Source: Selenomonadaceae bacterium
GTDB taxonomy: Bacteria > Bacillota > Negativicutes > Selenomonadales > Selenomonadaceae
Reading direction: 5' to 3'
Assembly (NCBI GenBank): GCA_017455645.1
Contig: JAFSZS010000227.1
Location: 1 to 33,696 of the forward strand
Length of the DNA: 33,696 nucleotides
In this document: positions 1 to 33,696 of the stretch, piece after piece
How the letters are laid out: the number at the start of each line of letters is the position of its first letter
Numbering within the stretch: the stretch's first letter is position 1
The notes under the pieces: generated by a model
Told to the model about the DNA's origin: nothing
Databases searched by the model: none
What the model saw: only the letters and a program-made list of their open reading frames with translations
Program-made: the position numbers and the translations under genes

Positions 1-18
1 AAATCTTACACGCAATTT

Positions 19-2082
19 TTAAATATCAAAATTTTTATTTGCCATAATACCTCGCTTTTTATTTGGCATTGCACTTGATTTATTTGAAGATATAATTTTT
101 TCAGTGCGTTCAATCGTAATTACGGGTACAAGCCATTCTTCCAAAGTCGCCCCGCCGTGAATTTCATTGCCTGCCCCGCCTTGCTGAATAAATCTTGAAT
201 AATCCGCAAAAATTATTTTGTCATTCTGCTCAATAAAATTGGAAAATTTTTCTTTGTCGCCGGATAGAGAATTTGCAAATCTGCCGCCATAAAAAACTTC
301 GCGGGCTTTGCTTTCAAAATTTTTATCAAATTTTGTTTTTCTGACCAAAACTGCCAGTCTACTCGCTCCATGATCCGCACTGACAATTATTTTTTTGTAA
401 TTTTTTAACGTAGTTAAAATTTTTTCTTTCAACGCAGATAAAAAATTCAATTCCGCCAAAATATTTTCAGGATATTTTTTTGTTGAATGCTTAATTTTAT
501 CAAGGTCAAGAATTTCTGCGGCAATATTTTTATCATTCAAAAAATCTTTGTTATATTCGGTAATTGAAGGCAAATTACAATAACCGAATTGGTATTTGAT
601 TGTAAAATTTTTGAACTCCGGCGAGGAAAAAATTCTTGCCAAAAAATTTAAGTATTCGACTCCCAGCGCGTCCACAAAAAAAATTGCCGCGTCTTCAAAA
701 TATTCTTCTGCAACAAGCTGATTTCTGGACTTAAGCGAATAGATATTTTGGCTGTTGTTTTCGGCAATTTCATTCACCAAATTATAAAAATCCTCGCTCA
801 ATATATTCGTAACTTTCAACCAACGGTATTTGCGAAAGTAAGCTCTTTGTTCTGTAGAAAAAATTCCATTTGAATCCGACAAATAATTTGCCAAAGCAGG
901 GAAATTTTTTTGTAAAACTGCAACGACTTCATCATAATTTGTAAATTTAAATTTTCGTATTACTTCAAAGAATAAAATTTTTTCGTTTACAGAAGTATCG
1001 GTTAAAATTTTTAACGCCAACTTTTTATCTGCTTGACGAATTTTATCAACAAATTTTTCAGGGAGTGAAACTTGCAGACAAGATAAAATTTCGCGGCGTT
1101 CGTCATAAACTTTGGAAAAATTCTTGTTGCTGTCAAAAATTTGTATGTAAATCTGTTCAATCCAATTTTTGGGCGAATCAGATTTTTTTGCACAACTATC
1201 AGCATAAAAATTTTCATTCCCAATTTTACACCAGAGCCACAAAAGCCAACGTTGAAAATTTTCCTGCAAATGGAAATTACTAAACAAACTCGGCTTGAAA
1301 GAATCTGTATTCAGTTCATAACGAAAAGCTTTTTCAAGGTTGCCGGTTTTGGTAACAGATACAGCCAATTTTTCCCAATCTTCACGGCTTCCAAAATTTT
1401 TTTCCAATTCTACCGGCAAATTGTAATGATAACGCAACAAGCTGAAGGCATCGGAAATAACTTTAACATCGTCGAAAAATTTTTGATCTTGCAGATAAAT
1501 TGCGTTGTTTGTGTAGACGTGCAAAGACTCTTTCGGCTTTTCTTCCCAATACTTTAAATAATTTTTAAAGCCGTCAGCCCGCGTTCCTTGTAATTTTAAA
1601 TTCAAAGATTTTTGAATGATCGTCAGCGAATAATTGTTTTCTTCTGCCGTATCCAACAAAATTATGCAGTTTTTTTTTCGCACGTCATAAATTTCCAAAG
1701 ATTTAAGAACGCTTTTCAGGCGGTACATCAGAAAATAGATTCTGAAATTTGTTGGCTCTTGAAAAAATGAATTTAAAATTTTCTTAATTTCAGATTCAGC
1801 AATTTCAGGGCGCACGCGCAAAAATTCTGACAGCGGCAAAACGCAACAATTTTTAGTTTCATTTTTCAACGCGGTATAAAATCGCTTTAAATTTGGCATG
1901 GTATCTTCAGCCGAGCAAAATTCTGACAAAAAAATAAACTTCTCAGTCGCCAAAAAATTTTTCACTTCGTGCCACATTGAAATTGAATCCACGTTTATAA
2001 ATCTAACGGGGCTTAAAGTCTTTTGTTTTTTATCCTGCGTCAAATTTTTTTTCAGTTCCTCAAGATTTTTGAAGACAATCAT
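19..2082 (-). CDS. pglZ: PglZ-family protein of a BREX type 4-like system
   Basis: A 687-aa protein whose C-terminal half carries the alkaline-phosphatase-like PglZ fold. The first metal-site strand is FFVDALG (about 468-474), followed by SADHGAS (about 568-574) and the family ending IHGGATLEEWLVPV (about 641-654). The N-terminal half has no motif I recognise. PglZ is the shared core protein of BREX and Pgl phage-defence systems; its exact activity there is unsettled, though members of the fold hydrolyse phosphoester bonds. The ATG start has GAGGGCG five bases upstream, inside the end of the brxC-like gene, so the two are probably translated together. It is the last operon gene seen; only 18 bases remain before the window edge, so a following brxL would be outside the window. 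Confidence 0.85.
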   Translation of the reverse strand: MIVFKNLEELKKNLTQDKKQKTLSPVRFINVDSISMWHEVKNFLATEKFIFLSEFCSAEDTMPNLKRFYTALKNETKNCCVLPLSEFLRVRPEIAESEIKKILNSFFQEPTNFRIYFLMYRLKSVLKSLEIYDVRKKNCIILLDTAEENNYSLTIIQKSLNLKLQGTRADGFKNYLKYWEEKPKESLHVYTNNAIYLQDQKFFDDVKVISDAFSLLRYHYNLPVELEKNFGSREDWEKLAVSVTKTGNLEKAFRYELNTDSFKPSLFSNFHLQENFQRWLLWLWCKIGNENFYADSCAKKSDSPKNWIEQIYIQIFDSNKNFSKVYDERREILSCLQVSLPEKFVDKIRQADKKLALKILTDTSVNEKILFFEVIRKFKFTNYDEVVAVLQKNFPALANYLSDSNGIFSTEQRAYFRKYRWLKVTNILSEDFYNLVNEIAENNSQNIYSLKSRNQLVAEEYFEDAAIFFVDALGVEYLNFLARIFSSPEFKNFTIKYQFGYCNLPSITEYNKDFLNDKNIAAEILDLDKIKHSTKKYPENILAELNFLSALKEKILTTLKNYKKIIVSADHGASRLAVLVRKTKFDKNFESKAREVFYGGRFANSLSGDKEKFSNFIEQNDKIIFADYSRFIQQGGAGNEIHGGATLEEWLVPVITIERTEKIISSNKSSAMPNKKRGIMANKNFDI

Positions 2083-2092
2083 TTTTTCGCCC

Positions 2093-5000
2093 TCAAGAAT
2101 TCTTCAAGACTCTTATGCCCAGCAAAACATCTTTTTTTATAAGTTCTTCAAGATATTTTTGAGCTTGTTCTGCGGAAAGTTCATGGATTTTTTTCTGAAC
2201 TTGAGTAATAAAATATTTGTGATAGTTGTTTTGAGCGTAGGCTTCGATTTTATTTTTGCAATTATATTTTTCATCGTACCAATTATAAACATTGTCTCCG
2301 CTCTTTTCCTGCAGAATTTTTCGCAAATCATTAGCTTGCAAAACCGGTGAATATTCTCCGCCAAAAAAATTTACAAAAGCTTTTTCGCAAGAATTTTTAT
2401 CTTGCAGACATTTTAATTTATCGCTCTGGATAAAATTTAAAGCAGTTTCAATTTCATTTTCAGATAAATTTTGTGAATTTCTATTAAGCGCGGAAAAAAT
2501 ATTTTGTGCCTCTCGCAAACAATCTTGAAACATACAAAGTATCGGAATTTTATTTTGATTAGACCAATCTGCAGGCGATTTTGTGCCGGTAACTTCCTGC
2601 CACATTAGAAAAATTTTTTGAATTTTTTCGTTGCGTCGAATATTTTGTAAAAATTGTTTCACCTGTAAAATAAAATCGTCCTTAGTTTTGAAAAAATTTC
2701 CTGCAGGGGCATTTAAGAATAAATTTGAGACAGTTTTATCATCAAGGCTGCTGTCAACATATTTTCTGATTGCGGCGGCAAAAGTGGCAGATTGTTTTTC
2801 AAAAAAATCTTTGAAAGTATCGGCAGAAATTTTTATCTGAATTGCCATTTGTTCGGGATTTTTTAAGCTACTACTTTGTAATGCTTGAAAAACTTGGAAA
2901 AAATTTTTTAAATCGCTTTGAAATTCTTCGACAATCGCACGTGGAATTTTTATTCTGTTAAGCTTATCTCTTAAAGATTCACGGGCGTCGAAAATTTTTT
3001 TTTGCGGAGTTGCAAGGATAGAATTTATCGCCTCAATCAAAAGTAATTCTTCATAAAGTCTATCAATCTGCTTGTTAAGGTCGTCAACTTTCCAAAGGTA
3101 CGCCGAGTCGGCAGAAAGTTTTTCATTTAGTCGTGAAAGATATTCCGGTTCGGTTAATTTTAATCTGCCGAAAATTTGAATGAGTTCAGGTTTGTATTCT
3201 GCAATGTAATAATTCATTCCGGATTTAAAATTATTTGATTGCACAAGATTTTTCAATTCGCTTACAACAGCAAGATTTTTCTTATAAATCAAATAAATAT
3301 CTTCAGCAATTTTCGTTTTTTCACGCGCCGTGACAGTTCGTGGGTTAATAAATTCTTCCATCAAGTCTATAAAATGCAAAATTTCTTCTTTGTAATCACT
3401 GACGCTGTATTTTTCTTCAGCATAATATTTGAGCGACCAAACTGGATAATAATTTTGAGTAAGGCGCAAATTTACACTTTTGGCTATATCGTCAATCGAA
3501 CTTCTATTACTTTCAGGTATATTAAAAATTTCTCCGGTGACTTTGCAAAATAAAATGTGTTCAGGAGTTTGCTTAACAATAAATTGATCTGTTTGCAGAG
3601 TTTCTTTAATGGCACTTACAATCAAATTGCTGATTTTGTCCGCTGTCAAGCTGTAAGTATTATTATTCACGTCACGAATATAAAAATTGCTGTCCACGTA
3701 TTCTTTCAGCAAAATTGCCAAAAGATACGCCGCGCCAATCGAACGTATTAAACCTACAGGCGGCTTTTTCAGAGTCTGCCAGATTTCGGCAAAACGCACT
3801 GAATTATTTTTTTCAAAACCGTATCCAATAATTTCTTCAACGATTTTTTTCATTTTGGAAATTGTACTGGAAGGATTATTCAGCCAATAATTTTTATCAT
3901 TGCGCCCGTCAATTTCCTTGAAAGCATTTTCTATACCGATTAAATAGTTATAACTGCCGGGAATTTTTTCTGTGCCGAGCGCGTATTTTGCAACCTTATC
4001 TTGAAAGCCTTGGGGTGAAAAAAGCTTATCATTCATAGAAATTTCTTCAAGCCCGCAACCATAAAATTTTCTGTTCAGCTCTTCAAGTTGACGGACTAAA
4101 TTTATTGCACCCGAAAAGACGTTTGATTCAGTAGCCGAACTGTAAACGCGGTAAGTTGTAATATCAAGTTGCCTGTTCCATTCTTCCACCAAGTCATTTG
4201 CAGTTTTTCCGGCGAGCGTCATTTGTTCACGTTGGTTTGGAATTTCTCTAAAATAAAGTTCCTTCGCCTTGTTTTGAACAAATTTTTCGTAACGTTGCTT
4301 TGTAAAAGGCGTTCCCGAAAAATCTACAACAACGCAACGCGAAGGAAATTTTTCATAAATTTTTGCTATAGTTTGATTTATTTTGCCTTGCTCTTCTTCG
4401 TCTGCCGCAAACAAATAAAACGCCAAAATTTGATTATCTGCAAGGCTTAAATCTTCATGGCTTGCAGACAAATATTTTTTAGGCGAAATGAATTTTATTT
4501 TGTAGCGATATTTCAAGAAGTTTGAAGGATAAAAACTTTTGGCAACCTTTAAATTTTCGTCGGTAATGATTGTGTCAAAAGTGCGTTCGTGCTTAACTTT
4601 TTCAAGCAATTTTTCCATTCGTTCATTGTCAACTTGAGCGGTTGCCATAACATAATAAATATCGTCTGATTGTTGAATTGCCGTAACAATTCCCTTGCTT
4701 GCGAAAATATTTAAAATCTGTCGAACGTCATTTTCAAAACTCGTACCAACAAAACAAGCGCAAATATTTTTCAAAGACGCACGCAAAAGCGAAGTCGCGC
4801 CGCCTGATCTGCTGTAAACTGTACTTTGCAAGGCAAATAAAGTCAACGTAGCTTTTAAGACACTCCGCTGATTTTCATTTTCGCAAATTTCGGCAAAATT
4901 ATTGTAGTAGGCTATTGCCTCTTGAAAAGTTTTATCCAAGTCGGGATTATCTAAATGAAAGAAATAATCCCACAAAAAATTAACCGTCAAGTAATCGCCG

Positions 5001-6280
5001 CGCCAACCTTCAACGCCGTAATTATTTATAAACCATTTGAAATTTCTGTGTTCTTCGTCGTCTTCAGAATAATTGGCGCACAAAAATTGAAACATTGTAC
5101 GCTGATTGGAGCTGATTTGTTGCGAAATAAATTTTAACAAATACGCCGCGTAAGGATGAATCGGCAAAAGTTTTTTCATATCTGCAGGCTGAATTGTAGT
5201 ATCACGTTTCATTATAAAATCGGCGGCTTCGCGTTTGACAATTTCCCAAAGTTCCCTTGAAAAATGCTCCCAATCATTCTTCATATCAGGTTCAACGCCT
5301 ACAGCTTGCGCCATTAACTGAAACGCCGTACTTTCAGCCAAAGTTATAGTACAAAGTTTAAAACGCGCCTCAATAATTTTTCGTTGTACTGAATCTGTGA
5401 TAAGTTGGTTGGCGTCGCTGTGCGTAATTAGGAAAAAATAAAAGCTCAATTCGGCGGACGCCTGCGCGATTTCCTGCAAGCCGGTAATGTTGTTCAAATT
5501 ATTTTTAAAGTACTCGGTGAACTCGTCCCAAATAAAAAAAATTGCGTAAAGCTTATTTTTCTCGCGTACATCTTTAAGCCAATCGATAACGTCATTAATG
5601 GTCATTGCCCAATTATAGGATTCTTTTTCAGCAACGGCGGTAATTTGTTCCAGCAGGTTAATTTTTTCTTCATCGTCCAAAGTCTTCAAATCGTAAATAA
5701 CTTCTTCCGGCGAAGTGTATTCTGAAAAATTGCCGCGATGCTTTTTAAAAGCCGAACGAAAATTAAAAGTTGCCTCGTCATCTGTCAGCGTGTCAAAAAC
5801 TTTGTCCATAATGCTTGCACTGCCCATATATTTATAGCCTTTTTCACGCAAGGAACGTTTGACACTTTCAACAATTACATTAAAAAGTTTATTCTGCGAA
5901 GTTATACCGGCGGACGAACTTTGATGCACAACTAAAATATCGCCTTTGGAACGAACACCGACCAGCCGCGCCCACAAAGAATTTAATTGTTCATTGTGCT
6001 GAAAGTATTTTTCGACGTTTGAGAGGTCGTCTTCAAAAATATGTTTGATAACAAACGAGGCGAAAGTTTTTCCAGTGCCGTAACTGCCATACATCCAAAT
6101 AGGGCGATTTTTCATATTTGAAGATTTTTCCAAAGTTTCAATCGCCGATGTTAGAACTTTTTTAAAACTCTCGTGCGGATAAAATGACTTCCATTTATTG
6201 GGGATTGTTCTATCACTACTTGCAGAAAAAACCGGCACAAAATCTGATTCAAGCTGCAAAAATTCTTTGTAAAGTTTCAA
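2093..6280 (-). CDS. brxC: Large P-loop ATPase, BrxC/PglY-like
   Basis: A protein of about 1,395 aa. From the chosen start it has a Walker A motif GSYGTGKT (about 65-72) and a Walker B-like strand FFIWDE (about 248-253). The remainder is mostly helical with no motif I can name. The size, the single N-terminal ATPase and its place between a PAPS reductase gene and pglZ fit the BrxC/PglY ATPase of BREX type 4. The frame opens at a GTG (6289), but that GTG overlaps the only Shine-Dalgarno sequence. TTG at 6280 sits six bases after GAGGTG and gives MKLYKEFLQLE, so I prefer it. The stop is 10 bases before pglZ, and the start lies 15 bases after the brxP stop. The assignment rests on motifs and context, not alignment. 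Confidence 0.8.
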   Translation of the reverse strand: MKLYKEFLQLESDFVPVFSASSDRTIPNKWKSFYPHESFKKVLTSAIETLEKSSNMKNRPIWMYGSYGTGKTFASFVIKHIFEDDLSNVEKYFQHNEQLNSLWARLVGVRSKGDILVVHQSSSAGITSQNKLFNVIVESVKRSLREKGYKYMGSASIMDKVFDTLTDDEATFNFRSAFKKHRGNFSEYTSPEEVIYDLKTLDDEEKINLLEQITAVAEKESYNWAMTINDVIDWLKDVREKNKLYAIFFIWDEFTEYFKNNLNNITGLQEIAQASAELSFYFFLITHSDANQLITDSVQRKIIEARFKLCTITLAESTAFQLMAQAVGVEPDMKNDWEHFSRELWEIVKREAADFIMKRDTTIQPADMKKLLPIHPYAAYLLKFISQQISSNQRTMFQFLCANYSEDDEEHRNFKWFINNYGVEGWRGDYLTVNFLWDYFFHLDNPDLDKTFQEAIAYYNNFAEICENENQRSVLKATLTLFALQSTVYSRSGGATSLLRASLKNICACFVGTSFENDVRQILNIFASKGIVTAIQQSDDIYYVMATAQVDNERMEKLLEKVKHERTFDTIITDENLKVAKSFYPSNFLKYRYKIKFISPKKYLSASHEDLSLADNQILAFYLFAADEEEQGKINQTIAKIYEKFPSRCVVVDFSGTPFTKQRYEKFVQNKAKELYFREIPNQREQMTLAGKTANDLVEEWNRQLDITTYRVYSSATESNVFSGAINLVRQLEELNRKFYGCGLEEISMNDKLFSPQGFQDKVAKYALGTEKIPGSYNYLIGIENAFKEIDGRNDKNYWLNNPSSTISKMKKIVEEIIGYGFEKNNSVRFAEIWQTLKKPPVGLIRSIGAAYLLAILLKEYVDSNFYIRDVNNNTYSLTADKISNLIVSAIKETLQTDQFIVKQTPEHILFCKVTGEIFNIPESNRSSIDDIAKSVNLRLTQNYYPVWSLKYYAEEKYSVSDYKEEILHFIDLMEEFINPRTVTAREKTKIAEDIYLIYKKNLAVVSELKNLVQSNNFKSGMNYYIAEYKPELIQIFGRLKLTEPEYLSRLNEKLSADSAYLWKVDDLNKQIDRLYEELLLIEAINSILATPQKKIFDARESLRDKLNRIKIPRAIVEEFQSDLKNFFQVFQALQSSSLKNPEQMAIQIKISADTFKDFFEKQSATFAAAIRKYVDSSLDDKTVSNLFLNAPAGNFFKTKDDFILQVKQFLQNIRRNEKIQKIFLMWQEVTGTKSPADWSNQNKIPILCMFQDCLREAQNIFSALNRNSQNLSENEIETALNFIQSDKLKCLQDKNSCEKAFVNFFGGEYSPVLQANDLRKILQEKSGDNVYNWYDEKYNCKNKIEAYAQNNYHKYFITQVQKKIHELSAEQAQKYLEELIKKDVLLGIRVLKNS

Positions 6281-6295
6281 ATTGTCCACCTCGTA

Positions 6296-8659
6296 CTAAA
6301 AAAGCTCCACAATATCGCCGGAAATTTTTTCACGGTTCAAAAAAATATTTTCTTGAATACCCTTGTAAAAATCCACTTTTATAAAATCTGAATAATCATT
6401 CGCCAAGCCAACAAGCATTGGACGCAAAATTTTTTCTTCAATACCGAATAAAATTTTTGGACTCAACGCTTCGCGCTCTTCGTTATCTTCAAGTAAATCT
6501 GTTAAAGTAAAGCTGTAAAGCCCGTCCGCGTGTTCCGCAAATTGATAAAGGCTGTACAAAATTACCAACGGTTCAGGATTTTTCCACGCTGTCCGCGTAA
6601 TTGAAACTACTTGCCGACCTTTCAAGTTGCAAATTCCTTGTCCAATTTCTTCACCAATGGGCGAAGATTTAAACATATCTTTTAAAGATTTTACTCCATT
6701 AAGCCGAGTTCTTTCGCTAAGTGAATTTCCAAGCATATTCATTAAAAAATTACTATCACAATCAAAATTAAAAGCTGTCTTTCTGACAAACAAACTGACG
6801 AGCGGCGAATTATAAGCCATATTAACCCAAAAAATTCCCCACAATTTCAAGTTATCTGTACCGAGTTCAGAAATCTTTTCAAAATTACTTGACGGTTTTT
6901 TATTTTCGTCAATCAAACAAATTTCCCTGCCCCAATTCTTAAAACTCTCAAACATTTTGGAGCCCATTCTGCTATTTGGATCATTTTTTTTGGCATATTC
7001 CCAAAATTTTTCGGGATTTTCAAAATAAATTTTTATCCAATCAAGACGTAAGCCAAAAGTGTTATATCTGTCAATTCGTTTAATTTCCACGTCGTTATAA
7101 CCTCCAATAGCAGTTGAGCGAGCTATCCAACAACCTCTTTGCATTTCCAAACATTTATGACAATGCACACAATTTTTTATTGAAATGTCATTATCTGTAA
7201 TATTTAAAGCCCCGTTAGGACATTCTATCATACAAACGCGACAATTTTTACAATAAGCCGATTTATTTAAAACATTTCTAAACAGCGAAAAAAATTTTAT
7301 TGTTTCCTTAGTTTTAACAGGTTCGGAAAATGTAAAAACTTCTTCGCCTTCAGAATTTTCAACAGTAAAAATAAAAGATTCTGCGCCATACTGAATTAAA
7401 TATTTATTTTCCGCAATCTCAAAAAAATTGCCCAATGCAGGCAACCATTTTTTCCAAGAATAATTTGCATTTTTTAAGGTAAATTTTCGCTGTGAATTTT
7501 CATCGACAGCAATAACTTTATCTTCACCTTGCCTAAGATATTTTCCGCTACCTCTTATTTTCCAACCAAGCGAATTGAAATAATCTTTCCATTCGTCTTC
7601 ATTTGTAAAACCTTTATTTATTTGGCTTTTAATAATTGAAATGAACGGCGCAATTTCTTCATGGAAAATATGATTTTGTATGCAATCACTCCAAATTGAA
7701 GACATAGGGCATAATTTACAGCCAACTCTATGCAAGCCGATTCTGTAAGAATTATTCAGCGGCAAATTTTCAAAAAAATAATACAAAAATAATTCTGAGG
7801 TATTCCATTTTCTGATAGGATAAAAATTTATTTGTGCGTTATGCTTTACTCCTTCGGAAATTTCGCCATATGTTGAACGATTAGCACTTTCTAAATTGCG
7901 AATACCTAAAAAAGCCAACGCCTTAAAATTTTTTATATCTTGAATGGAACGTTTGCGGCGCGTAGCCAAAATTTCTTTTACCTTGAAAAGCGAAGGCGCG
8001 GACTTATGAACCGAACAACACCAGCGAATTTTTCGCGCAGGCGGTCCCATAAACTGCCAAGACTCCAGAGCCTCAAAAGGAGCTTTTGCCGTGTGCCAAT
8101 TTAATTTATTGTAGCGCAGTTTTGTTTCTTCAACAGTTTTGTAAGTGTCTTGCAATTCCATTGAAGTATCGCCGAAAATTACTTCAAAGGCGTCGTAAGG
8201 AAGGGCGCGTTGCACCAAATCAAGCATAACGAGAGAATCTTTGCCGCCGCTGAAGGCAACGTAAAAAATATCGACTTTGTTTTTGTACGCCTTGAAAGTT
8301 TTGTAAATATCTTTTAAAGTGCGCTGAATTAATCCGTTCATAAAACTTTCGTTCTTTGCAAGCATAGCTTTAATATCGACGGGCTTTAAGGATAAATTCG
8401 GCACAACATTTTTAAGCGTCGGTAATTCAAACAAATTGCCGCCTTGAGTTTCGGCTACAAGTTCTCCGCGATAAAAGTACTTGCGACCTTCAGCCCAACA
8501 AAGCGGCTCAATCGATTCTGGAAAATTCCAGCCAAAATTTTTATCAAGTTGCAAAAATTTCAATTCCTCAAAAAAAACCGGGCGAATTTCATTTTGTGAT
8601 TTATTTTCAGTAACAAGATTGTAGCCGCCGGTTTCTTTGTCCCATTCATAAGCGTACAC
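6296..8659 (-). CDS. brxP: PAPS reductase / iron-sulfur fusion protein, BrxP-like
   Basis: A 787-aa protein. An N-terminal segment is followed by a PP-loop nucleotide site SGGKDS (about 137-142) typical of the PAPS reductase/DndC superfamily. The WCC and GCKLCP cysteines (about 214-215 and 314-317) could hold an iron-sulfur cluster as in related thiolation enzymes. A ferredoxin-like double cysteine motif follows, CKNCRVCMIEC and CVHCHKC (about 470-503). The C-terminal 240 residues resemble DUF4007, a domain found beside phosphorothioation and BREX genes; this is recalled, not computed. BrxP is the signature protein of type 4 BREX. The frame is open from a TTG at 8677, but GTG at 8659 has AGAGGA seven bases upstream and gives VYAYEWDKETGG, the usual beginning of this family. 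Sulfur chemistry on DNA or nucleotides is an inference. Confidence 0.85.
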   Translation of the reverse strand: MYAYEWDKETGGYNLVTENKSQNEIRPVFFEELKFLQLDKNFGWNFPESIEPLCWAEGRKYFYRGELVAETQGGNLFELPTLKNVVPNLSLKPVDIKAMLAKNESFMNGLIQRTLKDIYKTFKAYKNKVDIFYVAFSGGKDSLVMLDLVQRALPYDAFEVIFGDTSMELQDTYKTVEETKLRYNKLNWHTAKAPFEALESWQFMGPPARKIRWCCSVHKSAPSLFKVKEILATRRKRSIQDIKNFKALAFLGIRNLESANRSTYGEISEGVKHNAQINFYPIRKWNTSELFLYYFFENLPLNNSYRIGLHRVGCKLCPMSSIWSDCIQNHIFHEEIAPFISIIKSQINKGFTNEDEWKDYFNSLGWKIRGSGKYLRQGEDKVIAVDENSQRKFTLKNANYSWKKWLPALGNFFEIAENKYLIQYGAESFIFTVENSEGEEVFTFSEPVKTKETIKFFSLFRNVLNKSAYCKNCRVCMIECPNGALNITDNDISIKNCVHCHKCLEMQRGCWIARSTAIGGYNDVEIKRIDRYNTFGLRLDWIKIYFENPEKFWEYAKKNDPNSRMGSKMFESFKNWGREICLIDENKKPSSNFEKISELGTDNLKLWGIFWVNMAYNSPLVSLFVRKTAFNFDCDSNFLMNMLGNSLSERTRLNGVKSLKDMFKSSPIGEEIGQGICNLKGRQVVSITRTAWKNPEPLVILYSLYQFAEHADGLYSFTLTDLLEDNEEREALSPKILFGIEEKILRPMLVGLANDYSDFIKVDFYKGIQENIFLNREKISGDIVELF

Positions 8660-8681
8660 ACAAAAAAATCCTCTCAAAAAT

Positions 8682-11219
8682 TTATTTCAAGTGAATTTTA
8701 TCATATTCGTCAATAGCTTTGGGCAATTTTTTATGTGCCAATCCCTTATCCTTAAGCCAATTTAAAATTTCGTCTTTATTTTGAAATGGATCGCGCTCCT
8801 GTTCTTCAATCAAAATTTTAAGGCAAAAAGAATTAAAATCATCTTCAGCAAAATTTTCTGAAACAAAAACGGCTGTAGAAAATTCGCCTGCAGTTGAAAA
8901 GGAGTGTAAAATTTTAAAATTATCTGCTGAAAGTTTAACAATACTTTCAAGCAAAAAACTATTCCACGAAACCTCAAGGCGCGGCAACCATTCAAAATCA
9001 GGAAAAGTTTTTGCAGACTGCCAGCCGCCGTTGCGTTCCATTGCCAATTTTACATTTTCAACAACCGCCTCAATAATTTCATCAGTAATACCGATTGATT
9101 CGGGTCGACGCAAATAAAATTCATCAACGCGAATAAATTCTGGATTCAAATTTTCAATTAAGGTACTTTTTGAAAGATATTTTATTCCCTGCTCTTCACA
9201 CAAATTTAAAATATCTTCAATTTCAACTTCAGCCCTGTCTTCAATGTATTGCAACAAAATTTTTTTATTGGTAATGCCGGCTATATTTGTAGTCGAAATG
9301 TACGGACGCGAAAAATTGAATTTTTTGCCAAACATATATTTTAAAATTCCAAAAAGCTTTTCGGCATCTTCAATTTTATTTCTGTATAAAAAATCTTGAA
9401 AACGCTCCCAAAACAAATTGTACAAATAACGCGAACTTGCAGGCTTATTTTCGCAGATATTTTGTAAAAATTTTTCAATTTCAGCTGATTCATCTTCTTG
9501 CAAGTTAAGCCGCGTTGAGTGCAAATATTTTCCTTTGCCAATGCAGATAATTTCGGGACAACGTTGCAACAACATTCCAATATTGTGAACTTGAAAAGAA
9601 ATAAATTCAGCCTTAATTTCTTGCGTTGAAACTTCGCCGTTTTTGGCAACAAAATTATTGAATTCCGCTGCCAAATTTAAATCTGCATTTTTCGTAAGAC
9701 AATCTCTGGAAAGAGTGTAAGGGGAACCGCAATATTTTATTGCGCCCTGCAAAATATATTGATTGGTAATTTGCGTGCCGACGAAATTTTCTTTCAGTGC
9801 AGTAAAAATTTCCTTGTAAGGCAAAACTGTACGCTCGGATTTTTCGATATAGTCATTTATCAATAAAATAATTTTTTGCGGAACGTGCAAAAAGTCGGGA
9901 TGCATATATTTTCCGCGACCGCACAACACACCTATTCTGCTTAATATTGCGTCTAAAGCACGTTGCGAAATTGCGTTCTCATAACCAAAAATTTCACGCA
10001 AATAGCGAACAAATCTGTTGTAATGCGTTTCGTCAGCAATTTTGTAGCCGCTCTGAAATATTTCTCTTAAAATGTAACCGCATTGAAATCTCAAAGTTAA
10101 AAATCCTCTGTAAAAAAATTTCCCGCTGTGTTTGTAAATCTGTAAAATTTTTAGTCTCAATAATTCTTCAGAGCAATTTTTCTCTTTAACAATTTGGTTA
10201 ATTTCTTCTTGTAATTCAGATTCACTCAAAATTTTTGGCAAACTATCAATCAATTTATCATAATCAATCATTTTTTTGTTTGCTGTAAAAATAATCGTAT
10301 TTGTTGCCGCGTCAAAACAAAAAACTTTTTTATCTGAAGCAATCTTAGAAATGAAAAACCATAGGGTTTTTGTCGAATCTTCGCCTATAAAATTTTTTAA
10401 ATCTTCAAATGTGACAAAATTTTTTTCGCCAAGCAGTTCACAAACAGAATCAAAAAATTTTTTTAATTTGAGCCCGCTATATTGTGAAAAATTTTTAATG
10501 GCACTATTTTCAATTTGGCGAACTCTTTCACGTGTAATGTTAAGCTCTTTTCCAATTTCTTTCAAAGTTTTACCTACTACGCGCCCGGCAATAATGGCAA
10601 TTTGCTTTTTATTTTTCAAGACAGAACATACCATTTCTTCAGCAAAATTTTTCAAACTGTCTTTATCAAGCAATTCAGGAGTTTCAAAATTTTTTTTGGA
10701 CTCTTCAGGCGTAGTACGAGCAACGCACATAGATTTTAAAAAAATTTTTTCAAGAACTTTAATTACATTGTCAATAGACCCCCTGCCAAAATTTTTTAAT
10801 GCTGAAAGTTCAGGTACAGAATAATTAAGCAATTCACCCAATGTAAAACAATTTTCTCTTTTCAGCAAATTTTGAACGCGGTTATTAAAAGGTAATTCCG
10901 TTACCAAAATATTTTTGTAAGGCTCAAGAGCAACGATATTAAAAATTTCCCGCAAAGTTTGAATTGTTTTGCTATCAGTCTTTTCAGCAAATAAATCAAA
11001 TTCAGATTCATCGAACAAATTTATTTCAGCTGACTTAGAAGCTACAATTTTTTTTATATTTTCAATTTCTTCGCGAGAAGCAAAATATTTTGCACGATAA
11101 GCAATAAAATCCGCCTCGCTTAATTCATCGACAAAAATTTTTCCGGCGTCAGTACAATACTCCAGAAAAGTTTGATATTTGTCTTTAAATTTTGTTGTGA
11201 TTAAAATCCTTTTACTCAT
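8682..11219 (-). CDS. 845-aa protein with RNAP alpha-CTD-like and sigma region 4-like domains
   Basis: First gene of the BREX-like operon, with a good AGAAGGGA site six bases before its ATG. Residues about 103-160 look like the helix-hairpin-helix C-terminal domain of RNA polymerase alpha (TLGELLNYSVPELSALKNFG). Residues about 204-245 look like a sigma-70 region 4 helix-turn-helix (TLKEIGKELNITRERVRQIE). Further on, two segments end in the same pattern, GRGKYMH (434-440) and GKGKYLH (561-567), suggesting repeated winged-helix units. No catalytic motif is visible. It probably binds DNA and could regulate the operon or recognise DNA for the system. It is much longer than any sigma factor or alpha subunit, so it is not a normal transcription subunit. 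The family name is unknown to me. Confidence 0.75.
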   Translation of the reverse strand: MSKRILITTKFKDKYQTFLEYCTDAGKIFVDELSEADFIAYRAKYFASREEIENIKKIVASKSAEINLFDESEFDLFAEKTDSKTIQTLREIFNIVALEPYKNILVTELPFNNRVQNLLKRENCFTLGELLNYSVPELSALKNFGRGSIDNVIKVLEKIFLKSMCVARTTPEESKKNFETPELLDKDSLKNFAEEMVCSVLKNKKQIAIIAGRVVGKTLKEIGKELNITRERVRQIENSAIKNFSQYSGLKLKKFFDSVCELLGEKNFVTFEDLKNFIGEDSTKTLWFFISKIASDKKVFCFDAATNTIIFTANKKMIDYDKLIDSLPKILSESELQEEINQIVKEKNCSEELLRLKILQIYKHSGKFFYRGFLTLRFQCGYILREIFQSGYKIADETHYNRFVRYLREIFGYENAISQRALDAILSRIGVLCGRGKYMHPDFLHVPQKIILLINDYIEKSERTVLPYKEIFTALKENFVGTQITNQYILQGAIKYCGSPYTLSRDCLTKNADLNLAAEFNNFVAKNGEVSTQEIKAEFISFQVHNIGMLLQRCPEIICIGKGKYLHSTRLNLQEDESAEIEKFLQNICENKPASSRYLYNLFWERFQDFLYRNKIEDAEKLFGILKYMFGKKFNFSRPYISTTNIAGITNKKILLQYIEDRAEVEIEDILNLCEEQGIKYLSKSTLIENLNPEFIRVDEFYLRRPESIGITDEIIEAVVENVKLAMERNGGWQSAKTFPDFEWLPRLEVSWNSFLLESIVKLSADNFKILHSFSTAGEFSTAVFVSENFAEDDFNSFCLKILIEEQERDPFQNKDEILNWLKDKGLAHKKLPKAIDEYDKIHLK

Positions 11220-11306
11220 TGAAAATCCCTTCTGTTACATAAAAAATTCAAAAACCGTTACGTTGTTGCACTGTTAAAACTTGGCAGTTATGAATTAAAC
11301 TGAATT

Positions 11307-11321
11307 ATTTTCAGTGAAAAT
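11307..11321. promoter_or_regulatory. Palindrome upstream of the BREX-like operon, possible operator
   Basis: A perfect 7+1+7 palindrome, ATTTTCA-G-TGAAAAT, about 90 bases upstream of the first operon gene. It overlaps a second inverted pair (CTGAA at 11300-11304 and TTCAG at 11310-11314). I found no convincing -35/-10 pair here, so a role as operator is only a suggestion. AT-rich palindromes of this size also arise by chance. Confidence 0.25.
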
Positions 11322-11335
11322 CAGCATTGCTATAA

Positions 11336-11372
11336 AAAAAGATTATCGACTTTTTATCGACAATCTTTTTAA
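11336..11372 (-). terminator. Intrinsic terminator after the small membrane protein gene
   Basis: Read on the minus strand, GAUUGUCGA and UCGAUAAUC pair over nine positions, one of them G-U. The loop is UAAAAAG, and a run of U follows. On the plus strand the same position is an A-C mismatch, so the minus strand is favoured. It closes the transcript of the 11382-11858 gene and separates it from the BREX-like operon downstream. Confidence 0.75.
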
Positions 11373-11381
11373 AAAAATTTT

Positions 11382-11858
11382 TTATTCGACGTTGACGGGG
11401 TGCTTAAAAAAATTCACAACTTCTTTGTACTGCGCTTTTAATTTTTCTGAAATATCGGCTTGAATTGAATCTGCAAGCTCAATAACCGAAATTGAAAAAT
11501 CTTTCCTGCGCGAGGATTCGTCTTTGTGCGGGATTAATTTTTCTATAAATTCAGTGATACTTTCGCCGTGAAAAATATTTCTGCCCGCGGCATAAATCAG
11601 CAAGCCCGCCGTTACGACTGCGGAAATTATCCACGGGACGGCGCGCGTTAAATGTTTGGCAAGGAAGGGAACCAAATTTTGCAGGATTAAAAAAATTGCG
11701 CCCGCCAATATTCCCAAAAATACGCAAAAAAGTTTGAAGGCGAAAGTTGCAACTGAAAAAGTTAAACCAAACGCGGCTAAAAAAAATTTCGCAAGCCCGC
11801 GCAAAATTCCCGCGCCGAATACCAACAAAATTATTATCGTTAAAGCTAACATAAACAT
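11382..11858 (-). CDS. Small membrane protein of unknown function
   Basis: A 158-aa protein not recognised as a named family. Three hydrophobic stretches are visible: about 3-22, 25-60 (long, perhaps two segments) and 75-93. A charged cytoplasmic-type tail follows (about 105-158), which is helical and rich in Lys and Glu. GGGAGGG lies six bases before the ATG. It follows upp on the same strand across a 129-base gap that holds alternative hairpins, and it has its own terminator. Its place beside the defence operon may be chance, since the terminator separates them. Confidence 0.65.
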   Translation of the reverse strand: MFMLALTIIILLVFGAGILRGLAKFFLAAFGLTFSVATFAFKLFCVFLGILAGAIFLILQNLVPFLAKHLTRAVPWIISAVVTAGLLIYAAGRNIFHGESITEFIEKLIPHKDESSRRKDFSISVIELADSIQADISEKLKAQYKEVVNFFKHPVNVE

Positions 11859-11898
11859 TGCCGACCCTCCCTAACTAAAAAATAAGCCCGTAAAGGCA

Positions 11899-11934
11899 CT
11901 TGAGAGCCTCCAGAATCGTTTCTCAAGGCTCAAG
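11899..11934 (-). promoter_or_regulatory. Leader with two competing hairpins before the membrane protein gene
   Basis: Two pairings exclude one another. AGCCT (905-909) with AGGCT (926-930) extends through a two-base bulge to CTTG/CAAG (899-902/931-934). The alternative is TTGAGA (900-905) with TCTCAA (921-926). Positions are given as the last three digits after 11. No U-run follows either, so neither is a plain terminator. A regulatory role is possible but unproven. Confidence 0.25.
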
Positions 11935-11987
11935 GGTAGATTTATATCAAAAAGTTTGACACCCGCCTTAAAATCAATCCTACGCGT

Positions 11988-12608
11988 TTACAGCGTGTCA
12001 AAAATTCTGTCGCCCGCGTCGCCGAGCCCCGGCACAATGTAAGCATTTTCGTTTAAACTTTCGTCAACTGCCGCCGTGTAAATCGGTATTTCGGGATGGT
12101 CGCCGGAAATTTTTTTAATACCTTCCGGCGCGGCAATTATGCAGACAAAAACAATATCTTTTGCGCCGGCGTCTTTCAGCATTTGCAACGCCGCCGAGGA
12201 ACTGCCGCCCGTTGCCAACATTGGATCAACCACAATTATTTTTTTTGAAGAAATATTCGGCGGCAACTTTTTATAATATTCAATCGGCTTATGTGTAGTT
12301 TCGTCACGAACAAGCCCAATATGTCCAACTGCCGCGTTCGGTAAAACTTTCAACGCGCCGCTAACCATTCCGAGCCCTGCGCGAAGTATCGGCACAATTC
12401 CAAATTCTTCAGCCAAAATTTTTGCCTTGCATTTGGTAATTGGCGTTTCAATTTCAATTTCTTGCAGCTTAAAATTTTTGGCAACTTCATAAATCATAAA
12501 AGTTGCAATTTCTTCGACTGCTTGCCGAAAATCTTTGGCGGGCGTTTCTTTTCGCCGCATTAAAGTTAATCTGTCTTTCAAAATTGGGTGAAAAATTTCT
12601 TGAATCAT
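11988..12608 (-). CDS. upp: Uracil phosphoribosyltransferase
   Basis: Joins uracil and PRPP to make UMP in pyrimidine salvage. The 206-aa protein has the PRPP-binding loop VVDPMLATGGSSSAAL (about 126-141) and the family start MIQEIFHPILKDRLTLMR. It is full length for the family. The frame extends seven codons further upstream, but the ATG at 12608 has GGGAAGTG at normal spacing and fits the conserved N-terminus. It lies downstream of pdxK, separated by a broken copy of the pdxK end whose stop is 13 bases before this start. That suggests pdxK and upp were once nearly contiguous. Confidence 0.95.
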   Translation of the reverse strand: MIQEIFHPILKDRLTLMRRKETPAKDFRQAVEEIATFMIYEVAKNFKLQEIEIETPITKCKAKILAEEFGIVPILRAGLGMVSGALKVLPNAAVGHIGLVRDETTHKPIEYYKKLPPNISSKKIIVVDPMLATGGSSSAALQMLKDAGAKDIVFVCIIAAPEGIKKISGDHPEIPIYTAAVDESLNENAYIVPGLGDAGDRIFDTL

Positions 12609-12621
12609 TGTAACACTTCCC

Positions 12622-12723
12622 TTAAGCAAGCTCGGTTAAAAATTCTTCAAAGGGCAATCCGTAATTCCACGGCAGATTTAAATTTTCTGCGTGCAAAATG
12701 CATTGGTAACAAAATCAGCCGCC
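12622..12723 (-). pseudogene. Broken duplicate of the 3' end of pdxK
   Basis: About 91 bases (12633-12723) match the last 30 codons of the intact pdxK about 140 bases away, with roughly four substitutions and one missing base. The lost A in the AAATGC stretch shifts the frame, so the copy cannot be read through. Beyond the match it ends in its own stop (codons for LTELA, then TAA) just before the upp ribosome site. This end, not the intact gene's, may be the ancestral junction with upp. At the other border the match stops abruptly at an AT-rich 40-base spacer. Confidence 0.85.
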
Positions 12724-12761
12724 TAAAATTTTTTATTGTACTTTTGGAAAGTACAGAAATT

Positions 12762-13589
12762 TTATATCAATTCGGTTAAAAATTCTTCAAAAGGCAAGCC
12801 GTAATTCCACGGCAGATTTAAATTTTCTGCGTGCAAAATGCATTTGGTAACAAAGTCAGCCGCCTTGCGTACAGCCGCGGTTAAATCTTCGCAGTTCATA
12901 ATCGACGCGGCAACAATCGCAAAAAATACGTCGCCCGTACCGGAGCGGTCACTGCCCAATTTTTTTGAAGTAACAAAATTAATCTTGCCGTTATCGTAAA
13001 CAAAATTTGTAATGTTGGAGCCGTCGTCCGCGTCAAGGTTTACGCCGGTTATCACAACTTGCCCGCCGCGCGTTTTCGCCGCAATATTCGCCGCCATTGT
13101 TGCCAAATCTGAATCTGAAATAATTCCGTCCGCAGGGTAGGGAATATTTAAAAGTTCGCAAGCTTCGGTTAAATTCGGCGTCACTAAATCTGCAAAGTGC
13201 AAAAGTTTTCTCATTTCAATGCACATTTCCCGCGTATACGAAGCATAAATTTTGCCGTGGTCGCCCATAACCGGATCAATTAAAATTTGCGCGTTGGAAT
13301 TTTTTAAAAAGTTGCTGACAATTTCAATTTGCGCCGCCGAGCCCAAAAATCCCGTTGCAATGCCGTCAAATTCCAGATTATTCAACCGCCAACTTTTTAT
13401 GTAAGCGTTCATTCTGTCTGTAAAGTCGTCCATAAAATAATTTTTGTAACCGGTATGCACTGACAAAATCGCCGTCGGCAACGGGCAAACTTGAATTTTT
13501 AAAGCTGAAATTATCGGCAATTCAACTGTTACCGAGCAACGCCCAAATCCCGTTATGTCATTTATCAGAGCCAATTTTTTTTGTTTCAA
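12762..13589 (-). CDS. pdxK: Pyridoxal/pyridoxine kinase
   Basis: Phosphorylates vitamin B6 vitamers in the salvage route to pyridoxal phosphate. The ribokinase-fold signatures are LINDITGFGRCSV near the start, DLVTPNLTEA in the middle and the catalytic GSDRSGTGD near residue 220. The frame is open to 13661, but that would run into queF. TTG at 13589, eight bases after GGGGGA, gives MKQKKLALINDITGFG and 275 aa, the family's usual length. Which B6 form it prefers cannot be read from the sequence. The last 30 codons are repeated in broken form just downstream. Confidence 0.9.
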   Translation of the reverse strand: MKQKKLALINDITGFGRCSVTVELPIISALKIQVCPLPTAILSVHTGYKNYFMDDFTDRMNAYIKSWRLNNLEFDGIATGFLGSAAQIEIVSNFLKNSNAQILIDPVMGDHGKIYASYTREMCIEMRKLLHFADLVTPNLTEACELLNIPYPADGIISDSDLATMAANIAAKTRGGQVVITGVNLDADDGSNITNFVYDNGKINFVTSKKLGSDRSGTGDVFFAIVAASIMNCEDLTAAVRKAADFVTKCILHAENLNLPWNYGLPFEEFLTELI

Positions 13590-13605
13590 AAATTTTTCCC
13601 CCAAA

Positions 13606-14043
13606 TTATTCGTGCGCCGCCAAACGATTTTTCGCCATTTCCTCAAATTCGCCGCGCCCAAAATTTACAAAAGGTTCAATCGAAATTCCGCCGCGCACTT
13701 TAAAATTTCCTTCAATTTCCAAATAGAGCGGGTTCAAAAGTTTTATTAAATCGTCGGCAATTCGATTTACAACTTCTTCATGAAAAATTCCAACATTGCG
13801 AAAACTCATTAAATAAAGTTTCAAGCTTTTACTTTCAACAAGTTTTTCGTCGGGAATGTAGCGAATTTTCAACGCGGCAAAATCCGGCTGTCCTGTTACG
13901 GGACAAACGCAAGTAAATTCTTCGCAGTTTAACTTTACAAAATAATTTCGCGCAGAATTTTTATTGGGTATTGCCTCCAAAATTTCCGGCTTGTACTCAA
14001 ATGTATAATCAGTTTTTTTCCCTAAACTTTTTAATTCGCTCAT
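13606..14043 (-). CDS. queF: NADPH-dependent 7-cyano-7-deazaguanine reductase
   Basis: Reduces preQ0 to preQ1 in the queuosine tRNA modification pathway. At 145 aa it is the short, single-domain (type I) QueF. It shows the nucleophile region [12 protein letters not shown] and the substrate motif [14 protein letters not shown]. Its ATG overlaps the tsaD stop by four bases, so translation is probably coupled. No other queuosine gene is in the window. It sits between two tRNA/cofactor genes in the long minus-strand operon. Confidence 0.95.
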
Positions 14044-15062
14044 TTTTTTACACCTTCAAAAGTCAAATTAGGTACAGCGTTTAAAGTAAGCGGCGCGAAA
14101 TCTTTTTTCAGCGATTGATAGTAACCGCGGCAAGCAATCATTGCGGCGTTGTCAGTGCAGAGGATTTTTGACGGGTAAAAAAATTCCAAGCCGTGACTTT
14201 CACAAACTGCGCGAAGATTTTTTTCAAGTGAAGAATTGGCAGCCACGCCGCCCGCAAGTACAATTTTTTTCAAGTTGAAATTTCCCGCCGCGTCAACAGT
14301 TTTTTCAATCAGTGAATCGACAACCGCCTTTTGAAAACTTGCGGCAACGTCAGCATTGTTGACAGTTTCGCCCTTCATATGAGCAGAATTTAAATGGTTG
14401 AGCACGGAAGATTTTAAGCCGCTGAAACTGAAATCAAATTCAGAAACTTTTGGGCGCGGAAAATCTATAGCATCAGCGTTGCCGATTTTTGCAAGCTTGT
14501 CAATTTCGGGACCGCCGGGATAAGGCAAATTCATAACGCGCGCAATTTTATCGAACGCTTCGCCCGCCGCGTCGTCGCGTGTTTGCCCCAAAAGTTCAAA
14601 GGCGTTGTAGTCATTCATTTTAATTAACGCGGTATGTCCGCCGGAAACTACCAACGCCAAAAAAGGCGGCGTCAATTCCGGTGAACTCAAAAAATTTGCG
14701 AAAATGTGTCCTTCCAAATGATTCACGGCAACCAGCGGAATTTTTAAAGCAAACGCCAAAGTTTTTGCCGCGGAAACTCCAACCAACAACGCGCCGACAA
14801 GTCCCGGTCCGTACGTTACGGCAATTTGATTTATTTCAGAAAGTTGCACGCCGGATTTATTAATTGCCTCGTCGATAACCGGCATAATATTTACAATGTG
14901 TTTTCTGGACGCAATTTCCGGTACGACGCCGCCAAATTTTTGGTGCAAAGGTATTTGAGTTGAAATGACATTTGAAAGTATTTCCCGCCCGTCGCGCAGG
15001 ACAGCCGCCGCCGTTTCATCGCAACTTGTTTCAATCCCCAATGTTAAAATTTTTTTATCCAC
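14040..15062 (-). CDS. tsaD: tRNA N6-threonylcarbamoyladenosine transferase subunit TsaD
   Basis: Transfers threonylcarbamoyl to A37 of ANN-decoding tRNAs, with TsaB and TsaE encoded upstream. The 340-aa protein has [13 protein letters not shown] at the start, the metal-binding HxxxH in [11 protein letters not shown], and the ATP-site stretch [10 protein letters not shown]. The start is GTG at 15062. The purine-rich heptamer repeat just upstream (AGGGAGT twice) supplies the only Shine-Dalgarno-like sequence, with the first AGGGAG nine bases before the GTG. Here a repeat element seems to serve as the ribosome site of an essential gene. Confidence 0.95.
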
Positions 15063-15165
15063 TACTCCCTACTCCCTATTGCCTATTGCCTTTTATGTGT
15101 GCTTGCGTGCACACGGACGCTAAAAACTACTGCCTTTTGCCTTTTGCCTTTTGCCTATTCCCTAA
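15061..15165. repeat. Heptamer repeats flanking a hairpin between rimI and tsaD
   Basis: Seven-base units are repeated on both sides of the gap. On the minus strand these are GGCAAAA three times (15131-15153 area), then AGGCAAT twice and AGGGAGT twice near tsaD. Between them GTGTGC (15097-15102) and GCACAC (15109-15114) form a short hairpin. The left array encodes the last 11 or so codons of rimI, beginning at the same TTTAGGGAAT word seen at 20.03-20.09 kb. The right array holds the tsaD ribosome site. These look like short tandem heptamer repeats that spread into gene borders. Confidence 0.7.
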
Positions 15166-15603
15166 ATCAGTATTCCACATTATTAAAGCGTCTTCGCCGT
15201 TGTCAACATAATATTTTTTACGCCGCCCGACGCTTTTTAAGCCGAAACTTTCATAGAGTTTAACAGCCGCGGTATTTGAAGGGCGTACTTCCAAAGTTAC
15301 GGCATTTGCGCCGCGCTCCTTGCAAATTTTCAGCAATTCGCCAAAAAGTTTTGTACCGACGCCGCGCCCGCGGTATTCCTGCAAAACTGCCACGCTCATA
15401 ACTTCAGCCTCATTGAAGGCAAGCCACGCGCCCGCGTAGGCAATAATTTTTTTGTCAAGTTCGCCCACAATGTAAACCGTATTTTCACGCTGTACAACTT
15501 CGTAAAAAGTATCACGTTTCCACGGCAGCGCGAAAGATTTTATTTCAATTTCTGAAACTGCATCAGCGTCCGCGGGCGTCATTTTTCTGAAGGTAATTTG
15601 CAT
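15127..15603 (-). CDS. rimI: GNAT acetyltransferase, RimI-like
   Basis: Probable N-terminal alanine acetyltransferase of ribosomal protein S18. It is a 158-aa GNAT protein with the acetyl-CoA loop EYRGRGVGTKL and the RimI-type ending NTAAVKLYESFGLKSVGRRKKYY. ATG at 15603 with AGAGGA six bases upstream is preferred to a start eight codons earlier. Its beginning overlaps the end of the upstream paralogue by 25 bases. The last residues (LGNRQKAKGKRQ) are encoded by the heptamer repeat and are not family sequence. Location beside tsaB/tsaD is the usual Firmicutes arrangement. Confidence 0.85.
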   Translation of the reverse strand: MQITFRKMTPADADAVSEIEIKSFALPWKRDTFYEVVQRENTVYIVGELDKKIIAYAGAWLAFNEAEVMSVAVLQEYRGRGVGTKLFGELLKICKERGANAVTLEVRPSNTAAVKLYESFGLKSVGRRKKYYVDNGEDALIMWNTDLGNRQKAKGKRQ

Positions 15604-16064
15604 TTTAAATCCTCTAACTTTGCGCACATTGTCAAGGCGTCTTCGCCCGTCACGTAGTAGCGTTTGATTCGCCCGACGATTTTAAAGCCGAATTTTTGGT
15701 AAATGTGCAGGGCGGGGACGTTGCTTACTCGAACTTCAAAAATCATTGACTTTGCGCCGCGCATTTTGGCAATTTTAATTATTTCAGTCAAAATTTTTTT
15801 ACCGACGCCGCGCCCTTGAAATTCCGGCAAAACTGCGATAGTCATACCTTCCGCCTCGTCAAGATAAATTTTTATTCCGGCGCAGGCAATTATTTTACCT
15901 TCAATTTCGCCAACAATATAATCTGAATGTTCGTCGCGCAGTTCCTCAAGAAAAAAATCTTCGTCCCAGCCGTCCTCTTCAAAACAAATTTCATCCATTT
16001 CAGCAACGGCTTCAACGTCAGAAATTTGCATTGGTCTAAAAATTATTTCTGCCGCTGTTCCCAT
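15579..16064 (-). CDS. Second RimI-like GNAT acetyltransferase
   Basis: A 161-aa GNAT protein clearly related to the neighbour just downstream: both have EAE-MTIAVLPEF/EVMSVAVLQEY, then GRGVG, then a -YY-GEDAL- ending. It carries the acetyl-CoA loop EFQGRGVGKKI. The ATG at 16064 lies inside the end of tsaB and has no strong ribosome site, so coupling to tsaB is likely and the start is slightly uncertain. It is probably the product of an old tandem duplication of rimI; which copy acetylates S18 cannot be told. Confidence 0.8.
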   Translation of the reverse strand: MGTAAEIIFRPMQISDVEAVAEMDEICFEEDGWDEDFFLEELRDEHSDYIVGEIEGKIIACAGIKIYLDEAEGMTIAVLPEFQGRGVGKKILTEIIKIAKMRGAKSMIFEVRVSNVPALHIYQKFGFKIVGRIKRYYVTGEDALTMCAKLEDLKCKLPSEK

Positions 16065-16714
16065 AATTCTTCAGCCTCCGAGCGGCGAATGTAAAGCGGC
16101 TCAATATTCATAACGTTAGAAATTTCGCCCGCGTCGATTAAAACTTTGCCGAACATTGCCACATTGACTGCGCGAGGCATTCTGCAATTTATTGGCGCAA
16201 TTTTTACATTTGGCGGCAAGTCGATTTTAATTTTGTGTAAAACATCGCCGCACAAAAAAATTTCTGCGTCAATTTTGCCCGCGTCTCTGACAATGTCATC
16301 AATATTTTTAATTCCAACGCCACTGAAAGCGCGGCAATTTTTAAATCTTTGAAAGTAGGCGCGGTTTTTCTGCGCGTCAAGCATTGGAATAACCACGGCG
16401 TTATTTGTCGGAAAGTGAAAAGAAATTGCCTGCAAAGTTGGAACGCCGATAATTTTTGTCTGCCACGCGTAGGATAAAGCTTTTGCGGTTGCAAGCCCGA
16501 TTCTCAAGCCTGTAAAAGAGCCGGGACCAATGCTTACTGCAAGGGCGTCAACCGTTTCAACGCCAGAAATTTTTAAAGCCTGTTCAATTTGCGGCAATAA
16601 AGTTTCAGAGTGCGTCAATTTTGCTTCCTGCGAAATTTCGGCAAGAATTTTTTCATCAGATACGACAGCCACGCTCGCTACACGCGTTGCCGCTTCAATT
16701 CCCAAAATTATCAA
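16043..16714 (-). CDS. tsaB: tRNA threonylcarbamoyladenosine biosynthesis protein TsaB
   Basis: Non-catalytic partner of TsaD in the t6A complex. The 223-aa protein has the ASKHA-fold start ILGIEAATRVASVAV and the TsaB hallmark SIGPGSFTGLRIGLATAKAL. The start is TTG at 16714, seven bases after GGGGG. It lies 11 bases downstream of tsaE and overlaps the next gene by 22 bases, giving a compact tsaE-tsaB-GNAT-rimI-tsaD operon. Confidence 0.95.
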   Translation of the reverse strand: MIILGIEAATRVASVAVVSDEKILAEISQEAKLTHSETLLPQIEQALKISGVETVDALAVSIGPGSFTGLRIGLATAKALSYAWQTKIIGVPTLQAISFHFPTNNAVVIPMLDAQKNRAYFQRFKNCRAFSGVGIKNIDDIVRDAGKIDAEIFLCGDVLHKIKIDLPPNVKIAPINCRMPRAVNVAMFGKVLIDAGEISNVMNIEPLYIRRSEAEELWEQRQK

Positions 16715-16725
16715 ACTTTCGCCCC

Positions 16726-17220
16726 CTAATCTTCCCGCGTTACAAATTCTTCAAGTTCTTTCAAAAAGTCCAAATGTTCTTCGCCAACGCAAGAAAAAGT
16801 TATTCGCCGCATGTTGCGCGTCTCTTTGATACGTTCAATTTCAATTCTGAAATAATCGTCCGGCAAGGATTCGGGGAATTTTTCGCCCCATTCAATAAAA
16901 ACAATTCCTTCGGGAAAATCTGTATACTCGTAAAAGCCGATTTCTTCAAGTTCTTCTTCATCTTGCAGCCGGTACAAGTCAAAGTGCACGATTGGACAAA
17001 AACCCTCATAAATATTCATAAGGTTAAAAGTTGGGCTTGTAACTTCGCCCTGTACGCCCAAGGTGCGCGCCATACTCTGTACAAATAAAGTTTTGCCTGC
17101 GCCCAAATTTCCTTCCAAACAAACTACCGTACCTTCTCGGATTCTCTGGGCAACTTTTGACGCTAATTTTACAGTCTCGTAGGGCGACTGCGTTATGTTC
17201 GTAAACAAAAAAATATTCAC
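16726..17220 (-). CDS. tsaE: tRNA threonylcarbamoyladenosine biosynthesis ATPase TsaE
   Basis: ATPase that drives the TsaB-TsaD complex. The protein of about 164 aa has Walker A GNLGAGKT, the TsaE signature VTSPTFNLMNIYEG and HFDLYRL, and FIEWGEKFP. The start is uncertain. GTG at 17220 touches the Shine-Dalgarno GAGGAG directly, while TTG at 17208 sits 11 bases after it. It is the first gene of the long operon running to upp. I could not find a clear promoter in the 90 bases before it. Confidence 0.93.
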   Translation of the reverse strand: MNIFLFTNITQSPYETVKLASKVAQRIREGTVVCLEGNLGAGKTLFVQSMARTLGVQGEVTSPTFNLMNIYEGFCPIVHFDLYRLQDEEELEEIGFYEYTDFPEGIVFIEWGEKFPESLPDDYFRIEIERIKETRNMRRITFSCVGEEHLDFLKELEEFVTRED

Positions 17221-17262
17221 TCCTCAAAATTTGAAAATTTATTGGCACATATTTTAAACAAA

Positions 17263-17292
17263 AAAAGCCTTCCTGTAAAGAAAAGCCTTTTT
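17263..17292 (-). terminator. Intrinsic terminator after the DUF262 gene
   Basis: On the minus strand GCUUUUC and GGAAGGC pair over seven positions with G-U pairs, around the loop UUUACA, followed by seven U. On the plus strand these would be A-C mismatches, so the minus direction is favoured. It ends the transcript of the 17311-18990 gene and separates it from the tsa operon. Confidence 0.7.
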
Positions 17293-17310
17293 GTTATTAA
17301 GCCAGTAATT

Positions 17311-18990
17311 CTATAACGCTTGATTGATTTTTGCGGCAATTAATTTTTTGCGTTCAGTTAGAAATTTTTTGAAATTGCTTATTATCCAAGTGTTGCTGTC
17401 TTCCGGTATCAAGTGCAATGAAAGATATTCTTGCTGATTTTCTACTTGAGGCAACCATTTATTTAAAGTTTTGTCATTTTTTTTACTGTTATCTGAAGAA
17501 CTTAGTCGCTCCAAATTTGCAATGCTGTTAATTTCTTCGATTGTAAATTTGCCCATTTCTTTTAATTTTGCCTTAGGTTGAATGTGGTCTGCAACCCTGC
17601 GCGAAGAAAGGTTTCCGTCATACATAAGATAAAGCATATATTCTTGGTCGGGGTCAAAATCGTCAAGGTTTTTTTCTTTGACAGTGGAATAAAATTTGTG
17701 AAGATTTTTTATGCAAACGTTAAAAAGCTCCTCTGCCGGAAAAACTTTGCCCTGAAATTTTTCTAATTCTTTGTGCAGCTCTTTTATACCTTTTTCAGAA
17801 GGAGTCCAGCCGCAACCGCGCCGCCAAATTCCATTCAGCCACGAAAGTTTCAACCATTTTTTCATATTGGAAAAATTTTCAGCGGATTTTTCGACAACGT
17901 CCAGCGGATGAATACTGTTGCGCTCCGAAAAATAAAAAATATGGTACGCCAAAAGATACAGCGAAATTGGCGAACGATTTTTATTGCTTGCAAACCAATT
18001 ATAATCGCCGCTTTTTTGCAAAAAAATTCTCAGTGCCTGCAAAGTTTGTTTTATACGGTCGGAATTTTTTATTGCAAAATTAGATTCGTCGCCGCTTAAA
18101 TTTGCAATATCTTTTAAAGGTCTGCCTGTAAGTGTCAATAAGATTTTTACAATTTTATCGCCGTCCAAATTAATATCTTTGTTTTCTTCAACAATATCAT
18201 CAAGAAAATTTTCCATTCGATAATCGAAGCCTTTTAATTTTGAAGCAACAAGGTCAAGTGTAGAAAGTCTCATCCCTTCACTATTGAGTCGCCGGAAAAG
18301 TTCAACCATCCATTGGCGATTTTCAGTAACATCTTTTGAAGTGTCAAATTTTACTTTTGAAATTCCAATGGTTTTATCGTTAAAAATTCTTTGATAAAAA
18401 TGTTGAATATTACGTTCAACACGTCGAGTAAGTTTAATTTTTTCAGTATCTTTAATGTCAAATTCAGCGTTTATTTTGTCTGCAACTTTGCCGCTGTCGT
18501 TTGTTTCGGACAAAAAAACATATAATTTAGCTACGCTGTACCAAAAATTTTCTGAAGGTACAAAAGATTTTTCCTTTCCGGGCTTCAAAAATTTGAATTC
18601 ATATTCATTTGATTCAAAATCGCTGAAAAGGTCAAAATATAAATTTTTGCCTTCCCAAGTGCCGTAAATCCCTATGTAAAAAGTTTGAAGGCGTTGTTGT
18701 CCGTCGATAACAAAAAACTGTTTGTGCTGTAATTGTTGAACTTCTTCAGAATTTTGCGGGGTGCCATCATTTGAAAATTTACGGAATGCAAAAAGCGGCT
18801 CTGCATGTTTGTCTTCTTCCAAGCCAATTATTGCACCAAAAGAATATCCTTTAAATAAGCTGTTAAAAAGTAGCTCCATTTTTTCGTCGTCCCAAACAAA
18901 TCTGCGTTGAATTACCGGCAATACAAATAAGTTTTCGTCGTGAATCAATGTAACTACTTCTTTGACGGTTTTATTTTCCCAATCTTCCAT
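17311..18990 (-). CDS. DUF262/HNH protein, GmrSD-like probable defence nuclease
   Basis: A 559-aa protein. The N-terminal DUF262 domain has VIQRRFVW (about 26-33) and the ParB-like signature VIDGQQRLQT (about 94-103). The C-terminus has an HNH pattern: ADHIQPKAKL (about 467-476), then IANLERLSSSDNSKK (about 490-504). This is the single-chain layout of GmrSD/BrxU-type modification-dependent enzymes, known to restrict phage DNA with modified bases. The longer middle has no named motif. AGGAGG precedes the ATG at good spacing. It is a single-gene transcript between unrelated housekeeping operons, which suggests acquisition. Some DUF262 proteins have other roles, so restriction is an inference. 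Confidence 0.8.
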   Translation of the reverse strand: MEDWENKTVKEVVTLIHDENLFVLPVIQRRFVWDDEKMELLFNSLFKGYSFGAIIGLEEDKHAEPLFAFRKFSNDGTPQNSEEVQQLQHKQFFVIDGQQRLQTFYIGIYGTWEGKNLYFDLFSDFESNEYEFKFLKPGKEKSFVPSENFWYSVAKLYVFLSETNDSGKVADKINAEFDIKDTEKIKLTRRVERNIQHFYQRIFNDKTIGISKVKFDTSKDVTENRQWMVELFRRLNSEGMRLSTLDLVASKLKGFDYRMENFLDDIVEENKDINLDGDKIVKILLTLTGRPLKDIANLSGDESNFAIKNSDRIKQTLQALRIFLQKSGDYNWFASNKNRSPISLYLLAYHIFYFSERNSIHPLDVVEKSAENFSNMKKWLKLSWLNGIWRRGCGWTPSEKGIKELHKELEKFQGKVFPAEELFNVCIKNLHKFYSTVKEKNLDDFDPDQEYMLYLMYDGNLSSRRVADHIQPKAKLKEMGKFTIEEINSIANLERLSSSDNSKKNDKTLNKWLPQVENQQEYLSLHLIPEDSNTWIISNFKKFLTERKKLIAAKINQAL

Positions 18991-19014
18991 TACATTACCT
19001 CCTTTAAAATTTTA

Positions 19015-19041
19015 TAAAAAAAGCCGCTCCAATGAACGGCT
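19015..19041 (-). terminator. Intrinsic terminator of the transketolase operon
   Basis: On the minus strand AGCCGUUC and GAGCGGCU pair over eight positions (one U-G) around the loop AUUG, followed by seven U. It lies 22 bases after the stop of the C-terminal transketolase subunit and ahead of the DUF262 gene. Confidence 0.85.
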
Positions 19042-19062
19042 AAAAATTTTTATCAAGATATT

Positions 19063-20004
19063 TTATTTTTGTAAGAATTTTTCTGTAGTGTCGGCGATAT
19101 TTACCGCCCAAAGTCCAAAATATTCCATAAGTTCATCCATTGACGCCGAAAAGCCGAAAACGTCATTAATACCGATACGCTTAACAGGTACGGGATAATT
19201 TTCAGAAAGGACGCCGCAAACTGCCTCGCCTAAACCGCCAAAAATTGTATGTTCCTCAACCGTGACAATTTTTTTACATTCTTGAGCGGCTTTAATTGTA
19301 ATTTCGGCGTCAAGCGGCTTAATAGTTCCCATATTTATAATTCGCGCAGAAATACCTTTGTCTTTCAAAATTGCGGCGGCTTTTACAGCTTCCGGTAAGA
19401 CAATTCCGGTTGCGATAATTGCAACGTCGGAGCCGTCAACTACAATTTCGCCCTTGCCAATTTCAAATTTATAATTTTCGTCGTGATAAACCGGCGTGGC
19501 AGAACGCGCAAAACGAATGTACACGGGACCGTCGTATTCGTGAACGGCTTTAACCATTTGCCGCGCCTCAATGTCATCTGAAGGACACATTACAAGCATT
19601 TTGGGAATTGTGCGCATTAAAGCAAAATCTTCGCAGCATTGGTGGCTTGCGCCGTCCGCGCCTACAGAAATTCCGCCGTGACTCGCGCAGATTTTAACGT
19701 TCAAATGTGGATAACCTACAGAATTTCTGATTTGCTCATAAGGGCGGCAAGCGGCGAACATTGCGAAAGTTGAAACGAAAGGAATTAAGCCCATAGTTGC
19801 AAGACCGGCGGCAACGCCAATCATATTTTGCTCGGCAATTCCGCAGTTGAAAAATCTTTCTGGAAATTCTTTACCAAACATACCGCTTTTTGTGGAGCCC
19901 GCCAAATCTGCGTCAAGCACTACAATTTTTTTATCGATTCTGCCGAGTTCAACCAAAGTTGCGCCGTAACTTTCACGGGTTGCAATTTTTTTTATTTCAG
20001 CCAT
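19063..20004 (-). CDS. Transketolase, C-terminal subunit
   Basis: The second half of a split transketolase, which moves two-carbon units between sugar phosphates in the non-oxidative pentose phosphate pathway. At 313 aa it covers the pyrimidine-binding and C-terminal domains. The catalytic glutamate is in NCGIAEQNMIGVAAGLA, with SHGGISVGADGASHQ downstream. AAGGAG precedes the ATG at eight bases. It follows the N-terminal subunit across a 69-base gap that holds a repeat hairpin. Split transketolases are common in Firmicutes and archaea. Confidence 0.93.
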   Translation of the reverse strand: MAEIKKIATRESYGATLVELGRIDKKIVVLDADLAGSTKSGMFGKEFPERFFNCGIAEQNMIGVAAGLATMGLIPFVSTFAMFAACRPYEQIRNSVGYPHLNVKICASHGGISVGADGASHQCCEDFALMRTIPKMLVMCPSDDIEARQMVKAVHEYDGPVYIRFARSATPVYHDENYKFEIGKGEIVVDGSDVAIIATGIVLPEAVKAAAILKDKGISARIINMGTIKPLDAEITIKAAQECKKIVTVEEHTIFGGLGEAVCGVLSENYPVPVKRIGINDVFGFSASMDELMEYFGLWAVNIADTTEKFLQK

Positions 20005-20026
20005 TAAAATTTCTCCTTCGTCGAAA

Positions 20027-20092
20027 TTTAGGGAATAGTGGGTAGGGAGTAGGGATTAGAAAAAAACTGCTCCCTATTCCCGATTCCCTAAA
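20027..20092. repeat. Inverted heptamer-type repeat between the transketolase genes
   Basis: Two arms of 23 bases (20027-20049 and 20070-20092) match in inverted orientation at 19 positions and could fold into a long hairpin with a 20-base loop. Both arms begin or end with TTTAGGGAAT and contain AGGGAG, the same words as in the repeat at 15.06-15.17 kb. The distal arm contains the stop codon of the N-terminal transketolase subunit and encodes its last residues (LGNRE). It may stabilise or attenuate the mRNA between the two subunits; that is inference. Confidence 0.7.
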
Positions 20093-20931
20093 ATACTTTT
20101 GCGAGCGTTTTCAAGTTCAGCAAGTGCTTTTTCACATTCATCAGGCTTAGCGGCTTTACCGTGCCAACCGGCTACATTTTCCATAAATGAAACGCCCTTA
20201 CCCTTGATAGTTTTCAGCAAAATAACAGTTGGTTGAGTGCCGGATTTATTTTCGTGGAAGAAATTAAAAGCCTTTTCCAATTCGTCAAAATTATGCCCGT
20301 CAATTTTTATAACTTTGCAACCGAACGCCTCAAATTTTTTATCAAGCGGCTCGGTATTCATAACGTCTGAAGTTTTGCCGTCAATCTGCAAGCCGTTCAC
20401 GTCAACAGCAATGCAAAGGTTATTCAGCTTGTAATGCGCGGCAAAAAGCATAGCCTCCCAAACTTCACCTTCAGCAATTTCACCATCGCCCAAAAGTGCG
20501 TAAACATTTATATCAAGCCCCAAAACTTTTGCGCCTTTCGCCATACCGCACGCCGCCGAAATTCCCTGTCCTAAACTTCCTGTACTCATATCTATGCCCG
20601 GCGTAGAATTCATGCAGGGATGTCCTTGCAAATACGAAGTTTTTTTGCGCAGGGTAATTAAATCTTCAACAGGGAAAAAACCTTCACGCGCCAAAACTGA
20701 ATACAAGGCAGGCGCACTGTGTCCTTTCGACAATACAAAACGGTCTCTATCAAACTTTTCAGGATTTTTCGGATCAACTTTAATTTCTTTTTCGTAAAGA
20801 TAGGTTAAATAATCTGCGGCAGCAAGCGAACCCCCGGGGTGTCCACTGCCTGCGGCGGTTGTACTTTTTACAATATCTTCGCGCACATTCAGGGCGAAAA
20901 TCTCAAGTTGTTTTTTCTCTTCTTGTAACAT
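20074..20931 (-). CDS. Transketolase, N-terminal subunit
   Basis: The thiamine-diphosphate-binding half of the split transketolase, with the C-terminal partner downstream. The 285-aa protein has GHPGGSLAAADYLTYLY near the start, the GDG cofactor motif in ALLGDGEIAEGEVWEAM, and GKGVSFMEN. The frame is open to 20973, but ATG at 20931 starts the conserved sequence. Its GGAGG lies 12 bases upstream, rather far. The last few codons lie in a repeat element. A strong promoter is at 20970-20998. Confidence 0.93.
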   Translation of the reverse strand: MLQEEKKQLEIFALNVREDIVKSTTAAGSGHPGGSLAAADYLTYLYEKEIKVDPKNPEKFDRDRFVLSKGHSAPALYSVLAREGFFPVEDLITLRKKTSYLQGHPCMNSTPGIDMSTGSLGQGISAACGMAKGAKVLGLDINVYALLGDGEIAEGEVWEAMLFAAHYKLNNLCIAVDVNGLQIDGKTSDVMNTEPLDKKFEAFGCKVIKIDGHNFDELEKAFNFFHENKSGTQPTVILLKTIKGKGVSFMENVAGWHGKAAKPDECEKALAELENARKSILGNRE

Positions 20932-20969
20932 AAAAAAATTTTTCCTCCCTTTATACAAGAATCCCTGTA

Positions 20970-20998
20970 ACAATAGCAGGATTTTTGCATTATGTCAA
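20970..20998 (-). promoter_or_regulatory. Promoter of the transketolase operon
   Basis: On the minus strand, -35 TTGACA (20998-20993), a 17-base spacer and -10 TATTGT (20975-20970). The start of transcription would fall about 30 bases before the ATG. It is back to back with the rnpB promoter. Confidence 0.75.
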
Positions 20999-21006
20999 AA
21001 TTTTTC

Positions 21007-21035
21007 TTGCAAGTTTTTTTCTTCAATGGTAAAAT
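21007..21035 (+). promoter_or_regulatory. Promoter of rnpB
   Basis: -35 TTGCAA (21007-21012), a 17-base spacer and -10 TAAAAT (21030-21035). The RNA would begin six or seven bases downstream, exactly at the first base of helix P1. Confidence 0.85.
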
Positions 21036-21041
21036 CTTCTT

Positions 21042-21379
21042 GGCAGGTAGTCGAGGCGATCGCGGTTAATTTTTAATCGAGGAAAGTCCGAACTCCACAG
21101 AGCGGCGTGCCGGATAACGTCCGGCGGAAGTAATTCCAGAGATAGTGTCACAGAAAACAAACCGCCAAATTTTTTGGTAAGGATGAAACGGCAGGGTAAG
21201 AGCCTACCAGACGTGCAGTAATGCTCGTGCTTGATAAACCTCACGCGGAGCAAAACTAAATAGGAAATGGTTGAGGTTGCTCGCTGACATTTCGGGTAAG
21301 TTGCTTGAGTTGTGCGGTAACGTACAATCCAGATAAATGATCGCCATTATTACAAAATTCGGCTTATTGACTGCCTGCC
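21042..21379 (+). ncRNA. rnpB: RNase P RNA, bacterial class A-like
   Basis: The catalytic RNA that trims the 5' ends of tRNA precursors. The conserved blocks are in order: GAGGAAAGTCC (21079-21089), the ACAGAAAACAAACCGCC region, CAGGGTAAGAGCCTACC, and AGATAAATGATCGCC followed by TTCGGCTTA. The ends form helix P1: 11 bases at 21042-21052 pair with 21369-21379, with one G-U. A promoter and a short terminator hairpin bracket it. The length of about 338 nt is slightly below the common 350-400. Confidence 0.95.
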
Positions 21380-21399
21380 TCCCCAATTCGGGGAAATTT
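21380..21399 (+). terminator. Short hairpin after rnpB, likely terminator
   Basis: TCCCC (21380-21384) and GGGGA (21390-21394) pair around AATTC, followed by AATTTT. The stem is short and the U-run weak, so read-through into gmhB is possible. Confidence 0.5.
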
Positions 21400-21418
21400 T
21401 AAATGAGGAGTGATAATT

Positions 21419-21931
21419 TTGAACAAGGCTGTATTTTTTGACAGAGATGGTGTTTTGAACATTGACACCATTAATTTGCACAAAATTGAAGATTGGATTT
21501 GGATTAACGGCGCAAAGGAAGCAATTAAATTCTGCAATGACAACGGCTACCTTGCAATAATTATCACGAATCAAAGCGGCGTTGCGCGTAATTTATTCAC
21601 TCTCAACGATGTTAATAAACTTCATAATTTTGTACAAGGCGAGCTTTATAAAATTGGCGCACGTATCGACGCCTTCTATATTTGCCCGCACATTGACGAC
21701 GGAACCGGAAAGGTTAAACAGTACAGCATTGAATGTAATTGCAGAAAACCTAAGCCGGGTTTAATTCTTCAGGCGTGCAAAGATTTTGATATTGACGTTT
21801 CGCAGTCTTACATGGTCGGCGATAAACAGCGCGATTGTGATGCCGGAATTAACGCCGGTGTTAAAGGCACTTGTCTTTTTGACGGCGTGGACTTATTAGC
21901 CTCTGTCAAGAAAATGTTGCAAGATGGCTGA
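21419..21931 (+). CDS. gmhB: D-glycero-D-manno-heptose-1,7-bisphosphate 7-phosphatase
   Basis: HAD-family phosphatase in ADP-heptose synthesis for the lipopolysaccharide core. The 170-aa protein has the nucleophile motif FFDRDGVLN, IITNQSGVAR, the zinc-site residues in CPHIDD and CNCRKPKPG, and the acid motif VGDKQRDCDAG. TTG at 21419, eight bases after GAGGAG, is chosen over GTG at 21410, which overlaps that site. It overlaps cobU by eight bases. A related histidinol-phosphatase role cannot be fully excluded, but the heptosyltransferase gene in the window supports heptose metabolism. Confidence 0.88.
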   Translation: MNKAVFFDRDGVLNIDTINLHKIEDWIWINGAKEAIKFCNDNGYLAIIITNQSGVARNLFTLNDVNKLHNFVQGELYKIGARIDAFYICPHIDDGTGKVKQYSIECNCRKPKPGLILQACKDFDIDVSQSYMVGDKQRDCDAGINAGVKGTCLFDGVDLLASVKKMLQDG

Positions 21932-22472
21932 AATAATTTTGGTTACGGGCGGCGCACGCTCCGGAAAAAGTACATTCGCCGAAAAATTGGCGTTGAAACT
22001 CGGCAACGGGCGCGCGGCTTACATTGCAACCGCTCAAATTTTTGATGATGAAATGGCGCAGCGCGTCAAAGTTCACAAGTCGCGCAGATTTAATAACTGG
22101 GCAAATTTTGAAGCTCCCTTCGACGCAGATAAAATTTTTCCAACTGTAACTGAAAATGTTATTCTGTTCGACTGCGTCACAATGTACCTTACAAATTGGT
22201 TGCTTACCAAAAATCTTGACGCCAAAAATATTTTTACCGAATTTGAAATTTTTATAGAAAAACTTATAACCGCCGCTGAAAAATCCTGCGCGACGGTTAT
22301 TTTTGTGTCAAATGAAGTTGGCGCGGGAATTGTACCGGAAAATAAATTGGCAAGAATTTTTAGGGATTTCGCAGGGCTTGCCAATCAGAAAATCGCCGCT
22401 CATTCTGAAAAAGTTTTTTTAGTTACTGCGGGAATTGCCGTCGATATTAAAAAATTTGCAGAAAGGATTTAA
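21924..22472 (+). CDS. cobU: Adenosylcobinamide kinase / cobinamide-phosphate guanylyltransferase
   Basis: Activates cobinamide in the nucleotide-loop stage of vitamin B12 synthesis or salvage. The 182-aa protein has P-loop GGARSGKS, the catalytic histidine region VKVHKSRRFNNW, FDCVTMYLTNWL and the ending VSNEVGAGIVPENKLAR. Length and motifs are complete. It overlaps gmhB and is followed after three bases by the orphan MmeI-like fragment. No other cob gene is in the window. Confidence 0.93.
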   Translation: MAEIILVTGGARSGKSTFAEKLALKLGNGRAAYIATAQIFDDEMAQRVKVHKSRRFNNWANFEAPFDADKIFPTVTENVILFDCVTMYLTNWLLTKNLDAKNIFTEFEIFIEKLITAAEKSCATVIFVSNEVGAGIVPENKLARIFRDFAGLANQKIAAHSEKVFLVTAGIAVDIKKFAERI

Positions 22473-22475
22473 ATT

Positions 22476-23423
22476 ATGCCGCAATACAATTCAGAAAATC
22501 CTTACATAATTACAAAATTTCCCGGCGAATATTTCATTGACGAAACGCAAAGATTTACAGTGCCGAAAATGATTTATGGCAGTAAACCTACCGACGGCGG
22601 CAATTTAATTATCGAGGCTGACGAATACGAAAATTTTATTGCAAAAGAGCCGCTCGCCAAAAAATATATCCGCCGCTATATTGGTGCTGAAGAATTTTTA
22701 TATAACAAATTGCGCTATTGCCTTTGGCTGAAAGATTGCCCGCCCGACGAATTGCGAAAAATGAAATTTGTTTATGAGCGCGTTAAAAATGTTCGTGAAT
22801 TTCGTTTGCAAAGTCAAAAAACTGCAACTCGTAAATCTGCAGAAAAGCCTACACTTTTTCAAGAAATAAGACAGCCCGACAGCGATTATATTTGTGTACC
22901 CGCCGTAAGCGGTGAAAGTCGCCGATATATTCCTATGGCTTGGGTAAATAAAAATGTTATCGCCGGTAATGCCGTTCAATGTATACCAAATGCAACTTTG
23001 TGGCTTTTTGGGCAACTTGAAAGTATTGTTCATATGGCGTGGATGCATGCGGTTAGCGGGCGATTGGGAATAAGTTACAGATATTCGGCGCAGATAACAT
23101 ACAATAATTTTGTATTTATAAATGCAGACAAAAAACGGCTTGCAAGAATTGAAAAAGCGGCGCAAAAAATTTTGGACGCGCGGGCGAAATTTCCAAATGC
23201 AAGCCTTGCAGATTTATATGATGAAGTATCAATGCCGTATGAACTGCGCGAGGCGCACGCCGAAAACGACGCGGCAGTAATGGACGCCTACGGTTACCCG
23301 CCGAATTTTACAGAATTGCAAATTGTAACAGATTTATTTTACCGCTACGAAGCAATGATAACGCAAATACCGGAATCAATGATAGCGGCTACAAGTCGAA
23401 GAAATTTTTCTGAAAATATTTAG
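22476..23423 (+). CDS. Free-standing C-terminal part of an MmeI-like restriction-modification enzyme
   Basis: The 315 residues match, from memory, the last third of MmeI-family fused nuclease-methyltransferases: the target-recognition domain and C-terminal cap. Recognisable stretches are FTVPKMIYGSKPTDGGNL, YIRRYIGAEEFL, FQEIRQPDSDYICVPAVS, RRYIPMAW, VHMAWMHAVSGRLG and ILDARAKFPNASLADLYD. Full-length enzymes are about 900 aa. The nuclease, the SAM motif and the NPPY catalytic motif are absent, so it cannot cut or methylate alone. It nevertheless has an intact frame, an ATG and a GAAAGGA site, three bases after the cobU stop. Its stop overlaps that of the convergent AraC gene by a few bases. 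It may be a remnant or a specificity subunit. Confidence 0.8.
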   Translation: MPQYNSENPYIITKFPGEYFIDETQRFTVPKMIYGSKPTDGGNLIIEADEYENFIAKEPLAKKYIRRYIGAEEFLYNKLRYCLWLKDCPPDELRKMKFVYERVKNVREFRLQSQKTATRKSAEKPTLFQEIRQPDSDYICVPAVSGESRRYIPMAWVNKNVIAGNAVQCIPNATLWLFGQLESIVHMAWMHAVSGRLGISYRYSAQITYNNFVFINADKKRLARIEKAAQKILDARAKFPNASLADLYDEVSMPYELREAHAENDAAVMDAYGYPPNFTELQIVTDLFYRYEAMITQIPESMIAATSRRNFSENI

Positions 23424-24175
23424 TCGGCGGCGTTTAATCCCTTGCGAAAATATGTATTTTTATATTTGGCGGGCGTCATTCCCGTTTCTTGGCGAAAAAT
23501 TTTTATAAAGTAACTTTGTGAACTGAACGCCAAAATTTCTCCAATTTCGGTCGCACTGAATTTTGAATTGAGCAACATATTTTTTGCCGTTTCAATTCGC
23601 CGCCTCAAAATATAATCTGTCAAATTAATTCCAACTTCCTTTTTGAAAAGTGCAGAAATATAATTTGGGCTAAGTTGAGTTTGCTCCGCCAAATTTGCCA
23701 AAGTAATTTTCGTGTGAAGATTTGAATCAATATAATCAATGCATTTTTGAATTGCCTTTGAAATAACATTTGACTTGCCAATTTTTGACATCTGCGCGGT
23801 AAAGTACGAAAACATTTCATAATGAACTTTCAAAACTTCCTCGACGCTGTTGCACAAATCCATTTTCTGAATATACATATCGCTGATATTGTAAGCAGTT
23901 TCAGAATCTAAGCCGCCTTCGATTGCAAAGCGCGTGGCAAGCGTGATATTCGCAACAAAAAGATATTTCATATTTCTAACGGGATTATCCGACAAATGCC
24001 CGGTAGTTTCTGAAGTCATCATTCGGCGGCTTTCATCGGGCGCGGCGGGGTCTCCGGCTTGTAACATTTTGTACTGTTTCAATTCTTCGTCGTAGTAGTG
24101 GTGGCGAATATTATTTTCACGGTTTAAAAATTTCATATAGGCAATTTGTTTATCGGGGTTATTGTACTTCAGCAT
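23420..24175 (-). CDS. AraC-family transcriptional regulator
   Basis: A 251-aa protein with a C-terminal double helix-turn-helix (about 150-248): ITLANLAEQTQLSPNYISALFKK, split here as two helices, and the family end QSYFIKIFRQETGMTPAKYK. The N-terminal sensor part is helical and not a cupin that I recognise. ATG at 24175 sits eight bases after GGAAG; a GTG three codons earlier touches that site. It is divergent from the broken alcohol dehydrogenase gene and probably once controlled it, so its target may now be lost. Confidence 0.88.
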   Translation of the reverse strand: MLKYNNPDKQIAYMKFLNRENNIRHHYYDEELKQYKMLQAGDPAAPDESRRMMTSETTGHLSDNPVRNMKYLFVANITLATRFAIEGGLDSETAYNISDMYIQKMDLCNSVEEVLKVHYEMFSYFTAQMSKIGKSNVISKAIQKCIDYIDSNLHTKITLANLAEQTQLSPNYISALFKKEVGINLTDYILRRRIETAKNMLLNSKFSATEIGEILAFSSQSYFIKIFRQETGMTPAKYKNTYFRKGLNAAD

Positions 24176-24301
24176 TTTATTCACTTCCGCTTCAAAAAGT
24201 TTGCAATGAAATTATATCATTTTCCGCTAAAAAATTTCTATTGCCACGTTAATTTCAATGTTAAAATTTTTCTATCAAAGACAAATGGAGGGCTTTTTAA
24301 A

Positions 24302-24451
24302 ATGTATCAAGTTCAATTTTTTATGCCGACAAAAGTTTTGTTCGGCGCAGGACAACTTAACAATCTGCACAATGAAAATTTGCCCGGCAAAAAGGCTTTA
24401 ATTGTAACTTCAAACGGTACTTCAGTAAAAAAATTTATAACGATTAAATAA
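24302..24451 (+). pseudogene. N-terminal fragment of an iron-containing alcohol dehydrogenase
   Basis: About 45 residues (MYQVQFFMPTKVLFGAG and GKKALIVTSNGTSVKKF) are the typical beginning of the iron-dependent alcohol dehydrogenase family. After that, four unrelated codons lead to a stop. The gene keeps a GGAGGG ribosome site nine bases before the ATG. The NAD-binding GGGS region and all metal ligands are missing. The matching C-terminal piece lies 740 bases downstream, beyond an HNH gene. Confidence 0.9.
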
Positions 24452-24462
24452 GTGTAAAAAAA

Positions 24463-24491
24463 TTGACCTCCTGCTTAGTCTGTGCTAGAAT
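24463..24491 (+). promoter_or_regulatory. Promoter of the HNH endonuclease gene
   Basis: -35 TTGACC (24463-24468), a 17-base spacer and -10 TAGAAT (24486-24491), just after the dehydrogenase fragment. The inserted gene therefore brings its own transcription start. Confidence 0.75.
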
Positions 24492-24525
24492 TAAATTCGT
24501 AGGAATTAAAACTTGCACGCGGCAA

Positions 24526-24563
24526 AGCCGAAAGTCATTTGAATTTTAACTACTCTTTCGGCT
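24526..24563 (+). other. Hairpin in the HNH gene leader
   Basis: AGCCGAAAG (24526-24534) and CTTTCGGCT (24555-24563) are perfect nine-base inverted arms around a 20-base loop, 27 bases before the start codon. No U-run follows. It could be a translation-control structure or part of the mobile element's end. Confidence 0.6.
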
Positions 24564-24589
24564 ATTGTCAAGCAGAAGGAGTGGTTATA

Positions 24590-25201
24590 TTGAATGAGCG
24601 TAAAAAATCTTGGCTTGCAGCGCGTAAAGCGGACGCAAAACTTGCATATGCAGCCTTAATGAAGTTTTATCCATTTACTTTGGAGGATTTGCCTAACGAA
24701 AATTGGTATAATGTCGATGAATTTGAAGGTGGTTACCAAATCAGCACTTACGGCAGGTTAAAAAGTTTAAAACGTAAAAAACCGAAGATTCTTAAGCCCG
24801 GAATATCAAGTGGCGGTTACTTACATTTTGATTTATGGAAAGACAGCAAATATCAAATGTGTACGGTACATACTTTGGTAGCCAAAGCATTTATTCCTAA
24901 TCCTGAAAATAAGCCGGAAGTTGATCATATTTATGGAATTAGGCTCGATAATTATGTTGAAAATTTAAGATGGGTTACGCAACTCGAAAATGACCAATAC
25001 GCTTTAGAATTGGGAATAAAAAAATCCGGCGAAGATGTTAAAAATGCTAAGCTTACAAACAAACAAGCTACCTACATTCGCAAAGTTTATAAAGCTGACG
25101 ATGAAAAATTTGGAGTAAAAGCTTTGGCTGAAAAATTTAATGTAAGCGTAACAACCATTCGTAACGTCATTAAAAGAAAAACTTATAAAAATGCTGATTA
25201 A
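24590..25201 (+). CDS. NUMOD4/HNH endonuclease, homing-type
   Basis: A 203-aa protein. It has a NUMOD4 DNA-binding motif, NWYNVDEFEGGYQISTYGRL (about 44-63), and an HNH core with VHTLVAKAFIPNPENKPEVDH followed by NLRWVT. The C-terminal helix-turn-helix is ALAEKFNVSVTTIRNVIKRK. Proteins of this type are mobile nicking or cutting enzymes of phages and introns. The start is TTG at 24590, eight bases after AAGGAG. Its stop overlaps the reopened frame of the dehydrogenase C-terminal fragment by about 10 bases. It replaces the middle of that gene. I see no intron core around it. Confidence 0.88.
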   Translation: MNERKKSWLAARKADAKLAYAALMKFYPFTLEDLPNENWYNVDEFEGGYQISTYGRLKSLKRKKPKILKPGISSGGYLHFDLWKDSKYQMCTVHTLVAKAFIPNPENKPEVDHIYGIRLDNYVENLRWVTQLENDQYALELGIKKSGEDVKNAKLTNKQATYIRKVYKADDEKFGVKALAEKFNVSVTTIRNVIKRKTYKNAD

Positions 25202-25445
25202 AATGGCAAAGGCAATGGGCGTTGAAAATCCAACTTCCGGCAAAGATTTTATCGCCGCGCTTGATAAATTAATTGCTGATGTAGGTTGCGCAGATTTAAA
25301 AATGAGCGACTTTGGAATTACCCGCGACGAAATGAAAAAATTGCCAAAACGCGTTCATGAAGTTATGGGCGGCGATATTGACGCAGACCCCGTGAAACTT
25401 TCTGATGAAGATTATCTTGCAATTTTTGAAGCGGCTTACAAATAA
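25191..25445 (+). pseudogene. C-terminal fragment of the iron-containing alcohol dehydrogenase
   Basis: About 80 residues (KMAKAMGVENPTSGKDF, then DFGITRDEMKKLPKRV and LSDEDYLAIFEAAYK) are the normal end of the same dehydrogenase whose start is at 24302. Roughly 250 residues between the two pieces, including the metal-binding histidines, are absent. The frame happens to open with an ATG inside the HNH gene end, so a short peptide could be made, but not an enzyme. An intact terminator follows. Confidence 0.9.
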
Positions 25446-25480
25446 AATTTTCTGCAAAAAAATTTTTTCGATAATATCCC

Positions 25481-25511
25481 CCCTTGTTTTTTTGGCAAGG
25501 GAATTTTTTTT
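25481..25511 (+). terminator. Intrinsic terminator after the dehydrogenase remnant
   Basis: CCCTTG (25481-25486) pairs with CAAGGG (25496-25501) around a nine-base loop, followed after AA by seven or more T. It is the original terminator of the alcohol dehydrogenase gene. Confidence 0.85.
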
Positions 25512-25552
25512 ACTTTGGCGAATTAAAAATTAAAAATATAGGAGGCGATATT

Positions 25553-26530
25553 ATGAATTTGGGAATTTTGGGTAGCGGTATGATTGTACAAGATTTTCTG
25601 CAGACGATTGACGAGCTGAAAATTGGTTACAAGGCAATTTTGGGAACTGAACGCTCCAAGGAACACGTCGAAAATTTGGCGGCGGAGTATAACTTTCAAA
25701 AAATTTATTATGACTACGACGAACTTTTGAAAGATGAAAACCTTGATACAATTTATGTTGCATTGCCTAACCATTTGCATTATTCCTTTGCAAAAAAAGC
25801 CTTGCTCGCCAATAAAAATGTTATCATTGAAAAGCCCTGCGTCACAACTTTTGAAGAATTTCAAGACTTGAAACAAATTGCAACCGAACGCCAAAAAATT
25901 ATGTTTGAAGCGGTAACCCTTCACTATTTGCCCGCGTACTTGGATATTCGCAGAAATTTAGAAAAACTCGGCGATATTAAAATTGTCAGCATGAATTACA
26001 GCCAATATTCCAGCCGCTACAACAAATTTAAAGCCGGCGAAATTCTGCCTGCGTTTGACCCCAAAAAAGCCGGCGGCGCACTTATGGATATTAACGTTTA
26101 CAATTTAAATTTTGTGGTAGGACTTTTCGGCAAGCCCAAAACTTTTTCGTACAGCGCAAATATCGAGCGCGGGATTGATACAAGCGGCGTTATGGTTTTA
26201 GACTACGGGAATTTTAAAGCCGTTTGCATTGGGGCGAAAGATTGTCAAGCTCTTACCGCGTCAACCATTCAAGGCGACAAGGGAAATATTTTTATCGAAA
26301 TTCCGGCAAACAGAATTGACGCCTACATTGTCAACTACAACGACGGAGAAGGCAGCGTACAATCTTTTGACGAAGACAAGCACCGCATGCTGTACGAATT
26401 TGAAACTTTCATTGAAATTATCGACAGCAACGACTTTGAACGCGCCAATAAATACCTTGAAGTCAGCGAAATTGTCGCGCAGATTTTACAGGGCGGGCGT
26501 GAACAAGTCGGAATAAAAATTTCAGATTGA
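25553..26530 (+). CDS. Gfo/Idh/MocA-family oxidoreductase
   Basis: A 325-aa NAD(P)-dependent oxidoreductase. It has the Rossmann start GILGSGMIVQDFL, the EKP catalytic motif in VIIEKPCVTTFEEF and the substrate-domain stretch GGALMDINVYNLNF. The family acts on sugars, inositols and their derivatives; the substrate cannot be told here. ATG at 25553 has GGAGG at seven bases, which beats an open frame reaching back 23 codons. It is followed by a thioesterase gene at 12 bases and then a second member of the same family, likely one operon. Confidence 0.88.
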   Translation: MNLGILGSGMIVQDFLQTIDELKIGYKAILGTERSKEHVENLAAEYNFQKIYYDYDELLKDENLDTIYVALPNHLHYSFAKKALLANKNVIIEKPCVTTFEEFQDLKQIATERQKIMFEAVTLHYLPAYLDIRRNLEKLGDIKIVSMNYSQYSSRYNKFKAGEILPAFDPKKAGGALMDINVYNLNFVVGLFGKPKTFSYSANIERGIDTSGVMVLDYGNFKAVCIGAKDCQALTASTIQGDKGNIFIEIPANRIDAYIVNYNDGEGSVQSFDEDKHRMLYEFETFIEIIDSNDFERANKYLEVSEIVAQILQGGREQVGIKISD

Positions 26531-26542
26531 GGGGTTAATGAA

Positions 26543-27049
26543 ATGCAACAGACAAAAGTTGTACTTAGTGAAGTAATGATGCCGAGTCATACGAATCCGA
26601 GCGGCAACGTTCACGGCGGCAACATTATGAAAATTATGGACTCGACGGCTTACGCGGCGGCGCGCAGATATTCCCGCTCCAATGTTGTAACTGCCCGCGT
26701 TGACGAATTGGAATTTTTACTGCCAATAATGATCGGCGACCTTGTAACTTGCACGGCTGAAGTTATTTTCGTCGGGCGTACTTCAATGGAAGTTGCAGTT
26801 ACTGTTGACGTTGAAGTTTTGGAACAGGAAACGGGACCGCAACGCGCACTTTCAGCATATTTTACAATGGTTGCACTCGACAGAAACGGTCGCCCAATGA
26901 ATGTACCGCGCCTTGAATTGGAAACTGAAGAAGCTAAGGCGGCGTTTGAATCAGGGCGTCAACGTTACGAAAGTTACCGTGAACGTAAAAAACAACGTAA
27001 GGCTGAACTTGCCAAAAAAAGAGAATCTGAAGAAAAAAAAATAGATTAA
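26543..27049 (+). CDS. Hotdog-fold acyl-CoA thioesterase
   Basis: A 168-aa protein of the YciA/acyl-CoA hydrolase type, which releases CoA from acyl-CoA. It shows the hotdog signature NPSGNVHGGNIMKIMDSTAY, with the acidic Asp in the central helix, and FLLPIMIGDLVTC. The last 35 residues are a charged Lys/Glu/Arg-rich tail absent from minimal family members. GAGGGG lies eight bases before the ATG. It is placed between two oxidoreductase genes, 12 and 17 bases away. Confidence 0.88.
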   Translation: MQQTKVVLSEVMMPSHTNPSGNVHGGNIMKIMDSTAYAAARRYSRSNVVTARVDELEFLLPIMIGDLVTCTAEVIFVGRTSMEVAVTVDVEVLEQETGPQRALSAYFTMVALDRNGRPMNVPRLELETEEAKAAFESGRQRYESYRERKKQRKAELAKKRESEEKKID

Positions 27050-27066
27050 TTTTGGAGGTAAATAAA

Positions 27067-28101
27067 ATGGCTGACAGAAAATTGGTTATCGCTCACATTG
27101 GCAACGGCAAAAGTACCAACCGCTATCACTTGCCGTATTCGCTGAATCGTCCCGAAAAAATTAAAATCAAGGCAATTTATCAACGTACACTGCGCCCCGG
27201 ACCGTGGGCGGCAATTCCCGGCGTTGAATACACCGACAACCTCGACAAAATTTTGAACGACCCCGAAATTGACGTTGTAGTTGTCAACACGCCGAGTCAA
27301 GCTCATTACTCAATGGCTAAAAAAGTTTTGGAAGCCGGCAAAAATTGCGTAGTTGAAAAACCTTTCGCTACAAATGTTGAAGACGCCGCAGACCTTTTCA
27401 GAATTGCAAAAGAAAAAGGCGTTACCGTGCAATGTTATCAGAATCGCCGCTTTGACAGCGATTTTTTAACCGCGCAAAAAGTTATTGAATCCGGCAAGTT
27501 GGGAAAAGTTTTTGAAGTTTGTATGCACTACGATTATTATCGCGCAGGAACGCCCGAAAGTGAAACTACTTACAACCGCGATCATGCCTTCATTTACACG
27601 CACGCTTGCCATACAGTTGACCAAGTTGTTTCGTATTTCGGCAAGCCGCAAAAAGTTATTTCTGACGTGCGCCAACTTTTGGGCAAGGGCAGAATGAATG
27701 ATTATTTTGATTTAGATTTTTTCTATGACGGCTTGAAAGTTACGGTTCAATCAAGTTATTTCCGCGCCAAAATTCGTCCGAGTTTTGAAGTTTACGGCAC
27801 GCGCGGCACTTTCATTAAAGCTGAACAAGACAGACAAGAGGCTGATTTGAAAAAATTTTACCTGCCTGCAGGGCACGCAGATTTTGGAATTGACACGCCG
27901 GAATATTACGGCACAATTTATTATTACGACGACGAAGGCAATTACCACGAAGAAAAAGTTAAATCTGAAGTTGGAGACTACGCAAGATTTTATGACGCAC
28001 TTTACGAAACAATTATCAACGGCGCGCCGCAACTTGTTACCGAAGAAGAAACTATGGAGCAAATGAAAATTTTAGCTGAAGCGGGAAAAGATTTAGCTTA
28101 A
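27067..28101 (+). CDS. Gfo/Idh/MocA-family oxidoreductase, YhhX/YdgJ-like
   Basis: A 344-aa NAD(P)-dependent oxidoreductase. It has the subgroup start IGNGKSTNRYHLPY, VVEKPFATNVEDA with the catalytic lysine, and CYQNRRFDSDFLTAQKVIES. These resemble E. coli YhhX and the scyllo-inositol dehydrogenase branch more than the paralogue upstream. ATG at 27067 follows GGAGG at eight bases; the frame is open five codons further back through the ribosome site. Substrate unknown. Confidence 0.87.
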   Translation: MADRKLVIAHIGNGKSTNRYHLPYSLNRPEKIKIKAIYQRTLRPGPWAAIPGVEYTDNLDKILNDPEIDVVVVNTPSQAHYSMAKKVLEAGKNCVVEKPFATNVEDAADLFRIAKEKGVTVQCYQNRRFDSDFLTAQKVIESGKLGKVFEVCMHYDYYRAGTPESETTYNRDHAFIYTHACHTVDQVVSYFGKPQKVISDVRQLLGKGRMNDYFDLDFFYDGLKVTVQSSYFRAKIRPSFEVYGTRGTFIKAEQDRQEADLKKFYLPAGHADFGIDTPEYYGTIYYYDDEGNYHEEKVKSEVGDYARFYDALYETIINGAPQLVTEEETMEQMKILAEAGKDLA

Positions 28102-28133
28102 AAAAAAATTTTCCAAACAAGCCCGCGCAATTC

Positions 28134-28162
28134 TTGACTGCTTGAATTTTACTTGCTAAACT
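28134..28162 (+). promoter_or_regulatory. Promoter of the YczE-like gene
   Basis: -35 TTGACT (28134-28139), a 17-base spacer and -10 TAAACT (28157-28162), about 28 bases before the GTG start. It separates this transcript from the oxidoreductase operon. Confidence 0.7.
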
Positions 28163-28190
28163 AAAAAAAATTTTTGGGGAGGCGGCACTT

Positions 28191-28853
28191 GTGGGACTTG
28201 TACAAAATATCAAAAACAAATTTAGGCGTGATCCAATTTTAAAGCGGCGGATAATTGGAATTTTGGCGGCGCACGTAATAATGGGGCTTGCGATTAATCT
28301 TTTGCGCGTCAGTCTTTTTGGCAACGATCCTTTTTCGTGTATGCAGTTGGGCTTCAGCAAGGCGTTTGAAATGAGTTACGGAACTTGCGTAATAATTTTC
28401 AACTTGATAGCGATTGTTCCAATTTTCCTGATTGCGCGGCGGTACATTCAAATTGGCACGCTGATAAATATGTTTCTAATTGGACCGGTTGTTGATGGTT
28501 GGTATGCTGTAATGCTGATAGTTTACCCTGATTTTGGCTACATTTCATTTACGGCGCGGGTTGCTTGTTTGATTCTCGGCGTTGTAATTTGCTGTTACGG
28601 CGCGTCAATGTACATGGTTACAAATTTGGGAATGGGACCTTACGACGCTATCGGCTGGATTATCGAAGATGTTTCAAAGAAAAAAATTCCGTTCAAATAT
28701 GCGCGTATCGGAATTGATACCATTGCAACAACAACCGGCTTTATTTTCGGCAGTATAGTTGGCGTCGGTACTTTGACAATGGCACTCGGTACAGGTCCGC
28801 TTATTACATTTTTTAACGAAACTATAAATCGTCCGCTGATTTACGGGCGCTGA
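28191..28853 (+). CDS. YczE/YitT-type membrane protein
   Basis: A 220-aa integral membrane protein with about five hydrophobic segments (near 23-45, 60-80, 85-105, 120-145 and 170-210). The family pattern is NLGMGPYDAIGWII, plus LFGNDPFSCMQLG in the first third. The physiological role of this family is not established; B. subtilis YczE is linked to lipopeptide production. The start is GTG with GGAGG eight bases upstream. It probably shares a transcript with the C_GCAxxG_C_C gene 18 bases on. Confidence 0.8.
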   Translation: MGLVQNIKNKFRRDPILKRRIIGILAAHVIMGLAINLLRVSLFGNDPFSCMQLGFSKAFEMSYGTCVIIFNLIAIVPIFLIARRYIQIGTLINMFLIGPVVDGWYAVMLIVYPDFGYISFTARVACLILGVVICCYGASMYMVTNLGMGPYDAIGWIIEDVSKKKIPFKYARIGIDTIATTTGFIFGSIVGVGTLTMALGTGPLITFFNETINRPLIYGR

Positions 28854-28871
28854 TTTTTGGGAGAGATAACG

Positions 28872-29225
28872 ATGAGCGATAAAATTTCACAGGCTGTTGA
28901 ATATATGAACGGTCCTTACAGTTGTTCGCAGTCAATACTTTGTGCTTTTTGTGAAGACGCGGGACTTTCATTGGAAGAGGCGGCAAAAAAAGCGGCTCCA
29001 TTTTCCGGCGGCAGAGCGATTAAATGCGGCGCACTTTACGCGGGCGAAATGGTTTTAAAAGCAAAATTCGGCGAAGATACAAAATTGGTTGAAGAATTCG
29101 ATAAACAATTTCAAGAAAAAGTTGGTGCGCTGAATTGCCGTGACATTCGCAGAAACAATTTGCGCCCGTGCATTGGATGCGTCGAAGATTCTGCAACAAT
29201 CCTTTCAAAAATGCTTGTAAATTAA
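28872..29225 (+). CDS. C_GCAxxG_C_C-family (putative redox) protein
   Basis: A 117-aa protein with the family cysteine pattern. An early Cys pair lies in YSCSQSILCAF, then KCGALYAG (the GCAxxG core, here CGALYAG), then LNCRD and PCIGCVEDSA near the end. The spaced cysteines suggest metal or redox binding; the biochemical role of the family is unknown. ATG at 28872 follows GGGAGAG at six bases. Confidence 0.85.
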   Translation: MSDKISQAVEYMNGPYSCSQSILCAFCEDAGLSLEEAAKKAAPFSGGRAIKCGALYAGEMVLKAKFGEDTKLVEEFDKQFQEKVGALNCRDIRRNNLRPCIGCVEDSATILSKMLVN

Positions 29226-29247
29226 TTTCAGAAAAATTTTTTGGTAC

Positions 29248-29276
29248 TTGCAAAATTAAAATTCCTGTGCTAATAT
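29248..29276 (+). promoter_or_regulatory. Promoter of the candidate small RNA
   Basis: -35 TTGCAA (29248-29253), a 17-base spacer and -10 TAATAT (29271-29276). The spacing and hexamers are nearly the same as in the rnpB promoter. Confidence 0.75.
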
Positions 29277-29282
29277 AATTTT

Positions 29283-29360
29283 CGAGGGACTTGCTGTGGC
29301 GAAGGCAAGGAAGGGTATATATGGCGACAAAGAAGCGAGCGTTCGGTAGCTCGCTTTTTT
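29283..29360 (+). ncRNA. Candidate small RNA or 15-codon gene with its own terminator
   Basis: A predicted 78-nt transcript between a good promoter and a strong terminator: AAGCGAGC at 29333-29340 pairs with GCTCGCTT at 29349-29356, then a T-run to 29360. The 5' part can form CTTGC/GCAAG around GTGGCGAAG-like loop sequence. It also holds a possible short frame from ATG at 29321 with GGAAGGG before it, reading MATKKRAFGSSLFWL; the terminator lies inside that frame. A separate promoter for the next gene lies downstream, so this is an independent unit and not simply a leader. I could not match it to a known riboswitch. Confidence 0.6.
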
Positions 29361-29373
29361 GGTTGTAGAATAA

Positions 29374-29402
29374 TTGACTACCCAAATTTAAATTGATAAA
29401 AT
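29374..29402 (+). promoter_or_regulatory. Promoter of the AICAR transformylase gene
   Basis: -35 TTGACT (29374-29379), a 17-base spacer and -10 TAAAAT (29397-29402), about 30 bases before the start codon and downstream of the small RNA's terminator. Confidence 0.8.
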
Positions 29403-29431
29403 ATCGTAATTTAAACGCGGGAGGAAATTTT

Positions 29432-30595
29432 ATGAATGAATTGGAATTGAAATACGGTTGCAATCCAAATCAGAAACCGGCAAAAGTTTTTGTCGAAAGT
29501 GGCGAATTACCCTTTGAAGTTTTGAACGGCAAGCCCGGTTATATAAATTTGTTGGACGCTTTAAACGGGTGGCAACTTGTGCAGGAACTGCGCGAGGCAA
29601 CGGGTTTACCGGCGGCGGCTTCCTTCAAACACGTTTCACCGGCAGGCGCGGCAGTTGGTTTACCGCTTGACGAAACTTTGAAAAAAATTTATTTCGTAAA
29701 CGGCGAACTTTCAAACGTTGCGGCGGCTTACGTAAGAGCCCGCGGCGCAGACAGAATGAGCTCCTACGGCGACTTTGCAATTATTTCTGATGAAGTTGAC
29801 GAAACTTTGGCGGCTTATCTGAAAAATGAAGTAAGCGACGGAATTATCGCGCCTTCCTACACTGCAAAGGCGTTGGAAATTTTAAAATCTAAACGCAAGG
29901 GCGGCTACTTAATTTTGAAAATGAATCCCGCCTATCAACCCGCGGCGATTGAACATAAACAGGTTTTCGGCGTAACTTTTGAACAAATGCGCAACGATAT
30001 TAAAATTTCTGCAGATTGCTTAACAGATATTCCAACTCAAAATAAAAATCTTACTGACGCGGCAAAACGTGATTTGTTAATTGCGCTGATAACTTTAAAA
30101 TATACGCAGTCAAATTCTGTTTGCTACGTGAAAGACGGGCAAGCGATAGGAATTGGCGCGGGACAACAAAGCCGCGTTCACTGTACAAGACTTGCCGGCA
30201 ACAAGGCTGATTTTTGGTTTTTGCGCCAAAGTCCGCAGGTTTTAAATTTGCCGTTCAAAGCTGACATTAAACGCCCAGACCGCGATAACGCCATTGATGT
30301 TTACATTGGCAACGAAAGTGAAGATATTTTAAATGATTGGCAAAGAGTTTTCACTGAACGCCCCAAAAAATTTACCGACGAAGAAAAAATTAATTGGCTG
30401 AAAAATTTAAAAGGCGTTGCGCTCGGCTCCGATGCTTTTTTCCCGTTCGGCGACAATATCGAACGCGCCCATAAATCCGGAGTTGAATTTATCGCACAAA
30501 GCGGCGGCTCCATTCGTGACGATAACGTCATTGAAACTTGCGACAAGTATGGAATTGTTATGGCAATGACGCACATTAGGCTTTTCCATCACTGA
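29432..30595 (+). CDS. Monofunctional AICAR formyltransferase (PurH-like)
   Basis: Adds the last formyl group to AICAR in purine synthesis. The 387-aa protein contains only the transformylase domain: KYGCNPNQKPAKVF at the start, SFKHVSPAGAAVGLPL with the catalytic Lys-His, and GIGAGQQSRVHCTRLAG. The IMP cyclohydrolase (MGS-like) domain that normally precedes it in bifunctional PurH is absent, so that step must be encoded elsewhere. ATG at 29432 follows GGGAGG at seven bases. The O-antigen ligase gene starts three bases after its stop. Confidence 0.92.
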   Translation: MNELELKYGCNPNQKPAKVFVESGELPFEVLNGKPGYINLLDALNGWQLVQELREATGLPAAASFKHVSPAGAAVGLPLDETLKKIYFVNGELSNVAAAYVRARGADRMSSYGDFAIISDEVDETLAAYLKNEVSDGIIAPSYTAKALEILKSKRKGGYLILKMNPAYQPAAIEHKQVFGVTFEQMRNDIKISADCLTDIPTQNKNLTDAAKRDLLIALITLKYTQSNSVCYVKDGQAIGIGAGQQSRVHCTRLAGNKADFWFLRQSPQVLNLPFKADIKRPDRDNAIDVYIGNESEDILNDWQRVFTERPKKFTDEEKINWLKNLKGVALGSDAFFPFGDNIERAHKSGVEFIAQSGGSIRDDNVIETCDKYGIVMAMTHIRLFHH

Positions 30596-30597
30596 TA

Positions 30598-31827
30598 TTG
30601 GATGTGTTTAAAATTTTTGGGCAAATGTCGTTTTCAAAAATCGAAGACATAGAAAAGCGTACATTTTTTTATTTGTGCGGCTTTTCATTTTTTTTGCCGC
30701 TGTCAAAGGCTGTTGGAAATATTTTTTTGGCGTTATCAATTTTAGGGCTGATTCACAGATTATTTATCAAAAATTACGACGTAAAATTAATTTTTCACGA
30801 ATACAAAAAAATTTTTTACACGATAGCATTTTTATTGGCGGCGGTATTCATTTCGGCGTTGACTTCGGCTGACGTTTTGTACGGCGTAAAAAAATTTCTG
30901 GAAAAGTATATTTCACATATTGCGGCAATGTTACCGATACTTTTTATTTCCTGCGACAAGGAAAAAATTTTTACATTGGCAAAATTATTGTTGGTCGGAG
31001 TTTTTTTCAGTAATTTATCAGTGGTAATTGAAGGTTTTTTGAATTTCAACAAAGACGTTTGGAGATTCGGCGGCTTTTTGACTTCAATGTCTCAAGGAAG
31101 TTTGCTTGCAATTTTCTTGCCGGTGTACGCGGTTTTAATAATGCACGTTCAAAATATCCGCTTGAAAAAATTTTTAATTGCGGCAACAATCGTAGGATTT
31201 TTAGCATTTTTATTCAACGGTACGCGCGGAGTTTGGATTTCGACTGCATTTTTGATACCGGTTGTTGTTTTAATTTACGCCAAAAATAAAGTTAAAGCAT
31301 TTGGGATTTTGTTGGCAATGCTGATTGCAGTTGGAGGAATTTTTCTAACAACGCCGGCTTTATCTGAAAGATTGGCAACCATACCAAATTTGCATATGCG
31401 CTCAAACTCGGAGCGGCTTTTAATGTGGCAAAGTGCGCTGAATATGTTTGAAGATAATCCAATTTTCGGCGTGGGTTACGGGCAATACAAATTCGCTTAT
31501 CAAAATGAATATATTTTGCCGGAAGCCAAAGAGCGAAACTTGGAACACGCTCACAACAATTTAATTCAAATGCTTGCTGAATGTGGAATTGTTGGCGCGG
31601 CTGCTTTTATTTTTTTGTGGGGATATTTTTCATATTTCAGTTTGAATTGTTGGTTCAAAGAAAAAAATATTGCGTGGCTTTTATTTTTTTGTGAACTTTG
31701 GGGAATAATGTTGCACGGGCTTACAGAATTTAATTTTGAAACTTCAGTGAACAGTAAAATTTTTTGGTACTCTTTAGGCTTATGCATTGCCTACACTCAA
31801 ATTAAAAATTTCAACCCAAAAAATTAA
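30598..31827 (+). CDS. O-antigen ligase-family membrane protein
   Basis: A 409-aa polytopic protein with about ten to twelve membrane segments and the Wzy_C/WaaL periplasmic loop. NPIFGVGYGQYKFAYQNEY is followed by EHAHNNLIQMLAECGIVG, and an arginine lies in FNGTRGVWIS. The family joins or polymerises O-antigen on lipid A-core; ligase and polymerase cannot be separated by sequence alone. The start is uncertain: TTG at 30598 just after the purH stop (coupled), or ATG at 30625 with a weak site. The 3' end overlaps the tail of the convergent heptosyltransferase repeat copy, and its last 26 codons are duplicated downstream. Confidence 0.85.
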   Translation: MDVFKIFGQMSFSKIEDIEKRTFFYLCGFSFFLPLSKAVGNIFLALSILGLIHRLFIKNYDVKLIFHEYKKIFYTIAFLLAAVFISALTSADVLYGVKKFLEKYISHIAAMLPILFISCDKEKIFTLAKLLLVGVFFSNLSVVIEGFLNFNKDVWRFGGFLTSMSQGSLLAIFLPVYAVLIMHVQNIRLKKFLIAATIVGFLAFLFNGTRGVWISTAFLIPVVVLIYAKNKVKAFGILLAMLIAVGGIFLTTPALSERLATIPNLHMRSNSERLLMWQSALNMFEDNPIFGVGYGQYKFAYQNEYILPEAKERNLEHAHNNLIQMLAECGIVGAAAFIFLWGYFSYFSLNCWFKEKNIAWLLFFCELWGIMLHGLTEFNFETSVNSKIFWYSLGLCIAYTQIKNFNPKN

Positions 31828-32124
31828 CGGCGGCGGCGATAATTTCTGAAGGTTTAACATTGTAAAGGCAATTCGACTTGGGATAACTCGGGCATTCTTT
31901 TTCACGAATATGACACGGGCAACAAGGCTCATTGCCGGAATGAACAGTAAAATTTTTTGGTACTCTTTAGGCTTGTGCATTGCCTACACTCAAATTAAAA
32001 ATTTCAACTCAAAAAATTAACAGCGGCGTCAATAATTTTTGAAGGTTTAACATTGTAAAGGCAATTCGGCTTGGGATAACTCGGGCATTCTTTTTCACGA
32101 ATATGACAAGGGCAACAAGGCTCT
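31748..32124. repeat. Diverged tandem duplication of the ligase/heptosyltransferase junction
   Basis: Two units with a 193-base period (31748-31940 and 31941 to about 32124). Each carries the last 26 codons of the O-antigen ligase and the last 40 or so codons of the convergent heptosyltransferase. The real ligase end is in the first unit and the real heptosyltransferase end is in the second. The spare ligase end reads MNSKIFWYSLGLCIAYTQ and on to a stop. The spare heptosyltransferase end keeps its frame (EPCCPCHIREKECPSYP onward) with several amino-acid changes. The units differ by several per cent, so they are not identical copies. Confidence 0.9.
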
Positions 32125-33038
32125 TTGCTTGAAAGTACAACAGAATTTTCATTCAGCGGCGAATAACGCACAATCGGCGAACAGCCAAAAAAAGCTACAG
32201 TTTTAATTCCGGTTGTTGCGGCAATGTGCATCGCGCCTGTATCGACTGTTATAAATAAATCTGCGCGACGGAAAATTTCTGCAAGGTCAGGAAGTGAAGT
32301 TTCGCCGCAAAAATTTAAAACGCCGCCGCCAATTTCAGCAATGACTTCCTCGGCGTAGGCTCTGTCATTCGGAGCACCAATTATAAAAAATCCCGCGTTG
32401 TATTTTTGGCGCAAAAAATTTACAACTTCAGCAAAATATTCTTTAGGATAAGTTTTTAGCGGAAAAGTTCCCTTGACGCAAAGAGCAATTTTAATTTTAT
32501 CGGCGGGAATTTGATTTAATAATTTTCCAACATTTGGCGAAAATTTTTTTGGAAATTGCGGATTGCCGTGTCCTTCAATCTTAAAAAATCGCCGCACAAT
32601 TTCTTGAAAATTTTCAGCTTGCGGCTTTGAAAATAAATCGTAGTCAATTTTGATAACGTCAGTGTAAAGCAAAGGCACGCGGCTTTTTGTACTTTCAAAA
32701 ATTTTGGTAGGACAAACGCGGCGCGGAATCCCTGCGGCAAAAGTTATCAGAGCCGGTCTCAATTTCCTGTCAAAAGAAATTGCCAAATCAAAATTTCGGC
32801 GGCGAATTTCTTTGATAATGCTGTACATTTTGCCGAGCGAATTTTTGCGCGCGCTGTACTCAAATGCAATTACATCATCAACGACGGGGTTATCTTTTAC
32901 GGCATCTTCGACAATTTTTTTTACCAACATTGTAATTTTTGTATCGGGAAAATTTTTCTTGATTAAATCCAGTGCAGAACTTGCCAAAACTACGTCGCCC
33001 AGATTTACCAACGCATTTACCAAAATATTTTTGTACAT
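32004..33038 (-). CDS. Lipopolysaccharide heptosyltransferase, glycosyltransferase family 9
   Basis: Transfers heptose from ADP-heptose to the lipopolysaccharide inner core. The 344-aa protein has the GT9 start NILVNALVNLGDVVLASSAL and the C-terminal donor site: LITVDTGAMHIAATTGIKTV, then FFGCSPIVRYSPL. The cysteine-rich tail CCPCHIREKECPSYPKPNC is common in this family. Whether it is WaaC- or WaaF-like is not clear. GGAGG precedes the ATG. The 5' end is repeated twice more upstream, and the 3' end is duplicated downstream, so both borders carry partial tandem copies. Confidence 0.9.
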   Translation of the reverse strand: MYKNILVNALVNLGDVVLASSALDLIKKNFPDTKITMLVKKIVEDAVKDNPVVDDVIAFEYSARKNSLGKMYSIIKEIRRRNFDLAISFDRKLRPALITFAAGIPRRVCPTKIFESTKSRVPLLYTDVIKIDYDLFSKPQAENFQEIVRRFFKIEGHGNPQFPKKFSPNVGKLLNQIPADKIKIALCVKGTFPLKTYPKEYFAEVVNFLRQKYNAGFFIIGAPNDRAYAEEVIAEIGGGVLNFCGETSLPDLAEIFRRADLFITVDTGAMHIAATTGIKTVAFFGCSPIVRYSPLNENSVVLSSKEPCCPCHIREKECPSYPKPNCLYNVKPSKIIDAAVNFLS

Positions 33039-33480
33039 TAAAATTCCTCCGTAAGATTAATCCTGCCAATTTTAAATATCGAAAATTTATTTGGCAAGGA
33101 GTTTGAAGTATGCAGATTTTTAAAAACGATTGGGCAGATTTACTAAATGACGAATTGTCAAAATACGCCGCCCAAATTCACCAACGCATTTACCAAAATA
33201 TTTTTGTACATTAAAATTCCTCCGTAAGATTAATCCTGCCAATTTTAAATACCGAAAATTTATTTGGCAAGGAGCTTGAAGTATGCAGATTTTTAAAAAC
33301 GATTGGGCAGATTTACTAAATGACGAATTGCCAAAATACGCCGCCCAAATTCACCAACGCATTTACCAAAATATTTTTGTACATTAAATTTCCTCGTAAG
33401 ATTAATCCTGCTGATTTTAAATATCGAAAATTTATTTGGCAAGGAGTTTGAACTATGCAAATTTTTAAAAACGATTGGGC
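33008..33480. repeat. Triplicated divergent start region of the heptosyltransferase and ung
   Basis: Units begin at 33008, 33181 and 33354 (period 173 bases; the last is one base shorter before ung). Each holds the first codons and ribosome site of the heptosyltransferase (minus), the intergenic region with a TGCCAA/TTGGCA inverted pair, and the ribosome site and first codons of ung (plus). The two extra ung starts (33110 and 33283) give 34-codon frames beginning [16 protein letters not shown] and ending in antisense heptosyltransferase sequence. The extra heptosyltransferase starts give peptides of about 17 and 22 codons. Units differ at a few bases. The 415-base gap between the two intact genes is entirely filled by these units. 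Confidence 0.92.
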
Positions 33481-33696
33481 AGATTTGCTCAATGACGAAT
33501 TACAAAAACCTTACTACCAAGAGTTGCGAAAATTTTTAATCGGTGAATATCGCACGCGGGAAATTTTCCCCAATATGTACGATATTTTCAACGCGTTGCA
33601 CTTCACGAGTTACGCAGATACAAAAGTTGTAATTTTGGGACAAGACCCCTACCACGAGCCGGGGCAAGCGCACGGTTTAAGCTTTTCTGTTTTGCC
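33455..33696 (+). CDS. ung: Uracil-DNA glycosylase, N-terminal part
   Basis: Removes uracil from DNA to start base-excision repair. The window holds the first 80 codons; the gene continues past the right edge. The catalytic motif GQDPYH lies at residues 62-67, with Asp64 as in characterised family 1 enzymes. It is preceded by VVIL and followed by [13 protein letters not shown] at 33455 has AAGGAG at eight bases. Two truncated copies of its start lie upstream, so only this third start leads into the full enzyme. Confidence 0.95.

Follow-up and report, generated by a model that had tools for sequence, protein, structure and literature searches.

Comparison with described systems

Type 4 BREX is described as carrying a phosphorothioation apparatus where the methyltransferase would be, and its components are given as BrxC, a PAPS reductase, DUF4007, BrxL and PglZ, with a cysteine desulfurase as a possible sixth (PMC12839542). 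Phosphorothioate DNA is known to be made by three gene families, one of which is brxPCZL of this type (PMC11931770). At the upstream end of several kinds of defence operon, the DNA-binding WYL regulators BrxR and CapW are encoded (PMC9122601).

The window, meaning the whole 33,696-nucleotide stretch analysed, is an entire contig (C169) that starts at window base 1 according to the assembly record. The source assembly has 2.3 Mb in 247 contigs and is 81% complete with 4.3% contamination. Relatives in the same genus are MAGs of Selenomonadaceae, and several come from rumen and gut samples. Four head-to-tail genes occupy positions 19-11219 of the minus strand in the order orfA-brxP-brxC-pglZ (ORF list), with intergenic gaps of 4 nt (orfA-brxP), 6 nt (brxP-brxC) and 10 nt (brxC-pglZ):

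8682-11219, minus strand: orfA, 845 aa, opening the operon; carries an alpha-CTD, a sigma-70 region 4 and a winged-helix-like array
6296-8677, minus strand: brxP, 793 aa; PAPS-reductase-like PP-loop enzyme, ferredoxin and SspB/DUF4007-like domain
2093-6289, minus strand: brxC, 1398 aa; AAA ATPase of the BrxC/PglY family
19-2082, minus strand: pglZ, 687 aa; BREX-4 PglZ, phosphatase-superfamily protein
1-18, strand not applicable: contig end; the expected position of brxL falls beyond it

All four ORFs are full length, and curated models (NCBIfam, PADLOC) name three of the four type 4 core genes, namely PglZ, BrxP and BrxC. The sequence-only reading had placed a PglZ, a large P-loop ATPase and a PAPS-reductase/ferredoxin protein in one tight, methyltransferase-free operon resembling BREX type 4. 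This was confirmed by the gaps of 4-10 nt and by the BREX model matches, from PADLOC for the ATPase and BrxP and from NCBIfam for PglZ. A methyltransferase, whose presence would have counted against the reading, had no model match in any of the four operon genes (PADLOC, Pfam, NCBIfam). The type 4 identity was upheld by the models for three of four core genes, by the brxL that follows pglZ in relatives and by another BREX-4 operon, complete with brxL, elsewhere in the assembly. Positions 19-11219 are very probably a BREX type 4 anti-phage operon with a sulfur mechanism.

The operon shares with published type 4 systems the same three core genes in order, the lack of a methyltransferase and a BrxP with PAPS-reductase, ferredoxin and DUF4007/SspB parts (PMC12839542), and differs in the additional first gene orfA and in that no brxL is visible on this contig. 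It resembles the Ssp system (SspBCD) in that BrxP has SspD-like and SspB-like domains and BrxC has SspC matches. It departs from that system in the fusion of the SspB part to the reductase, in having a PglZ, and in a BREX gene set in place of separate sspB, sspC and sspD genes without a PglZ. The operon is a known system with known chemistry, and what is new is orfA and the split into two subtypes.

Elsewhere in the window, a gene for a GmrSD-type (DUF262) restriction protein of 559 aa was found at 17311-18990 (E 3.7e-25), and the remnant of an MmeI-like type IIG enzyme, with only the target-recognition and C-terminal domains, at 22317-23297. The remnant lies 11 kb from the operon and aligns only to residues 607-900 of the enzyme, past most of the methyltransferase domain. 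Near one subtype-A BREX-4 operon, on the opposite strand, apparent genes for a very-short-patch-like nuclease and a C5-methyltransferase were noted by eye in the translations (L198:3489-4632).

BrxC, PglZ and the probable sulfur chemistry of BrxP

BrxC was matched by PADLOC model PDLC02485 (E 7e-112, residues 7-1395) and also, more weakly, by PADLOC SspC models, and these latter matches tie it to phosphorothioate systems. Its Walker A (GSYGTGKT) and Walker B (WDEF) residues are conserved among 29 sequences. PglZ was matched by NCBIfam BREX_PglZ_4 (NF033445) at 390.9 bits against a cut-off of 140 (E 1e-116), and D471, T508, D570, H571 and H642 are conserved in the alignment. Catalytic or conserved residues are thus kept in all three BREX genes, brxP included.

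BrxP matched PADLOC PDLC02510 over 785 residues (8-792, E 6e-232) and was divided as follows:

7709-8353, minus strand: PAPS-reductase-like PP-loop domain, about residues 109-323 (Pfam PAPS_reduct, 7.5e-23)
7130-7264, minus strand: ferredoxin segment with eight cysteines, 2 x [4Fe-4S] type, from cysteine conservation
6299-7102, minus strand: SspB/DUF4007-like C-terminal domain, residues 526-793 (VIA-align)

In an alignment of 48 sequences, the SGGKDS motif (143-148), C220 and C221, C320 and C323, and the ferredoxin cysteines C476, C479, C482, C486, C503, C506, C509 and C516 were invariant or nearly so. The structural model of BrxP has a mean pLDDT of 72.6, with its C-terminal third mostly at 80-94. 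Residues of about 109-323 of this model matched PAPS reductase folds with a Z of 12, and residues 526-793 matched SspB (6juf) with a Z of 19.1 over 252 aligned residues at an rmsd of 3.3 (VIA-align). Pfam DUF4007 gave no match in the window BrxP and matched two relatives (L073 and L078) weakly, below cut-off; the question of whether the domain is present was resolved by the structure comparison to SspB. As modeled, BrxP unites in one chain a sulfurtransferase resembling SspD, a ferredoxin and a part resembling SspB.

From the intact PP-loop, the eight ferredoxin cysteines and the SspB-like fold, the best reading is that this organism would mark its own DNA with sulfur. The sulfur chemistry of the sequence-only reading is supported by the SGGKDS PP-loop, the conserved cysteines and the SspB-like C-terminal domain; the idea of a sulfur mark is sound and is not new, as phosphorothioate synthesis by BREX-4 brxPCZL is already published (PMC11931770, PMC12839542).

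Five other loci (L182 and L184-L187) encode PAPS-reductase proteins with a ferredoxin region and without the SspB part, and at L182 a separate DUF4007 gene follows the PAPS-reductase gene (E 9e-70). These are therefore Ssp-like or intermediate systems.

Domains of OrfA

OrfA matched no BREX model (PADLOC, NCBIfam). Pfam detected RNA_pol_A_CTD (1e-10) and Sigma70_r4 (9e-9), and the AlphaFold2 model, with a mean pLDDT of 84.4, was divided into three parts:

10737-10934, minus strand: alpha-CTD-like domain, residues 96-161 (VIA-align and residue columns)
10482-10670, minus strand: sigma-70 region 4-like domain, residues 184-246, with recognition helix TRERVRQIE
8706-10472, minus strand: winged-helix-like array, residues 250-838 (Foldseek and VIA-align matches, conservation)

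In RNA polymerase, the alpha-CTD reads UP elements and sigma region 4 reads the -35 box, these being the two promoter-reading parts of the enzyme. The alpha-CTD-like domain superimposed, at residues 99-161, on the RNA polymerase alpha-CTD with a Z of 10.3 and an rmsd of 1.5 over 63 aligned residues (VIA-align), and its R114, N117, G145 and S148 are mostly kept across homologues. We take these to be the equivalents of R265, N268, G296 and S299 of E. coli alpha, which is consistent with the alignments. The sigma-like domain matched sigma-A region 4 at residues 183-246 (Z 8.4, VIA-align). It could also be aligned to the region 4 of sigma factors with solved structures, and R230, E231, R232, R234 and Q235 of its recognition helix are conserved in most homologues. 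These presumably correspond to the -35-reading residues R584, E585, R586, R588 and Q589 of E. coli sigma-70, again consistent with the alignments. The array (residues 250-838) structurally matched the SelB winged helices, UFL1 and many winged-helix proteins at middling Z (Foldseek, VIA-align). It contains the motifs TNxYxLQG (from residue 485) and WNSFLLES (from residue 752), and in the homologue alignment it is the best-conserved part of OrfA by identity, above the promoter-reading domains.

Two candidate identities were rejected. OrfA is not a true sigma-70 factor, as Pfam detected region 4 and did not find regions 2 and 3, whereas true sigma neighbours show regions 1.1-4; an origin from phage or plasmid was discarded as no match was found in viral contigs or plasmids.

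Three further described proteins were compared with OrfA. Like BrxR and CapW, it is a DNA-binding-type protein encoded at the upstream end of a defence operon, but it has an alpha-CTD, sigma region 4 and a winged-helix array, and no WYL domain was matched (Pfam, NCBIfam). Like PglW of type 2 BREX (PMC12839542), it has winged helices after an alpha-CTD-like domain, but it carries sigma region 4, and neither the kinase that marks PglW nor a nuclease was matched (Pfam, NCBIfam). With MzaA of the MZA system it shares the presence of a sigma-like protein in a defence operon, but the PADLOC match spans 41 residues of region 4 only, and the score against full-length MzaA was 33.3 bits with an equivalog cut-off of 800 (NCBIfam).

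First genes of the two BREX-4 subtypes

In a survey of 66 genomes of the genus, BrxP splits into two groups. OrfA is encoded just upstream of brxP in 12/12 loci of the window-like group (subtype A), two of which are decayed, and it also precedes brxP in Sporomusa acidovorans, two Clostridia MAGs and Flexilinea flocculi (Chloroflexota). In the other subtype a homologue of a different and shorter gene, orf458 (458 aa), lies directly upstream at 21 of the 24 loci examined. Among these is the second BREX-4 operon of the source assembly, which is complete with orf458, brxP, brxC, pglZ, brxL and a cysteine desulfurase (G000:C46, L004, 1505-13976), and whose BrxP is 37% identical to that of the window. 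The two operons are likely from the same cell, the 4.3% assembly contamination leaving room for doubt.

Compared by hhalign, the orf458 family and OrfA's C-terminal half share an alignment of 433 columns (probability 98.7, E 1.9e-16), and the orf458-type first gene showed no alpha-CTD or sigma domain. On the BrxP tree, the OrfA and orf458 labels need 2 changes each, which was reached in 0/500 shuffles, a result to which near-copies contribute.

In other sampled Bacillota, the stretch before brxP was read at 14 loci with strong BrxP matches (E below 1e-200). The first gene encoded OrfA at two, an OrfA-like protein at one, an orf458-like protein at three, a complete sigma-70 at one, a HARE-HTH protein at one, a protein related by eye to the HARE-HTH one at one, and none of these at the remaining five. 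A complete accessory sigma-70 gene lies about 28 nt before brxP at L174:2527-4008 and L183:2978-4423, the latter being additional to the 14 loci and having a broken brxP, and the housekeeping RpoD is located elsewhere in both genomes. The HARE-HTH protein that opens one BREX-4 locus has 535 aa (L178:2956-4563); the protein related to it by eye has 463 aa and no Pfam match (L181:2611-4002). In an archaeal plasmid BREX-4, an XRE regulator and an ImmA/IrrE protease stand upstream in the place of OrfA. Since neither this plasmid nor five of the sampled Bacillota loci have a recognisable first gene of the OrfA kind, OrfA is not universal in BREX-4.

Outside BREX, one OrfA homologue (L062) stands directly before the gene of an unrelated MmeI-like type IIG restriction enzyme and overlaps it; others are found beside helicases (L064, L065, L074) or alone. 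Most homologues, in Bacillota, Chloroflexota and Spirochaetota alike, keep the alpha-CTD together with sigma region 4. The literature searched contained no description of OrfA or orf458 as a BREX component. OrfA as the first BREX-4 gene is a new element, orfA not being among the published type 4 components found.

Role of OrfA

On present evidence OrfA may control transcription of the operon, a role that we favour while holding it at about even confidence. In its favour, the -35-reading residues (RERxRQ) and the alpha-CTD residue equivalents are conserved, orfA comes first in the operon, unrelated restriction genes neighbour some homologues, and sigma factors precede other BREX-4 operons. Against a controller, OrfA is far larger than usual regulators, the array rather than the promoter-reading domains is most conserved, and no clear operator or strong promoter was found upstream. 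The region before orfA contains one feature:

11338-11368, minus strand: A+T-rich inverted repeat and then a T run, located before orfA; read from the sequence, this is probably where transcription of the preceding gene terminates

This repeat was not listed by the minus-strand terminator scan, the minus-strand promoter scan upstream of orfA found no promoter, and no operator was identified in the window leader. As for an operator common to the copies, several Selenomonadaceae ones share a leader with a TATAGT-like -10, which the window leader does not show.

The main rival, which we consider possible and clearly less probable, is that OrfA is a DNA-scanning or target-selection subunit comparable to BrxA or to PglW in its C-terminal half; the array of OrfA would then track DNA and aid BrxP and BrxC in choosing or checking sites. 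This would fit the winged-helix array being both the most conserved part and the part held in common with the first gene of the other subtype, which lacks the alpha-CTD and sigma domains, and it would fit the way in which the type of first gene follows the BrxP clades. PglW, described as having three wHTH modules after an alpha-CTD-like domain (PMC12839542), points the same way. However, BrxP already has an SspB/DUF4007-like domain, OrfA homologues occur alone and beside MmeI-like or helicase genes, for which a subunit of this kind should be superfluous, and a scanning role offers no obvious reason for conserving the -35-reading residues of sigma region 4.

The expected brxL gene

The contig stops 18 nt past the pglZ stop codon, and the brxL of the window copy is not readable because the contig begins at window base 1. 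It is expected just past the contig end on the basis of relatives: brxL directly follows pglZ in five same-genus subtype-A operons whose contigs continue (L056, L058, L060, L061, L063) and also in a Clostridia locus (L068), S. acidovorans (L073) and F. flocculi (L078). In the nearest relative (G023), a cysteine desulfurase follows brxL.

The operon would be read differently if it were a decayed or incomplete BREX copy without brxL, no longer active and retained in a cell that also has the complete second operon. The sole BrxL match in the whole assembly lies on contig C46, inside that other operon; some relatives have broken copies (L046, L052, L054), and two operons (L135, L136) have no brxL after pglZ. 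This reading was nevertheless deemed improbable, as all four ORFs are full length, the BREX genes retain their conserved catalytic residues, the assembly is 81% complete and the contig breaks exactly at the expected brxL position.

Proposed mechanism and significance

In the mechanism proposed here, BrxP and the ATPase BrxC would put phosphorothioate on host DNA, with the sulfur probably supplied by a cysteine desulfurase, and PglZ, together with the BrxL expected past the contig end, would block unmarked phage DNA. OrfA would bind the operon's own promoter region through its alpha-CTD and sigma region 4 and so control transcription, a BrxR-like role filled by a different protein.

Both promoter-reading domains are known phage targets on RNA polymerase, with AsiA acting on sigma region 4 and ADP-ribosylation on the alpha-CTD. 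It is conceivable, and highly improbable, that in BREX-4 systems of this lineage OrfA does not simply control the operon but serves as a sensor: by mimicking RNA polymerase it would detect phage takeover of host transcription, or read phage promoters, and switch the phosphorothioate defence on. About as improbable is a decoy or guard that imitates RNA polymerase surfaces and switches the system on by contact with a phage factor: its two imitated domains are such targets and are retained together in most homologues from Bacillota, Chloroflexota and Spirochaetota, but plain promoter binding explains the conserved DNA-contacting residues, and we know of no phage partner of OrfA.

Few studies deal with type 4 BREX, and our literature search showed no description of how it is regulated. 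Both BREX-4 subtypes occur in one assembly, with a distinct version of the first gene in each. OrfA, conserved between Bacillota and Chloroflexota and uniting the -35-reading helix of a sigma factor with an alpha-CTD, would add a first gene to the published type 4 set and is a concrete, easily tested candidate for how type 4 BREX is switched or targeted.

What the first reader, a model, noticed from the sequence alone, without database searches (positions are those of the whole stretch)
8682..11219. 845-aa first gene joins alpha-CTD-like, sigma region 4-like and repeated winged-helix-like parts
Core type 4 BREX, as I know it, does not include such a protein. It combines two RNA-polymerase-type DNA-binding modules with at least two units ending in G(R/K)GKY(M/L)H. 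It could be a dedicated activator that keeps the operon silent until needed, or a DNA-recognition part of the defence complex.
Basis: partly seen in the sequence, partly recalled or inferred. Interest (0 to 1): 0.7.

Follow-up and report, generated by a model that had tools for sequence, protein, structure and literature searches.

The report
Unrecognised leader protein of phosphorothioate defence operons
The first gene of this bacterial anti-phage operon makes a large, apparently DNA-binding protein with the promoter-reading parts of RNA polymerase at its front, and relatives of its back half sit directly in front of most type 4 BREX operons examined, so it looks like an overlooked part of a known defence system rather than a stray regulator.

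Summary
The 845-aa ORF is real and lies on the minus strand, 4 bp before brxP. It has an RNA polymerase alpha-CTD (E=1e-10), a sigma region 4 (9e-9) with its -35 contact residues kept, and a C-terminal array containing a significant internal duplication. The repeats look like winged helices, but no structure could be run.

The main result goes beyond the finding. The ~430-aa C-terminal core is homologous, by profile comparison, to the gene directly before brxP in 39 of 51 type 4 BREX loci that were found by brxP or pglZ (Bacillota, Chloroflexota, Spirochaetota). It co-diverges with BrxP (Mantel r=0.93). The N-terminus varies: alpha-CTD+sigma4, sigma4 alone, integrase-like SAM, or nothing. Two loci carry a true sigma-70 factor there instead. 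Relatives also head a second phosphorothioate-linked operon type (helicase, CxC ABC-ATPase, small DndE-like gene). Some copies stand alone, under purifying selection.

Best reading: a DNA-reading adaptor subunit of phosphorothioate-type defence, whose alpha-CTD/sigma4 front reads promoter-like DNA. A dedicated operon regulator is the main rival. Pfam, NCBIfam and PADLOC have no model for the core, and the 2026 BREX survey's main text does not mention it. The function itself is inferred, not shown.

The parts
8682..11219 (-). leader gene, 845 aa
   Evidence: open frame; homologue directly before brxP in 39 of 51 type 4 BREX loci
10746..10919 (-). RNA polymerase alpha-CTD-like domain (residues 101-158)
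   Evidence: Pfam PF03118 1e-10; UP-element contact residues kept
10494..10574 (-). sigma-70 region 4 HTH (residues 216-242)
   Evidence: Pfam PF04545 9.2e-9; TRERVRQIE recognition helix kept
8706..10073 (-). C-terminal core (about residues 383-838), wHTH-like array shared by leaders of type 4 BREX
   Evidence: hhalign between leader groups, E 3e-11 to 2e-27 against this group
9684..10073 (-). first copy of the internal duplication (residues 383-512), contains GRGKYMH
   Evidence: hhalign 97.3% to the second copy, shuffled controls at most 8%
9276..9683 (-). second copy of the internal duplication (residues 513-648), contains GKGKYLH
6296..8677 (-). brxP (PAPS-reductase type)
   Evidence: PADLOC BrxP 6e-232
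2093..6289 (-). brxC
   Evidence: PADLOC BrxC 7e-112
19..2082 (-). pglZ, type 4
   Evidence: NCBIfam BREX_PglZ_4 1.3e-116, above cut-off; contig ends here, brxL not assembled
11336..11370 (-). stem followed by a U-run between the upstream 158-aa gene and the leader, probable terminator
   Evidence: RNA fold -16.8 kcal/mol, z=-3.6

Best explanation
The gene encodes the leader subunit of a type 4 (phosphorothioate) BREX operon, a component not listed for this system. It is a DNA-reading adaptor. The C-terminal wHTH-like array is the constant part, working with BrxP/BrxC on DNA. The N-terminus is a variable DNA-recognition head; here it is the upstream-promoter half of RNA polymerase (alpha-CTD for UP-element-like DNA, sigma region 4 for -35-like DNA), which would send the complex to promoter-like sites on host or phage DNA. 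Shown here: domains, duplication, positional linkage, homology of cores across loci, co-divergence with BrxP, purifying selection. Inferred: winged-helix folds, physical contact with BrxP/BrxC, DNA targets, and any role in placing or reading phosphorothioate.
For: Core homologue directly before brxP on the same strand in 39 of 51 loci found through brxP or pglZ and not through the leader, mostly -32 to +94 bp from brxP with several 4-8 nt overlaps. Co-divergence with BrxP: Mantel r=0.93 over 39 loci (0 of 2000 permutations), and r=0.94, 0.61 and 0.60 within three groups. N-termini are exchanged among DNA-binding modules: alpha-CTD x1-2, sigma4, Phage_int_SAM. Core-only leaders of ~460 aa serve a second type 4 BREX in the same genome (G000:C46, L102). 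Homologous leaders (hhalign 100%, 1.4e-45 over sigma4 plus core) head a helicase / CxC-motif ABC-ATPase / ~150-aa operon in three Bacillota genomes; an annotated L. plantarum plasmid copy, matching more weakly on its own (1.3e-16), overlaps the helicase gene by 4 nt. The papers describe CxC-DndE/Pbe systems as Dnd relatives, and triple-wHTH SspB/DndG and wHTH sulfur-binding domains as DNA or sulfur readers (PMC10853773). dN/dS about 0.2.
Against: No structure, no interaction data, no expression data. Alpha-CTD and sigma4 are equally expected in a transcription regulator, first position suits a regulator, and two loci carry a full sigma-70 factor there instead (L098, L108). Free-standing copies without BREX exist (L033, L039, L041, L042, L044, L069, L070). 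Eight of 51 loci and an archaeal plasmid locus have no such gene, so it is not strictly essential for all type 4 BREX.
Confidence: 0.5

Rival explanations
1. Dedicated transcription regulator of the operon, functionally like BrxR of type 1 BREX: it binds its own promoter region through alpha-CTD/sigma4 and represses or activates brxPCZL.
For: First gene of its own unit, behind a probable terminator; alpha-CTD and sigma4 with intact contact residues; a full sigma-70 factor in the same place in L098 and L108 and a short sigma4-like HTH ORF in L094; precedent BrxR (PMC9122589, PMC9122601); free-standing copies far from BREX.
Against: Core-only and SAM-headed leaders keep the same place without RNA-polymerase parts. 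No shared operator was seen by eye in upstream regions and promoter-like sites were at chance. 600-1100 aa with a long array is large for an operon regulator. The same leader family heads a second operon type with start-stop overlap.
Confidence: 0.3
2. Modification or invader reader: the wHTH-like array itself senses phosphorothioate status or phage DNA and gates PglZ/BrxL, as proposed for other wHTH readers; the alpha-CTD/sigma4 head is accessory.
For: Linked to two phosphorothioate-associated operon types; wHTH sulfur-binding domains described (PMC10853773); the core evolves faster than BrxP (54% vs 73% and 39% vs 60% mean identity in two groups).
Against: No sequence match of the array to PDB entries; copies live in genomes without type 4 pglZ, e.g. 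Treponema.
Confidence: 0.15
3. Unrelated passenger that happens to sit before brxP.
For: Free-standing relatives; an intact leader beside a decayed BREX (L035).
Against: 39 of 51 loci in three phyla, r=0.93 co-divergence.
Confidence: 0.03

Closest known systems
Type 4 BREX (BrxP, BrxC, PglZ, BrxL, DUF4007)
   Same: operon partners and order
   Different: the leader is not among the components named in the main text of the 2026 survey (PMC12839542)
PglW of type 2 BREX
   Same: alpha-CTD-like domain followed by several wHTHs (PMC12839542); PADLOC PglW model matches 8 of 24 leaders, best 4.1e-6; in this protein over alpha-CTD plus HTH
   Different: no NERD nuclease, kinase or iSTAND detected; core homology to PglW's wHTHs not tested
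BrxR (WYL regulator of type 1 BREX)
   Same: first gene, DNA-binding
   Different: no WYL domain found; different family by sequence
CxC ABC-ATPase-DndE (Pbe) systems
   Same: homologous leader heads operons of this look
   Different: the leader is not described for them in the passages read (PMC10853773)
Bacterial HARE-HTH proteins combining RNA polymerase alpha and sigma features (Aravind and Iyer 2012, recalled, not readable here)
   Same: alpha-CTD plus sigma4 in one protein with winged-helix-like parts
   Different: no HARE-HTH match in this protein; one alternative leader, L103, has it
MzaA of the MZA system
   Same: sigma region 4
   Different: PADLOC match limited to sigma4 (212-252); NCBIfam match 169-258 far below its cut-off

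Membership tests
Type 4 BREX operon | BrxP with PAPS-reductase domain | tested here: met
   PADLOC 6e-232, Pfam PAPS_reduct 7.5e-23
Type 4 BREX operon | BrxC and type 4 PglZ | tested here: met
Type 4 BREX operon | BrxL | tested here: inconclusive
   contig ends at pglZ; relatives have brxL next; the only BrxL in the genome is at C46
Type 4 BREX leader family (this report) | C-terminal core homologous to other pre-brxP genes | tested here: met
BrxR-type regulator | WYL domain | tested here: not met
   no WYL match in Pfam
BrxR-type regulator | binds and controls own promoter | not testable with these tools
   needs EMSA and reporter
HARE-HTH alpha/sigma proteins | HARE-HTH domain PF05066 | tested here: not met
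   no match up to E=1; profile of unit 513-574 vs the L103 HARE region 1.2%
Sigma-70 factor | region 2 (core RNA polymerase binding, -10 recognition) | tested here: not met
   Pfam finds region 4 only; NCBIfam sigma matches are to the C-terminal ends of the models
PglW | NERD and kinase domains | tested here: not met
   absent in Pfam scan
PglW | alpha-CTD then HTH in the same order | tested here: met
   colinear weak match 105-265 to model 806-970

The most novel reading that the evidence does not exclude
A single leader family serves two phosphorothioate-linked defence systems (type 4 BREX and CxC-DndE/Pbe) as their target-choosing subunit. In the version seen here, promoter-reading parts like those of RNA polymerase direct modification or restriction to promoters, so defence reads the signals a phage must keep in order to be transcribed.
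Probability: 0.2. Interest if true: 0.85.

Novelty: new variant of a known kind. Interest (0 to 1): 0.66.

Why it matters
Type 4 BREX is described with four to six components, and what sets its DNA targets is unclear. A conserved, fast-evolving, multi-domain DNA-binding gene directly before brxP, which the libraries searched here miss, is a direct candidate, and tests that express brxPCZL alone may be leaving it out. The shared leader also gives a sequence link between two phosphorothioate-associated operon types.

Tried and rejected
Translating the plus strand: stops throughout, wrong strand. PglW by PADLOC model in 149 genomes: mostly partial matches; the two longest, fetched, read as NERD-kinase-NTPase proteins with no homology to the leader. 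BrxP, BrxC and PglZ as homologues of the core: none. Plasmids and phages with P0001: none; viral contigs: none. Promoter scan of the leader upstream region: not above chance; no shared operator seen by eye. Core against PDB sequences: no meaningful match. BREX remnants beside free-standing copies L033, L039, L041, L042, L044, L063, L064 and L069-L073: none. Considered and rejected: that alpha-CTD/sigma4 is the essential part, since BREX-linked relatives without it keep the core.

Full report
Observation. The ORF at 8682-11219 is on the minus strand, 845 aa, and is followed after 4 bp by brxP, then brxC and pglZ; the contig ends just after pglZ. BrxP, BrxC and a type 4 PglZ are assigned at 6e-232, 7e-112 and 1.3e-116. 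Pfam finds RNA_pol_A_CTD at 101-158 and Sigma70_r4 at 216-242, both above the curated scores. Nothing in Pfam, NCBIfam or PADLOC covers residues 290-845 with a significant match. The window comes from a rumen-type Selenomonadaceae genus, judging by the titles of its nearest relatives.

Repeats. Profile self-comparison shows that residues 383-512 and 513-648 are copies of one ~130-residue block (97.3%, score 67.9; 60 column shuffles gave a mean of 12.6 and a maximum of 22.6). The two GxGKYxH motifs are the same point in the two copies. By eye the region 250-838 divides into about nine helix-helix-helix-hairpin units; only the duplication is statistically supported.

Close relatives. Sixteen genomes in the relatives search (this one and fifteen of the same genus) carry the gene. 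In most it stands directly before brxP, in four or five of these the BREX genes are decaying, and in five loci it stands elsewhere. A whole-collection scan with the C-terminal part gave 25 loci, among them a Clostridia bacterium, Sporomusa acidovorans and Flexilinea flocculi (Chloroflexota), each with leader, brxP, brxC, pglZ in that order. In the Clostridia locus a 249-aa gene lies between leader and brxP. Copies without BREX neighbours occur in Treponema, in several rumen species (one beside a type IIG enzyme, two beside a ResIII helicase) and elsewhere.

Unbiased test of the link. Loci were found through brxP or type 4 pglZ, not through the leader. Of 51 such loci, 39 have a gene homologous to the core before brxP, two have a different gene sharing only the SAM-like front (L103, L107), two have a complete sigma-70 factor (L098, L108), and eight have nothing recognisable (this count is my tally from the tables). 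It includes partial, decayed or contig-cut cases (G017, G032:C94, G015; G825 counted as none). Most leaders end -32 to +94 bp from brxP. In the reverse direction, a profile of the wider family over 398 genomes of the phylum gave eight genomes with strong matches: seven beside brxP and one on a contig that ends 175 bp after the gene.

One family, many fronts. Pairwise profile alignment of leader groups gives E-values of 3e-11 to 1e-94 for most groups against the group of this protein (1.4e-9 for a partial one, L117) and up to 3e-60 between other groups, mostly over ~410-450 columns at the C-terminal end; BrxP, BrxC and PglZ do not match. The fronts differ: alpha-CTD (one or two) plus sigma4; sigma4 alone; phage-integrase SAM-like domains; other repeated modules; or almost nothing, as in the ~460-aa leader of a second type 4 BREX in this same genome (G000:C46, L102). 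Sigma4 also appears on a leader of another core group (L148) and on the CxC-operon leaders, so it may be ancestral and often lost rather than newly gained.

Co-divergence. Over 39 loci, distances between cores follow distances between BrxPs (Mantel r=0.93, 0 of 2000 permutations), and also within groups (0.94, 0.61, 0.60). The core evolves faster than BrxP. dN/dS is about 0.2 to 0.3 in all pairs tried, including free-standing copies and the copy beside a decayed operon.

Second operon type. Three distant Bacillota genomes (L150, L151, L152) have a homologous leader before an HKD-motif/XPB-like helicase (677-715 aa), an ABC-ATPase with Rad50-like matches and a CxC motif (675-684 aa), and a ~150-180-aa gene. 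A profile of their leaders plus the L. plantarum one aligns with that of this protein at 100%, 1.4e-45, over sigma4 and core. The RefSeq-annotated case on an L. plantarum plasmid has 'sigma factor-like helix-turn-helix DNA-binding protein' overlapping the helicase by 4 nt, then a 56-aa gene, the ATPase and a 154-aa gene; its helicase is shorter and lacks the HKD motif, its ATPase lacks a plain CxC match, and its leader alone matches the family at 1.3e-16. The arrangement fits the CxC ABC-ATPase-DndE (PbeABCD) systems of PMC10853773; the DndE identity of the small gene was not tested.

Function. What is shown is a conserved, co-inherited component with sequence signatures of DNA binding. The adaptor reading is favoured because heads change while the core stays with BrxP, because the leader is shared by two phosphorothioate-linked operon types, and because multi-wHTH proteins (SspB, DndG, and the BrxA analogue in type 4) are the proposed DNA readers of related systems (PMC10853773, PMC12839542). 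The alpha-CTD and sigma4 contact residues are intact, so this version may read UP/-35-like DNA; that is inference. The regulator reading is kept at 0.3 because of the gene's position, the sigma-70 replacements and the BrxR precedent (PMC9122589, PMC9122601).

Known or new. The 2026 survey of BREX names BrxP/PAPS reductase, BrxC, DUF4007, PglZ, BrxL and a cysteine desulfurase for type 4 and, in its main text, nothing like this leader. Its supplements and the Yuan et al. paper on type 4 BREX could not be read, so priority is uncertain. Proteins joining alpha and sigma features with winged helices were, from memory, noted by Aravind and Iyer in 2012.

Limits. Taxon sampling is mainly Bacillota, with few Chloroflexota, Spirochaetota and one archaeal plasmid locus that lacks the leader. 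Many genomes are incomplete metagenome assemblies. Upstream motif analysis was only by eye.

Noticed in passing
L150:5532-9002, L151:6041-8917, L152:4491-8453, L155:2744-5986: Relatives of the leader head a helicase / ABC-ATPase / small-gene operon that fits CxC-DndE (Pbe) systems.
   Followed up: partly
L098:9627-11108, L108:5978-7423: A complete sigma-70 factor (regions 1.1 to 4) sits 27-28 bp before brxP in two genomes.
   Followed up: partly
G000:C46 (L102:1505-12811): The same genome carries a second, diverged type 4 BREX operon with a core-only leader and brxL.
   Followed up: yes
L035:8688-14451: BREX genes are decayed to fragments but the leader is intact and under purifying selection.
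   Followed up: partly
L041:9695-13163, L042:4324-7785: Leader relative with degenerate sigma4 paired with a 504-aa ResIII helicase, same flanks in two genomes: possible two-gene system.
   Followed up: no
window 17311-18990: GmrSD_N/DUF262-type restriction gene (PADLOC HEC-05 7e-57) set between tsaE and transketolase genes.
   Followed up: no
L119:620-3871, L122:9340-12591: An unidentified 1083-aa gene precedes the leader in two type 4 BREX loci.
   Followed up: no
L093:6162-6878: A 238-aa protein with HNH-like cysteine/histidine pattern lies between leader and brxP; its front resembles the repeated front module of leaders L099 and L110.
   Followed up: no
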